From the NCBI RefSeq assembly GCF_010672525.1, contig NZ_JAAHGH010000078.1:1-36977 (forward strand): a stretch of 36,977 nucleotides of DNA, read 5' to 3'. Below the pieces are notes generated by a model. The model was not told where the DNA came from, searched no databases, and worked only from the letters and a program-made list of their open reading frames with translations. This DNA is from Okeania sp. SIO2B3 (lineage in GTDB: Bacteria; Cyanobacteriota; Cyanobacteriia; Cyanobacteriales; Microcoleaceae). A program made the translations under genes and the position numbers. Of this stretch, positions 1 through 36,977 are shown one piece after another; positions within the stretch are counted from its first letter, which is position 1; the number at the start of each line of letters is the position of its first letter.

Positions 1-126
1 TGGCGTCAGTGTTTCAGTGCTAAAGAAGTATATAGAAAATCAGGACGAACCACACACATAACGCCCGGCTTTCCCATACGACGCTCCCCTACGGGAGAGC
101 GCGGGACTTCCCGCCGGGGGAGTTAA
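1..126 (+). other. GC-rich edge fragment, possible tail of a truncated gene
   Basis: Frame 1 is open from the window edge to a TAA at 124-126 and would end a protein running in from the left (WRQCFSAKEVYRKSGRTTHI, then an Arg/Gly/Ser-rich tail). Base composition is far richer in GC than the next kilobase. The last third holds two short hairpins (CTCCC/GGGAG and GCGGG/CCCGC), which suggests repeat DNA. No family is recognised, and a 41-codon open frame is weak evidence. Confidence 0.15.
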
Positions 127-507
127 AATACTCAAATTATTTGTAACATTATTTTTTCAAATTGGTGGAACTTCCCAGAAAAATTATTCCTGACTTAGCT
201 TGAGGAAATTGAAAAATTTAGCATCAATGATAATCAAGGTATAAGCAAGTATACAAAATTAATTACACATCTATATAAGCTGAATTATTGGAATTTTCAA
301 TATCTCATAGCATTAGAATAGGTAAATAATTTTGTTTAGTTACTTAATGATAGAAAAGGAAACCATATCACTCCAATTCAACCGGATTTTATCTAAAAAC
401 AAAAAATACAAGATAGAGAATAAAAGCATGGAAAGTTATTGAAAACTTAATAAATTTTGGGTTCGCTAAACTCATAAAAATATTTTTTGGGCTTTGACTT
501 ACCCATT
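127..507. other. AT-rich intergenic DNA, nothing recognised
   Basis: All frames are closed at short intervals and no strong hairpin, tandem repeat or RNA-like fold stands out. It separates the GC-rich left edge from the first inverted-repeat element. Confidence 0.5.
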
Positions 508-636
508 AGACATCTCCGATAATAAAAAAGAAAATCAATTATCACACAGAAATTATCAATTATTTCCACTCCTGGGAGGGGGAGGGGCTAGGGGTGGGTT
601 CTCTACTGCCTACTGCCTCTTTGATGGAGATGTCTA
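508..636. mobile_element. MITE-like element, ends TAGACATCTCC
   Basis: TAGACATCTCC at the left end is matched by GGAGATGTCTA at the right end, giving an 11-bp perfect terminal inverted repeat around about 129 bp. The flanks are TTA-rich but no clear target duplication can be fixed. It encodes nothing. Its inside carries the GC-rich motif at 571-598 and a short CTACTGC tandem repeat. Confidence 0.5.
571..598. repeat. Dispersed GC-rich repeat (CCTGGGAGG...GGGGTGGG)
   Basis: The pattern CTCCTGGGAGG followed by GGGGYTAGGGGTGGG recurs at 12271-12294 (inverted), 18604-18630 and 24876-24901. In each case it sits beside heptanucleotide tandem repeats. Confidence 0.6.
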
Positions 637-741
637 TTAATAACCTCTAATCAATAGAAATTTAAAATTTAAACCAGATTTATTATCTCCTTCCTTCATA
701 CTTAATAATCTCCAATTATTTATATTTTATAATTATTGAAT

Positions 742-866
742 TAATATCAAACTAATAATGAAGTTGCAGAGAATAATATATTAATCAAAATTGAGTATAG
801 CTCGATATAGACAAGTTAATAAATTTCATAATTCTGTGGTGCAACCTCATATAAAATTGGCATAAC
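742..866. mobile_element. MITE-like element, TATACCAA/GAAGCTGCAT family, copy 1
   Basis: The ends are diverged inverted repeats. The left reads ATATCAAACTAATAATGAAG then TTGCAGAGAATAAT. The right, reversed, reads GCCAATTTTATATGAGG then TTGCACCACAGAAT. The centre contains a TCGATATAGACAAG-like block shared with the other copies (12128-12751, 14280-14330, 17431-17562). It is non-coding. Confidence 0.5.
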
Positions 867-901
867 ACCAAATTAATAAATTTTTGCTACAAATAGCTAG
901 T

Positions 902-966
902 GTCCCTACGCGGAAGTTAAAAGCGAGTGCGTAATTCTGAGGTCCCCTCAGAATGTAAGACGCACC
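902..966. repeat. Repeat with perfect 21-bp palindrome
   Basis: ATTCTGAGG-TCC-CCTCAGAAT at 934-954 is a perfect 9-bp stem. The block around it, with flanks AAGCGAGTGCGTA and GTAAGACGCACC, reappears inverted at 7641-7690. It lies about 130 bp upstream of the TPR gene, so a regulatory role cannot be excluded, but the second copy argues for a dispersed repeat. Confidence 0.6.
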
Positions 967-1092
967 CAAGACAGTCAATCATTTTTGATTTGTAATTGTT
1001 TTAGGATTTTGTAACTGGTCAGTTATTTCCGCCATCCTGCACTAGGATATAAGTCAAAATCATTTACATTCATTTACCCCCCTAATAGAACT

Positions 1093-3243
1093 GTGATAGA
1101 CATTGGGTCCACAACAATTTCTCAATTGAACTGGCAAATCTATCAACGCTTGAAACAAGCTCTATCATTAAATCTACGTCGCCAAATTTTTATAGCTGTA
1201 TGCGATAATCAACAACTAAGAAACAGCTTAGTAGAAAACTTAGAAGTAGATTTAACCAGTACTATCGACTACACAGAAAAAACGCAAAATAACAATAAAA
1301 ATATTTTATTTGTTACTCTCAACTTAAATCTAAATAATCCTAATCCAGTAACTCAAATTAATCAATGGTTTACCGAAAATCCAGAATATCAAAAAACACA
1401 AGAATATCAAATATTAGGATTTCAAATTATTGGGGTAGAAAGCTTAACCAAACAACCTTCAACAGTTCAATGGTCATTTATTAGTAATCTGAAAAAAATA
1501 GAAACAAATCTATCTATCCTAGAATCCAGTATATTACTATGGATTAACCGACCTTGGCTCAATAGTATCAAACAGTCCGCCCCAGAATTTTGGCATTGGC
1601 ACACAGGAATATTTGAATTTGAAGGAGACCCCACCCCAATAGCTCCTAGAAAAAATAAATCATCATTGCTAAATCAACAAACCTCTAAATCTTTCTTATC
1701 TCCAAAAATTAGCCCACCTTCCATCAATACTGTAAGACCATTAATGGCATTAGAACAAAAGTCTTACACTACTATTGATGTTGAATCAAAAAATCTGACA
1801 GTTCATCTTCTCCCCCCCGCTCCACAAAAATTACCAGAGTTACCCATTGGCCTTGACCAAGAACCGGAGAATACGCCACTGCCGAAGTGGGAATTAGTTG
1901 AACTAGCAAATTTAGTATGGTCAGAAATTTCTAGAAAGTCTGGTGAAGAAAAAACATCCCTAGAAAAACAACAGTTTCAAATACTCAAACAGATTCAAGA
2001 TTTAAACAAGTCCAAATATCCATCTCCAGAACTAGCCATAGCTTATCAAGCTTTAGGGGACTTTCATCGCGATCGCGTCTTAGCAGGGGAAATATCAGAA
2101 CAAAGTCTAATTATTGCCATTCGTGCTTATGAAATGGTAATTGACTGGACATTTCAAGATGCAGGAAATATGAGCCAATTTTCTCCATCCCAAATTCCCG
2201 TTCTTGACATTTTCAACGATCTTGCCACTCTTTACTGGATGTTATCTCGTCAAATCAAATCTAGTAAGTCTGATTCATTAGTTTATTTAGAGCGAAGTAT
2301 TATTTTATATCAAATGGCCATAGGTGAGATTAACCCATCTCAGAAAGAGACTTATGCTAGATTACAAAAAAACTTAGGTCTAGCTTATGGAGATTTAGCT
2401 AATTATCAAGAAGCAGAAAATAATTGGGAAAAATCAGCTATGGCCTATCAAGAAGCAATCTTGTATTTAGATACAGTGACTTATACTCAAGATTATGCTT
2501 CGACCTTAAATAATTTAGGTGCAGCTTATTGGAATTTGGCTCAACATACTCAAGCAGTTGCCCATTTGCAAGGAGCAATTTCAGCTTATGGTGAAGCTAT
2601 TGATTACTTTACACCAGAAATTGAACCTCTCAACTATGCCATGATTCAAAATAACTTAGGCATAGCTTATTGGAATTTAGCTCAATTTCAACAACAGCCA
2701 TCAGAAACTTTGATGTTAAAAGCTGTTGATGCTTATTTAGAAGCTTTAAAATATCGAACCCCAGAAATTGCTCCCCTTGCTTGTGCTGCGACAAAAAATA
2801 ACTTAGGTACTACTTATTGGCACTTGGCCAAGCAATTTGAGGAACATCAAATACGAAATCAACTTTTCCATCAAGCGATCGCTGCTTATTCCCAAGCGGT
2901 TAGTATAGCTCAACATTTTTCTCCTTCTCAGCTTACTTTTGATTTATTGGCCACTTATAATAATATTGGACTTGCTTATTATCAAATAGTTATAGAAGGC
3001 AAAATCACATCAGACAAAGATAGTCAAATGAGTAATTTAGAATCAGCTTTAGATTATCACTTACTGGCTTATACTGGTTGGCAACAAACTAATATTGACA
3101 CAGTAGAAGGAAAGGAAACTACTGTGAATCATATTGTCAGAACTATTCGTATATTTTACAATAAGTATGGAATACAAGGGCAAAATTTAGCTCTTACCAA
3201 GATCCCTAGGGATTTGTTACCTAAAATTTTAGGTATGTTGTAG
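1093..3243 (+). CDS. TPR-repeat protein, cyanobacterial, function unknown
   Basis: A 716-residue protein starting at GTG, without signal peptide or membrane segment, so probably cytosolic. The C-terminal half holds at least five helical repeats of TPR type, each opening with a motif like NNLGxAYWNLA near residues 426, 473, 520, 570 and 623. The spacing of about 47-53 residues is longer than the canonical 34 and suggests TPRs of the SEL1/kinesin-light-chain sort or TPR pairs. The first 170 residues form a separate alpha/beta-looking region with no motif that I recognise. It is joined to the repeats by a proline-rich linker (about 180-260). TPR arrays are protein-binding scaffolds, but the partner is unknown. 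It stands alone, 590 bp ahead of a response regulator on the same strand. The distance makes a shared operon unlikely. Confidence 0.85.
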   Translation: MIDIGSTTISQLNWQIYQRLKQALSLNLRRQIFIAVCDNQQLRNSLVENLEVDLTSTIDYTEKTQNNNKNILFVTLNLNLNNPNPVTQINQWFTENPEYQKTQEYQILGFQIIGVESLTKQPSTVQWSFISNLKKIETNLSILESSILLWINRPWLNSIKQSAPEFWHWHTGIFEFEGDPTPIAPRKNKSSLLNQQTSKSFLSPKISPPSINTVRPLMALEQKSYTTIDVESKNLTVHLLPPAPQKLPELPIGLDQEPENTPLPKWELVELANLVWSEISRKSGEEKTSLEKQQFQILKQIQDLNKSKYPSPELAIAYQALGDFHRDRVLAGEISEQSLIIAIRAYEMVIDWTFQDAGNMSQFSPSQIPVLDIFNDLATLYWMLSRQIKSSKSDSLVYLERSIILYQMAIGEINPSQKETYARLQKNLGLAYGDLANYQEAENNWEKSAMAYQEAILYLDTVTYTQDYASTLNNLGAAYWNLAQHTQAVAHLQGAISAYGEAIDYFTPEIEPLNYAMIQNNLGIAYWNLAQFQQQPSETLMLKAVDAYLEALKYRTPEIAPLACAATKNNLGTTYWHLAKQFEEHQIRNQLFHQAIAAYSQAVSIAQHFSPSQLTFDLLATYNNIGLAYYQIVIEGKITSDKDSQMSNLESALDYHLLAYTGWQQTNIDTVEGKETTVNHIVRTIRIFYNKYGIQGQNLALTKIPRDLLPKILGML

Positions 3244-3561
3244 CCAAAAAAACATAAGTTATAGTATTATTACTGTTGAGGGATGAGATCTACAGGTTAG
3301 TCGATCATTGTTATCAACTCAGACTGAGAATTAAATAGGTACGCATGAAAAAGCCTAACTATATTAAATTTTGTAAACTAACTCCAAGCCACCACCTATA
3401 GTGGATTTGACGGTGAATTTACATTTTGTTACATAGCGACAAATTTTAACACCGACCTACTTAGTTTAAGTAAGTTACTTTCGCTATGATAGAATAGTCT
3501 AGACATATTTTAGTTATAGGTATTAGTAGTTGAGTTGTGCTATTACTATTACTAGAGTTAA
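3244..3561. other. Intergenic DNA after the TPR gene
   Basis: AT-rich, with no open frame of note and no clear terminator hairpin after the TPR stop codon. Nothing recognised. Confidence 0.4.
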
Positions 3562-3714
3562 TACCTAACTATTAACCAAATTTCAACTTATCTAAAACAA
3601 TTGCCTCAAGAAAAAAATTTAAGCTTTGTTCCTGATTTAGATGAAATAAATGACTATAATAAACTAATTTAGGTTTTAACTGATTGTTTAGATTTAATTA
3701 TAGGCAATTATTAA
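3562..3714 (+). pseudogene. Possible decayed small coding remnant
   Basis: One frame reads like protein for 50 codons (YLTINQISTYLKQLPQEKN, then FVPDLDEINDYNKLI, stop, VLTDCLDLIIGNY, stop), broken by an in-frame TAG at 3670. No start codon or ribosome site is evident and a TAA lies directly upstream at 3559. The amino-acid mix is that of a soluble helical protein, but I recognise no family. It could equally be chance in AT-rich DNA. Confidence 0.22.
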
Positions 3715-3834
3715 AACCATACCTTAGTTTGAAAATAGAACAACTTTTCCACTTTTTTGTAAGAATATTGCTAATTCTTAATTGAGGAAAGCAATTTAAT
3801 TATATCGTACTTAGTTTATCCTGATATTTATGTC

Positions 3835-4521
3835 ATGGCCCCTGTAAAGATCCTTGCGGTTGATGACGACCCAGCCATCCGAACTTTAATTCATCGGTAT
3901 TTGAGCCAACAAAACTATCAAGTAGAGTCTGCTGGAGATGGTAAAACAGCTATAGAATTATTCAATAAATTTTCACCAGACCTAGTAGTATTAGATGTAA
4001 ACTTACCTGATACCACAGGGTTTCAACTTTGCAAAAAAATGCAAAGTAATACAAATGTATTTGTGCTAATGCTAACCAGTCTTGCAGATGAGGATAGTAT
4101 ATTATACGGTTTTAAAGAGGGTGCCGATGATTATATTACAAAACCTTTTGGTTTAGTAGAATTAGGCGCTCGTGTCGGAGCGATATTAAGACGTCAGAGA
4201 TTAGTTTCTAGCTCACAGCCAGAAGGTCTACAATTAGGAAATCTGACAATTGACCCTCAGAGTAGAGAGGTTAAAATTAATGGAGAATTAATTGCTTTGA
4301 CGGCCTTGGAATTTGATATATTACACTGTCTAGCAGGTAAACCTGGCCGTGCTTGGAAGCGGTCGGATTTAATCCAAGAAGTTTGGGATTATGAATATAT
4401 GGGAGATGAGCGAGTCGTTGACGTGCATATTGGCCAAATACGCAAAAAGCTAGAGAATAATAATGACAATTCTCCAAAGATCAAAACTGTTAGAGGTATT
4501 GGCTATAAGCTTGATATTTGA
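3835..4521 (+). CDS. OmpR/PhoB-family response regulator
   Basis: A 228-residue two-component response regulator. The receiver domain (about 4-117) has the acidic cluster D10-D12, the phospho-accepting Asp54 in VVLDVNLP, Thr81 and Lys103 (TKPF). The C-terminal winged helix (about 133-227) has the family pattern LTALEFDILHCLA, then VVDVHIGQIRKKLE and IKTVRGIGYKL. On phosphorylation it should dimerise and bind direct repeats upstream of target genes. No histidine kinase is adjacent (the nearest, at 9946, is 5 kb away), so it is an orphan in this window. The ATG at 3835 starts right at the receiver domain. I cannot tell which cyanobacterial OmpR regulator this is; it does not look like RpaA, RpaB or NblR closely enough to name. 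Confidence 0.93.
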   Translation: MAPVKILAVDDDPAIRTLIHRYLSQQNYQVESAGDGKTAIELFNKFSPDLVVLDVNLPDTTGFQLCKKMQSNTNVFVLMLTSLADEDSILYGFKEGADDYITKPFGLVELGARVGAILRRQRLVSSSQPEGLQLGNLTIDPQSREVKINGELIALTALEFDILHCLAGKPGRAWKRSDLIQEVWDYEYMGDERVVDVHIGQIRKKLENNNDNSPKIKTVRGIGYKLDI

Positions 4522-4559
4522 TTTCGATAATCATACATAAATTCAGTCAAGGAATAAAG

Positions 4560-4711
4560 ATCGATTTGAACAAATAATATTACCAAAGGTGACATACTCC
4601 CACACTGTAATCTTTGATTCAGTGTGGGCTTGTTATCAACACCAGCTATTGCTTCGGTTACTCGATCAGCTTTACTACTGACGGGATGCCCTACCGCCAA
4701 ATTTAAGTAGG
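4560..4711 (-). mobile_element. Relic of the 3' end of an IS200/IS605-type element
   Basis: Read on the minus strand, about 40 codons (LAVGHPVSSKADRVTEAI, then AGVDNKPTLNQRLQCGSMSP) resemble the low-complexity tail of cyanobacterial TnpB proteins. The segment includes a hairpin with a 9-bp stem (CCCACACTG 4599-4607 with CAGTGTGGG 4620-4628), as expected for the end of such single-strand transposons. A second short hairpin is GCCCTAC/GTAGGGC. The rest of TnpB is absent. The family assignment rests on memory of similar tails. Confidence 0.4.
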
Positions 4712-4916
4712 GCTAGAGCAAAACTACGATCCTGAATATAACTTTTCTAACGAACACAATATAACTTCTGATTAAATATCAACGCAAAACATCAGTTTTT
4801 CAATTTTACCTTCACTGGCTGACCATTACATTTCAGCAATACCGATTTTTCCTACTGATATCATGTCTGCTTAATTATAGACCGAAAACTTTACTTTTTC
4901 TATTCCTTCTTGATTT

Positions 4917-4959
4917 CCTCCTGACTCCTGACTCCTAACTCCTGACTTCTGAGTCCTAT
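4917..4959. repeat. Heptanucleotide STRR, unit GACTCCT
   Basis: About six consecutive or slightly altered copies of a 7-bp unit (GACTCCT / AACTCCT / GACTTCT), ending 15 bp from the stop codon of the protoporphyrinogen oxidase gene. This is the short tandemly repeated repetitive (STRR) class known from filamentous cyanobacteria. Confidence 0.8.
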
Positions 4960-4973
4960 CAAACTCTAAAATA

Positions 4974-6410
4974 TCAAGTATGCAAACCTTGATAAATCTC
5001 AGTAGCTACTTCTGTGCCACGGCGAACACAATCTCCCAAAGCTATACCACCAGTATAATTACTGCACAGATATAAACCAGGCAAAGATTTTAAGCCATTA
5101 TTAATCCGCTCCAATTTAGAATTATGGCCTAAATTATATTGAGGAATAGCACGAGACCATAAATGCACAGCGAGAACTTTTGGTTGTTCAGCATCCTGTT
5201 TTAACAGAGTTTGACAAAGGTCTTGATGTACCTGCTGCACTATTGCTTCACTATCTAAGTTCGCAATTTCCGGGTCTGTTGCACCCCCAATAAAATTAGT
5301 AAAAATTTGCCATCCTGGAGGTGTCCTACCAGAAAATAAAGTAGAAGACCAAATAGTACCAAGAGTCCGGATACCTTGACTTCTAGGAATCAAATTACCA
5401 AAGCCATCTATCTTAACCTTGATAGAAGTATCAGGATATGCCAAGACTACACAGGCAACAGTAGGATAATAAAACTCATTGAAGATAGAAGCAATTTCAG
5501 GCTGCAAAGTTTTGAATAATTCTGCACAAACATAAGCAGGAGTGGAAAGGGAAATAGTACGAGTTTCTATTTGCTCAGTACCATTAGGAGTAGAAAATTC
5601 TGCTATATAAGTTTGTTGCTCAGTCCTGCGAATACCAGTAAGATGCCAATTTAATTTAACTGCTTCTCCTAAAGAAGAGGCGATCGCTTTTGGTAATGCC
5701 TCCAAACCACCTCGAAAAGAACCCAATTCTCCAGTTTTAGTTTTAGGAATATTAGGGTCGGGAGCAACCTTGAACTTACGATTTTTTTTGGCAGACAGCA
5801 AAGCACCAGCTACAAGTCCACCACCTAAGTTAGCCATTCGAGCCACTTTAGCAAAAGCAGCAGTAGCACTCAGTTGACCAGGGTCTCCTGCATAAACACC
5901 AGAAACGAAAGGTTCCACCAGTCGCTGCATTACTTCAGGACCAAGATGTCTCTGGAAAAATTGAGATACAGTTTCTTCTCCTCCTTGCTCTGACAGATCG
6001 CCAATAGCAGGTGATACAAAACCCAAAGCACCAACCAAGGCGCGTAGCTTACCACCATCACTCAGTAACTTAGACTGTAGCATAGTTGTTGGACTCATGG
6101 GCACTGGTAATAATTGTCCATTCCAATAAACATAGCGAGGAAGTTTGCGATCGGCAAAAACTAGCTCCTGTTTTAGGCCAACATCTACAGCCAACTTTAA
6201 CAATTCTGGTGTGGGAGAAAAACTATTTGGCCCTTCTTCCCAAAGAAAGTCTCCTAAAGAAACTGTTGTGATATTTCCCCCCACTCGATTTTGGCTTTCA
6301 GCAACTAAAATCTTTAAGGGGGAATTATTACTTAATTTTGTCAGTGCATGGGCTAAAGTTAACCCACTAATACCTGCGCCAACAACTAAGACATCTAAAA
6401 CTTCAGTCAT
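4974..6410 (-). CDS. hemY: Protoporphyrinogen IX oxidase, oxygen-dependent (HemY/PPOX type)
   Basis: A 478-residue flavoprotein that oxidises protoporphyrinogen IX to protoporphyrin IX with O2, the last step shared by heme and chlorophyll synthesis. It is probably membrane-associated. The N-terminus has the Rossmann FAD motif (VVGAGISGL, residues 9-17), an acidic residue after the second strand (E39) and NRVGGNI. Next come the family blocks WEEGPNSFSP, FVSGVYAGDP, GSFRGGLEALP and, near the end, LYLCSNYTGGIALGDCVRRG, which closes the FAD site. The length matches plant and cyanobacterial PPOX. Many cyanobacteria use the unrelated HemJ for this step, so it would be useful to know whether this genome also has HemJ. 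It is a single gene; ATG at 6410 is well placed before the FAD motif. Confidence 0.93.
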   Translation of the reverse strand: MTEVLDVLVVGAGISGLTLAHALTKLSNNSPLKILVAESQNRVGGNITTVSLGDFLWEEGPNSFSPTPELLKLAVDVGLKQELVFADRKLPRYVYWNGQLLPVPMSPTTMLQSKLLSDGGKLRALVGALGFVSPAIGDLSEQGGEETVSQFFQRHLGPEVMQRLVEPFVSGVYAGDPGQLSATAAFAKVARMANLGGGLVAGALLSAKKNRKFKVAPDPNIPKTKTGELGSFRGGLEALPKAIASSLGEAVKLNWHLTGIRRTEQQTYIAEFSTPNGTEQIETRTISLSTPAYVCAELFKTLQPEIASIFNEFYYPTVACVVLAYPDTSIKVKIDGFGNLIPRSQGIRTLGTIWSSTLFSGRTPPGWQIFTNFIGGATDPEIANLDSEAIVQQVHQDLCQTLLKQDAEQPKVLAVHLWSRAIPQYNLGHNSKLERINNGLKSLPGLYLCSNYTGGIALGDCVRRGTEVATEIYQGLHT

Positions 6411-6592
6411 TATTTTTCCTAAAAATTTAGTTCTACTATTTAGTATTCAAGCCTAGCTTGGTCATGTAAACTACTTTAGTTTCAAAGTGTGATGCTTTTA
6501 GCTCAATTCTGATTTAATTAAGGTAGTGGAAAAAATGTTTCAGATTTGCATTAGTTGAAAATAGTGCAAACTTATTTCATCTTCCTTCTGAT

Positions 6593-6618
6593 GTAAGCAT
6601 TTCTTGCGGAATGCTTAC
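6593..6618. repeat. 26-bp hairpin, possible relic of GTAAGCATT element
   Basis: GTAAGCATT and AATGCTTAC flank a short loop. These are the same ends as the element family at 17181, 30626 and 31102. The flanking octamers CTTCTGAT and ATTCTTAT agree at 6 of 8 positions, so this may be an internally deleted copy with its target duplication. Confidence 0.4.
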
Positions 6619-6660
6619 ATTCTTATTTCAAAATTATTTTCTAGTATCGAACTTTGAAAT

Positions 6661-6682
6661 AGCTCTGCTCTGAAGCAGAGCT
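6661..6682. terminator. Hairpin downstream of the DUF2811 gene
   Basis: AGCTCTGCT-CTGA-AGCAGAGCT is a perfect 9-bp stem with a 4-nt loop. It lies about 90 bp past the stop codon of the minus-strand DUF2811 gene. No strong T-run follows, so termination is possible but not certain. Confidence 0.4.
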
Positions 6683-6770
6683 TAATCCATACATATAAAA
6701 ATTTAGTAATTTAGAATACATTAGTATGAGCAGCAAAGATAGGTTCAATATCTGTACCACCAAATGCTGC

Positions 6771-6995
6771 TTATACATGATGTTGGAAAAGAGTTTCTAG
6801 GTAAACTCTAGCAGCTTGCCGATAACAAAGAGATGTTTCTGGTGTACTGCTATCTCCATTCTGTAACAAGAATAGTGACAAAGCTGCTGAAAATACACGG
6901 TCTTGATCCCAGTCAGGGTGGGTTTCTAAGTAGGTTTTAAGAGATTCATGGAGTGCTTCAGGAATTTCGGCCAGAATACTAACGCTTAGGTTCAT
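6771..6995 (-). CDS. DUF2811 family small protein
   Basis: A 74-residue protein beginning MNLSVSILAEIPEALHESL and continuing LKTYLETHPDWDQDRVFSAA. I recognise it as the cyanobacterial DUF2811 family, whose function is unknown. The N-terminal two thirds look like a small strand plus helices (a ribbon-helix-helix-like size), and the C-terminus is RQAARVYLETLF. I chose the ATG at 6995 because the conserved family sequence starts there. The frame is open upstream to a GTG at 7052 (19 more residues, MAITRDYEEEKIY...), which is less likely. The gene lies next to the DnaA-box-like array at 7292-7365, with its 5' end facing it. Confidence 0.75.
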   Translation of the reverse strand: MNLSVSILAEIPEALHESLKTYLETHPDWDQDRVFSAALSLFLLQNGDSSTPETSLCYRQAARVYLETLFQHHV

Positions 6996-7129
6996 GTTTA
7001 AGTAAGATTCTCTGTATATTTTTTCTTCTTCATAGTCCCTAGTTATGGCCACAAGCCACTGACTTTGAACTACTAATGTCGCACTATTGTGTACTAAGGA
7101 GGGGTATGGTTGTCAATGTAGAGAAATGT

Positions 7130-7230
7130 TACAGCAGACTTTCAACAAATAAAAGATTTACGAAATAATCAGTATTTAGGGTCACTTTTTGTTATAAAAC
7201 TTTATAAAAATCGACTAATATGAAGCTGTT
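7130..7230. other. AT-rich stretch beside the DnaA-box-like array
   Basis: About 100 bp rich in A and T (for example TTTTTGTTATAAAACTTTAT near 7183-7202), directly left of five DnaA-box-like motifs. If the array is an origin, this is the natural candidate for the unwinding element. Confidence 0.3.
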
Positions 7231-7291
7231 TACTCCCCACTGAACAAAATCCCCAATTCAGTTGCAAGAGTATGATGATGTCGTTGAGGCC

Positions 7292-7365
7292 TGTGGAAAA
7301 CCCTGTTTAATCTGTGGAAAACATTAAACTTGCTTGTGGAAATGCTGTGGAATCTATGTGGAAAA
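7292..7365 (+). promoter_or_regulatory. Phased array of five DnaA-box-like motifs
   Basis: TGTGGAAAA or close variants begin at 7292, 7313, 7335 (TGTGGAAAT), 7346 (TGTGGAATC) and 7357. All point the same way, with start-to-start distances of 21, 22, 11 and 11 bp, i.e. whole turns of the helix. The complement TTTTCCACA is the DnaA-box form reported for cyanobacteria. AT-rich DNA lies on the left. This is a candidate replication origin or another DnaA-regulated site. No dnaA or dnaN gene is in the window. The short open frame across the array is not considered coding. Confidence 0.55.
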
Positions 7366-7437
7366 TTATGGCAAAAAATAAGAATTCTGAACTCTTTGCT
7401 AAAGTCAAATTTTAAAAGTCAAAAGTCATATATAGCA

Positions 7438-7458
7438 GGGAACAGGGAACAGGGAACA
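7438..7458. repeat. Heptanucleotide STRR, unit GGGAACA
   Basis: Three tandem copies of GGGAACA. The same unit occurs at 14243-14262 (altered) and 20348-20366. Confidence 0.8.
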
Positions 7459-7640
7459 TTGGCAAAAGCTTATCCCTGTATCAGGTTCATCATCAATATA
7501 AGTCCTAACCAACTCGTTCCTTGCTATAGAAAGCTTTTATCAAAATAATTGGGTCGCGCAACCCCACCTTTTAAAGCGAAATATTTTTGGAGAGTTGCTC
7601 AAATCTCCGTTACAAAAATAACTTCTGACTGAAATGAAGT

Positions 7641-7690
7641 GTGTCTTACATTCTGAGGGGACCTCAGAATTACACACTCGCTTCTGACTT
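7641..7690. repeat. Inverted copy of the palindromic repeat at 902-966
   Basis: The perfect palindrome ATTCTGAGG-GGA-CCTCAGAAT lies at 7650-7670 with shared flanks GTGTCTTAC and TACACACTCGCTT. It lies just downstream of the minus-strand photolyase gene and could form a hairpin in its transcript. Confidence 0.6.
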
Positions 7691-7707
7691 GGGGACTTCT
7701 GACTTCG

Positions 7708-9270
7708 TTATTCCCTATTCCCTATTCCCTGACTTCTGCAAGAAGTCTTTTGAGAATGCCATTTTTCTGCTTTGAGATGAATGTTTTCTAATTCTTCAGA
7801 ATCCATTTTATCTAAGTTAGCTAACACAAAGTTCATACGACCCTGGGATTTAAGTTTATCCCGATGTCTGGCCAGAAAATCCCAATAGAAATAATTAAAT
7901 GGACAAGCTGGTGAATTATTACCCTTGTGTTGAGGTGGTGTAACTCGAAGTTTCCAGTTGTAAACACAGTCTTTACAATAATCGCTCATTTTGTTGATGT
8001 AATTTGCAGAAGCAGCATAAGGTTTTGATGCCAGGATACCTCCATCAGCAAATAATCCCATTCCCAGGACATTAGTTTGCATAACCCAATCATAAGCATC
8101 AATAAATGCAGCATGAAACCAATTTTCTACCTCTTGAGGAGAAATACCAGAAATTAAAGCAAAATTACTCAATACCATTAAACGCTGAATATGATGAGCA
8201 TAACCTGTATTTTGTACTTGAATTAGAACTTGATGTAAACAATTCATATCTGTTTTATTAGCATCCCAGAAAAACTCTGGAAGTGGTTGATTATGGTTAA
8301 ACCAATTAGACTGAGAATATTCATCATCCATGAGCAAATAAACACCTCGCATATATTCTCGCCAACCTAAAATTTGCCGAATAAAACCTTCTACACTATT
8401 TAGTTTTAATTGTTGATTTTGATAAGCTGACTCTACTTTTTTAATTACTTCTAAAGGATGTAACAAACCAAGATTAATATAGGGAGAAAGCAGAGAATGC
8501 CATAAGGTTTCTTCTCCTGTTACCATAGCATCTTGATAATCACCAAAATTAGGCAAACTATTTTGAATAAAATTGTCTAGTACTTGCAGTGCTTGTTGAC
8601 GAGTTACCGCCCAACGAAAAGACTCTATTTCTCCATATTTAGTAAAATTCAAATTTTTAACTTTATTAATAACTTCTCTAGTAATTTCATCTGGTTTAAA
8701 CCATAAATTTTTTGGTGTATTTAATTTGCCTTTGGGGTATTTACGGTTTTCTTTGTCAAAATTCCATTTTTCTCCTACAGGTTTATTTTGATTCATTAAA
8801 ATTTTCAAACGTTTACGTCCTTCTCGATAAAAATCTTCCATTAATAAGCGTTTTCTATTTCTAGCCCATGCTTGAAATTCTGTTTCATGCCAAATAAACA
8901 AATTATTAGGAATTATTTTAATATCGCAGGGAATTTGGAGATTTTTAATGACTTCAATAAAAGGTTTATCATTGGGTTTAATTACCCGTAATTCAGTAAT
9001 TTGATTAGTTTCTATCCAGTGTTTAAGTGGTGTTTCAAAATCTGTGGATTTTGTGTGTGTAACTTGCCAACCTGCTTGAAGCAACTCAACAGCAAAATGA
9101 CGCATGGCTGACCAAATTAATACCAATTTTTGCTGATGATATGGTCTAACTTGGATATATTCTAAGGATTCAATAATAATCACAAAAATGTTATCTTTTT
9201 CAGTACAACTTTGAAGAGCTGCTTGATTAATATTGATTTGGTCTCCTAAGACCCAGATTCCTATATTCAT
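7708..9270 (-). CDS. Iron-sulfur bacterial cryptochrome/photolyase (FeS-BCP, PhrB-like)
   Basis: A 520-residue flavoprotein of the FeS-BCP branch, which includes Agrobacterium PhrB, a (6-4) photolyase, and Rhodobacter CryB. These proteins use light, FAD and usually a lumazine antenna to repair UV lesions or to sense blue light. The N-terminal alpha/beta domain starts MNIGIWVLGDQ. The helical FAD domain carries GFIRQILGWREYMRG, then QRLMVLSNFALISGISP and DWVMQTNVLGMG. Four cysteines fit the [4Fe-4S] site: C344, C432, C435 and C456. In PhrB the last one follows the CxxC pair more closely, so there is a small insertion here. The last dozen residues (SCRSQGIGNRE) are encoded by the 7-bp tandem repeat at 7709-7731, so the natural C-terminus has been replaced or extended. 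ATG at 9270 fits the family start. It stands alone. Confidence 0.9.
   Translation of the reverse strand: MNIGIWVLGDQININQAALQSCTEKDNIFVIIIESLEYIQVRPYHQQKLVLIWSAMRHFAVELLQAGWQVTHTKSTDFETPLKHWIETNQITELRVIKPNDKPFIEVIKNLQIPCDIKIIPNNLFIWHETEFQAWARNRKRLLMEDFYREGRKRLKILMNQNKPVGEKWNFDKENRKYPKGKLNTPKNLWFKPDEITREVINKVKNLNFTKYGEIESFRWAVTRQQALQVLDNFIQNSLPNFGDYQDAMVTGEETLWHSLLSPYINLGLLHPLEVIKKVESAYQNQQLKLNSVEGFIRQILGWREYMRGVYLLMDDEYSQSNWFNHNQPLPEFFWDANKTDMNCLHQVLIQVQNTGYAHHIQRLMVLSNFALISGISPQEVENWFHAAFIDAYDWVMQTNVLGMGLFADGGILASKPYAASANYINKMSDYCKDCVYNWKLRVTPPQHKGNNSPACPFNYFYWDFLARHRDKLKSQGRMNFVLANLDKMDSEELENIHLKAEKWHSQKTSCRSQGIGNRE
7709..7731. repeat. Heptanucleotide STRR, unit TTCCCTA, inside gene end
   Basis: Three tandem TTCCCTA units. 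They are translated as the last residues of the photolyase gene, which ends within the repeat. Confidence 0.75.
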
Positions 9271-9945
9271 AAGTACAGTTTGTTGAGTTGTTGAGTTTTA
9301 AATTTTTAGAGATGTTTTTAAGGATATTAAAAATAATGAGTATCAAATATATGTATTGAATAATTTATCAAAATACTTGTAAAAATATAATTTTATAAAC
9401 AAGGGATTTAAAGTTAACAAAAAAATGATGTTTACCAGAGTATTAAGATTAATTATCAACAAGCAATTATACAAAAAATAAATTAAAATTCTATTTCTAG
9501 AGGTACGCGCTCAAATCTTATTTTGTACCTACCTGTTCTCATTGTTTCTCTTTATTTGATTCTTCTTTATTGACTTCTCAGTTTTACTGTATGGTAGCTA
9601 ACAAAGAGATATTTTATAATAAGTATAACTACATATAAAAAAAATCCATTAACAAGTTCTAGCATATATAACTTGAAATGTAAGTAGTTATGCGATGAAA
9701 GTAAATTTGTATTAATGGCAGAATATCACAGGTTTTTGAGTTTAGAACTTTATATTGTCTAGGCAATATTATCAAATGCGGTATACCATGGAAGAGTTAA
9801 TAAATAAAAAACTCAAATCAAATTAACTGAATTCTGATAAATTCTATATTCATAGACAATAATTATAGTTTTCGGAGATTCTCAGAAGTCAAAACACAAA
9901 TAATTGTCAAAATTGTTGCAAGTTGCAGCTTAAGTAAAAAATCTT
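9271..9945. other. Divergent intergenic region, photolyase / sensor kinase
   Basis: 675 bp of AT-rich DNA between two divergently transcribed genes. It should carry both promoters. I see no confident -35/-10 pair, operator palindrome, RNA gene or hidden coding frame. Confidence 0.5.
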
Positions 9946-12066
9946 ATGATGAAGCAAGTTCAATCCTCCTTTCGTAGGATTCTGCTGTCGCGAATTTTAC
10001 TAATTACTGTACCCGTATTAATACTGGGGCAGTATGTTATCTACAGAAAAGCACGTTCTACACTTCTAGACACTGCTCGTCAAAATCTGACAGAAAGCGC
10101 AGACAGAAAGGCCGAAGATATTCAACAATGGGCTAAATCTTTAGAATCTAATCTAGTTAATGCTAGCGAAAGTTATGTATTTCAATCTGGTCAAACTCAA
10201 GAGTATCAAAAATATGTTGAGCAGTTATACCAAATGTTACCAACTCAGGTAAGATGCGTTCAATTGAGTAACTTACAAACTTCTGAGATTATAGCTAATA
10301 CTTGTGATGATCAATCAATAAATTCTCCATCGCTAAGTATGTGGCCTCCGCAGCAGAGACAGCTAGTTAAAGAGATATCTAATGTTAAAATAAATTATAT
10401 ATGGCCAGAACAGTTCAACTCAGATAGTTTCTCAAGTGATAATACGGTTACTCAGAAAAAACAAGTTAGCTTAGGTTTGAGTGTACCAGTGTATGTTGCT
10501 GAAGGTAGTGAAAGACAATTGCGTTATGCTTTAAGCATTAAGTCAGATTTACCAATGCAAACAAATCGCAGAAGAGGTTCACTGACTGGTTCAACTGTAG
10601 TGATTGACTATCAAGGTACAATATTAGCTAGTCCAAATCCTGATAGAGTAGGGGGTAATATTTCTGATGGACCAGATGCAGAAAGACTCAAAAGTATTAT
10701 CAGAAATGCACAGGAAGGTAGAAAAGATTTTCTCCACATATTCTCTTTTGAAGAAATAGATGTTTCAAAAAATAATAAGAGTAGTCCTCTGAGAGAATTT
10801 ATTGATGAATTTAAAAAGATATTACCTGAATTATTGGGACTCAAATTATCAGCAGATGATGAATTTTTAGTAGGATATGCACCAACTTCTAGTCCTGTAG
10901 ACCGTGATGACGCTCGAAAATGGATTGTTTTAGCTATTACACCTATAGACTTTGCTTTATCCGGTCTTAGAGAAGTTCAAAAAGTTCTAATTATTATGAT
11001 TTTTGGCTTAGTTGCTGCTAGTGTTATAGCAACTATTTATTTGGCTCGTGATTTAGCTCGTCCTTTGGAAAAACTGAGAGATTATGCTCTTGCTGTCAAT
11101 GATTTAGACTCTCCCAATAAAGTACCTAGAAGTCGAAGAATTCGTGAATTTCATCAATTAGCAATTGCATTAGAGAGTATGGTATATAGACTTAAAAGGT
11201 GGGCAGATAAATTAGAAGTAACTTCTAAAGAAGCTCAAGTTGCTAACCAGTTAAAAAGTGAATTTTTGGCTAATATTTCACATGAATTAAGAACTCCTCT
11301 CAATGGAATTATTGGCTCTATTCAATTGATTTATGATGGATTTTGTGACACGAAAGAAGAAGAAATGGAGTTTTTGAAACAAGCTAATGATTCTGCTATT
11401 CATTTACTAAGAATTATTGATGATATCTTAGATATTCGTAGAATTGATTCAGGAACTTTATCAATCTATTTTACAGATGTCGATATTGGTAAATTATTAC
11501 ACGAAACAATAGATTCATTTAGACAAGATATTGCACAAAAATCTTTATTATTAAAACTAAATATTCCTGAACAACTAATAATTGTTAACGCTGACCAAGA
11601 AAAGTTGAAGCAGGTGTTTAAAAATGTTATAAGTAATGCAATTAAGTTTACGGAAAAAGGCAGTATTAATATTTATATTAGCCAAGAAAACAATAGCTCA
11701 AATTTTGCTGGAAATACAAATAATTTATCTGATAATTATGGTAGGAAAGAAAATCAGGTTTTAGTTAAGATTGAAGATACGGGAATTGGTATTAGTCCAG
11801 AACAACAAGATAAATTATTTCAGCCTTTTGTGATGGTAGATGGTACAAAAACTCGTAAGTTTGGAGGAAATGGATTAGGATTAGCTATTTCTCGCGGTCT
11901 GATGGAAATGATGAATGGCAGTATTAGTCTCTATAGTGAGGGAATAGACCGAGGAACTACAGTTGATATTATTATACCAATCAAGGAAAAACAAAGTATT
12001 CAAAATGAAATTCAATTAAATTCTCAGAGTGAATTAAACATTGCAGAAAGAAGAATGAATTATTAA
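9946..12066 (+). CDS. Membrane sensor histidine kinase (HAMP, HisKA, HATPase)
   Basis: A 706-residue two-component sensor. A membrane segment (about 12-31) is followed by an extracytoplasmic sensing region of about 310 residues, Cache-like in layout (helix after TM1, then VVIDYQGTILASPNPDR). The second membrane segment is at about 346-366. HAMP follows (about 367-420, with LARPLEKLRDYA), then a dimerisation/phospho-acceptor helix with H446 in ANISHELRTPLNGI, and the ATPase domain: N box near 560-570 (NVISNAIKFTEKG), G1 at D611 (DTGIGI), F box (LFQPFVMVDG) and G2 (FGGNGLGLAISRGL, about 637-650). All catalytic boxes are intact. It has no receiver domain and no adjacent regulator, so its partner is encoded elsewhere or is the orphan regulator at 3835; that link is only a guess. 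ATG at 9946 or 9949 are equivalent. Confidence 0.93.
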   Translation: MMKQVQSSFRRILLSRILLITVPVLILGQYVIYRKARSTLLDTARQNLTESADRKAEDIQQWAKSLESNLVNASESYVFQSGQTQEYQKYVEQLYQMLPTQVRCVQLSNLQTSEIIANTCDDQSINSPSLSMWPPQQRQLVKEISNVKINYIWPEQFNSDSFSSDNTVTQKKQVSLGLSVPVYVAEGSERQLRYALSIKSDLPMQTNRRRGSLTGSTVVIDYQGTILASPNPDRVGGNISDGPDAERLKSIIRNAQEGRKDFLHIFSFEEIDVSKNNKSSPLREFIDEFKKILPELLGLKLSADDEFLVGYAPTSSPVDRDDARKWIVLAITPIDFALSGLREVQKVLIIMIFGLVAASVIATIYLARDLARPLEKLRDYALAVNDLDSPNKVPRSRRIREFHQLAIALESMVYRLKRWADKLEVTSKEAQVANQLKSEFLANISHELRTPLNGIIGSIQLIYDGFCDTKEEEMEFLKQANDSAIHLLRIIDDILDIRRIDSGTLSIYFTDVDIGKLLHETIDSFRQDIAQKSLLLKLNIPEQLIIVNADQEKLKQVFKNVISNAIKFTEKGSINIYISQENNSSNFAGNTNNLSDNYGRKENQVLVKIEDTGIGISPEQQDKLFQPFVMVDGTKTRKFGGNGLGLAISRGLMEMMNGSISLYSEGIDRGTTVDIIIPIKEKQSIQNEIQLNSQSELNIAERRMNY

Positions 12067-12090
12067 TACCAATTTTATCGGCTGCACAGA

Positions 12091-12121
12091 ATTAGGTGTT
12101 AGGTCGTAGGTCGTAGGTGTT
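12091..12121. repeat. Heptanucleotide STRR, unit GTAGGTC
   Basis: About four tandem copies of a 7-bp unit (TTAGGTC/GTAGGTC/GTAGGTG), 25 bp after the histidine kinase stop codon. Confidence 0.7.
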
Positions 12122-12240
12122 GGATCTTATACCAATTTTATCTGAAGTGGTACAGAATTATCAAATTTATTAACTTGTCTATCTCGATCTACAGTCAACT
12201 CTAATTAGGGTTTGCGCTTCACTAGTCTTTTAGTAGGGCT

Positions 12241-12269
12241 AGGAGACAGGAGACAGGAGACAGGAGACA
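12241..12269. repeat. Heptanucleotide STRR, unit AGGAGAC
   Basis: Four tandem AGGAGAC units. The same unit occurs in the related element near 27907-27922. Confidence 0.8.
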
Positions 12270-12329
12270 ACCCACCCCTAGCCCCTCCCAGGAGGCAGGG
12301 TCTATTTATTGTCACGCCTAGAAAAAAGG

Positions 12330-12367
12330 AAGAGGGGGGAGAGGGGGGAGAGGGGGAAGAGGGGGAA
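12330..12367. repeat. Purine-rich tandem repeat (GAGGGGG)
   Basis: Consecutive GAGGGGGGA / GAGGGGGAA units, all purine on the plus strand, inside the 12208-12707 element. Confidence 0.7.
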
Positions 12368-12787
12368 GCACAGGAACTCAAAAAAATATAGGGTTGTAAA
12401 TATTCTCGCTACGACAAATAATTAGCCCAGGGGAGATGGGGAGATTTGTATATTTGCACAATTAAATGTATTTCTGATGAATATTCTCGCTACGACAAAG
12501 AATTAGCCCTGCTCCTAGGAGGGGAGAAATGGCTCGGGAGCGAGGAAGTAGCAGTAACAATTGTAAGAATGATTTTTCTGCCCAACTATGCGCCTAAAAT
12601 ACGCTCCTAGCATGAGCGTTTTAGACGTGATACCAGGGACTTTTTCAAGGCTCCAAAAAGGCTAAACTCTTTATATGTCAATACTTTGATATTTAATCAG
12701 CAAGCCCTAATTAATATCTTATTCTATGCAGCTTCATATTAATTTGGTATAAAACAGCAAAAAATTATTAACTTAATAAATATTTGT

Positions 12788-13007
12788 AGCAAACATTTAT
12801 TAAACTGGTATAATACTAAGCGTGAAAAAAGAATGCTTAACTTAGGTGAAACTTTAATTATTAAGTAATTAACACAGGCAGAATGACATTTTTGATAATT
12901 AGCACGCCAGTAGCTTATTAATTATTCTAATGTTTACTTCTCCCCTACTACCTCACTCCCCTACTCCCCTACTCAAAAAAATTTAGCAAACATTTATTAA
13001 ACTGGTA
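12788..13007. repeat. 23-bp direct repeat around the oxidoreductase stop codon
   Basis: AGCAAACATTTATTAAACTG plus GTA occurs at 12788-12810 and again at 12985-13007, exactly 197 bp apart. The right copy contains the stop codon of the Gfo/Idh/MocA gene, so the left copy is a duplicated gene end. Between them lies AT-rich DNA and a CTACTCC-type tandem repeat (about 12943-12974). Confidence 0.7.
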
Positions 13008-14004
13008 TTACTTTTCCTCCTTGCTCAAGAGAATCATTTAAAGCACATAAGATTCCCACTAATTCAGCACCCACCCAACCAGAAGAAATTTGTGAAGCAG
13101 TATTCTGACGAATACAATTTAAAAATTCATTGCATACTTGGCCTAAAGGTTCAGCTTTGGCGATCGCTAAAACTTCCCGACTGACATCTACTGCTTTCCA
13201 GCGATTATTTTGTTCTTCTAAATGACCATGCTGAATAACTAAAGGTGCATCTGTAGACATTTCATCGAAAATCAATGTTCCTTCAGTACCTACTACTCCT
13301 AAACGACGTTGTTTATCAGGATTTAGCCAACATAAATGTAAAAAAGCTTGAAAACCACTAGGATAAGTTAGTTTAGCCATCACTAAATCTGATTGTGGGG
13401 GTTGTTGAGGTAGCCAAACCGTACCATTTGCTTGTACCTCCACAGGTTTTTGATGGAGCCAATTGTTCAAAATACAGATATCGTGAATTGCTAAATCCCA
13501 GAGAGCATCTACATCTGGACGAACAGGTTCAATATGAGTGCGTGTAGCATACCCATAGCGTAACTCTCCTAATTTACCTTCTGCTACAATAGCTTGACCA
13601 CTTTGGACAACTGGATTAAATAAATAAGTATGATCGATAAAAAGTTGACGTTGTTGTTGTTCGGCTAATTTGCATAATTCCACTGACTCTGAATATTCAA
13701 GAGTCAAAGGTTTTTCCGAAAGAACATGATAGCTTTTTTTGAGAGCAGCACTAATAATTTCGTAGTGAGTGGAAGCAGGAGTAGCGATCGCCACTGCTTC
13801 TATTCCTGGTAACTCTAAAGCTTTTGTCCAATCTTCTAATAATACGATATTTTGGTCCAATTGCAAGCGTTTTTGAACTGCTTGTAACTGTTCTAGGTTA
13901 GGGTCTACTATGGCGACAACACGAGATTGAGGATGATTGCAGAAGTTACGAATTAGGTGAGTTCCCCAACGACCTGCACCAAATATAGCAATTCTTATTT
14001 CCAT
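12997..14004 (-). CDS. Gfo/Idh/MocA-family NAD(P)-dependent oxidoreductase
   Basis: A 335-residue cytosolic dehydrogenase of the glucose-fructose oxidoreductase / inositol dehydrogenase family. Members oxidise or reduce sugars and sugar-nucleotide derivatives; the substrate here is unknown. The Rossmann fold opens with IAIFGAGRWGTHL (residues 5-17). The nucleotide-binding Glu-Lys-Pro is at 97-99 (SEKPL), and the catalytic-type region is DLAIHDICILN with D170, H174 and D175. The C-terminal beta-sheet domain is present and the length is normal. The phrase GRWGTHLIRNF is common in members linked to polysaccharide synthesis, but no sugar genes lie nearby. Its stop codon lies in a 23-bp direct repeat (12985-13007). 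ATG at 14004. Confidence 0.9.
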   Translation of the reverse strand: MEIRIAIFGAGRWGTHLIRNFCNHPQSRVVAIVDPNLEQLQAVQKRLQLDQNIVLLEDWTKALELPGIEAVAIATPASTHYEIISAALKKSYHVLSEKPLTLEYSESVELCKLAEQQQRQLFIDHTYLFNPVVQSGQAIVAEGKLGELRYGYATRTHIEPVRPDVDALWDLAIHDICILNNWLHQKPVEVQANGTVWLPQQPPQSDLVMAKLTYPSGFQAFLHLCWLNPDKQRRLGVVGTEGTLIFDEMSTDAPLVIQHGHLEEQNNRWKAVDVSREVLAIAKAEPLGQVCNEFLNCIRQNTASQISSGWVGAELVGILCALNDSLEQGGKVIPV

Positions 14005-14120
14005 TAGTTTTGATGTAAAAATATAGCTATTTTGATCGGAGTTTTTTTCACCCTATCATATTGAGGATAATATGGCAATTATAGGAATTCCCATGCTGAT
14101 GAGGCAGCGAATTTCTTGCT
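14005..14120. other. Upstream region of the oxidoreductase gene
   Basis: Short AT-rich leader that should carry the promoter; no clear boxes. Repeats begin at 14121. Confidence 0.35.
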
Positions 14121-14233
14121 CAGGACTTACGCAAATTTACCTTGAAAAGATCATCTGTAGGGGCGTTTGCGGAGCATGACCTTAGGAAATGGCATTCGCC
14201 CTCACTGGATTTAGTGTCGGTGCATAAGTCCTG
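14121..14233. mobile_element. MITE-like element, ends CAGGACTTACGCA, copy 1
   Basis: CAGGACTTACGCA at the left and TGCATAAGTCCTG at the right form a terminal inverted repeat around 113 bp. The inside includes CATCTGTAGGGGCG and ATGGCATTCGCCCTC, both also found in the copies at 14506-14579 and 32452-32561. No coding capacity; no clean target duplication. Confidence 0.55.
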
Positions 14234-14242
14234 TTAGTTTTA

Positions 14243-14275
14243 GGGAACAGGGAACAGAGAATAGGGAATAGAATA
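14243..14275. repeat. Degenerate heptanucleotide repeat (GGGAACA / GGGAATA)
   Basis: Units GGGAACA, GGGAACA, GAGAATA and GGGAATA in tandem with 7-bp period. Confidence 0.65.
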
Positions 14276-14279
14276 CAAG

Positions 14280-14330
14280 TTATACCAAATTAATATGAAG
14301 CTGCATAGAATAATATCTCGATCAGGGTTG
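14280..14330. mobile_element. Half of a TATACCAA-family element
   Basis: TTATACCAAATTAATATGAA, then GCTGCATAGAATAAT and a TCGATCAGGGTTG stretch, match one end of the family. The sequence stops where the ATATCATGTCC element begins at 14331, and no second end is found nearby. Confidence 0.5.
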
Positions 14331-14481
14331 ATATCATGTCCGCTGGTATCGTTTGTGTAAACTCAAGAGTGAATATCTAAGTTTTTTTTCTTGCTCTTAA
14401 GTATTCCTGCCAGATGAGCTGTTGCCAGATGAGCTGTTGCCTACCTTTACTATACAAGACCGATGCTACCGGACATGATAT
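14331..14481. mobile_element. MITE-like element, ends ATATCATGTCCG, copy 1
   Basis: ATATCATGTCCGCTGGTATC at the left and, reversed, ATATCATGTCCGGTAGCATC at the right give imperfect 20-bp ends of a 151-bp non-coding unit. Sister copies are at 26705-26843 and 28157-28308. The inside contains a duplicated GCCAGATGAGCTGTT. Confidence 0.6.
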
Positions 14482-14505
14482 TAGATAGCGAGGGCGAATA
14501 CTATA

Positions 14506-14579
14506 TATAATATATAGCAAGGGCGAATGCCATTCGCCCCTACAGATGGTGGTTTAAAAGTCAATTTGCGTAAGTCCTG
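14506..14579. mobile_element. Half of a CAGGACTTACGCA-family element
   Basis: The right end TTGCGTAAGTCCTG is preceded by CCATTCGCCCCTACAGATGG, the inverted equivalent of the left part of the 14121-14233 copy. It abuts the stop codon of the SulP gene (14581-14583). Together with the left end at 14121 it could also be read as one composite 459-bp unit. Confidence 0.45.
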
Positions 14580-14580
14580 T

Positions 14581-16089
14581 CTAATGAATAACCCGTCCCT
14601 CTTTAAAAATTGTTTGTTTACTAGAATGAGTAGTCAAACGGTCTAATAAAGTTGCACTCGCCTCATTCAACCCAATTAAATGTACTTTAATACCCCGTCT
14701 GCGAAAACGTAGTACAACTTTATCTACTGCATCTACAGCAGATTGATCCCATAAATGAGCATGAGTTAGGTCAATAGTTACAGACTCCAGATGTTCGCGA
14801 AAATCAAAGGTATTGAGAAAATTTTCCACAGAAACAAAAAAGATTTGACCATTAACGCTGTAAATACGTTCAACACCATTTTCTTTTAAATAAGAGTCAA
14901 CGAAAATCAACGCAGCAATTTTACGACTGAAGAAAATTGCACTCAACGCTACTCCAACAACTACTCCAATAGCTAAGTTATGAGTCAAAACTGTCATAAA
15001 CACAGTTGTCATCATCACTGCTGTTTCACTCTTGGGAACTCGACGAAGATTGCGAATAGAATCCCAATGGAAGGTACTGATAGAGACCATAATCATCACT
15101 GCAACCAAGGCCGCCATTGGAATACGTGCTACCCAATCATTTAGCAGAATAATACAAACAAACAGAAAAATACCTGCACTCAGAGACGAGAGTCGCGTCC
15201 TTCCACCAGACCCAATATTAATCATAGACTGACCGATCATCGCACATCCAGCCATTCCACCAAAACATCCGGCGACAATATTAGCAATTCCTTGTCCTAC
15301 TGCTTCCTGATTTTTATCGCTAGAAGTATCGGTGAGGTCATCAATAACATTAGCTGTTAAGAATGATTCTAGTAACCCCACTAAAGAAAGTGCTAAAGCA
15401 TAAGGCAAAATAATATCAAGGGTTTCAAAGTTGAGCGGTACTATTGGTAGGGCAAAACTGGGTAGAGTATCGGGCAATGTTCCCATGTCTCCTACAGTGG
15501 GTATGTCTAATCCCGTAGTTAGTGCGAACCCAGTGATGACAACAATAGCAACTAAAGGAGAAGGTATTGCTTTAGTGATGCGAGGCAACCCGTAAATAAT
15601 GACTAATCCTGCTGCTACCATTATATAAACCCAGATAGAAGCATCTTCAAATTGAGTTAGTTGAGCATCAAAAATTAATATTGCCAGAGCATTGACAAAT
15701 CCTAACATTACTGCTCTAGGAACAAATCTCATTTGATTTCCTAACTTAATCCATCCTAGAAAAATTTGCAGGATACCTGTGAGAATAGTGGTTGCGAATA
15801 GATAATTTAAACCATAATCTTTAACTAAGCTTGTCATCAGCAACGCCATAGCTCCGGTTGCTGCGGAAATCATTCCTGGTCGCCCACCTAAAAAAGCTGT
15901 CACAATAGCAATACAAAATGAGGCATACAACCCTACTTTCGGATCGACACCAGCAATAATAGAAAAACCAATGGCTTCAGGAATTAAGGCTAAGGCGACT
16001 ACAGCGCCTGCTAATAAATCTTTTTGGACATTGGAAAACCAGGCTTGTTTTGTTAATATATCTTTTTTCATTTTCCCCATTTCTAGCAC
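14581..16089 (-). CDS. SulP-family anion transporter with STAS domain
   Basis: A 502-residue inner-membrane transporter. The membrane part (about 20-395) follows the SulP/SLC26 pattern: [20 protein letters not shown] for the first segment, [32 protein letters not shown], and the later [20 protein letters not shown] and [15 protein letters not shown]. The C-terminal STAS domain (about 405-495) carries [20 protein letters not shown], then IKVHLIGLN. SulP proteins carry sulfate, bicarbonate or other anions, usually by proton or sodium coupling. This one resembles the shorter YbaR-like group rather than BicA, whose N-terminus differs, so I do not name a substrate. A SulP branch in plants (MOT1) carries molybdate, which is interesting given the molybdenum enzyme cluster upstream, but this is speculation. 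Starts at 16089 or at the in-frame ATGs of M4 and M7 are all possible. Confidence 0.9.
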
Positions 16090-16106
16090 AATAACAGTTG
16101 AAATAG

Positions 16107-16135
16107 CAGTCAGCGGTCAGCGGTCAGCGGTCAGC
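16107..16135. repeat. Heptanucleotide STRR, unit GGTCAGC
   Basis: Four tandem copies of the 7-bp unit (AGTCAGC, then GGTCAGC three times), 18 bp upstream of the SulP start codon. Confidence 0.8.
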
Positions 16136-16295
16136 TAGCCTCCTGCGGAGGAACTTTGTTAACAGCTTCTCAAGGTGTATAATGGGGATTTTAATCCACC
16201 ATCAAAGGCGCACCACTAATTTTTCAAATATAGTGAGGGACGCCTAACTCTTGGATTTTTAGCTGTTAACGCAGTTTCTCTGCAAGAGGCTAGCT
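16133..16295. mobile_element. MITE-like element, ends AGCTAGCCTC
   Basis: The left AGCTAGCCTCCTGCGGAGGA, then ACTTTGTTAACAGCT, is matched by the inverted right end (AGCTAGCCTCTTGCAGAGAA, then ACTGCGTTAACAGCT). That is about 30 of 35 positions around a 163-bp non-coding unit. A single copy is seen in this window. Confidence 0.5.
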
Positions 16296-16532
16296 AAATG
16301 CTGTTTGCGCAGCATTCCGGAACGGAAAATCTAATAGCTAGTTAATACTTTTCTCTGGAAGTCAGAGGCACATTTTGCTCCGCGACGAGTCTACAGTTAG
16401 GCGTGGTATGTTAACATCATTCATCATATCCCTAAGTAAATTAGGTAAAGTAATCAAATTAGACAGATTTATGGGGAAATATTTGCTATTAATCACTTTT
16501 CTAATGTGGCAATGATATTAACTTTCATCTTG
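16296..16532. other. Intergenic DNA with GC-rich repeat scraps
   Basis: It contains TGCTGTTTGCGCAGCATTCC, a palindromic scrap also seen near 17355-17375, and otherwise AT-rich DNA. It lies downstream of the decayed protease on the minus strand and may include more of that gene beyond recognition. Confidence 0.4.
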
Positions 16533-16719
16533 TCATGGCGAAAGAGTATTATTTACTAATACATTCTCTTTTTCACCCACATTTTCAACAACATGGAAAC
16601 AAGTTAGAAAATCAGTATGATTTTGCTCCCGATTAACAGGAAACCCAGTACCAATAACATTTGCTTTATTTGTCAATAGTACTGGTAATTAAAACAATAG
16701 ATAATTCTAAGTTATTCAT
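16533..16719 (-). pseudogene. Decayed trypsin-like serine protease, N-terminal fragment
   Basis: On the minus strand an ATG at 16719 reads MNNLELSIVLITSTIDK and hits a stop. A one-base frame change then restores NKANVIGTGFPVNREQNHTD followed by FLTCFHVVENVGEKENVLV, ending at TGA (16533-16535). The GTGF...FLTCxHVV pattern is the start of a trypsin-fold peptidase: the oxyanion-side strand, then the catalytic His in TCFH. Nothing of the Asp or Ser regions is found downstream, so it is frameshifted and truncated. It lies 90 bp after the stop of the Trypco1 gene on the same strand, the arrangement that gives the trypsin-co-occurring domain its name. The frames were read by hand. Confidence 0.6.
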
Positions 16720-16809
16720 TCTCTGACTAGAGTAAAAATTGCAGATAAATAAATTCCTCAAGTAGTCAATATAGCTCTTTATTGATTTAATTATTCTTAG
16801 CTTTTTAAT

Positions 16810-17145
16810 CTACTTTTCAAGGCAGATTTGGTATGATTTTTTCGGTTTCAGCACTAATTTAACTTTGAAATTTGTACTAACTTTTTCTTTTGTAATATAT
16901 AAATTACCTCCCCCCTCAAAATTCAAACCCACTTCCACTTCAGCTTGTTCAATTTCCAAATCTTTGTTAATTTCTTGCCAAGCCTCAGTAATTGGACGAC
17001 TAATGTTTATTAATATAGGTTTAACTTTAGCAAAACTAGATTTAACTTGTTTAAGAACATTAGTAGAAATTGGTTGAGCTTCGTTATCTGGAACTTCTGC
17101 TTCAACTAAAATCCCATCTTCTAGTTTAATTAATCTGGTGGCCAT
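16810..17145 (-). CDS. Trypco1 (trypsin-co-occurring domain 1, CU044_2847 family) protein
   Basis: A 111-residue protein starting MATRLIKLEDGILVEAEVPD, with the conserved second half DLEIEQAEVEVGLNFEGGG, then NLYITKEKVSTNFKVKLVLK. I recognise this as the Trypco1 family, small beta-rich proteins encoded next to trypsin-like proteases in predicted bacterial conflict or signalling systems. Their biochemical role is not established. The middle helix region (SSFAKVKPILINISRPITEA) is also typical. The expected protease partner follows on the same strand but is reduced to a frameshifted fragment (16533-16719), so this protein may be an orphan. ATG at 17145. Its upstream region starts 36 bp before an inserted element (17181-17386), which may have displaced its promoter. 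Confidence 0.75.
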   Translation of the reverse strand: MATRLIKLEDGILVEAEVPDNEAQPISTNVLKQVKSSFAKVKPILINISRPITEAWQEINKDLEIEQAEVEVGLNFEGGGNLYITKEKVSTNFKVKLVLKPKKSYQICLEK

Positions 17146-17180
17146 ATATGTTTATTACTAGATTTAATTGCTATTCTATT

Positions 17181-17386
17181 GTAAGTATTCAGCCGTCAGC
17201 CATCAGCTATCAGCTATTGCTTTTAATTTAGGATAAAAGCTTTATTAATTGTCTTACTACAAAAATTGGTTCCCTTGCCTTTAAAGTCAGTTGTCAATTT
17301 AAACACTGTCCTTAAAGGAGAGAGTCTTGTTGCTGATAGCTAACAGCTAATAGTTGTTTGCGCAGCATTCCGTAGGAAATGCTTAC
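17181..17386. mobile_element. MITE, GTAAGCATT family, 8-bp TSD, copy 1
   Basis: 206 bp from GTAAGTATTCAGCCG to AAATGCTTAC. Flanking octamers ATTCTATT (17173-17180) and ATTGTATT (17387-17394) agree at 7 of 8 positions, as expected for an aged target duplication. Both ends are rich in CAGCTATCAGC / GCTGATAGC. The inside is shared almost line for line with 31102-31388 except that the nested element there is absent here. Confidence 0.65.
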
Positions 17387-17430
17387 ATTGTATTCAAGCA
17401 CATTTTAGTAATTTTCAGAATAATACCGAT

Positions 17431-17562
17431 TTATACCAGTTTTATATGAGGTTGCATAGAATGATGAAATTCATTAAATCGATCTATATTTATCTACGCT
17501 TACCTATGGTCAATTATGCTTTAAATATTATTCTATGCAGCTTCATTTCAATTTGGGATTAA
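17431..17562. mobile_element. TATACCAA-family MITE-like element, copy 4
   Basis: The left end is TTATACCAGTTTTATATGAG, then GTTGCATAGAAT. The right end, reversed, reads CCAAATTGAAATGAAG, then CTGCATAGAATAAT. About 132 bp, non-coding. Confidence 0.55.
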
Positions 17563-17761
17563 AAAAAATAATGTTATTAATAATAAGGGCAATGAAAAGA
17601 ATCTACAGAAAATGTTCTTTTAACTAAAAAGATAAATTACGACCTAAAAAATTGGCTAAAAGCTATTCATTCTGACTCCTGACTCCTAATAAATAGCCTA
17701 GCTATTTGTAGCAAACAGTTGTAAAAAAAGCTGACCGCTGATTTCTGAACTGCTGAATGCT
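17563..17761. other. Gap downstream of sufU
   Basis: AT-rich with short GACTCCT repeat scraps (about 17671-17686). No convincing terminator for sufU. Confidence 0.4.
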
Positions 17762-18202
17762 TTAATTTGGTGATTCTAATGCTGTTTTCAGGGTGTGCCA
17801 GCTTAGTAACACACATTTAATTCTGATGGGAAATTGAGCAACTCCTTGAAATATATTCAGTTTTGGTAAATTATCGGAAAGACTAATTTCTCCTTTGAGC
17901 ATTTGACGAAATTGTGCTGTTATTTCTAATGCTTCTTCTCTAGTTTTTCCTAACAATATTTCTGCCATTAAATCTGCGGAAGCAATGGTTAAGGCACAAC
18001 CTTTTCCTTGAAATTTTATATCTTCTATAATTTGCTTTGTTTGACTGAATTTTATTGTCAGTTCAATGCGATCGCCACATAAGGGGTTATCTCCTATTTG
18101 ATAGCGGTCTATAGGGTTGGTTTTTCCTCTGTTTTGTGGATGTTTAGCCCGTTCAAGAATTGTTTGATGTTGGAGGTTACGAAGATGGTTTTGAGTATTC
18201 AT
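17762..18202 (-). CDS. sufU: SufU-type iron-sulfur cluster scaffold
   Basis: A 146-residue protein of the SufU/IscU family, on which [Fe-S] clusters are built or through which sulfur is relayed from the cysteine desulfurase. The ligand set is complete: C42 and D44 in NPLCGDRIE, C69 in GKGCALTIASADLMAE, and C130 in RIKCVLLSWHTLK. These match the C41, D43, C66 and C128 pattern of Bacillus SufU. The spacer before C130 has the insertion typical of SufU, and the LPPVK motif of IscU (chaperone binding) is absent. This makes SufU rather than IscU or NifU. ATG at 18202. It is the last gene of a minus-strand run that includes a [2Fe-2S]/[4Fe-4S] molybdenum enzyme; supply of that enzyme is a reasonable inference only. 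A gap of 450 bp to the next gene argues for its own promoter. Confidence 0.9.
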   Translation of the reverse strand: MNTQNHLRNLQHQTILERAKHPQNRGKTNPIDRYQIGDNPLCGDRIELTIKFSQTKQIIEDIKFQGKGCALTIASADLMAEILLGKTREEALEITAQFRQMLKGEISLSDNLPKLNIFQGVAQFPIRIKCVLLSWHTLKTALESPN

Positions 18203-18325
18203 AATTATCCGAATTTGAGTGAATAATTTGACAAATAATATAATATAAAATTCGGTAGTATCGGTATTGTAACGATAAGGAAGAAGGAAGAGGGAAGAAA
18301 TAAGAATCCTTTAGGAAAAATAGAG
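18203..18325. other. Upstream region of sufU
   Basis: AT-rich leader with a GGAAGAAG purine run. It should hold the sufU promoter, but no reliable boxes were identified. Confidence 0.35.
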
Positions 18326-18331
18326 TAATTA

Positions 18332-18524
18332 GGGCTTGCTGATTAAATCTAACAGCATTGACATATAAAGACAAGTGCCTTTTTGGGGCCTTTAAAAAGT
18401 GCGCCTGTTTCAGTCTAAAACGCTCAAAAAGTTAGTATTTTACGCTCATAGTTGGGCATAAAAATCAAGGGACAATTTTTACTCCTAACTCCTGTCTCTA
18501 CTAAAAGACTTTTTCAGCAAATTC
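18332..18524. mobile_element. Non-autonomous element, TSD TAATTA, copy 2
   Basis: 193 bp from GGGCTTGCTGATTAAAT to CTTTTTCAGCAAATTC, flanked on both sides by TAATTA (18326-18331 and 18525-18530). It is the inverted relative of 12208-12707 and 27873-28070. It contains CTACTAAAAGAC, TTTTTGGGGCC and the ATAGTTGGGC block. Confidence 0.65.
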
Positions 18525-18603
18525 TAATTATATCAAATCCGCTCGAGTTTGGTATAAAAAAATGTTCCATCACAAGCGCCATTGCCAAATCTTTCTCGAT
18601 ATT

Positions 18604-18660
18604 CCCCTCCTGGGAGGGGTTAGGGGTGGGTTCCCTACTCTCCCCTACTCCCCTACTCCC
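18604..18660. repeat. GC-rich repeat plus CTACTCCC tandem repeat
   Basis: CCCCTCCTGGGAGGGG and TAGGGGTGGG are followed by CTACTCTCCCCTACTCCCCT-type units. They run up to the stop codon of the MocA-like gene, whose last codons overlap the repeat. Confidence 0.7.
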
Positions 18661-19246
18661 TTGTTAGAGATTCATAATCAGTAAAAGTATCAATATCTAT
18701 TTCTCCTCTAGGAAAATTAACTGTTGCAACTTGGCGTGAATATTTATTAATTATTTGTTTCGCACCTTTATCTGTTTTTAAGTTGAGCATTTCTGGAAAA
18801 AGGCTAGAACTAAATAAAGCCGGAACTCCTAAAACTCCAGCATACTCAGAAGCAACTATTAGATTTGATTTTAAATAATAGATATCAATCATTTTGTGGA
18901 TTAAATTAGTAGATAAAAAAGGCTGGTCGCAAACCATTATTATTACTGCTTCTATAATTTCTTGAGTAGTTTGCAAAGTATTAATACCAGCTTTAATCGA
19001 AGTATTCATTCCTGCTTGCCAATCAGAATTTTCGACTATTTTTACTGGAAAATTACTAATTTCAGGAAGTATTAGATCGGCATAAGCACCAAGCACTACA
19101 ATAATTGGCGAACAACTAGAATTAACAGCAATTTCAACAGTATTGAAAATCAAACTATTCCCTTTATAAATCAACAATTGTTTGGGTTGACCTAAACGGG
19201 TTGATGCACCAGCAGCTAAAATTATAATTCCTATAGATTTATTCAT
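18653..19246 (-). CDS. MocA-like molybdenum cofactor nucleotidyltransferase
   Basis: A 197-residue GT-A-fold nucleotidyltransferase of the MobA/MocA group. The signature is at residues 9-25 (ILAAGASTRLGQPKQLL), followed by the metal-site region VCDQPFLS. The LGQPKQLL form is that of MocA, which transfers CMP from CTP to molybdopterin to make the MCD cofactor of xanthine-oxidase-family enzymes, rather than MobA with its GMP specificity. Its start overlaps the end of the XdhC gene by 8 bp, so the two are translationally coupled. Both would serve the molybdenum hydroxylase encoded 2 kb upstream on the same strand. The usual GVPALF motif (LGVPALFSSSLF) is present. Cytosolic. The exact nucleotide used is inferred from family and context. 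Confidence 0.85.
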   Translation of the reverse strand: MNKSIGIIILAAGASTRLGQPKQLLIYKGNSLIFNTVEIAVNSSCSPIIVVLGAYADLILPEISNFPVKIVENSDWQAGMNTSIKAGINTLQTTQEIIEAVIIMVCDQPFLSTNLIHKMIDIYYLKSNLIVASEYAGVLGVPALFSSSLFPEMLNLKTDKGAKQIINKYSRQVATVNFPRGEIDIDTFTDYESLTRE

Positions 19247-20333
19247 TATTTTGACTATGAATTGGTAAGTTACGATGACGTAAAAAACCTGCCGAACGGT
19301 TAGAAATTACTGCTTGAATTTCTGCAATAATAGCTAAAGCAATTTCTTGTGGATTATCAGCACCAATATCTAGACCAACTGGAGTATATAAACGTTTTTT
19401 GTATTGCTCGTCTATGGGAATTTCTGCTAATAATTTTTCGGTTCTTCTGCGGGGTCCTAGTATTCCTAAATAACGTAAAGGTAAAGGTAAAATATTTTTG
19501 AGAATTGTCAAATCATAGAGATAGTTATGAGTCATTACAACTACTACAGTTTTTTCATCTAAAATTACCGATTTTGGTAGTTTTTCATATTCAGAAATAA
19601 CTATAGAATTTGCTGCTGGAAATCTAGCAGATGTGGCATAAGCAGGGCGACAGTCTAATACTGTGACATACCATCCTAATTGTTTGGCAAAAGATGTTAC
19701 AGGTATGGCATCGTGACCAGCACCAAATATTACTAGAGGTAGGGGTGGATGAATGACCTCAATAAAGGCTTCTATATTATTAATAGATATTTGAAATGAC
19801 TTACCAGAACTCTGAGCTGTTTTGGCACGATCTACTAATAGTTGAACTAGGGAATTATCAGTTATTTTAGTAGTAAAATTACCATCGGTCGATAACATCA
19901 AATGATATTGCTCCGCAGCTTGACTTCTAAACACAGTAACTAAAACTCCTGGTTGCCTATGCTGAAGACAGTCAGCAAAAAATGACATTAAGTCTATTCC
20001 CTTTTCACCGGATAGAGGTTCGATGAATATATCAACTATTCCCTGACAACCCATCCCCAAACCCCAGATAATATCTGCTTCTGAGGTTGTGTCATAGGTA
20101 ACAAGGCGATACTTACCGGAACTCATTACCTCTTGTCCTTGTTCCAAAACATCACCTTCGAGACAACCACCACTGAGGGAACCGACCATTTCTCCTTTTG
20201 CAGTCATCAACATTCGTGCCCCAGCTCGGCGATATGTGGAACCCGCAACTTTGACAATAGTAGCGAGGGCGAAGGTTTCATTAGAGTGTTTGAGTTTGGT
20301 GTAAGTTGCAATAATATCTTGTAATTCTTTCAT
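19239..20333 (-). CDS. XdhC/CoxI-family molybdoenzyme maturation protein (PaoD-like)
   Basis: A 364-residue protein with the two XdhC domains. The N-terminal part has TIVKVAGSTYRRAGARMLM, then GSLSGGCLEGDV, whose Cys lies in the motif conserved in the family, and GLGMGCQGIVDIFIEPL. The C-terminal Rossmann-like part has PLVIFGAGHDAIPVTSFAKQ, then VVVVMTHNYLYDLTIL, LGILGPRRRTEKLL and TPVGLDIGADNPQEIALAI. XdhC proteins bind the molybdenum cofactor, promote addition of the terminal sulfur ligand and hand it to the apoenzyme; PaoD does this for E. coli PaoABC. It overlaps the MocA-like gene by 8 bp, and the pair fits the PaoABC-like genes at 21.6-26.4 kb. ATG at 20333 follows an in-frame weak leader without a clear Shine-Dalgarno sequence. 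Confidence 0.9.
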   Translation of the reverse strand: MKELQDIIATYTKLKHSNETFALATIVKVAGSTYRRAGARMLMTAKGEMVGSLSGGCLEGDVLEQGQEVMSSGKYRLVTYDTTSEADIIWGLGMGCQGIVDIFIEPLSGEKGIDLMSFFADCLQHRQPGVLVTVFRSQAAEQYHLMLSTDGNFTTKITDNSLVQLLVDRAKTAQSSGKSFQISINNIEAFIEVIHPPLPLVIFGAGHDAIPVTSFAKQLGWYVTVLDCRPAYATSARFPAANSIVISEYEKLPKSVILDEKTVVVVMTHNYLYDLTILKNILPLPLRYLGILGPRRRTEKLLAEIPIDEQYKKRLYTPVGLDIGADNPQEIALAIIAEIQAVISNRSAGFLRHRNLPIHSQNNE

Positions 20334-20347
20334 TAATAAAACATTTA

Positions 20348-20366
20348 GGGAACAGGGAACAGGGAG
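20348..20366. repeat. Heptanucleotide STRR, unit GGGAACA
   Basis: Two and a half copies of GGGAACA about 13 bp upstream of the XdhC start codon. Confidence 0.7.
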
Positions 20367-20525
20367 AAATTTATCATAGAAAACATTTTTATTATGGCTA
20401 ATTAATAAGACTTGATATTATTTGATATTTTTGATAAATTCCAGCAGACTCCAAGTATATCAGTTGAGGGAAAAGTTAGGATAGATCAAAAGCTTAAAAC
20501 TCAGACAAAGTAAGATTTTTTAAAC

Positions 20526-20600
20526 TTCGGTTCTTCCTTCTTCCTTCTTCCTTCTGCCTTCTGTTATTGTTTTAATTAACTCTTACTTCTAACTCCTGAC
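20526..20600. repeat. Heptanucleotide STRRs, units CTTCCTT and AACTCCT
   Basis: About four tandem CTTCCTT units (20526-20560) are followed by ACTTCTAACTCCTGACTCC. The second array is translated as the last residues of the next minus-strand gene. Confidence 0.75.
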
Positions 20601-21184
20601 TCCTTCGATAATTGCAGGTACTTGACTTTAGCCCATGCGGCAATAATATTACCTAGCCATTTAGTTTTGTCATAAGATTGATAGGAAAGAAGATTATACT
20701 CTCGATTTGCTGTTTTGATTAATAAGCCCCATGATGCAAATCTATTTCCTTTGAAACCGCTAGTTTTAACTTGTTGTACATATTGAATTTTTGACCGTTT
20801 AATTTCTTGTCTTTCATTTGTTAAAACACCTATATTTTTGGTAAAAATTAAGCAATTAAATCTAAATTTAAAACTTAATTTGCCTAGAAAAAAATATAAA
20901 ATTATATAGACTTGATTAAATATTTTAGCAGCAAAAAAATACAAAACTAAAGGGATGAAAAAAAATAGAAAAGTCAAAATACTAATCAAATAATCTTGAG
21001 TCAGGATAAATGAAGTTATTAGCAATGTAGCAATAAAAAAACAAAATAGTATCCATATGAAAAAGCAGATAACTGAGAATATAAGTAAGTATGTCATACC
21101 GTTTGGACGGTAAACTAATAGGAGGTCGCTTTTAGGCAAATAAAATATTCTGAACCCTTTCGGAGGTGGAATAATTGGTAACAT
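20576..21184 (-). CDS. Membrane protein of unknown function
   Basis: A 202-residue protein with a short N-terminal cytoplasmic stretch and two or three hydrophobic segments: about 29-53 (MTYLLIFSVICFFIWILFCF), 54-65 and 68-100 (ISILTFLFFFIPLVLYFFAA). A basic C-terminal domain of about 95 residues follows, with beta-strand character (RQEIKRSKIQYVQQVKTSGF, then WGLLIKTANREYNLLS). The layout resembles membrane-anchored bacterial PH-like proteins, but I do not recognise the family. The last residues (KESGVRSKS) come from a GACTCCT tandem repeat, so the true C-terminus has been altered. It lies between the molybdenum subunit gene and the XdhC gene on the same strand. Position alone suggests co-expression. 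Confidence 0.7.
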   Translation of the reverse strand: MLPIIPPPKGFRIFYLPKSDLLLVYRPNGMTYLLIFSVICFFIWILFCFFIATLLITSFILTQDYLISILTFLFFFIPLVLYFFAAKIFNQVYIILYFFLGKLSFKFRFNCLIFTKNIGVLTNERQEIKRSKIQYVQQVKTSGFKGNRFASWGLLIKTANREYNLLSYQSYDKTKWLGNIIAAWAKVKYLQLSKESGVRSKS

Positions 21185-21616
21185 GAAAACACCAAAGATA
21201 ACAAAGGAAGTAAGTTCAACAATTAATTATTAATTATTAATAATTACCTCTTCTTTTAAAGGAGAGGATTGACGCTTAAGGAAAATTTTTCTTTTCCTTA
21301 AAAGGGGAGGCTTTAAACCACAATTTTTCGGTAAAAGTAAAAGCAGTTGATGATTTGTGTATCATAATTTATTTACTTTCAGTTTTTCAAGTGAAAATTA
21401 TAGTAGGTAACAGAGAACAGTGAGAAAAACATTTCCCTGTCTGGTAGTTCTGCATAGTAATGTTATACAAGGAACAAGGGATGCTTGGCACGGGAGCAAG
21501 ATGCTCCCACTGCTGTACCTCGTGAAAAAATAATGCAATGCACCACCACTTCTTCCTTCTTTTTCCCTCCTGACTCCTGAGGACTGACTCCTGACTCCTC
21601 CCTCCTCCCTTTAACC
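21185..21616. other. Repeat-filled gap after the molybdenum subunit gene
   Basis: It contains a hairpin TTAAGGAAAA/TTTTCCTTAA (21276-21301) and a GGGAGC/GCTCCC hairpin near 21492-21508. GACTCCT-type tandem repeats lie at about 21561-21606, ending next to the stop codon of the molybdenum subunit gene. No coding frame recognised. Confidence 0.6.
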
Positions 21617-23824
21617 TTATTCTAATAACTTATCTGGAGTAATAGGCAAATCTCGAATACGCTTACCTGTGGCATGATAAACAGCATTAGCGATCGCTGC
21701 TGCAACTCCCACTATAGAAAGTTCCCCAATACCCTTAGTACCCAAAGCATTCACATAAGGATCTTCCTCCTCTACAAACTGCACCTGAATATCAGGCACA
21801 TCTAGCTGCACGGGTATCAAATAATCAGAAAGATTATGATTGAGAATACGTCCGTAGTGAGGAGACATTACCGTATGTTCCATCAACGCCATACCAATAC
21901 CCCAAGTAATACCGCCTATCATTTGACTACGAGCAGTCTTAGCATTGAGAATACGTCCAGCACCGTAGACACCAACACACCGCTTCACCCGCACTTCTCC
22001 CAAAAGTCGGTCTACTTGCACTTCCACAAAAACTGCCCCAAAAGAATGTTTAGCATATTCTTGTTGTTTCTGTTTCGGTGCGTTATCACCAACCGCTTCA
22101 ATATTTTCCCCACCATGACGAGTCAGAATTTCCTGATAACTTTCTCCCACGGTAGGATTATTTTGCAACAATAATTTCCCGGAATCAAAAATTATCTCCT
22201 CTGGTTTTGCTTGATACAGTGGAGAGTTTGAGTCAGAAATTGCTATCTCTAATATTTTATTCCGAGCATTCATTGCTGCTGCTTGTACTGCCGAACCCAC
22301 ACTACTTGCTGTAGTCGAATTTCCTGTTAGTGGAGCATTAGGTAAATTTGTGTCACCGAGTTTAAATTCCACCTGTTCTAGAGATACCCCTAAAACCTCT
22401 GCTGCCACTTGAGTCATCACAGTGTAAGTTCCGGTACCTAAGTCGTGGGTTGCACTTTCGACTAAAATTTTCCCACTATTATATATAGTTACCTTAGCAG
22501 TGGCAGGCCAAGTATTTGCTGGAAAAGTCGCGCTTGCCATTCCCCAACCAATGAGACGATCGCCGTTACTCATAGAACCGGGTTTAGGGTTGCGGTGTTT
22601 CCAACCAAATATTTCTGCTCCTTGCTGATAACATTCTTTCAGAGATTTACTGGACCATGGATGCCCAGTAGCAGGGTCTACATCTGCATGGTTGCGCACC
22701 CGGAGTTCGATGGGGTCTAATTCTAAAGCGTAACTAAGTTCATCCATTGCTGACTCTAAGGCAAACATTCCTGCTGCTTCCCCCGGTGCCCGCATAAAAG
22801 TGGGAGTACCAGCATTGATAGAACCAAGATTGTAGTTGGTGTCCAGGTTAGGGCAGGCATATATCATATTTGTTGCCATTGTCACAGCTTCGGTAAATTC
22901 CTCAAAGGATGAGGTGATGTTTTCGCCAATATGTTTGATGAGTGTAAGTTTCCCATCTTTAGTTGCACCAAGGGTCAGATGTTGGCGAGTCGGGGGGCGG
23001 TATCCCACAGAAGTATACATCTGGGCGCGGGTGAGTGCTAGTTTAACGGGATGCTGAACATAACGCGCTGCCAGTGCAGTTAGGATAGTGTGAGGCCAAA
23101 TAAGTGCTTTACAACCGAATCCACCACCGAGATATTGACAAATAACTCGGATGTTTTCTGGAGGTATCTCGAATACTTTGGCGATCGTTTCTTGTGTTAA
23201 AGAAACTGCTTGAGTTGTATCGTAGAGGGTGAGGTGGTCATCTTCCCAAATTGCTAGAGTTCCTGAAGTTTCTATGGGGTTATGATTTTCTATGGGGGTG
23301 CTGTAGGTTTGTTCGACTAATACCTCTGCTTGGGAACGCCCAGAGTTAATGTCGCCCCAGAAGGAATGAGCGGGTAGCATCCCCAGAAAAATTCTTTCTG
23401 GTTTATATCCCTGTTGGAGTGCTGTATCTATATCTATAATTGGTTGTTCAATTTTATATTCGACTTTAACCAAGGTAGCTGCATATTGAGCTTGCTCTAA
23501 AGTTTTTGCCACTACTATCCCAATGTGCTGTCCTTGATAATAGATACTCTCGTCCTGGAGAATGGGAAGACTTTGCCCACCAGGAAAAAAAGTAATTTGA
23601 TTAAATTTGGGAACGTTGCGGTAGGTAATGACTGCCAATACTCCGGGGGCGGTTTCTGCTGCAGTAGTTTCGAGCTTGGTAATTTTGCCTTTAGCAATGG
23701 TGCTTTCTATTAATACGCCGTAAGTCAAATTTTCAACTGGCATATCAGCGGTATAACGTGCGCCACCTGTAACTTTAAGTTTTCCGTCTACACGGTTGAT
23801 GGGTTTTCCGATAACTTTATTCAT
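21617..23824 (-). CDS. Molybdenum hydroxylase large subunit (PaoC-like aldehyde oxidoreductase)
   Basis: A 735-residue molybdopterin-binding subunit of the xanthine oxidase family, close in length and layout to E. coli PaoC. It starts MNKVIGKPINRVDGKLKVTG then ARYTADMP. It has YYQGQHIGIVVA, the cofactor loop QYLGGGFGCK, TFMRAPGEAAGMFALESAMD, GTGTYTVMTQVAAEVLG, and TTASSVGSAVQAAA. The catalytic Glu is E701 in TKGIGELSIVG. With the FAD and [2Fe-2S] subunits (24825-26370) it should form a three-subunit enzyme oxidising aldehydes or N-heterocycles, with water as oxygen source. No Tat signal is present, so the enzyme is probably cytosolic. It is separated from its FAD subunit gene by 1 kb of repeats and a TnpB relic, so it may now need its own promoter. 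ATG at 23824. Confidence 0.92.
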   Translation of the reverse strand: MNKVIGKPINRVDGKLKVTGGARYTADMPVENLTYGVLIESTIAKGKITKLETTAAETAPGVLAVITYRNVPKFNQITFFPGGQSLPILQDESIYYQGQHIGIVVAKTLEQAQYAATLVKVEYKIEQPIIDIDTALQQGYKPERIFLGMLPAHSFWGDINSGRSQAEVLVEQTYSTPIENHNPIETSGTLAIWEDDHLTLYDTTQAVSLTQETIAKVFEIPPENIRVICQYLGGGFGCKALIWPHTILTALAARYVQHPVKLALTRAQMYTSVGYRPPTRQHLTLGATKDGKLTLIKHIGENITSSFEEFTEAVTMATNMIYACPNLDTNYNLGSINAGTPTFMRAPGEAAGMFALESAMDELSYALELDPIELRVRNHADVDPATGHPWSSKSLKECYQQGAEIFGWKHRNPKPGSMSNGDRLIGWGMASATFPANTWPATAKVTIYNSGKILVESATHDLGTGTYTVMTQVAAEVLGVSLEQVEFKLGDTNLPNAPLTGNSTTASSVGSAVQAAAMNARNKILEIAISDSNSPLYQAKPEEIIFDSGKLLLQNNPTVGESYQEILTRHGGENIEAVGDNAPKQKQQEYAKHSFGAVFVEVQVDRLLGEVRVKRCVGVYGAGRILNAKTARSQMIGGITWGIGMALMEHTVMSPHYGRILNHNLSDYLIPVQLDVPDIQVQFVEEEDPYVNALGTKGIGELSIVGVAAAIANAVYHATGKRIRDLPITPDKLLE

Positions 23825-23843
23825 GTTTCGTGTTTACTTAAAT

Positions 23844-23985
23844 AGTTCGTAATAGTTAGTTTTTTTTGGCGTTTCGCGAAGCAAAAGCATTAACCTTTGC
23901 GGTAGCATTCCGACAGGAGGCGTTGTGCGCCAGTTCAACAAAAAACTTTCTCCTTCTACTGGGGGTTCCTTATTGTTTCTTCCGT
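23844..23985. repeat. Direct repeat flanking the TnpB relic, left copy
   Basis: It begins GTTCGTAATAGTTAG and runs through TTTCGCGAAGCAAAA to GTGCGCCAGTTCAACAAAAA and CTTTCTCCTTCTACT. The same order recurs at 24690-24851 with changes in the middle. The two copies bracket the TnpB relic. Confidence 0.65.
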
Positions 23986-24041
23986 TCTTAGAAACCTATG
24001 ATTATCTATATAAATCTATGATTTTCTATAAATAATCTGTT

Positions 24042-24639
24042 CTATTCTTGCTTCAATCTGGCAACGTCGGCGTTATCCAGTCCACAAGCTGTCACGGTCA
24101 AACTGACCGCCATAGCTACATTTAAGTCTCATTCGCGCTAGCGTTGCGGAGCAATCACAGCTAAAATTGCAGTGTTCACAGTTGAATACACGCTCCGATA
24201 AAGACAGAGACTCTTTAACAGTTCCACACCTACTGCAAGTTTTAGAACTAGGAAACCATCTATCAACAATGATTAACTTAGAACCATATAACTCACACTT
24301 TTACTCTAACTGTCTTCTGAATTCATAAAAACCCATGTCGCCAACAGCCTGAGCTAGCTTGTGATTTGCCATCATTCCTGATACATTTAAGTCTTCTATT
24401 ACTATCTGGCTGTGGTTTTTAGCCAAGTAAGTAGTTAGCTTGTGCAATGTATCCTTTCTGATATTAGCTATTTTCCTATGTAGTTTAGCTATCTTGAGTT
24501 GAGCCTTCTTCCAATTGCTAGAGAACTTAGTTTTATGTCGGTTCAGATATTGCAACCGAGAAAGTTTTGCTTCTAACTTTTTTAAAGACTTAGCACCAAC
24601 AAAAACTTCACCAATGGATAAGGTCGCTATTTTAGCCAA
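24042..24639 (-). pseudogene. Truncated, frameshifted TnpB of an IS200/IS605-type element
   Basis: On the minus strand, 112 codons read as the middle of TnpB: KIATLSIGEVFVGAKSLKKL, then LSRLQYLNRHK, KIAKLHRKIANIRKDTLHKL, and NHSQIVIEDLNVSGM, whose acidic IEDL is the RuvC-II site. A TAA at 24301 interrupts after RRQLE, and the same frame continues KCELYGSKLIIVDRWFPSSK, then TCSRCGTV and NCEHC (the zinc finger, CxxC/CxxC). After that the frame shifts. A plausible original end, VSLTVTACGLDNADVARLKQ then E, lies in another frame and stops at 24042. The first 200 or so residues, with the RuvC-I site, are missing. It cannot encode an active nuclease. No TnpA gene is present. Confidence 0.85.
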
Positions 24640-24689
24640 CAGTTACTAACCCTCCTGACTCCTGACTCCTGTTTCATTTACTGAAAATA

Positions 24690-24851
24690 GGTTCGTAATA
24701 GTTAGTTTTTTTTTGCGCTTCGCGAAGCAAAACCGTTAACGTTTGCGCCCTTTATGACCTTAACGCAGCTTCGACCCAGGAGATAGGAAAATTGTGCGCC
24801 AGTTCAACAAAAAACTTTCTCCTTCTACTCCTGTTTCTTATTCTTTCTTCC
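24690..24851. repeat. Direct repeat flanking the TnpB relic, right copy
   Basis: Second copy of the 23844-23985 block, with an extra middle segment of about 35 bp. It overlaps the last codons of the FAD subunit gene, and a GACTCCT tandem repeat (24852-24870) adjoins it. Confidence 0.6.
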
Positions 24852-25889
24852 CTCCTGACTCCTGACTCCTGAGTTCCCCTCCTGGGAAGGGTTAGGGGTG
24901 GGCTGACTCCTAAGTAATACAGTTGACAGCGCACGAATAATGCTATGTTTAGCTAGTTCAATTTTGAACTGGTTATATTGTTGTGGTTTTGCTTGTGCCA
25001 AAGCTGCTTCTGCTGCAGTAGAAAAAGTTGCTTCATTTATCGGTTTCCCTTCTAATGCTGTTTCTGCTTCCTTGGAACGCCAAGGTTTTGTACCAACTCC
25101 TCCTAATGCTAGTCGCGCAGACTTGATAATATTTTGCTCAACTTCCAGAGCAAGAGCTACAGAAACTAGGGCAAATTCATAATTGGCGCGATCGCGTACT
25201 TTGAGATAGTGGGAATTACTAAACCAGGAAACAATAGGCACTTCCACGGCAATTATTAATTCTCCATGCTCTAAAACATTTTCTTGGTGGGGTGTATCTC
25301 CGGGTAAAAGATAAAAATCATTTATCGGCACTCGGCGTTGTCCAGTTTTACCCTGAATGCAAACCATCGCATCTAAAGCAACTAATGCTACTGCCAAGTC
25401 TGAAGGATGAGTGGCAATGCAATGTTCGCTCGTACCTAAAATAGCGTGCATTCTATTGTAACCTTCCACAGCAGGGCAACTCGTACCTGGAAGACGACGG
25501 TTGCAGGGAAAAACCGGGTCACGGAAATAACTACAGCGCACCCGTTGTAATAAATTTCCTCCTACTGTTGCCATATTCCGCAGTTGAGGAGAAGCACTTT
25601 CTAATATTGCTTCTGAAATGACAGGATAGGAATTTTTCACTGTGGAATAACGGGCAACATCGCTCAATTTTGCCAAAGCACCGATGCGGAGGTTGTTGTC
25701 AGCATCGACTTCCACTGATTCTAAAGGTAGAGGGTTGATATCTACAACTTGCTTTGGTGTTTGTACGCCATCTTTAATTAAACCTATCAAGTCTGTACCA
25801 CCAGCAATAAAAGATATAGTCTCATCCTCAGATACTGTGGTTATGGCCGTATTTTCTTCATTAACTCTGGCATAACTAAATGGCTGCAT
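24825..25889 (-). CDS. Molybdenum hydroxylase FAD subunit with extra [4Fe-4S] site (PaoB-like)
   Basis: A 354-residue subunit that passes electrons from the iron-sulfur clusters to FAD and on to the acceptor. The N-terminal FAD-binding domain has FIAGGTDLIGLIKDG (28-41) and NMATVGGNLLQRVRC. Four cysteines in an insertion, C119, C129, C138 and C157, match the additional [4Fe-4S] cluster of the PaoB / 4-hydroxybenzoyl-CoA reductase type. The C-terminal CO-dehydrogenase-flavoprotein domain follows (LKVRDRANYEFALVSVALAL, then LALGGVGTKPWRS). The natural end is probably near residue 325. The last 30 or so residues (RSQPTPNPSQEGN, then GVRSQEGRKNKKQE) are translated repeat DNA. Its start overlaps the stop of the [2Fe-2S] subunit gene by 14 bp, so the two are coupled. 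Confidence 0.92.
   Translation of the reverse strand: MQPFSYARVNEENTAITTVSEDETISFIAGGTDLIGLIKDGVQTPKQVVDINPLPLESVEVDADNNLRIGALAKLSDVARYSTVKNSYPVISEAILESASPQLRNMATVGGNLLQRVRCSYFRDPVFPCNRRLPGTSCPAVEGYNRMHAILGTSEHCIATHPSDLAVALVALDAMVCIQGKTGQRRVPINDFYLLPGDTPHQENVLEHGELIIAVEVPIVSWFSNSHYLKVRDRANYEFALVSVALALEVEQNIIKSARLALGGVGTKPWRSKEAETALEGKPINEATFSTAAEAALAQAKPQQYNQFKIELAKHSIIRALSTVLLRSQPTPNPSQEGNSGVRSQEGRKNKKQE
24852..24901. repeat. GACTCCT tandem repeat and GC-rich repeat inside a gene end
   Basis: CTCCTGACTCCTGACTCCT is followed by CCCTCCTGGGAAGGGTTAGG, the dispersed GC-rich motif. Both are read through as the C-terminal tail of the FAD subunit. Confidence 0.75.
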
Positions 25890-26370
25890 TTTCTGTTTTC
25901 TCCACTACTTCACGAACTGCTGCAACGATATGATGATAAGCACCACAACGACAAAGGTTGCCGCTCATACCCTCCCGAATTTCTCGGTCTGACTTTGGTT
26001 GTGCTTCTGCTAGTAAACCTACTGCAGAAACTATTTGACCAGGAGTACAATAACCACATTGAAAAGCATCATGGTCAATGAAAGCTGTTTGCATTGGGTG
26101 GAGTTCTCCATTTTCTTCTGCTAAACCCTCAATAGTAATAATTGACTTTCCCATTTGCATTACTGCCAGGGTCATACAAGCATTAATTCGTTTTCCATCG
26201 ATTAATACTGTGCAAGCTCCGCATTCTCCGCGGTCGCATCCTTTTTTCGTCCCTGTTAAACCTAGATATTCTCGCAGTGCATCTAATAAAGTCACGCGAG
26301 GTTCTATATTTAGATGATGTGGCACTCCATTAATTTTTAATGTTAGTGCTATTTTTTCTTCTCCTAACAT
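25876..26370 (-). CDS. Molybdenum hydroxylase [2Fe-2S] subunit (PaoA-like)
   Basis: A 164-residue subunit carrying two [2Fe-2S] clusters. The N-terminal ferredoxin-like cluster ligands are C45, C50, C53 and C65 (GCDRGECGACTVLIDG, then NAC). The helical-domain cluster ligands are C105, C108, C140 and C142 (QCGYCTPGQIVS, then GNLCRCGAY). It transfers electrons from the molybdenum site to the FAD subunit. E. coli PaoA has a Tat signal in front of this module. Here the protein begins MLGEEKIALTLKINGVPHHL directly at the fold, so no export is expected. It is the first gene of the minus-strand run, and the 610 bp upstream holds two repeat elements. The next gene overlaps by 14 bp. Confidence 0.94.
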   Translation of the reverse strand: MLGEEKIALTLKINGVPHHLNIEPRVTLLDALREYLGLTGTKKGCDRGECGACTVLIDGKRINACMTLAVMQMGKSIITIEGLAEENGELHPMQTAFIDHDAFQCGYCTPGQIVSAVGLLAEAQPKSDREIREGMSGNLCRCGAYHHIVAAVREVVEKTENAAI

Positions 26371-26514
26371 TTTAATAACCTCTAAAACAAGATGATTACA
26401 ATATTAATATATCGTATCAGAGCAGGGCAATTTTGGTCAATTTATCTGATGAGGAAACTGGACCTAGATATCAATATCAAATAGTGGTTTTGATATTTCA
26501 TAGATATGCAAAAT

Positions 26515-26630
26515 AGGCGTTGCTGATTCTGGGTATGATGCAAGCCCCCCTAGCCCCCCACCCATTGGGGGGAATAAAACTATCAAAGTCCCCCAATGCG
26601 CGGGGGATGCGCGGGGGGTTGACCAGAACC
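26515..26630. repeat. Dispersed repeat with CAAGCCCCCC ends, copy 1
   Basis: It starts AGGCGTTGCTGATTCTGGGT, continues ATGATGCAAGCCCCCC and ends GCGCGGGGGGTTGACCAGAACC-like sequence, forming a long imperfect G/C hairpin. A second copy in the same orientation lies at 30107-30221 with about 85-90% agreement by eye. Confidence 0.65.
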
Positions 26631-26704
26631 AAACAATCGCACATTCATACTTCAATTCAGCAACGTCGCAAAATATTCTCTAGATTGTTCATTTTAGCTA
26701 AAAT

Positions 26705-26843
26705 AGGACTTATATCATTTCCGGTTATTAGACTTTGCTGGAAGGAAGGCAGCTATGCTGCTATGCTGAGGACAGAAGGGAATATTGGTTCAAAGGGAGA
26801 AGGTTTTTTGATCACGCTATTATCCGGACATGATATAAGTCCT
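26705..26843. mobile_element. MITE-like element, ATATCATGTCCGG family, copy 2
   Basis: The ends AGGACTTATATCATTTCCGG and, reversed, AGGACTTATATCATGTCCGG match over 27 bp with three differences, around 139 bp. It shares the inner ATATCATGTCCGG core with 14331-14481 and 28157-28308 but has the extra AGGACTT outside. No coding frame. Confidence 0.6.
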
Positions 26844-26970
26844 ATAAAAATTATCATTACCAAATAAGTTCTCAATTTGATTGCTTGATTGCTAAATTAG
26901 ATCGATAAACTTATACAATATAATTTATAGCAGTAGAAAAAAGCGTAGCGCTATAGTAATCGAAAAAAAT

Positions 26971-26978
26971 TAGGAGGC
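26971..26978 (+). promoter_or_regulatory. Strong ribosome binding site for the RDD-pilin gene
   Basis: TAGGAGGC lies 6 bases ahead of the ATG at 26984. This is one of the few near-consensus Shine-Dalgarno sequences in the window and it fixes the start of the gene. Confidence 0.75.
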
Positions 26979-26983
26979 AAAAA

Positions 26984-27859
26984 ATGTCAACAACAGAATA
27001 TGGTGGTTTCTGGAATAGATTTGCAGCCGCTTTCATAGATGGAGTTATTTTATCTATCGGCGGCAGTCTTCTTGGTGGTTTATTAGGAGTTTTCTACGGA
27101 CTTGCTGGTGGCACTAGCGAAGATGCCAGCGTCCTGGGTTTTTTCCTGAGTATTATTTGGAATTGGCTATACTATGCCATTATGGAAAGTTCTGCTAAAC
27201 AAGCAACTCTAGGCAAAATGGCAATAGGGTTAGTTGTTACCGATCAAAATGATAACCGCCTCACCTTTGGTAGAGCAACTGCTAGATATTTTGCCAAGTG
27301 GCTTTCCTCTATACTTCTGATGATTGGTTATATCATGGCAGCATTTACGAAGAAAAAGCAAGCTCTCCATGACATGATAGCAGGTACTGTAGTTTATCAG
27401 AGGCAACCATCAAAAGCAGGTGGAATTATTGCTGGAATTGTAGTTGGTTTTATTGGGTTAATATTTGTGTTAAGTGTCATCGCTTTACCCTCGTTTCTAA
27501 ATCAGGCAATTAAAGCCAAACAATCAGAGGCAAGAGTGTATATTAGTGCAATCAATAAAGGGCAACAAGCTTATTATGCACAAAACGGTGAATTTTCAGA
27601 TAACATCTCTGATTTAGGATTAGGCATCAAGTCAGAAACTGTAAATTATTCATACGATATTAGCAGAATTAATTCTGGTCCTTATGTCATATCTACTGCT
27701 AATGCCAAAGATGAACAATTAAAAAGTTATTCTGGCATAGTCTACCTTAAAGATAGCCGTACACAAACAATGATTTGTGAAACTGACAAACCCTCGTCAA
27801 CAGCACCGGATGATTTTGAATCTGTTGATAGATGTCCGTCTGGTTCTTCTAAGTTGTAA
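26984..27859 (+). CDS. RDD-domain protein fused to a type IV pilin-like domain
   Basis: A 291-residue membrane protein with two modules. Residues 1-137 are an RDD domain: FWNRFAAAFIDGVILSIGGS with the Arg and Asp of the name, three membrane segments (about 15-45, 48-65, 100-118), and LGKMAIGLVVTD. Residues about 143-291 look like a cyanobacterial type IV pilin-like protein: a hydrophobic helix (GIIAGIVVGFIGLIFVLSVI), ALPSFLNQAIKAKQSEARVY, ISAINKGQQAYYAQNGEFS, and a C-terminal beta region with a Cys pair (MICET, DRCPSG). A pilin-like helix behind an RDD domain cannot be processed like a true prepilin, so this is probably a membrane-anchored periplasmic sensor or assembly factor; the function is unknown. 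It has a near-consensus ribosome site and is monocistronic. Confidence 0.85.
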   Translation: MSTTEYGGFWNRFAAAFIDGVILSIGGSLLGGLLGVFYGLAGGTSEDASVLGFFLSIIWNWLYYAIMESSAKQATLGKMAIGLVVTDQNDNRLTFGRATARYFAKWLSSILLMIGYIMAAFTKKKQALHDMIAGTVVYQRQPSKAGGIIAGIVVGFIGLIFVLSVIALPSFLNQAIKAKQSEARVYISAINKGQQAYYAQNGEFSDNISDLGLGIKSETVNYSYDISRINSGPYVISTANAKDEQLKSYSGIVYLKDSRTQTMICETDKPSSTAPDDFESVDRCPSGSSKL

Positions 27860-27872
27860 TCGCTCTTAAATA

Positions 27873-28070
27873 AGGTTTGCGCTTCACTAGTCTTTTAGTA
27901 GGGGTAGGAGACAGGAGACAGGAGAAATGGGCCGGGAGCAAGGAGGTAGGAGTAAGAATTATCCCAAGATTGTTCTGCCCAACTATGCGCCTAAAATAAG
28001 GTACTTTTTAAAGGCCCCAAAAAGGCACTTGTCTTTATCTGTCAATGCTTTTAGATTTAATCAGCAACCC
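27873..28070. mobile_element. Non-autonomous element, GGGYTTGC/TAATTA family, copy 3
   Basis: It starts AGGTTTGCGCTTCACTAGTC and ends TTTAATCAGCAACCC. It shares the AGGAGAC tandem repeat, GCCCAACTATGCGCCTAAAA, and CCCCAAAAAGGCA with copies 1 and 2. The flanks (TTAAATA / TGAATAT) are similar but not an exact TAATTA duplication. Confidence 0.55.
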
Positions 28071-28156
28071 CTGAATATTTAAGTGAGTTTCAATGCTCAA
28101 AAGTCAGGTTTATCAGAAACATACAATAAATAATTGATGGGAAACAAATAAATCTG

Positions 28157-28308
28157 ATATCATGTCCGTTGGTATCGGAGCGTGTATAAAGTTGGGGAAA
28201 TATCTAGCGCCATTAATGGTTTTTCCTTCTCTTAAAGCTTCTTCCTTCTTCCAACTTCGGTCTTCCTTACCTTCACGCTTACAATACCGATGCTACCGGA
28301 CATGATAT
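28157..28308. mobile_element. MITE-like element, ATATCATGTCCG family, copy 3
   Basis: 152 bp from ATATCATGTCCGTTGGTATC to GATGCTACCGGACATGATAT. The inner parts GGAGCGTGTA and TTACAAT(ACCGATG) extend the inverted repeat. Size and ends match 14331-14481. Confidence 0.65.
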
Positions 28309-28330
28309 GACTTCTATTTTTGCACTTCTT

Positions 28331-29884
28331 TTAACCACAACTATTTAACTGAGTTAATAACAAAACAATTTCATCAATAGCACTTCTCAAATGTTTAGTT
28401 TCTAAATCAGACTGATTGACAATAATACTAAATACTAAAGGCTCAAAATTAGCAGGCTGAATATATCCTGCTAAACCAGAAACTCCACTAATTGTTCCTG
28501 TTTTTGCTTGTACATTTCCCTCGGCAAAACTATTTCTAAAACGTCTACTCAATGTACCACTTACACCAGCCACAGGTAAAGAATTTCTATAAATATTTGC
28601 CCAAGGAGAATTAGCCATTATTCTGAGAGTTTGTACCAAAGCTTCCGGGCTAACTAAATTATGACGAGACAAACCAGAACCATCATTTAAAACAAAACTA
28701 TTGGGAGTAACTCCTAATCTAGTTAAAATGACTTTTACCTCCTCCAAACTTTTTGCTAAAGTCTGATTATTAGATTTTTTCCTAGGAATTAATCTACTCC
28801 TAACTCCCATTTGTCGTAACAAAGATTCTGCATAAACATTATTACTTTTTCTATTAACTTCTTCTACTAATTCCGCTAATGTTGGAGACTCCACAAAAGC
28901 TAATTCAGTCAAATTGATATTAGAGGTAATTTGTGATTTTTTTACTACTTGAGAAACCTTAATTCCTGTTGTTGTTAAAACTCGGCTAAATTTATTTAAA
29001 AAATTATCCACAGGTTCCACAACCGCCACATAAACAGGTTCCGATGCTGAACCAATTCTTAGTTGCCCAGATATCCTAATTATTGGCTGAATAAAATCTC
29101 TTCCTACCTCAACAAATTCTTTTTCATTCTTCTCTACAGTCACCGAATTATTTTCAATCTGCCATTTTTGACCTTCAACAGAATTAACAAAAGTAACTTG
29201 TAAAGGTTGACCTAAACTTTGAGGCGACAAAATTAAATCTATAGAATTTTGATTCAGAATTAAACTATTAATTGGTGCGCCATAACCAGCCTGAACATCT
29301 TCCCATTCCCAATTAGGATTAACTCCTGTTCCTTCAAAATAACTATCATCCGCAATTAATTGATTAATATTTTCTATCCCCTGTTCCTTTAATTGTTGAG
29401 CCAAACTTTGCAGTTGAGTTTCTGTTAAACTAGGGTCGCCTCTACCCACAACATATATATTGCCATTCCCATCACCATAAACTGAAGTTCTAATTCTAAA
29501 TTGAGGGCGAAGTTTTTGTAATACTGCTGCTGTTGTTAATAGTTTAGCCGTAGAAGCAGGAATGAAATAATATTCAGCATCCTGGTTATAAACTGTAGTT
29601 TTTTTCAATAAAGTTTCGACTAAAATTCCCCACCGAGAACGATTAAAAATTGGGCGATTAATTACAGTATCAATCCGATTACTTAATTCAGAGGGACAAA
29701 TTGTTGTAGCAGTTTCCTGACTAAGTGCTATTAATGGATTGAGAAATACTAAAAGAAAAGTAATTTTCAAGAATTTAGAATTAAGAATTAATAATTTAGA
29801 ATTACCTTTTCTTATAAATAAGAGGATTGGAGAGGCTTTATACCTGAATTTTTCGGTAATTTGTTTGAGAGAAAATTTAAACAT
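28331..29884 (-). CDS. dacB: D-alanyl-D-alanine carboxypeptidase/endopeptidase (PBP4, peptidase S13)
   Basis: A penicillin-binding protein that trims and cuts D-Ala cross-links of peptidoglycan in the periplasm. The three active-site motifs are present: S111-T-A-K114 (IPASTAKLLTTAAVL), S347-N-N (SNNVYAESLLRQMG) and K461-T-G (QAKTGTISGVSGLAGY). Between motifs 1 and 2 lies the long extra domain typical of PBP4. The hydrophobic stretch at 39-55 (LKITFLLVFLNPLIALSQ) is the signal peptide. The 38 residues before it are encoded partly by repeat DNA: an AATTTAGAATTAAGAATTA array and a block similar to 21300-21335. The real start may therefore be the TTG at 29770 (residue 39). The ATG at 29884 is kept as the only standard start. 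It stands alone. Confidence 0.92.
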   Translation of the reverse strand: MFKFSLKQITEKFRYKASPILLFIRKGNSKLLILNSKFLKITFLLVFLNPLIALSQETATTICPSELSNRIDTVINRPIFNRSRWGILVETLLKKTTVYNQDAEYYFIPASTAKLLTTAAVLQKLRPQFRIRTSVYGDGNGNIYVVGRGDPSLTETQLQSLAQQLKEQGIENINQLIADDSYFEGTGVNPNWEWEDVQAGYGAPINSLILNQNSIDLILSPQSLGQPLQVTFVNSVEGQKWQIENNSVTVEKNEKEFVEVGRDFIQPIIRISGQLRIGSASEPVYVAVVEPVDNFLNKFSRVLTTTGIKVSQVVKKSQITSNINLTELAFVESPTLAELVEEVNRKSNNVYAESLLRQMGVRSRLIPRKKSNNQTLAKSLEEVKVILTRLGVTPNSFVLNDGSGLSRHNLVSPEALVQTLRIMANSPWANIYRNSLPVAGVSGTLSRRFRNSFAEGNVQAKTGTISGVSGLAGYIQPANFEPLVFSIIVNQSDLETKHLRSAIDEIVLLLTQLNSCG

Positions 29885-30066
29885 TTGCTATTAATTAAAA
29901 ATAGAGTGGCATATCAAATCCGCTTTTCTTTAGTTAAGACTTACCTATAAGCGCTATTGGTAGGGTGTGTTAGCGCACTTCGTAACTGAGCGAGTCACCT
30001 TATGTAGTGCCTTTGCGTAAGTACTGTTAGTATTATTTAGTATTTAGTAATAAGAATCAATATTGT

Positions 30067-30090
30067 AGGGGCAAACGGCCGTTTGCCCCT
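30067..30090. repeat. Perfect 24-bp palindrome
   Basis: AGGGGCAAACGG is followed directly by its own complement, with no loop. Read as RNA or single-stranded DNA it forms a very stable hairpin. Confidence 0.75.
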
Positions 30091-30106
30091 CCTGACGGTA
30101 AATTCT

Positions 30107-30221
30107 AGGCGTTGCTGATTCTGGGTATGATGCAAGCCCCCCTAACCCCCCAATTTTGGGGGGGAATAAAACTCTAAAATTCCCCCAAAAATTGGGGATG
30201 CGCGGGGGCTTGACGAGAACC
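30107..30221. repeat. Dispersed repeat with CAAGCCCCCC ends, copy 2
   Basis: Same orientation and order as 26515-26630, opening AGGCGTTGCTGATTCTGGGT and ending GCGGGGGCTTGACGAGAACC. Confidence 0.65.
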
Positions 30222-30333
30222 GTAGCAAGCAGATTTGATATCATATAAAATGTAATTGGGCTAATTTGATAAAATATTGAATTACTCAATTCAATTATTA
30301 CAAATAACTATCACAAAATAGCAGAATAAATTT

Positions 30334-31082
30334 ATGAATATAGCAACCGAAAATAAAATATTAACTGACCAAGAATTTCAGGAATTATCAGAAGATGGCA
30401 GTCATTATGAATTAATTAATGGAGAAGTTGTTGATATGGGAAATTCGGGAATGGAACATGGTAATATTACTGCTTATCTATGTGGCGTAATAGAATTATA
30501 TGCTCGTCCTAAAAAATTAGGTGTAACTTGCGATTCTAGTACAGCCTTTACTTTCAAATCGGGTAATAAACGTTCTCCAGATATTTCTTTTGTTTCCCAA
30601 GACCGTTTATTAGGATTAAAGCGATGTAAGCATTCAGCTATTAGCTGTCAGCTCTCAGCTTTTATAAGAGGATTTTAATATATAGATTTAAAGGCGGCTT
30701 TTGTAGTGAAATTTAATTCTTATTCAATTAGTAAAGCTTTTATCTAAAACTAAAAAGAAGCAATAGCTGATGGCTGAGAGCTGACGGCTTAATGCTTACA
30801 AAGCGATTACCTAAAGGTTATTTTCAAGGTGCTCCCGATTTAGCAGTAGAGGTAATTTATCCCAATAATACATTTGAGGAACTACATCAAAAAATTGTTG
30901 AATACTTTGAAAATAACTGTCGGTTAGTTTGGGTAATTAATCCTGATAAAAAATCAGTTTTAGTCTACCATAAACCACAACCAGATAAATTATTACAAGT
31001 TGCTGATAATTTAGATGGAGAAGATATTTTACCAGGCTTTATATTACCAGTAACAGACTTATTTATGGAGTTGAATTTCTAA
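30334..31082 (+). pseudogene. Uma2-family (DUF820) endonuclease gene split by a MITE
   Basis: The upstream part (30334-30625) encodes MNIATENKILTDQEFQELSE, then HYELINGEVVDMGN and PDISFVSQDRLLGLKR. The downstream part (30808-31082) continues LPKGYFQGAPDLAVEVIYPN, then VWVINPDKKSVLVYH. Together they are the PD-(D/E)xK fold of the cyanobacterial Uma2 family: PD, then AVEV, then a conserved Lys/Asp stretch. The break at GLKR|LPKG coincides with an element at 30626-30799 flanked by AAAGCGAT on both sides. Removing the element and one octamer gives one frame of 188 residues, the usual family size. As it stands the gene gives an N-terminal fragment with 17 foreign residues, ending at 30678. Members are numerous in cyanobacteria and their function is unproven. 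Confidence 0.9.
30626..30799. mobile_element. MITE, GTAAGCATT family, exact 8-bp TSD, copy 2
   Basis: 174 bp from GTAAGCATTCAGCTATTAGC to GAGCTGACGGCTTAATGCTT then AC, with terminal inverted repeats of about 35 bp. AAAGCGAT lies on both sides (30618-30625 and 30800-30807). It interrupts the Uma2-type gene. No transposase; internal DNA is AT-rich. Confidence 0.88.
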
Positions 31083-31101
31083 AATAATTGTTAAATTTGG
31101 A

Positions 31102-31388
31102 ATAAGCATTCAGCCGTCAGCTATTAGCCATCAGCTATTGCTTTTAGTTTACTATAAAAGCTTTATTAATTGTCTTACTATAAAAGTTGGCTTCCTTACC
31201 CTTAAAGTCTATATTAATTTACAGCGGTTTTCATTTCAGTAGACCACAGTAGGGACGTTGCATGCAACGTCCCTACTGGGTTTTGGTTATGGCGATGTGG
31301 TTCATCAATTTGAAAAGTGCTGTAAACACTGTCCTATATGAGAGAATCTTGTTGCACTCTAGCTGACTGCTAATAGCTGAATGCTTAC
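31102..31388. mobile_element. MITE, GTAAGCATT family, copy 3, carrying a nested element
   Basis: It runs from ATAAGCATTCAGCCGTCAGC to GCTAATAGCTGAATGCTTAC. The flanking octamers AATTTGGA and AATTGGGA agree at 7 of 8 positions. Inner sequence matches 17181-17386 (GCTTTTAGTTTACTATAAAA, then GCTTTATTAATTGTCTTACT) except for a 101-bp insertion at 31222-31322 plus a duplicated TA. Confidence 0.7.
31222..31322. mobile_element. Nested 101-bp MITE with TA target duplication
   Basis: It starts CAGCGGTTTTCATTT and ends AAATTGATGAAC-type sequence inverted as TTTGAAAAGTGCTG, with TA on both sides (31220-31221 and 31323-31324). The centre is a perfect hairpin CAGTAGGGACGTTGCATGCA, then ACGTCCCTACTG. The related element at 17181-17386 has AATTTAAACACTGTCC at this point, i.e. 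the empty site with a single TA. TA targeting suggests mobilisation by an IS630/Tc1-mariner-type transposase. Confidence 0.75.
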
Positions 31389-31444
31389 AATTGGGAAAAG
31401 ACAATTAGTATAATAGAATAAACAACAAAAACTTATAGATAACT

Positions 31445-32425
31445 ATGACAAAAAAAACGACTCGACGTAACTTTATAATGACAAGCATTGCTGCTACAGG
31501 TAGTATAGTAGGTTGTGCTGCTGTCAATAAAAAATCTCAGACCAAAGTAGCATCTGCTAAAGAGCTACCCACCACATCCACAATGCCAGAACGAGTATTA
31601 GGTAAAACGGGTGTAAAAGTACCATTGTTAGGTTTAGGTGGAGCAGGAAAAACACCCCTAGATAAGAGTGGAAGCAAAAAAAAGTCAGTCGCAATAATTG
31701 AAACTGCTCTGTCTCTAGGAATTAGATATTTTGATACTGCTGCTAGTTATGGTGCAAGTGAAGAACATTTAGGGAAAGTGTTACCTGCTTATCGAAAAGA
31801 TATATTTTTGGCAAGTAAGACAGGAAAACGCGACCGCGACGGAGCATGGCGGGAATTAGAGCGATCGCTAAAACGGTTAAATACAGATTATCTCGACTCG
31901 TGGCAGTTACACCATGTTTCATTTACAGAAACTTTGGATGAAATATTCAGTTCCCAAGGTGCTATCAAAGCAATGGAAGAAGCAAAAGAACAAGGTATAG
32001 TCAAATTTTCAGGAATTACAGGTCATCACGAACCTGATGTTATCGCTGAAGGACTACGTCGCTATCCATTTGACACTACTCTGGTTACTATTAATGCTGC
32101 TGACAAACATCATCCCCGACCATTTGCTCCTACTGTGTTACCTGTTGCGCAACAAAAAAATGTAGGTGTTATTGGAATGAAAATACCTGCTTACGGCAAG
32201 TTACTCCGACCAGGGGTATTGAATATGCAGGAAGCGATGGGATATGTATTGTCCTTAGAAGGTGTACATTGTTGTATCGTAGCGACAGAGTCTGTGGAAA
32301 TGTTGCAGTCTAATGTTAGGGTCGCCCAAACATTTCAGCAGTTAACTCAACAGGACATGGGAGCGATCGAGCAAAAAACAGCCAGTGTTTGGCAAGAAAA
32401 TACTTTCTTCCGTGCTTGGACTTGA
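31445..32425 (+). CDS. Aldo/keto reductase with Tat-lipoprotein leader
   Basis: A 326-residue NAD(P)H-dependent oxidoreductase. The leader is twin-arginine (TTRRNFIMTSIAATGS, R7-R8) and ends in a lipobox-like IVGC with Cys24. It should be exported folded and lipid-anchored outside the inner membrane. The barrel shows the catalytic tetrad: D97 and Y102 (DTAASYG), K125 (LASKTGKR) and H156 (WQLHHV). It has the strands EAKEQGIVKFSGITGH and NVGVIGMKIPAYG. The N-terminal signature is PERVLGKTGVKVPLLGLGG. Some family relatives carry a [4Fe-4S] domain at the C-terminus; here there is none. The substrate is unknown. It is monocistronic: a MITE cluster lies upstream and a CAGGACTTACGC element downstream. 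Confidence 0.9.
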   Translation: MTKKTTRRNFIMTSIAATGSIVGCAAVNKKSQTKVASAKELPTTSTMPERVLGKTGVKVPLLGLGGAGKTPLDKSGSKKKSVAIIETALSLGIRYFDTAASYGASEEHLGKVLPAYRKDIFLASKTGKRDRDGAWRELERSLKRLNTDYLDSWQLHHVSFTETLDEIFSSQGAIKAMEEAKEQGIVKFSGITGHHEPDVIAEGLRRYPFDTTLVTINAADKHHPRPFAPTVLPVAQQKNVGVIGMKIPAYGKLLRPGVLNMQEAMGYVLSLEGVHCCIVATESVEMLQSNVRVAQTFQQLTQQDMGAIEQKTASVWQENTFFRAWT

Positions 32426-32451
32426 GGGGTGAAGCTACCCTAATATAATGT

Positions 32452-32561
32452 CAGGACTTACGCAAATTAATCTTGAAAACACCATCTGTAGGTGCGCATT
32501 CGCTCTCCGCAAAGCTCCGCTAACGCCCTCACTGGATAAGCGTGTCCGTCCGTAAGTCCTG
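32452..32561. mobile_element. MITE-like element, CAGGACTTACGCA family, copy 3
   Basis: 110 bp between CAGGACTTACGCA and CCGTAAGTCCTG. It carries CCATCTGTAGG, CGCATTCGC and CCCTCACTGGAT in the same order as 14121-14233. It lies 27 bp after the aldo/keto reductase gene. Confidence 0.6.
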
Positions 32562-32636
32562 AATATCTTAGAAAGAATAGTTTTGTGGTACACGAATTAA
32601 TTAAAAATAGCAAATACTATTGAATTAATAGAAATT

Positions 32637-35636
32637 ATGAAATCATATTTATTAATTTCCCTGAAATTGCTTTTGCTTACTCTTGCTACCTTGAGTCAAT
32701 CTTCTATTGCTCATTCTCGCGAACCTTATGGGAAAGGTCTGACTTACATTGAAAAGTTACCTGAACCTCAAGATGTTGTAAAAGAAGAATTAAAGAAGCA
32801 AGAGGCTACACTTAAGCAACTTGAATTAGCCGAAAAATCGGCAGGAAAACCATTACTAAGTTATGGTAGTTCTAGTGAAGTTACAAATAGTAAAAATTTT
32901 GACTATGTTGGTGAATGTGTGCCAGCAAATGGGAATGGTGAAGATGAATCTGTTTCTTGTAGAGAGAAACTTCTAGGGAAAATGTGTGAAACACAGCTAA
33001 TGCTAGAAACAGCTAATAATAATACTACTAATTTTTGTCAGCAATATTTTGATTTAGCTACATCATATAGTCAAGACGACATTTGCGTTGTGTGGCCTTT
33101 CCATATTGAGCATTATCAGCATCTAGATAATAATTCTCTTAAAAAACTATTACTTGCTTGTCAACAAGCGCTACTAGAAAAAATTTCTCAACCTCCCCGT
33201 CGTTATTATTCTACAGCAGGATTCATGTTGCGAAATTTGAAGGAAATATATTTTGCACTCAAAGATTATTCTGGAGCCAAAGATTTTTTTACTGACATTA
33301 TTAAGGTAGCCAAGAAAAAAGATAAACAAGCTAATCGTGAATCCTCTAAAGACATTTCTTGGAATACAAAGAATATAATTTATCCGGCATTAAATATTCT
33401 GGGAGATATATATTTTGCCACAGAAGATTGGGATAAAGCTATGAATCTGTACTTAGAAGCAAATTCAATTTATACTAAACATAATAACGATCATCAAACT
33501 GGCCGTGTCTATTCTTTCCTAGCTGGGGGATTAGCAACTTTACCTGGTGGTTCTTTATCTCCAGCTTCTATAGCCCGAACTTATAGTTTCGTTGGCAATC
33601 GTTCTAGACTTGCCTTGATTATGGCAATGAAAGGTCAAACTAATGATGCCAAAAAATTACTTGATGATAGTATCAAAGATTTAGAGAAAGTATCTAAGGA
33701 GCAAGTCGATAAGGCAGATGTAATTGCTCTTCAAGAAATTGGTACACCTCTCTATACTACTCAACAATTGCTGCTGACAAATGATAAAGAATATGGAAAA
33801 GCTTTAGAGTATGCCGATCGCTCCCGTTCACTTTCCTATATTTTTAGTCTTGAAGGTTTATCCAGAGATATTCCAGATGTTTTATCTTTTCAGGAAATGC
33901 AAGTTTTTGCCAAAGACCAAAAAGCAACACTCGTTCTTTACTCCATCCCAGATTTACCTATATATGACTACGATAAATTTCAAGCAAGAGAAAATAAAGT
34001 CTTAATTTGGGTAATCCAGCCAAATGGTAAGCTTAACTTTCGAGAAGTTGATGTTTCATCGGTCTTGAACCAATCTAACTCTAGCTCAGAATTTAATAAT
34101 ATCAAATCAACTAGATTTGTATACGGCGCTGTCAATTCAACTATATTTATATATGGCGCTATAGTATTAGTTAGTATAGGAGCTTTTACTATACTTTCCC
34201 CAAATCATAGAAGGATAGGAGTTGCTGCGTTAATTGGGATAAGTTCTGGTTTGGTGCTGACAAATACATTCAACTCATTGACAAAAATTGAATTAAAAGA
34301 TCGGGAAACTACAGGACAAACTGTTGCTTTATCAAATCTCACAAAAGATACCCTTTTAGCAATAAAAAATCGCGACAGCAATCAAACTTCTCTATTAAAA
34401 AAATTATATCAAGTGCTGATTGAACCCATACAAAATACCTTACCTACTAATCCTGATGAACATATTGTCTTTATTCCCTATCGAGGTTTACATCGCGTTC
34501 CCTTTGCATCACTCATATCATCTGATAATAAGTATTTAATCGATCAGCATACTATACGAATAGCTCCCTCGATCCAAGCTCTAAAATTTATTACAGAAAG
34601 AGCTGCTAGTGCAAAAAGAGTAGGCAATGATTACTTAATTGTCGGTAATCCAAAGATGTCAGAAGTGTCCATTGGTTCTCTTGGAGTAATTAAAGTACCA
34701 GCTCAACTACCTTCTGCTGAGGTTGAAGCCAGAGAAATTGCTAAACTTTATGGTACAACCCCTCTTATTGGTAGAGATGCTTCTATTGAGAGAGTTCAAA
34801 GCAAGCTATTTAACTCGCGAATTTTACACTTTGCGACTCATGGTTTTCTTAATATTGGTGATAGTAGAGCTGGTCTTGTCATGACTTCTGGAGTATTAGA
34901 TACTCGCGATCTTTATTCAAATCGATTTATGGCAGAGATGGCAGTTTTAAGTGCTTGCAATACCGGGTTAGGAACAGAAACTGTGGAAGGAAACTTGGGA
35001 TTAACTCGTCCGTTTCTGATTGGAGGAGTACCTACGGTTGTTTCTTCTTTGTGGTCAGTACCTGATCGCTCTACAAGAGAACTAATGATTGACTTTTATC
35101 AGAACTTGAAAAATACCTCTGATCAAGCAAAAGCTCTACGTCAAGCTATGTTAAACGCAAAAGGGAAGCGTTCCGATCCAGTTGACTGGTCAGCATTTAC
35201 CCTGACTGGTTTAGGAGAATCTCCGAAAGCTTCTGCATCTAGATCTGTTAAGCAAGTTGTTGGCTATTTGTCATGTGGTAGATCATACGCTCGCGGAGGT
35301 GGTGTGGGTGAAAATTCGCGAGACTTATTGTCTGCAACTCTCGAATCAACTCCCAATGGTTTCACTCTTGCATTGACTGAAGCTGATGGGTCAAAACATA
35401 AGCTCAATCTCGACGATCAAAATTTAGTTTTGCTTAGTGCTAGTTCTTTTAGTGAAGAGAGAAATATGTGGGGTCCATGGAACCTGGTTGCTAATTCAAA
35501 TTCACCTTTTGAGATAAAATCTGATGGCTCTTTTGATACGATAGTGGTAGTTAGTACCCGCTCTGTTTGTAAATTTGTAGGCAAAGTTGAATTTATCGGT
35601 GATGCAGCAGATAAATTAGCACGAACTCAGAGATAA
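32637..35636 (+). CDS. TPR-CHAT caspase-like protease with signal peptide and two membrane segments
   Basis: A 999-residue protein. Residues 1-26 are a signal peptide (SLKLLLLTLATLSQSSIAHS). A helical region follows (about 40-440), with TPR-like helix pairs in about 190-420 (LKEIYFALKDYSGAKDFFTD, then NILGDIYFATEDWDKAMNLY). Two hydrophobic segments (about 500-520 and 528-546) are separated by a basic turn (SPNHRRIG). The C-terminal CHAT peptidase domain (about 590-870) has the His/Cys dyad H735 (LHFATHGFLN) and C774 (VLSACNTGLG), with FIPYRGLHRVPFASL, then GLTRPFLIGGVPTVVSSLW. After CHAT there is an extra 125 residues of beta-type sequence. The dyad is intact, so it should be an active cysteine protease. 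With the N-terminus exported and the basic turn inside, both TPR and CHAT parts would face the periplasm. No substrate gene is evident. Convergent with the COP23 gene. Confidence 0.9.
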   Translation: MKSYLLISLKLLLLTLATLSQSSIAHSREPYGKGLTYIEKLPEPQDVVKEELKKQEATLKQLELAEKSAGKPLLSYGSSSEVTNSKNFDYVGECVPANGNGEDESVSCREKLLGKMCETQLMLETANNNTTNFCQQYFDLATSYSQDDICVVWPFHIEHYQHLDNNSLKKLLLACQQALLEKISQPPRRYYSTAGFMLRNLKEIYFALKDYSGAKDFFTDIIKVAKKKDKQANRESSKDISWNTKNIIYPALNILGDIYFATEDWDKAMNLYLEANSIYTKHNNDHQTGRVYSFLAGGLATLPGGSLSPASIARTYSFVGNRSRLALIMAMKGQTNDAKKLLDDSIKDLEKVSKEQVDKADVIALQEIGTPLYTTQQLLLTNDKEYGKALEYADRSRSLSYIFSLEGLSRDIPDVLSFQEMQVFAKDQKATLVLYSIPDLPIYDYDKFQARENKVLIWVIQPNGKLNFREVDVSSVLNQSNSSSEFNNIKSTRFVYGAVNSTIFIYGAIVLVSIGAFTILSPNHRRIGVAALIGISSGLVLTNTFNSLTKIELKDRETTGQTVALSNLTKDTLLAIKNRDSNQTSLLKKLYQVLIEPIQNTLPTNPDEHIVFIPYRGLHRVPFASLISSDNKYLIDQHTIRIAPSIQALKFITERAASAKRVGNDYLIVGNPKMSEVSIGSLGVIKVPAQLPSAEVEAREIAKLYGTTPLIGRDASIERVQSKLFNSRILHFATHGFLNIGDSRAGLVMTSGVLDTRDLYSNRFMAEMAVLSACNTGLGTETVEGNLGLTRPFLIGGVPTVVSSLWSVPDRSTRELMIDFYQNLKNTSDQAKALRQAMLNAKGKRSDPVDWSAFTLTGLGESPKASASRSVKQVVGYLSCGRSYARGGGVGENSRDLLSATLESTPNGFTLALTEADGSKHKLNLDDQNLVLLSASSFSEERNMWGPWNLVANSNSPFEIKSDGSFDTIVVVSTRSVCKFVGKVEFIGDAADKLARTQR

Positions 35637-35646
35637 TGGTTGAAAC

Positions 35647-35690
35647 GAAGCATATTTTTAACTAATTTTTCACCTAAAAAAATATGCTTC
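35647..35690. terminator. Shared hairpin between convergent CHAT and COP23 genes
   Basis: GAAGCATATTTTT (35647-35659) pairs perfectly with AAAAATATGCTTC (35678-35690), a 13-bp stem with 18-nt loop. It is symmetric enough to act in both directions. Confidence 0.65.
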
Positions 35691-35755
35691 ACAGACGCAT
35701 TGACTATCCTTTTATGAGGAGAGAAAACTTTACATCAAAAAGTTCTTTTAGTTCT

Positions 35756-36379
35756 TTAGAATCTTGACTCAGAAGGACTACCATTAGTAGTTGGAGCATT
35801 CTGCCAATATTCAAACACTCTTATATAAGAGCCACCATCACGCTCTACTGTAAGACCTCCAGAATGTCGAAAAGCAATAACTTCCTGTAAAACATCATCA
35901 ACATTTTCTCCAGACTTTAACGTTATTAGTAAGTTTTGATCGTTACACTGAGAATCTTTAATTTCTTTACTAACACAGAGAGTCGGATAATTATTTAAAC
36001 TCCCAGAAAAAATATAATCAATAATCCCATTATTATAATATATTTGTAACCTCCTAGAAACCTCTTGGCAACGAGTCTGTGGGTCCCATTTTGGCCCCCA
36101 AGAAGTATCCTTCCAAAAAAACATTGGAACATCTGCTTTAGAGGATGAACGTATTATTGTAGCTGGAACATTTTCTCCTTCTGGAGTTTTATATGAGCCG
36201 CAAAAAAAGGAAAGATTCGGACTTTGAATATTTTTCTCTGGTAGATTTTTCTCTGAGGAAGGTGAATTATTATCATCTGAACTATCCGAACTTAACATTG
36301 GGATAAAAGCAGCTAATATACTAGCTAATATACTTCCAGCAAAACCTATCAGAGCAACAATAATGTCTGTTTTTTTCAT
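35756..36379 (-). CDS. COP23-domain membrane-anchored protein
   Basis: A 207-residue protein. Residues 5-28 form a membrane helix (DIIVALIGFAGSILASILAA), followed by a low-complexity Ser/Asp/Asn linker (30-55) and a COP23 domain (about 56-195). The domain shows the family landmarks VPATIIRSSSKADVPMFFW, TRCQEVSRRLQIYYNNGIID, then TLCVSKEI and CNDQNLLITLKSGEN. The Cys pair C104/C134 and the further Cys are typical. COP23 is named after a circadianly oscillating membrane protein of Cyanothece; no biochemical role is established. The orientation is anchor first, with the domain probably in the periplasm. It converges on the TPR-CHAT gene, 119 bp apart, with a shared hairpin. ATG at 36379. Confidence 0.82.
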   Translation of the reverse strand: MKKTDIIVALIGFAGSILASILAAFIPMLSSDSSDDNNSPSSEKNLPEKNIQSPNLSFFCGSYKTPEGENVPATIIRSSSKADVPMFFWKDTSWGPKWDPQTRCQEVSRRLQIYYNNGIIDYIFSGSLNNYPTLCVSKEIKDSQCNDQNLLITLKSGENVDDVLQEVIAFRHSGGLTVERDGGSYIRVFEYWQNAPTTNGSPSESRF

Positions 36380-36573
36380 TATTAATAAATTTGGTATAGC
36401 AGTACATTTAAAAATAACCTCACAATCAATAGCTTAAAATCCTGATTATTTTGATATGATATAGCGCTACGCATTAAGGTTAGGACATTTCTCAACCCTA
36501 AAACCCTTTAACAGTTTACTATTCCCTATTCCCTAGCGCGTAACGCTATAGATAAAATTATATTGAAAACAAA
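36380..36573. other. Gap between psbA terminator and COP23 gene
   Basis: It contains an inverted pair ATATAGCGCTACGC (about 36460) and GCGTAACGCTATAG (about 36538), related to GCGTAGCGCTATAG near 26943. A two-unit TTCCCTA repeat is also present. It should include the COP23 promoter. Confidence 0.4.
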
Positions 36574-36604
36574 AAACGCCCCCCAATAAAATTGGAGAGC
36601 GTTT
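36574..36604 (-). terminator. Rho-independent terminator of psbA
   Basis: AAACGC with CCCAAT pairs with ATTGG and GCGTTT around an AAA loop. On the minus strand the stem is followed by a T-rich run (GCGTTTTTTGTTTTC). It lies 30 bp after the psbA stop codon. Confidence 0.85.
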
Positions 36605-36633
36605 AGATTAGCTAACTAAAGCTAACTTAGAAA

Positions 36634-36977
<344 letters not shown>

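Follow-up and report, generated by a model that had tools for sequence, protein, structure and literature searches.

A helically phased array of DnaA-type boxes upstream of the cyanobacterial DUF2811 gene, probably an element through which DnaA controls that gene

The window, that is, the whole 36,977-nucleotide stretch of DNA analyzed here, is the entire contig C226 of Okeania sp. SIO2B3 (assembly of 10.0 Mb in 249 contigs). A DUF2811 gene of 93 codons lies on its minus strand at 6771–7052 (PF10929, E = 1.9e-29); the encoded protein is 99% identical to its counterpart in Okeania sp. SIO1I7. An internal ATG at 6995 is the start that agrees with most relatives, and the 19-residue N-terminal extension (6996–7052) of the reading frame is found in Okeania and some relatives. 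Upstream of the gene, on the same strand, TTGACA at 7111–7116 probably serves as the −35 element of its promoter. It is followed after a 19-bp spacer by CACAAT (7086–7091), the likely −10 element, in which ACAAT was invariant in an alignment of eight sequences.

Farther upstream, motif search and alignment in relatives identified an array of five DnaA-type boxes on the minus strand at 7292–7365. Read toward the gene, the boxes are TTTTCCACA (7357–7365), GATTCCACA (7346–7354), ATTTCCACA (7335–7343) and two further copies of TTTTCCACA (7313–7321 and 7292–7300), the last of which is 184 bp from TTGACA. The initial annotation had reported these boxes as same-strand TGTGGAA motifs starting at 7292, 7313, 7335, 7346 and 7357, with exact TGTGGAAAA in three of them (7292, 7313 and 7357) and spacings of 21, 22, 11 and 11 bp, and all of this agrees with the sequence. 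The array is also free of genes as claimed, no listed open reading frame of at least 80 codons extending over 7292–7365. The AT-rich left flank (7130–7230) was borne out in part: it is 74% AT compared with 64% for the window, but it is only mildly unusual because 7.4% of 101-bp windows match or exceed its AT content.

To judge the array against chance, we simulated 20 Mb of sequence with a first-order Markov model made from the window. No 74-bp stretch contained more than two TGTGGAA. Single sites resembling TTTTCCACA with at most one mismatch were not enriched in the window (20 observed versus 17.0 expected), and it is therefore the clustering that is significant. Judged by its letters and spacing, the array is a helically phased cluster of the cyanobacterial DnaA-box type and not a product of chance. 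The identification of TTTTCCACA as the cyanobacterial form of the box is in accord with a published study in which the DNA-binding domain of DnaA was assayed on origins with such boxes (PMC4674748). In ChIP-qPCR experiments, the oriC boxes of Synechococcus elongatus were bound by DnaA proteins from three species (PMC7198777). A short tandem repeat of GGGAACA adjoins the array at 7438–7459. An RNA element at the array was considered and rejected: an Rfam search of 6600–7710 returned a single chance match to a microRNA model (E = 0.24), well under the cut-off and located off the array.

A genome-wide count of TTTTCCACA, proposed as a check when the array was first noticed, gave 288 copies versus 116 for the reversed control. 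Three consecutive same-strand TTCCACA were found in eight rows at five places of the Okeania genome, whereas the reversed pattern gave none. The five places are C12 (dnaN/dnaA), C32 (guaA), C46, C213 and the DUF2811 array; by eye, the rows on C46 and C213 resemble short tandem repeats. The C32 place consists of three same-strand TTTTCCACA at C32:5839–5880 (L121) beside guaA and is conserved. An array at guaA and/or a gene for CDF zinc efflux was present in nine of the genomes inspected (G000, G330, G197, G008, G056, G033, G042, G011 and G027), and in G000, G033, G042 and G056 it lies between the convergent guaA and CDF genes. A further three-box array (L243, G280:2444045–2444097) lies away from guaA, between a convergent RlpA-like gene and ndhB (both named by eye). 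The guaA-side array may be a second DnaA-handling site.

We then turned to relatives, using the loci named in a search with DUF2811 (the best 80 of 315). When a box was allowed to be TTCC[AC]CA or one of two rare variants, three or more clustered boxes lay upstream of DUF2811 in 76 of these 80 loci; the stricter count, with TTCC[AC]CA alone, gave 75. The four exceptions were L092; L110, whose three boxes are spaced too widely to count; and L057 and L098, in which 276 and 11 bases separate DUF2811 from the locus end. The initial annotation had asked whether the motif spacing is conserved in relatives. In the 75 loci (from the best 80 of 315), all 265 steps between boxes were 10–12 or 21–23 bp (110 of 11 bp, 88 of 21, 54 of 22, 11 of 12, one of 10 and one of 23), and helical phasing is thus kept in relatives. 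The commonest pattern was 11/11/22/21 (29 of the 75), followed by 11/22/21 (18 of the 75). The gene beyond the far side of the array differs among loci, and a protoporphyrinogen-oxidase-like gene lies downstream in 32 of the best 80.

The interval between array and promoter is conserved as well. For these measurements L057 and L098 were excluded, with DUF2811 at the locus end, leaving 78 loci, of which 75 had the array and 73 had, in addition, TTGACA between the array and the start codon (all from the best 80 of 315). TTGACA lay within 320 bp of the start codon in 68 of the 78. From the last box to the gene-nearest TTGACA the distance was 181–186 bp in 63 of the 73 loci, whereas that from TTGACA to the start codon ranged from 67 to 445 bp across the same 73. 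DnaA-type boxes thus occupy a set position upstream of the DUF2811 promoter, as in a DnaA-controlled promoter region. Alignment of eight sequences showed that about 270 bp are conserved from the array to the TTGACA...ACAAT promoter, including, between the two, TTGGGGATTT and elements resembling TGTAACAAAAA and TTTCGTAAA. In the window, this interval contains an AT-rich element of TAAAnTTnTGTAACAAAAA type (7185–7205) and a CTGATTnTTTCGTAAA element (7157–7172), both on the minus strand and both defined by the same alignment. On the same strand, a conserved AATTCTTAT motif marks the outer end of the array (7378–7386); in 62 of 75 loci (from the best 80 of 315) it lay no more than 60 bp from the first box. 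Conserved ATTGGGGATTT (7247–7257, minus strand) lies 43–45 bp beyond the last box and is possibly a DnaA box in inverted orientation, though a weak one. Of 75 loci (from the best 80 of 315), 51 had one of its forms, TTGGGGAT, TGGGGAAA or TGTGGAAA, within 75 bp beyond the last box, in 47 cases at 43–45 bp, and an ACG beyond the last box is also kept in the aligned element.

To extend the survey, we used 30 rows to build R1, a model of the array based on sequence alone. Of 386 genomes sampled from the phylum, R1 matched 142 (E ≤ 0.001), some of which are possibly sources of the model; PF10929 (DUF2811) matched 177 and PF08299 (DnaA) 363 of the 386. Taking the best places of both among the matches listed, the array was upstream of DUF2811 on the same strand in 83 of 86 genomes, with 218–592 bp (median 361, among the matches listed) between it and the DUF2811 domain. 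The three exceptions were G164, G171 and G326. The best R1 match of G164 adjoins dnaA, so not every R1 match is a DUF2811 array, and R1 is able to match oriC boxes too; in G171 a second R1 match does sit upstream of DUF2811. Outside the window's class, R1 gave 13 matches, weak and mostly in genomes without DUF2811.

Within the window's class, the distribution of DUF2811 follows that of dnaA. Of the 189 genomes sampled in the class, 170 carry dnaA and 19 do not. All 170 genomes with dnaA had DUF2811, compared with 6 of the 19 that lack dnaA (Fisher p = 6.6e-16, phylogeny ignored); every genome of the class without a match to DUF2811 or to DnaA is covered by these counts. Outside the class, dnaA was present in 193 of 197 genomes but a DUF2811 match, below the cut-off, in only one, a point against the reading favored below. 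The 13 dnaA-less genomes of the class without DUF2811 fall into five groups by their labels (f1/g4, f6/g13, f6/g14, f8 and f14). The f1/g4 congener G151 and the other members of f6/g13 retain dnaA, DUF2811 and the array; all six sampled genomes of f8 are among the 13. By family and genus labels, uncorrected for relatedness, we count some four or five separate occasions on which dnaA and DUF2811 were lost together. General gene loss was rejected as the cause of the pattern: DUF2949, a family of similar size and the sole control, was kept in 19 of 19 dnaA-less and 19 of 19 chosen dnaA-bearing genomes (38 of 38).

Among the six dnaA-less genomes with a DUF2811 match, two have internal stop codons in the gene (L190 in G300 and L191 in G141). 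DUF2811 is intact in the other four, all of which retain TTGACA. Upstream of DUF2811 we counted no forward boxes in G048 and G368 and one each in G177 and G262, compared with four in G115, a dnaA-bearing congener of G048, and four in G137, a dnaA-bearing congener of G177 and G262. Decay of the array in G177 is incomplete, as R1 still matches (4.6e-12). Across the class, R1 matched 111 of 111 dnaA-bearing genomes outside family f25 and 5 of the 19 dnaA-less genomes. In f25, by size and copy number probably the Cyanobiaceae, all 59 genomes have dnaA and DUF2811, and R1 matched weakly in just 13 of the 59. DUF2811 is often multicopy in this family (two to five copies), and boxes were few or degenerate upstream of the two copies examined, L178 and L182. 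The array thus depends on dnaA across genomes, being gone or decayed in four of four genomes with intact DUF2811 and no dnaA, but f25, with dnaA throughout and few matches to R1, speaks against the link.

The initial annotation had read the array as a candidate origin of replication. Some observations favor this. DnaA-type boxes are clustered as they are in oriC, the conserved DNA spans about 270 bp, and the array is lost together with dnaA. In all 75 loci (from the best 80 of 315), the DNA 60–180 bp beyond the last box had a higher AT content than the locus mean, as is usual for intergenic DNA. The array also shares its box sequence and the 11-bp spacing between some boxes with the cyanobacterial oriC beside dnaN (Synechococcus elongatus, Anabaena 7120 and Cyanothece 51142). 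However, oriC has two opposed box sets at dnaN and/or dnaA, whereas the array has one orientation and lies elsewhere, at DUF2811. A better box cluster near dnaN or dnaA had been named as a refutation of the origin reading, and the Okeania genome has one: seven exact TTTTCCACA in two opposed sets occupy the interval between dnaN (TIGR00663) and dnaA (TIGR00362) at C12:6021–6571 (L120), which is likely the oriC of this genome. Opposed box sets adjoin dnaN and/or dnaA in several other genomes too.

In relatives, the array is remote from such sites. In S. elongatus PCC 11801 (G036, identified by 100% identity over 4,000 plasmid bases), dnaN and six exact boxes are located at 1.816 Mb, 0.90 Mb from the array at 0.914 Mb, which in this genome consists of three boxes spaced more loosely. 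In Picosynechococcus PCC 7117 (G052, identified by an identical (100%) plasmid of 4,675 bases), the 3.088-Mb chromosome begins at dnaA and the array is at 2.347 Mb, 0.74 Mb apart; for its sister strain PCC 7002, which we assumed to be collinear, a published study places the peak of sequencing depth around dnaA (PMC7198777). G093, from the window's family, carries the array at 1.295 Mb, and its dnaN and dnaA are at 5.50 Mb. A GC-skew minimum at the array had been proposed as a sign of an origin. In the relative G083, sampled in 40 stretches of 20 kb, the skew formed a weak V whose minimum, at about 2.19 Mb, is away from the array at 0.371 Mb; seven boxes lie within 300 bp near 2.339 Mb in this genome and dnaN at 2.448 Mb. 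The skew was noisy in G171, G280 and G241 (20 stretches each). In G280, the running sum was lowest at the stretch with dnaN and not at the array, and the end was almost as low. A near-constant distance to a promoter is unexpected for an origin as well. We consider it very unlikely that the array is a chromosomal replication origin, either main or second.

The datA, DARS1 and DARS2 sites of Escherichia coli are non-coding regions that alter the nucleotide state of DnaA. Like the array, they are DnaA-box clusters of conserved position outside oriC (abstract of PMC4585315); unlike them, the array is tied to a promoter. A site that titrates, inactivates or reactivates DnaA, with control of DUF2811 being secondary, would account for dense same-orientation boxes outside oriC and for the absence of the array where dnaA is absent. 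It would also suit the other conserved array beside guaA, at which the genes converge and no promoter is expected. A free-standing site explains neither the near-constant distance to the DUF2811 promoter nor the loss of the DUF2811 gene in 13 of the 19 dnaA-less genomes, and this reading appears rather unlikely. The strict link between array and DUF2811 could instead reflect binding of another protein, for example autoregulation by DUF2811, and the drift of box letters to TTTTCCCCA in some lineages is in line with this. In four genomes, TTTTCCCCA predominates among the array boxes but TTTTCCACA among those linked to dnaN, so that the box letters of array and oriC do not co-vary in the genomes compared. 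The array sites may be weaker than the dnaN-linked boxes or have a different ligand. Nevertheless, DnaA is a better candidate ligand than DUF2811: in genomes that keep DUF2811 and TTGACA but have no dnaA, the array has decayed or disappeared. Nor was a DNA-binding fold found for DUF2811, for which the AlphaFold model is poor (mean pLDDT 59.9, pTM 0.39). Foldseek with this model returned zero matches in the PDB at E ≤ 0.001, sequence searches of the PDB gave no credible match (best E 0.014 and 0.66), and comparison with other Pfam families gave none below E 0.005; by eye, a ribbon-helix-helix fold would be a guess. Binding by a protein other than DnaA is, in our estimate, highly improbable.

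We therefore favor the reading that the array is a DnaA-bound regulatory element of DUF2811 and that DUF2811 works in the DnaA pathway, which the comparative sequence data make likely. The array would then probably let DnaA control DUF2811 and not start replication there, and DUF2811 itself probably acts in the DnaA pathway. Cooperative assembly of DnaA along boxes phased at 11 and 22 bp would align the protein on a single face of the helix. About 17 helical turns would separate this assembly from the −35 element of DUF2811 downstream, and contact with the promoter would probably be made by looping. Expression of DUF2811 would in this way reflect how much DnaA is present or what its nucleotide state is. 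DUF2811 would in turn act where DnaA acts, thereby closing a feedback loop, and would be useful only in cells that have DnaA. Activation by DnaA is slightly favored over repression, since the DUF2811 gene decays after loss of DnaA. Intergenic clusters outside oriC through which DnaA regulates genes in Bacillus subtilis, as cited in PMC7198777, likewise have several boxes upstream of a gene. Unlike those clusters, the array is a very regular row of five boxes, is class-wide and lies at a near-fixed distance from one promoter, and its target gene, DUF2811, is lost together with dnaA. The name DUF2811 was absent from the open-access papers searched (subscription papers were outside the scope), and no title or abstract among the open-access matches listed for cyanobacterial DnaA boxes, DnaA ChIP-seq or datA/DARS describes the array.

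Finally, these results bear on the role of DnaA in cyanobacteria. PCC 7002, Synechocystis and Nostoc show no growth effect under optimal conditions when dnaA is deleted (PMC7198777), so a DnaA–DUF2811 circuit would not be essential in these organisms. The array offers one conserved, testable target, and DUF2811 is singled out as an uncharacterized family that is lost with dnaA. Control of DUF2811 is perhaps a job that DnaA has retained in cyanobacteria replicating without it. We tentatively raise the possibility of a class-specific feedback circuit in which DnaA would read itself on the array and switch DUF2811, which would restrain or support DnaA. If this were true, the circuit would be what keeps dnaA in genomes that do not need DnaA for replication, and the published question about the role of DnaA in such species would be answered.
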